The position numbers and the translations under genes are program-made. A stretch of 7,690 nt of DNA. Source: Methanobacteriota archaeon (GTDB lineage Archaea; Thermoplasmatota; Poseidoniia; Poseidoniales; SP79). The notes under the pieces are model-generated. The model was given only the letters and a program-made list of their open reading frames with translations, was not told the DNA's origin and did not search any database. Position 1 is the first letter of the stretch; each line of letters starts with the position of its first letter. This document shows positions 1 through 7,690 of the stretch, one piece after another. Location of the stretch: positions 70,193 to 77,882 of the forward strand of contig PAZI01000027.1 of the NCBI GenBank assembly GCA_002715545.1. The letters are read 5' to 3'.

Positions 1-299
1 CACATCTTACAAGGGCTTAAAGTTAAATACATTACTTTAGTCTTCGGGTTATTATAGTCCATCTTAAGCAAACAGTTTATTTCTGCATGAATAAAACCAG
101 ATTGCCCAGGTACTTCTGACTCAACTTCGTTGGGACCACCAGAGTAATTACCATTATACCCCACTGATAATACCTGAGTGTTATCAGACGTTACGACGAT
201 TGCGCCTACCTGATAGCGTGGATCATATGATCTTTTAGAAATCGCAGTTGCTACATTCGCCCAGACGCTATCCCAAGAAGGTCTGTGGTTATTTTCCAT
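1..299 (-). CDS. dCMP deaminase, N-terminal part (cut by left edge)
   Basis: The first 99 codons of a gene that continues past the left edge. It starts with ATG at 299, one base after the TAA of the upstream gene. The translation reads as a zinc-dependent deoxycytidylate deaminase: an N-terminal helix (RPSWDSVWANVA), then QVGAIVV, then SVGYNGNYSGGPN, then the catalytic HAE motif in GFIHAEINCLL, and at the very edge SPCKM, whose next codon begins TG and would complete PCxxC. The His and two Cys are the family's zinc ligands and the Glu is the proton shuttle. The family converts dCMP to dUMP, the substrate for dTMP or hydroxymethyl-dUMP synthesis. That fits the thymidine kinase, dNMP kinase and ThyA-like genes upstream. 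There is no clear Shine-Dalgarno before the start, so translation is probably coupled to the preceding gene. A ComEB-type or related CDA-fold deaminase is the only realistic alternative. Confidence 0.88.
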   Translation of the reverse strand, partial: MENNHRPSWDSVWANVATAISKRSYDPRYQVGAIVVTSDNTQVLSVGYNGNYSGGPNEVESEVPGQSGFIHAEINCLLKMDYNNPKTKVMYLTLSPCKM

Positions 300-300
300 T

Positions 301-1734
301 TTAATCTTTTAATAGACCAGCATTCTTTTGCCAAGTTTCGTACAAACGATTTTGTGGACGAAACACATCGTCTAATCTTTTATGAACAAATTTTCTAATT
401 TGAGTTGTTGTGATCTTGCGCTGTCGACTTTCGCTAGTCTGAACTAAGACCTGTGCTGCAAGACTTGGAATTAGCTCCTCTAAAGAATCAAAGTTTTTCT
501 TAGCAAACCTCTTTGACTTAATCAGCGTTTCTTCGTGCGCGCCACGCCAGGTCTTAACTGCCTTGGCAACAGCTTTTTCAACAGCAGCCTTGCCTTTATC
601 AATACCGGTAAAGATTCCATCTTTTAACTCTTGGCTTCTGCCTTTAGCTTGAAGCGTTTTTTGACTCGAGTCGGATAACGAAGACTCCCAATCAGATAAA
701 GCTTTGGCGACAGCATCTTTTGGTGACATTGGCTTAGACTGTACTTCGGCTGCAGCGGCCTTTATTTCTTTTGCAGGATCAGACTCTTCCTCAGGGTTTT
801 CTGGAACCTCTTCACCCTCAGCGCCTTCTTCACCTTCAGCACCTTCAGCACCTTCTTCGCCCTCTTTACCTTCACCTTCGCCACCTTCAGCAGAAGCAGC
901 AACAGGACCTTCTTCAGATTCTTTTCCAGGAGGCGGAGCTTCTTCGGCAGAACTATGAACACCCTTTACAACATCTGGTGGGACTACTGCTTTTTCAGCG
1001 GCCGCAGAAGTTTTTTGAACTTCTACGTCTAGTGACTTTAGCTGGCCGAATGTCAAATTTAATAATTCGTCAGCCAATTTATCGACTGGCAACTCATCAA
1101 TCTCTTCAGCTCCAGGAATTGAAGCAATAAATTTTGATTTGCCCATTAAAGCGCCAAGCTTCGCCAAAAAGCCCTTAGGCTTAGAGCTCTTAAAAGCCTT
1201 TGATACACCTGATTTTAAATCATCAGCTGTAAGACCGTGTTTGTCAGCGTCTAGATCACTTAAGGTAACGTCGTCTTCAACTTTACCTTCAAGGTTTTTA
1301 CTAATTAATTGAATTGCGCTGGCTAGCGTTTGGCCGGCAGTATTCGACTTATTTTGTAAATCAATTACAGCCTGAAGTGCTCTGGAAACATCCATCTTTT
1401 TCCCAAAAAACCCCTTAATTTGAGCAGCCACTCCATCTGCATCAGCTAAATCTAGCTTAGAAGCAAGAGTGCCAGCCTTTGTTAACGAGCCTTTTAGCTT
1501 ATTAAAATAGTCGACCAATGACGCAAGATTAAGCTCATTTGCAACTTTCATATTTTGATCAACTGCCTTCATGGAAACCTGAACAGCTGATCTTAGCTTT
1601 TCAATATCGGCATCATTGATGTCTTCCATCAACATTCCATAGACAGAACGATTAGACATTGCATGCTCAAATAGTACATTGTCGTCGACTAATTTTAACG
1701 CTATCTCGTATAATATCTCAGAGTTTTTCTTCAT
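301..1734 (-). CDS. Unrecognised protein with acidic Glu/Gly/Ala-rich linker
   Basis: I do not recognise this 477-residue protein. The frame opens at an ATG at 1752, but the ATG at 1734 (MKKNSEIL...) is preferred because GGAGG lies 5 bases upstream of it, whereas the 1752 codon has no well-spaced site. Three parts are visible. Residues about 1-260 look largely helical, with many Ala, Leu and Lys and two short Gly/Lys-rich patches (around GKKMDVSRAL and SKPKGFLAKLGALMGKSKF). Residues about 262-320 form a disordered-looking Pro/Glu/Gly/Ala tract with repeated AEG and EGEE units. The last 150 or so residues are basic and helical (FVHKRLDDVFRPQNRLYETW near the end). No signal peptide or transmembrane segment is evident. 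It lies between the DHH phosphoesterase and the dCMP deaminase but resembles neither. A virion, scaffold or DNA-associated role is conceivable but unsupported. Confidence 0.85.
   Translation of the reverse strand: MKKNSEILYEIALKLVDDNVLFEHAMSNRSVYGMLMEDINDADIEKLRSAVQVSMKAVDQNMKVANELNLASLVDYFNKLKGSLTKAGTLASKLDLADADGVAAQIKGFFGKKMDVSRALQAVIDLQNKSNTAGQTLASAIQLISKNLEGKVEDDVTLSDLDADKHGLTADDLKSGVSKAFKSSKPKGFLAKLGALMGKSKFIASIPGAEEIDELPVDKLADELLNLTFGQLKSLDVEVQKTSAAAEKAVVPPDVVKGVHSSAEEAPPPGKESEEGPVAASAEGGEGEGKEGEEGAEGAEGEEGAEGEEVPENPEEESDPAKEIKAAAAEVQSKPMSPKDAVAKALSDWESSLSDSSQKTLQAKGRSQELKDGIFTGIDKGKAAVEKAVAKAVKTWRGAHEETLIKSKRFAKKNFDSLEELIPSLAAQVLVQTSESRQRKITTTQIRKFVHKRLDDVFRPQNRLYETWQKNAGLLKD
808..899. 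repeat. Imperfect 9-base repeats encoding Ala-Glu-Gly units
   Basis: On the + strand the unit CACCTTCAG occurs in tandem at 831-839 and 840-848, is followed by the variant CACCTTCTT at 849-857, and returns at 882-890. Related CCTTCTTC and CCTCTTC pieces fill the rest. Read on the coding strand the unit gives Ala-Glu-Gly, so this is a coding microrepeat inside the acidic linker of the unrecognised protein. Such tracts change length by slippage. The repeat also produces spurious open frames on both strands here. Confidence 0.75.
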
Positions 1735-1739
1735 ATCTT

Positions 1740-1744
1740 CCTCC
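1740..1744 (-). promoter_or_regulatory. Ribosome binding site deciding the 1734 start
   Basis: GGAGG on the minus strand lies 5 bases before the ATG at 1734. It sits inside the longer reading frame that begins at 1752, so it argues for the downstream start. The ATG at 1752 has only an AGGAAG about 16 bases upstream, too far for good initiation. Confidence 0.75.
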
Positions 1745-1755
1745 GCAATCATTAA

Positions 1756-2616
1756 TTATGAAGATTCTTCCTTTTTTTCTGGTTCTAGAGTAAATAAATT
1801 GTCAATATGCTGATCTATTGGGAGAGTAAAGCCGGCGGCCTTCTTATGACCACCACCCCCAAATTTTTTAGCAAACTCACTAACATCTACATTGTCATGA
1901 AAAGATCTTAAGCTAACCTTAGTAATACCCATATCATGATCAAAATACCAGATCACTGCAAAGTCACAATCGGGAGATAATCTAGACCCAATTTCTGACA
2001 TCCAGTGTGACGCATTTACTATCATAATCTTTTTATCTTCAAAGTAACGGACAACCGCTTTCTCACAAACTTTTTTTACAACTGTCTTTGAATATGCGAG
2101 GATATATGAACCACGCTTAACTGCATCATCGAATACTGAGTCATCTTCAAACTTTTCAAATTCCTCAAATTCAAATGGTACCATATCAAAAGCAGCGCTA
2201 AATTCCTTTGAATAATCAAGCTCCCATGTCCAGAGATCTCTATCCATAATATATCTTACAAACTTTGGCGGTTCTTTACCAGGATGAAAAAATTCCCACG
2301 ATAACATAGCGCCAGATTTAGTCATATCGAAATGTGTATTTGATATATCATGAAGCTCTACCATTGCAGATTTGTGGTGATCAATAACAATTAAGCCCTC
2401 TGCGTCTTCAATCATTTGCTTTGTTGTGGCATTGTCAAATGAAAAATCCAGTATCGCAACAATCTTGTCTTTTACATCTGGAGGGGTTTGACCATGTCTA
2501 CATGCATGATATTCTGCTCTATTACCCAATTGTTTCCAGGCAGCGTATGCTGCACCAAAACCATCGGTACAATCTGCGTGATAGATTACGCAATTCACTT
2601 GGTTGGGTTCAACCAT
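1756..2616 (-). CDS. DHH/DHHA1 family phosphoesterase
   Basis: A 286-residue protein with the layout of the DHH superfamily (NrnA-like nano-RNases, RecJ-like nucleases, c-di-AMP/pAp phosphatases). Motif I is HADCTDG (His13, Asp15, Asp18), motif II is DFSF (Asp57), motif III is the signature DHH (Asp79-His80-His81) and a further acidic site is MDRDLW (Asp125, Asp127). The C-terminal DHHA1 substrate-binding domain ends in GGGGHKKAAG (253-262). All metal-binding positions I can place are present, so it should be an active Mn-dependent phosphoesterase. Length suits the short DHH-DHHA1 forms rather than full RecJ. Substrate cannot be read from sequence: short oligoribonucleotides, pAp or a cyclic dinucleotide product are the family options. 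It overlaps the cupin gene by 8 bases and has AAAGGA 6 bases before its ATG. A lysine/glutamate-rich tail follows the last domain. Confidence 0.9.
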   Translation of the reverse strand: MVEPNQVNCVIYHADCTDGFGAAYAAWKQLGNRAEYHACRHGQTPPDVKDKIVAILDFSFDNATTKQMIEDAEGLIVIDHHKSAMVELHDISNTHFDMTKSGAMLSWEFFHPGKEPPKFVRYIMDRDLWTWELDYSKEFSAAFDMVPFEFEEFEKFEDDSVFDDAVKRGSYILAYSKTVVKKVCEKAVVRYFEDKKIMIVNASHWMSEIGSRLSPDCDFAVIWYFDHDMGITKVSLRSFHDNVDVSEFAKKFGGGGHKKAAGFTLPIDQHIDNLFTLEPEKKEESS

Positions 2617-3025
2617 TTTTATTCCTTTGTTCAGTCATATTAAAATATTCATCATTTAAAACACAAAAAGTGGAATTTCCTGATGAACTGATTTCATAAA
2701 TATTACAATCAGCTAAAGCCTTTAAAGTGTATGGACACCCTGATTGAATTTGAAATACGTCTCCTTTAACTAAAACCCTTCTTGTAACTAACTGAACGTC
2801 TCTATTCAATAAATAAGATTCTGGAGCGAAAACTACTTCTAACTCTCCTTCTTCTAGAAAAAAAGTTTCGCTTTTATTGGTAAAATACTTGGTCCTTGTT
2901 GAGAACCCCTCTTTTATAAAAAGCTTTTTACCAAATATTTGCTGCGTTACAAAATCCCATCTTACTTCATGGCCCCAGTCTTTTACAATTTTTTCAGACT
3001 TTAAAACCCATGCACTTTTATTCAC
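2609..3025 (-). CDS. Cupin-fold protein, sugar-isomerase type, metal ligands replaced
   Basis: A 138-residue single-domain protein resembling the cupin half of type II mannose-6-phosphate isomerase/GDP-mannose pyrophosphorylase enzymes: KDWGHEVRW near the start, a SETFFLEEGELEV strand pair, KGDVFQIQSGCPYTLKAL, and an EISSSG segment near the end. Spacing of cupin motif 1 is kept from Gly40 through Glu53 to Gly60, but the two histidine positions hold Lys46 and Phe48. In motif 2 the usual His is Tyr99 and the usual Pro is Gln94. It therefore probably binds no catalytic metal in the standard way and may be a binding or regulatory protein, or an isomerase of unusual chemistry. The start is GTG, sharing GTGA with the thymidine kinase stop, with AGGAA 5 bases upstream. 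Its 3' end overlaps the DHH gene. The sugar link rests on fold resemblance only. Confidence 0.8.
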   Translation of the reverse strand: MNKSAWVLKSEKIVKDWGHEVRWDFVTQQIFGKKLFIKEGFSTRTKYFTNKSETFFLEEGELEVVFAPESYLLNRDVQLVTRRVLVKGDVFQIQSGCPYTLKALADCNIYEISSSGNSTFCVLNDEYFNMTEQRNKNG

Positions 3026-3621
3026 AATAATTCCTGTGGATTAAAATGATTATGACAACGAGGCTGATACAAATCAGATCCACCAATCTCCAATTTACCA
3101 GGATCATTATTCCCTGCGATTTTTTGTGTAAAATAAGCGTCTTCGCCACAAATAGCACATACTGCAGGACAAATTTGAATATTTGTTGCCCATGGTAAAA
3201 TATCTAATATCTCTTTATAGGACTCGCCAGAAGACGATAATTGCAGACTAGAAACAAGTATTGTTTTCCCAAAAAAATTATAAATCGCTTTAAGAGCACT
3301 AGCGGATCCCCCAATCATAAATGCCTCGTCAACAGCGACAACGTCTATATCGCAACCAGAATTAAGATACTCGAATCTTTCTAATAATTCATCTCCATTT
3401 GCCACATTTTCCACACGACTAAACCCCACTGTCCTAGAAGATAGGCTCAAGCCGCTATGCGTTACAACGGAATTTTTATCATACCTATTATCAATCTTTG
3501 GTTTAAACAGTAAAATACTCTTATTTTGGTATTGGTATCTATCTAAAGCAGCGATTAGACGAGTCGTTTTTCCACCAAACATTGGGCCAGTAAAAATTTC
3601 AAATCGTGGGTTTCTTTTCAT
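3022..3621 (-). CDS. tdk: Thymidine kinase, type II (TK1-like)
   Basis: A 199-residue protein, the usual size for this family, which phosphorylates thymidine (or deoxyuridine) to the monophosphate. Walker A is GPMFGGKT (12-19). The Walker B/catalytic segment is VAVDEAFMI with Asp98-Glu99, Glu99 being the expected base. The structural zinc site is Cys155-x2-Cys158 (VCAICG) with Cys189-x2-His192 (PRCHNHF). Two regions differ from typical members: the Gln of the DEAQF motif is Phe101, and the usual GLDxDF segment before the lasso reads SLQLSSSGESY (125-135). The nucleoside pocket may therefore be altered. The frame is open back to 3648, but the ATG at 3621 matches the family N-terminus (FEIFTGPMFGGK), follows an AAGAGA site, and forms a TAATG stop-start overlap with the epimerase gene, so I use it. 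Confidence 0.93.
   Translation of the reverse strand: MKRNPRFEIFTGPMFGGKTTRLIAALDRYQYQNKSILLFKPKIDNRYDKNSVVTHSGLSLSSRTVGFSRVENVANGDELLERFEYLNSGCDIDVVAVDEAFMIGGSASALKAIYNFFGKTILVSSLQLSSSGESYKEILDILPWATNIQICPAVCAICGEDAYFTQKIAGNNDPGKLEIGGSDLYQPRCHNHFNPQELL
3031..3035 (-). promoter_or_regulatory. Ribosome binding site supporting a GTG start
   Basis: AGGAA lies 5 bases upstream of the GTG at 3025, within the last codons of the thymidine kinase gene. No ATG lies in this frame between the GTG and well inside the cupin domain, so this site supports the non-ATG start and the GTGA stop-start overlap. Confidence 0.65.
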
Positions 3622-4625
3622 TAGGAGTTCTCTTTTAGACCCCACCACTTTATTGTTTCATTTAACCCAGATACAAAATCCCACTTAGGCTTCCAGCCAA
3701 GATCTTCAAAAATCTTTGCTATATTTGCCTTTGTATGCTTAACGTCGCCAGGTCTTTCAGGCGCGTGGTTAATTTCAAGATCACCAAACTTATTTTTAAG
3801 TAAACCCAAGATCTCGTTATTGCTATACGTCGCACCTGTGCCTACATTGTATGTATTACCGCTCATTGTCTTGGGGCTTTCAGCTGCCCTTATATTGGCA
3901 TCAACAACATCATCGATATACACGATATCACGAGTTTGCTCTCCATCTCCATCACTTCGAAGTGGCTGATTAGTGGCAATTTTATCCAACCATGCAGATA
4001 CTGCAGTTGAATATGGACTGTCTCCAGGCTGACCAGGCCCAAATACGTTAAAATACCTCAAGCAAACAGACTCAAGCTTATATAGCTTAAAAAATAATTG
4101 ACAAAAATTCTCAACCACTAACTTTTGTAATGCGTAAGGAGAGGCTGGCTCATAGTTACCAGATTCCCTTGAGGGAAAATTGTCAGAAACATCTCCGTAT
4201 ACAGAGGATGAACTACTAAAAATAAATCTGTCTACATTTTCGATGCAAGCAGTCATAAGCGAAACTGTTTTCATAACATTTTGATCTGTTGTCAAAACAG
4301 GGTTCTCTACAGAAAATTGAACTCTTGGTAGTGCAGCTAAGTGAAATACATAATCGTATCTTTTATCAGCGATTCTAGAAAGGACATATGGACTAGCAAA
4401 ATCCCCAGTGATTACAAGGGTCTTATCTTCAATAATTCCAGACTCTTCATACTGTATTAAAAGCTCAGGTGTGACAGTCCTGATATCTAAATTTTTTAAT
4501 GCATCTAAATCGCCACTAGAAAGATCATCAACAACGTCAACGCTCCATCCTTGCTCAACTAATTTAATAGCCAAATTTGAACCAATAAAGCCACAACCGC
4601 CGGTGACTAACGCTTTTTTACTCAT
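3621..4625 (-). CDS. NAD-dependent NDP-sugar epimerase (extended SDR, GalE-like)
   Basis: A 334-residue extended short-chain dehydrogenase/reductase, close in size to UDP-glucose/UDP-GlcNAc 4-epimerases. The N-terminal NAD-binding motif is TGGCGFIGSN (Gly9, Gly12, Gly15) with an acidic pair VDDLSSG (Asp33-Asp34) that favours NAD over NADP. FHLAA is at about 94-98, the catalytic serine region is FSSSSSVYG (136-144), and the catalytic pair is Tyr164 and Lys168 in PYALQK. RYFNVFGPGQ and RDIVYIDDVVDA are the expected substrate-domain motifs. Such enzymes make UDP-galactose from UDP-glucose or carry out related 4-epimerisations; the exact sugar (glucose, GlcNAc, uronic acid, xylose/arabinose) cannot be read here. 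Supplying the neighbouring UDP-galactopyranose mutase is the simplest role. It shares ATGA with the end of the dNMP kinase gene, with AGGAG 10 bases upstream. A dehydratase is less likely. Confidence 0.92.
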   Translation of the reverse strand: MSKKALVTGGCGFIGSNLAIKLVEQGWSVDVVDDLSSGDLDALKNLDIRTVTPELLIQYEESGIIEDKTLVITGDFASPYVLSRIADKRYDYVFHLAALPRVQFSVENPVLTTDQNVMKTVSLMTACIENVDRFIFSSSSSVYGDVSDNFPSRESGNYEPASPYALQKLVVENFCQLFFKLYKLESVCLRYFNVFGPGQPGDSPYSTAVSAWLDKIATNQPLRSDGDGEQTRDIVYIDDVVDANIRAAESPKTMSGNTYNVGTGATYSNNEILGLLKNKFGDLEINHAPERPGDVKHTKANIAKIFEDLGWKPKWDFVSGLNETIKWWGLKENS

Positions 4626-5149
4626 GTTTCATCAACTCCTAAAAATTTCTTAATTTTAAAAATCTGATTTTCTAGATTCATATCAGACGTTTCCAAATGT
4701 AAAATATCACATTTTGTTTCCTCTAAAAATATTCTATATTGTCTTTCTATTTTTTTTAGAGTTTCACAATTTATTTTCTCTGGAAATAAATCATCTTTAA
4801 TTCCATCATAGCTACTTCTATAGCAAAAAACAAATTTACCGCTAATAGAAGAAAACTTTTTATCCAGCTTTAAAATTAAATCCTTATTAGAACTACGGTT
4901 AAACACATTAGAATAAGCATATTCACAAGGGTAAAATCTATCTAAAATAGCAGATGGATTTGTTTGTACCAAGAAGTCCATCAAGAATGTACCACCAAAT
5001 TTAAGAAGATTTATATAATAATCATCTCCACTTAAATCTGCCTTCCATTCGCCTGTGTTCTTAAAAACAGGAATGTTAATTTCTTTAGATAGTCGAGAAG
5101 CTATATTCGACTTTCCTGTCATATCTGGACCAATAAAAGCTACAATCAT
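4622..5149 (-). CDS. Thymidylate-kinase-like deoxynucleoside monophosphate kinase
   Basis: A 175-residue P-loop kinase. Walker A is GPDMTGKS (7-14) directly after the first strand, and the DR motif Asp70-Arg71 in LDRFYPCEYAYS corresponds to DRYxxSxxAY of thymidylate kinases, where Arg contacts the monophosphate. FVFCYRSSYDGIKDDL probably covers the third strand and a shortened lid. It is shorter than typical TMK (about 205-215 residues) and lacks an obvious full arginine-rich lid. The family transfers phosphate from ATP to dTMP or a related dNMP. In this neighbourhood a modified or viral dNMP is a reasonable substrate, but this is inference. The frame is open to 5206, yet the extra 19 residues precede the first beta strand and overlap the glycosyltransferase, so I use the ATG at 5149, 4 bases after that gene's stop. 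No strong Shine-Dalgarno is present. Its 3' end overlaps the epimerase start (ATGA). Confidence 0.82.
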   Translation of the reverse strand: MIVAFIGPDMTGKSNIASRLSKEINIPVFKNTGEWKADLSGDDYYINLLKFGGTFLMDFLVQTNPSAILDRFYPCEYAYSNVFNRSSNKDLILKLDKKFSSISGKFVFCYRSSYDGIKDDLFPEKINCETLKKIERQYRIFLEETKCDILHLETSDMNLENQIFKIKKFLGVDET

Positions 5150-5153
5150 TACT

Positions 5154-6197
5154 TTACCCGCAAAGCTGCTCCAAAAGGTCGACGCGGGCCTCAGGGCGAG
5201 GATCAATAACTGTCCTTAATGCCTCTTCCTGCAGATTTACCAAACCTAGTCTATCGTTTGCAGAAAGAGTTGATATCCACTTCGTCTTTTTAACAACATC
5301 CTCAGAAGATCTAACGATTAATGATTCGTCACTAAGACCAACAGGGCGAGCGTGCTCATATTCCCATGGAATTAAAGCTGGTACCCCACTCTTGATAGCT
5401 TCGAAAAACCTTCCCGTAATGTTTCCAAAAGGTGTATAGTCATCTTTCGTAATATGCGTTACCGTAATAGAAGAATTCAAAACAGAAAAAATATCTTTAT
5501 AAGCAAGGCGTGGACCAAATGCAACATTAGGCGCGTTCGTAATTCTAGCACCAGGATCTTCTCTTTCTGGAGATCTGGCCAGCCAATTACCACAAACATA
5601 TGTCTGAATACCTGATTCTCTTAGAGGGGTGCTGGGGTCAACGTAATATTTCTTAAACTGATTTTCTCTCTCGTAATTATTCCCAACGTAAGTATAGTTG
5701 TAAGAATATTCGACAGGCGAAAAATAACGCTGCATATAATTGCACCATGGGATTGAAATTCTTTTCCTAGTTAGCATTCGAGGATTTACACATGCATCGG
5801 AAATCACAGCGTTTGGCCAACGCTGTTCTTCTTCAGCTGTCATTTTAAGATCGCCGTCATGAATAATAATGGGCACTCCAGCAGCATGATAGTGATCTAA
5901 AACCTCACATTGCCTAGTATAGTCAGATTCTTGAGGATTGTTACCAGAATTTTTCCATGTCGGCCAACGCCATTCGCAATATACAATATCACCATCTGGA
6001 AAACCAACCGGGCTGTACTCAACACCCGGAAACTGCTCTTCATCTCTCATTTTCTGAAGCTGAATTACAGTGTGATCTCTACTTTGTAATTCTCTTACAA
6101 AATCAACTCGATTACCTCTCTCACCATCCGGGGTATTTACCATTGAATTTTTTTCTAGCGGCGTAATAAATCCCCAAAAGCTATAAAGAACTCTCAT
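5154..6197 (-). CDS. Probable GT-B-like glycosyltransferase
   Basis: A 347-residue protein without signal peptide or membrane segment. The start (MRVLYSFWGF) looks like the first strand of a Rossmann-like N-terminal domain, followed by a region where Asp/Tyr/Trp-rich strands alternate (DIVYCEWRWP; VPIIIHDGD). The second domain starts around YVGNNYERENQ (170-180). It contains ITVTH, TGRFFEAIKSGVPALIP (261-277) and a further strand before the end. The F-E-A-x-x-x-G-x-P pattern is the nucleotide-sugar-binding loop of GT4/CgeB-like transferases. Coming right after UDP-galactopyranose mutase (one base between stop and start), it likely uses a furanosyl or related UDP-sugar. The acceptor (virion protein, cell surface or modified DNA base) cannot be seen. 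The ATG at 6197 is chosen over 6209 because GGAG lies 6 bases before it. Confidence 0.72.
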   Translation of the reverse strand: MRVLYSFWGFITPLEKNSMVNTPDGERGNRVDFVRELQSRDHTVIQLQKMRDEEQFPGVEYSPVGFPDGDIVYCEWRWPTWKNSGNNPQESDYTRQCEVLDHYHAAGVPIIIHDGDLKMTAEEEQRWPNAVISDACVNPRMLTRKRISIPWCNYMQRYFSPVEYSYNYTYVGNNYERENQFKKYYVDPSTPLRESGIQTYVCGNWLARSPEREDPGARITNAPNVAFGPRLAYKDIFSVLNSSITVTHITKDDYTPFGNITGRFFEAIKSGVPALIPWEYEHARPVGLSDESLIVRSSEDVVKKTKWISTLSANDRLGLVNLQEEALRTVIDPRPEARVDLLEQLCG

Positions 6198-6198
6198 A

Positions 6199-7308
6199 TT
6201 ATTCTCCATTATTCCTTAATTCTTTTTTTGCCTTTTGCAAAGCTGAACCAATTACTTGGTGCATATCGTAATAACGATATTCAGCTAATCTACCTCCAAA
6301 TATTATATCACTATTTCTAGCAAGAACAGAATACTTCTTAAAAACCTCACTGTTCTTTTTATCATTTACAGGATAGTACGGTACCTTACTTGGTGACCAA
6401 TCCTGCGGATACTCTTTCGTCACTATCGTCTTTTCAAGACTCGCAGCCTCTTGTGGTTGAAAATGTTTATGCTCCACTATCCTAGTATAAGGTACTTCAT
6501 AATCAGTATAATTTACGACTGCGTTTCCTTGAAAGTCGCCATCGTGAACTTCATGCTCGAAGCGTAATGATCTATACTCTAGATAGCCATGCTCATAATC
6601 AAAAAACTCGTCAATCTTACCGGTAAATACAGTCTTATTGGCCATGCTATCCCAGGTTTCTCTATCTTCTAGATAATCAACGCCTGTCCGGACATCTGCG
6701 CCTTCAAGCATATTGCCAATCATTTTCGTATATCCGTTTTTTGGAATACCCTGGAATTTATCAAAGAAATAGTTTTCTTCAAAGATTAAACGAATTGGTA
6801 AGCGTTTAATGATAGAAGCGGGCAACTCGCTTGGGTGCCGCTTCCATTGCTTCATAGTATAGCCCTTGATAAAGGTCTCATAAACTTCTCTACCAACTTG
6901 TGATAAAATCCATTCCTCTAAATTTTGTGGGTTCTCGCAAGGAATTCTGACTTCTTGTAATTTAGCCTCTGCCTCAGCGGGTGTTGTCACTCCCCAAAGC
7001 TGGTGTAGAGTCATTAAATTTATAGGAAATGAGTAAATATTTCCACGGAAATTGACCTTAGGCTTATTGATATATTGATTGAACGTTGCAAATCGATTTA
7101 CAAAATTCCAGATTTTTTCATTGTTTGTGTGAAAAATATGAGGCCCGTATACATGAACATCAACACCTTCTCTTCTTTCTGAGTAGCAATTTCCACCGAT
7201 ATGCTCTCTTTTGTCTAATACCAAAACAGTTTTACCGGCATCTAACATTTCTCTAGCGAATGTAGCTCCGAACATACCGGCACCCACAATTAAATAATCA
7301 TACTTCAT
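6199..7308 (-). CDS. glf: UDP-galactopyranose mutase
   Basis: A 369-residue flavoenzyme that interconverts UDP-galactopyranose and UDP-galactofuranose. Length and motif order match bacterial Glf (about 367 residues) from end to end. The FAD-binding motif is VGAGMFG (8-14) with LDKREHIGGN (31-40) after it, then GPHIFHT (55-61), LHQLWGV (101-107), the substrate-site segment IKGYTMKQW (147-155), ELPASIIKRLPIR (161-173), the active-site arginine region VPYTRIVEHKHF (Arg276), KEYP, YYPVND, and FGGRLAEYRYYDMHQ with Arg340. The two arginines are those known to hold the diphosphate of the substrate. No key residue appears lost, so it should be active. The gene overlaps the upstream gene by 11 bases and has a strong AAGGAG 5 bases before its ATG. 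Bacterial UGMs have also been reported to accept UDP-arabinopyranose, so the true sugar is open. Confidence 0.97.
   Translation of the reverse strand: MKYDYLIVGAGMFGATFAREMLDAGKTVLVLDKREHIGGNCYSERREGVDVHVYGPHIFHTNNEKIWNFVNRFATFNQYINKPKVNFRGNIYSFPINLMTLHQLWGVTTPAEAEAKLQEVRIPCENPQNLEEWILSQVGREVYETFIKGYTMKQWKRHPSELPASIIKRLPIRLIFEENYFFDKFQGIPKNGYTKMIGNMLEGADVRTGVDYLEDRETWDSMANKTVFTGKIDEFFDYEHGYLEYRSLRFEHEVHDGDFQGNAVVNYTDYEVPYTRIVEHKHFQPQEAASLEKTIVTKEYPQDWSPSKVPYYPVNDKKNSEVFKKYSVLARNSDIIFGGRLAEYRYYDMHQVIGSALQKAKKELRNNGE
6203..6207 (-). promoter_or_regulatory. Ribosome binding site deciding the 6197 start
   Basis: GGAGA, with GGAG 6 bases before the ATG at 6197, sits in the last codons of the mutase gene. 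The competing ATG at 6209 has AAGGA only 3 bases upstream, which is too close. The first residues after 6197 also form the expected beta strand. Confidence 0.65.
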
Positions 7309-7690
7309 TTCTTCTCCTTAAATCAACTTCGTAACCAGAATAATCAAAGTCTATCTTTTCTAAAATTTGTCTGTTGATACCTAGCTTCTTTGCTCGATGA
7401 TAAGCTAGCAGACTCGCAAAATCTGTCCAAATGTTTTTATTCTCACCTTGATATATGTTTCGCAATAATTCATCTAATTCAATTTCTGTATTGGATGATC
7501 TTAATTTTTTCTCAAATGCTAAGATCTTTTGTAACCACTCTTCTTTCTTGCCGTTCAAAAAGTCGGTATGCTTGAGTTTTGGCATAGCCCCATTGCGTAC
7601 TAAAGCCATTATTGACTCATGTTCTCCTCGATCTGTTAAAATTGTTCTACACATCTTAAAGTGTCTTTCATAAATGTGCAGAGAATTACT
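7298..7690 (-). CDS. Possible thymidylate synthase/dNMP hydroxymethylase-like protein, C-terminal part
   Basis: The last 130 residues of a gene entering from the right edge. The frame stays open from an ATG at 7654 to the window end, and the added residues SNSLHIYERHF contain H-x-Y-x-x-H (7661-7678), the pattern that in thymidylate synthase (HLYSNH in E. coli ThyA) and its dCMP/dUMP hydroxymethylase relatives contacts the deoxyribose 3'-OH. I therefore read it as a truncated ThyA-fold protein rather than a complete 118-residue one starting at 7654, which also lacks a good ribosome binding site. The part after the motif is about 120 residues against roughly 55 in E. coli ThyA, and holds an extra helical block (EEWLQKILAFEKKL, NIWTDFASLLAYHRAKKLG). 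The end DYSGYEVDLRRRNEV shows only a faint likeness to the ThyA terminus. The family call rests on one motif. The gene overlaps glf by 11 bases. Confidence 0.45.
   Translation of the reverse strand, partial: SNSLHIYERHFKMCRTILTDRGEHESIMALVRNGAMPKLKHTDFLNGKKEEWLQKILAFEKKLRSSNTEIELDELLRNIYQGENKNIWTDFASLLAYHRAKKLGINRQILEKIDFDYSGYEVDLRRRNEV
7314..7319 (-). promoter_or_regulatory. Ribosome binding site of glf
   Basis: AAGGAG, 5 bases before the ATG at 7308, is the best-placed Shine-Dalgarno match in the window. It lies within the final codons of the upstream gene, so the mutase can be translated efficiently even though the two genes overlap. Confidence 0.7.

Follow-up and report, generated by a model that had tools for sequence, protein, structure and literature searches.

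Why a virus should mix genes of pyrimidine-nucleotide metabolism with genes of sugar-nucleotide metabolism in one operon is the question raised by the 7,690-nt stretch of contig PAZI01000027.1 that was analysed here (the window). The window sits within a 188 kb virus record and is filled entirely by 10 minus-strand genes, which overlap or are separated by short gaps. An initial annotation of this DNA had described such a mixed minus-strand run, and this was borne out by matches for a thymidine kinase (3022..3621; PF00265, E 3.1e-34), a UDP-galactopyranose mutase (Glf, 6199..7308; GLF family, E 3.8e-76) and a UDP-sugar 4-epimerase-like SDR protein (3621..4625; PF01370, E 4.9e-52). As judged in sequence from gene identities, catalytic residues, operon layout and conserved linkage, it is very probable that the operon leads to DNA carrying glycosylated 5-hydroxymethylcytosine (hmC), whichever the sugar, and fairly probable that this sugar is galactofuranose. 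Genes with the putative functions of a hydroxymethylase, a dCTPase, a dNMP kinase and a DNA glycosyltransferase (GT) were found together, along with another likely source of dTMP.

The enzymes named in the initial annotation were recovered, although two genes were absent from it: a DHH/DHHA1 phosphoesterase (1756..2616; PF02272, 1.1e-8; phrog_4771, 9.2e-75) and a 483-aa acidic low-complexity protein (301..1752) with weak PHROG matches only and no Pfam family above its cut-off. A small cupin (2609..3025) had been called sugar-type, for which its matches are too weak (Cupin_1 of Pfam, E 0.018; phrog_7851, 'cysteine dioxygenase', 1.3e-14). At the left edge lies the 5' part of a dCMP deaminase gene (1..299) that ends outside the window (whole gene L002:15888-16319; PF00383, 7.4e-20). 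A search against Rfam gave no match; promoter-like sites numbered 26 (21.9 expected) and terminator-like sites 8 (4.1 expected).

The gene at the right edge (7298..7690) is cut by the window. Its 3' part by itself gave no Pfam match and one weak PHROG match (thymidylate synthase, E 0.012), and the complete gene, taken from the flanking sequence (L002:7864-8889, 341 aa), matched PF00303 with 109 bits and showed hydroxymethylase-type residues, so that the earlier proposal of a ThyA relative proved right. In the PDB, the best solved relative was MilA, the CMP 5-hydroxymethylase of mildiomycin (166 bits), with 73.9 bits for the best thymidylate synthase and 64.9 bits for T4 gp42. All 13 active-site positions read were the same as in T4 gp42, and Asp186, Ser176, Arg134, Asp152, Ser99 and Cys155 are shared with it. 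The catalytic Cys and Glu are present, Asp186 stands at the Asn177 position, and Asp186 is reported to determine cytosine and Ser176/Arg134 deoxyribose (PMC5175136). For ribose, MilA has Ala176/Lys133; the Ser/Arg pair of the window protein is that of deoxyribose-preferring enzymes (PMC5175136). The residues predicted for water addition, Asp152, Ser99 and Tyr101, are also present (Asp145, Ser94 and Tyr96 in T4; for the T4 counterparts of Asp152 and Ser99, see PMC6400193) and were found in 48, 45 and 50, respectively, of the 50 proteins compared. All 8 thymidylate-synthase equivalog cut-offs listed were failed (e.g. 92.3 vs. 327 and 71.5 vs. 108.35 bits). The protein is the sole PF00303 match of the 188 kb record, which also encodes ThyX, and therefore it is not needed for dTMP; ThyX was present in 15 of the 16 related records searched, that of L053 giving no match. 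A thymidylate synthase, with the Asp, the failed cut-offs and ThyX against it, was set aside, and the right-edge gene is, on its sequence, ThyA-related and of the dCMP-hydroxymethylase type. A hydroxymethyluracil pathway was also rejected, as the proteins of the Spounavirinae phage Goe26 and of Candle have Asn where the window protein has Asp.

The same enzyme could in principle make another C5-modified dCMP to which the sugar would be attached, either 5-methyl-dCMP, which Asp at the key position is reported to give as well (PMC8670742), or 5-hydroxy-dCMP, for which a ThyA-superfamily synthase has been reported from RB69-type phages (PMC13390438). This is a very improbable reading, since the window protein agrees with T4 gp42 at 13/13 positions read, four of which carry other residues in the RB69 homologue (99 T, 152 E, 178 N, 218 F), and since 5-methyl-dCMP would present a methyl group without a hydroxyl to an enzyme resembling the T4 DNA beta-glucosyltransferase (BGT). 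The arabinosyl-hmC of RB69 that had been drawn on as a comparison is out of date, arabinose now being reported on 5-hydroxy-dC, without the methylene, and the Mosigvirus precursor as 5-hydroxy-dCMP (PMC13390438). RB69 and its relatives do resemble the window in that a ThyA-superfamily gene, sugar genes and a thymidylate kinase are grouped in a single block close to the polymerase, but their GT, ORF003c, had no profile similarity to that of the window (hhalign 0.3%, a weak comparison with a single sequence on one side) and was rejected as its relative.

To return to hydroxymethylation of dCMP, its product would be phosphorylated by the small P-loop dNMP-kinase-like protein of 175 aa (4622..5149), for which all Pfam matches were sub-threshold and a confident model showed a thymidylate-kinase/YorR fold. 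A T4 gp1-type kinase was set aside for lack of profile similarity between the two, and the RB69 p045 thymidylate kinase was set aside as a relative because only the P-loop aligns. A search for a dCTPase or dUTPase, recommended in the initial annotation, gave a dCTPase-like PRA-PH pyrophosphatase gene just upstream (28.3 bits vs. a cut-off of 21.3; hhalign with T4 gp56, 81.1%, E 1.2e-5), but no trimeric dUTPase (PF00692) in the record. Contigs with modified cytosine have been tied to ThyA-Asp177, PRA-PH and dCMP-deaminase domains (PMC8670742).

The GT candidate (5154..6209), assigned by a family profile, fell below the Pfam cut-off (22.1 vs. 25 bits), and a tblastn search with it gave no match at E 1e-3 in the phages collection; as T4 is included there, ordinary similarity to BGT was not seen. 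When the family profile was searched against PDB sequences, T4 BGT was the sole match, and hhalign of the family with three BGT proteins gave 89.0% (E 2.4e-6). BGT D100, R195, R269 and E272, which we take to be its active-site residues, are identical in 27/27 aligned sequences, and D100A is named in the title of a PDB BGT entry; PMC13216743 yielded no residue roles for T4 BGT. BGT R191, presumably a contact to the UDP phosphate, lies opposite a gap in 24/24 family members, in a loop whose alignment is unsure. Kinship with T4 BGT, which the initial annotation had wanted compared by structure, was thus supported by profile and residues, and less clearly by fold: for the GT-B model, BGT ranked first in VIA-align in a tie with several GT4 enzymes, and only 15th in Foldseek, with other GT-B enzymes ahead. 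The GT is, at profile level, a distant relative of BGT, and was not filed as a GT63 member. Neither this outcome nor that for the right-edge gene refuted the proposal of the initial annotation. In bacterial and archaeal genomes, a pattern-limited search returned 32 candidates, none of them confirmed, and a scan of viral contigs for BGT gave 2 loci, neither of which was used. Since one GT homologue carries the name of a Chlamydiae metagenome assembly, the family may extend beyond viruses.

The interleaving of the two gene classes, put forward as the main argument in the initial annotation, is weaker than the conserved linkage observed in relatives. Among 53 viral GT loci, a hydroxymethylase was nearby in 49 (by a profile built partly from 7 of the 53) and the kinase in 50 (weakly, with 22-57 bits, in L053-L056 and L061), counting profile matches at E 1e-3 for a set size of 10000; Asp was found at position 186 in 49/49 of these hydroxymethylases. 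Because many loci are near copies, clusters were also counted (<90% GT identity), giving 33/34 for the hydroxymethylase and 31/34 for the kinase. Three of the 4 loci without a hydroxymethylase stop at a contig end (L026, L040, L052), and in the record of the fourth, L058, a ThyA homologue lies at a distance of about 11.5 kb. In L027, the GT was seen by tblastn and missed in the ORF calls; this locus was therefore counted as a separate cluster, and the gap measurements cover 52 loci. Not included in the 53 are L008 and its twin, L010, a truncated GT contig that carries a hydroxymethylase.

Glf loci were used as a control. Among the best 80 of at least 573 confirmed viral loci, the 10 with Glf of at least 71% identity, all on contigs also present in the GT set, had hydroxymethylase, GT and kinase, whereas the remaining 70 (28 of them longer than 20 kb, the rest shorter) had none of the three. 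These 70 loci, and in particular L079, L080 and L082, which by eye lie in glycan gene clusters, would fit an operon in which ordinary dTTP supply stands beside a module decorating glycans or proteins of phage or host, and the dCMP deaminase, the thymidine kinase and the TMP-kinase fold all belong to the dTTP route. Nevertheless, such an arrangement seems most unlikely, as Asp, the residue that specifies cytosine, is present in the ThyA-like protein, dTMP is covered by ThyX, the GT resembles BGT and has a linked hydroxymethylase in 49/53 loci, and no PF00534 or PF00535 gene was found in the record.

With glycosylated hmC as the preferred product, the nature of the sugar has to be considered. 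Glf passed TIGR00031 (379.3 bits vs. a cut-off of 303.75) and aligned along E. coli UGM (1i8t, 442 bits), and its gene overlaps those of the hydroxymethylase and the GT by 11 nt each. The epimerase, the proposed source of UDP-Gal, has 6dnt, 6wjb and the UDP-glucose 4-epimerase 4zrm as closest solved relatives, and scored under the GalE equivalog cut-off (160.3 vs. 262.3 bits). It could be that the pathway is the same and the sugar a pyranose, glucose or galactose, with Glf serving another purpose or a further step. Glf above 400 bits was detected in 20/53 GT loci, corresponding to 10/34 clusters (24 loci and 14 clusters before scores of 24-60 in L035, L056, L059 and L060 were dropped), leaving 24/34 clusters without a true Glf nearby, and 12 such records searched whole had none elsewhere except for one weak 25-bit FAD match. 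Thus relatives whose GTs are 59-62% identical manage with another donor, and the family does not need a furanose; moreover, UDP-glucose is the donor of T4 BGT according to PDB titles. On the other hand, in 10/10 Glf loci of the window clade (among the best 80 of at least 573), the Glf gene is flanked by those of the hydroxymethylase and the GT, with the short overlaps mentioned above in the window, and no other GT from three families (PF00534, PF00535 and PF13524) matched in the record. The Glf tree, in which the L053 and phiM9 proteins are on long branches, contains 4 changes of cassette label, 3 of them forced by supported branches, suggesting at least three gains or losses of a mutase by such cassettes. 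A pyranose is thus considered possible but rather unlikely. More generally, the balance tips slightly towards an apparently viral GT family, distantly related to BGT, that belongs, together with a hydroxymethylase and a dedicated kinase, to a constant module with exchangeable sugar-donor genes, and that would be fed UDP-galactofuranose in the window clade and independently in others, placing a furanose hexose on hydroxymethylcytosine.

In the proposed pathway to galactofuranosyl-hmC, dCTP would be removed by the PRA-PH/MazG-type pyrophosphatase, and the ThyA-family enzyme would convert dCMP to hmdCMP with methylene-THF. After phosphorylation of hmdCMP by the P-loop kinase, hmdCTP would be completed by the host nucleoside diphosphate kinase and incorporated by a DnaE-type polymerase, whereas dTTP would come from dCMP deaminase, ThyX and thymidine kinase. 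The BGT-like enzyme would then glycosylate hmC in the DNA by an inverting reaction. As the epimerase and the mutase would lead from UDP-Glc through UDP-Galp to UDP-Galf, the most likely product would be beta-galactofuranosyl-hmC.

Sugars on phage DNA are reported to protect from restriction enzymes and to lower Cas cutting (PMC12838424), and the few described there are glucose, gentiobiose, arabinose and one unidentified pentose (PMC12838424, PMC13390438). No report of a furanose hexose or of galactofuranose on DNA was found in the literature searched. If a conserved hydroxymethylase-kinase-GT core does carry exchangeable sugar genes, undiscovered DNA sugars would be predictable from sequence alone, and new DNA glycosyltransferases could become available as reagents.

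At the DNA level, the window was similar to phage records in 2 weak places, and known systems were compared by gene content. T4 resembles the window record in its dCMP hydroxymethylase, BGT-related GT and gp56-like pyrophosphatase, and in having the hydroxymethylase and GT genes close to the DNA polymerase. It differs in that the window kinase is unlike gp1 and the window GT only distantly BGT-like, and in that the window record has a DnaE-type polymerase, ThyX for dTMP, and an epimerase and UDP-Galp mutase in the operon. In Lactobacillus phage ATCCB (MK504445), a hydroxymethylase-type ThyA homologue (40.5% identical to the window protein over its match), a BGT homologue and Glf are three consecutive genes, although this GT is clearly homologous to BGT (32% to that of T4) and not of the window family. 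A term search of the ATCCB paper (PMC6563214) for glucosyltransferase, hydroxymethyl and restriction gave no match. ATCCB is in culture and has a food bacterium as its host, so that its parallel cassette makes the claim directly checkable. In Enterococcus phage phiVPE25/VFW, where cytosine modification was reported from bisulfite and restriction tests (PMC4999554), a hydroxymethylase-type ThyA homologue (38.4% identical over its match), a BGT, a thymidine kinase and a DnaE-type polymerase share one region. No Glf is annotated in the 16.6 kb read of that phage, which instead has a nucleotide-sugar-like protein with a stated 28% identity to a beta-1,6-galactofuranosyltransferase (PMC4999554).

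The gene at the right edge of the window, initially annotated as possibly ThyA-like, was read whole from the flank and its 341-aa product was confirmed as a member of the ThyA family, scoring 109 bits with PF00303 and remaining far under all eight thymidylate-synthase equivalog cut-offs listed. Among PDB sequences, its top relative was the CMP 5-hydroxymethylase MilA (166 bits), with thymidylate synthases reaching at most 73.9 bits and T4 gp42 64.9 bits. PMC5175136 links Asp186 of MilA and Asp179 of T4 gp42 to cytosine substrates and Asn to uracil, and Ser and Arg replacing MilA Ala176 and Lys133 to deoxyribose; excerpts of PMC6400193 assign roles in hydroxymethylation to T4 gp42 Asp145, Ser94 and Tyr96. 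Asp186, Ser176, Arg134, Asp152, Ser99 and Tyr101 are all present in the window protein, which is identical to T4 gp42 at each of the 13 positions read, whereas the RB69 homologue differs from it at four of them; for RB69-type phages, 5-hydroxy-dCMP is now reported as the product (PMC13390438). Asn at 186 was found in one Spounavirinae and one mycobacteriophage protein. As the virus record holds one ThyX, also found in 15 of 16 related records, and PF00303 gave exactly one match in that record and in each of 17 records, dTMP has another source.

The window is the minus strand of G000:C1:120496-128185 in this record of 188,264 bases, and its ten genes run in a single direction, overlapping or with short gaps. 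On the upstream side, the genes encode in order a PRA-PH/MazG-like protein (124 aa), which would answer the search for a dCTPase/dUTPase-type gene proposed in the initial annotation, a DnaE-type polymerase (1200 aa) and, 6 nt further, the ThyA-like protein. The latter gene overlaps that of the UDP-galactopyranose mutase Glf (window:6199-7308) by 11 nt, as does Glf that of the glycosyltransferase (GT; window:5154-6209).

Searches of the record with PF00534, PF00535 and PF13524 revealed no GT, and A1, the query for the window GT, found that single copy; as this GT itself escapes PF13524, such family searches can miss members. Scanning with A1 produced 53 viral loci, whose neighbours were scored by tblastn and profiles, and which formed 34 clusters sharing under 90% GT identity with one another. 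A hydroxymethylase was near the GT in 49 loci (33 clusters), with Asp at position 186 in 49/49, and on the same strand at 3.7 kb or less in 48/48. The dNMP-kinase-like gene (window:4622-5149 in our stretch) was near in 50 loci (31 clusters), and no more than 50 nt separate it from the GT in 47 of the 49 measured. This linkage also holds for GTs merely 22-31% identical to that of the window. Three of the four loci without hydroxymethylase stop at a contig end, and in the record of the fourth a ThyA homologue lies about 11.5 kb away. As a control, the best 80 viral Glf loci were scored: ten had hydroxymethylase, GT and kinase, all with Glf of at least 71% identity and on contigs also belonging to the GT set, and none of the three genes was found in the other 70 (28 longer than 20 kb). 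Glycan-gene clusters surround Glf, as judged by eye, in three of these negatives (L079, L080, L082). From these sequence comparisons, glycosylated hydroxymethylcytosine is very probably the product.

Known phages offer parallels. In T4, the gp42 and BGT (DNA beta-glucosyltransferase) genes are adjacent, near the polymerase. Phage VPE25 has a related hydroxymethylase together with BGT, with cytosines that are resistant to both bisulfite and restriction enzymes (PMC4999554). In RB69 (L150:2048-4214), a thymidylate-kinase gene lies near the ThyA-family gene in a layout parallel to the window, although similarity to the window kinase is limited to the P-loop. In the cultured Lactobacillus phage ATCCB (L063), genes for a hydroxymethylase-type ThyA homologue, a BGT homologue and Glf are adjacent, so that this chemistry could readily be tested there; no mention of these genes' functions was found when its paper (PMC6563214) was searched by term. 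For Agrobacterium phage Atu_ph04, PMC6630229 annotates dCMP hydroxymethylase and Glf separately, and Glf is taken as cell-wall related. No report of galactofuranose in DNA emerged from searches of the open-licence literature that combined Glf or galactofuranose with terms for phage DNA or hydroxymethyl.

Regarding the donor, the window mutase scores above the cut-off of the NCBIfam model for UDP-galactopyranose mutase and matches its E. coli counterpart closely (442 bits), and the epimerase is 4-epimerase-like, yet below the GalE cut-off; jointly they could convert UDP-Glc to UDP-Galf. Counting against a furanose, true Glf is lacking in 24/34 GT clusters. In 16 whole-record searches it was found in four, all chosen for Glf in the cassette, and the remaining 12 had no Glf elsewhere save one weak 25-bit match. 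Different genes for nucleotide sugars, for instance an additional epimerase-like one in L034 and L043, occur in some Glf-less cassettes. A tree was built of 64 Glf proteins, in which the seven hydroxymethylase-linked ones require four label changes; branch support makes three or more of these unavoidable (L053 and phiM9 lie on long branches), thus indicating repeated gain or loss of Glf by cassettes. We would read the cassette as an invariant core whose sugar donor can be swapped, Galf being that of the window; on predicted function, galactofuranose is somewhat favoured as the transferred sugar. Across the relatives L034, L043, L046 and L049, the GT-hydroxymethylase-kinase core is constant and the sugar genes vary: some have an additional SDR gene of epimerase/dehydratase-like type, others Glf together with an epimerase-like gene. 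In distant cassettes, the place upstream of the GT that is expected for Glf is taken by an FAD oxidoreductase-like protein in L056 (8472-9746) and by weakly matching proteins in L057 (8538-9779), L059 and L060; these four may serve to make another donor sugar or to modify the base.

Among other genes, a DHH/DHHA1 phosphoesterase (window:1756-2616), perhaps for nanoRNA or pAp turnover, is near the cassette in 28/53 GT loci (45-91% identity). The 483-aa protein at window:301-1752, with an acidic Glu/Gly/Ala-rich stretch, was assigned to no family by family searches and is partly conserved near dCMP deaminase in close relatives. Elsewhere in this phage (L004 and L149, G000:C1:145941-156569), 10 of 86 ORFs examined share N-terminal tags of two types, M(K/N)LLREYI(R/K)xLLxE and MK(I/V)TK(R/K)QLRRIIRE-like, which resemble T4 capsid-targeting leaders, suggesting a packaged internal protein set. 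The metabolic gene load is also unusual, with cysteine-synthase-like (L149:9444-10289), PEP-carboxykinase-like (L149:15612-17060), IscA-like (L149:14733-15056), GroEL-like (L004:7689-9263) and GuaB-like (L004:12268-13281) genes, labelled by eye.
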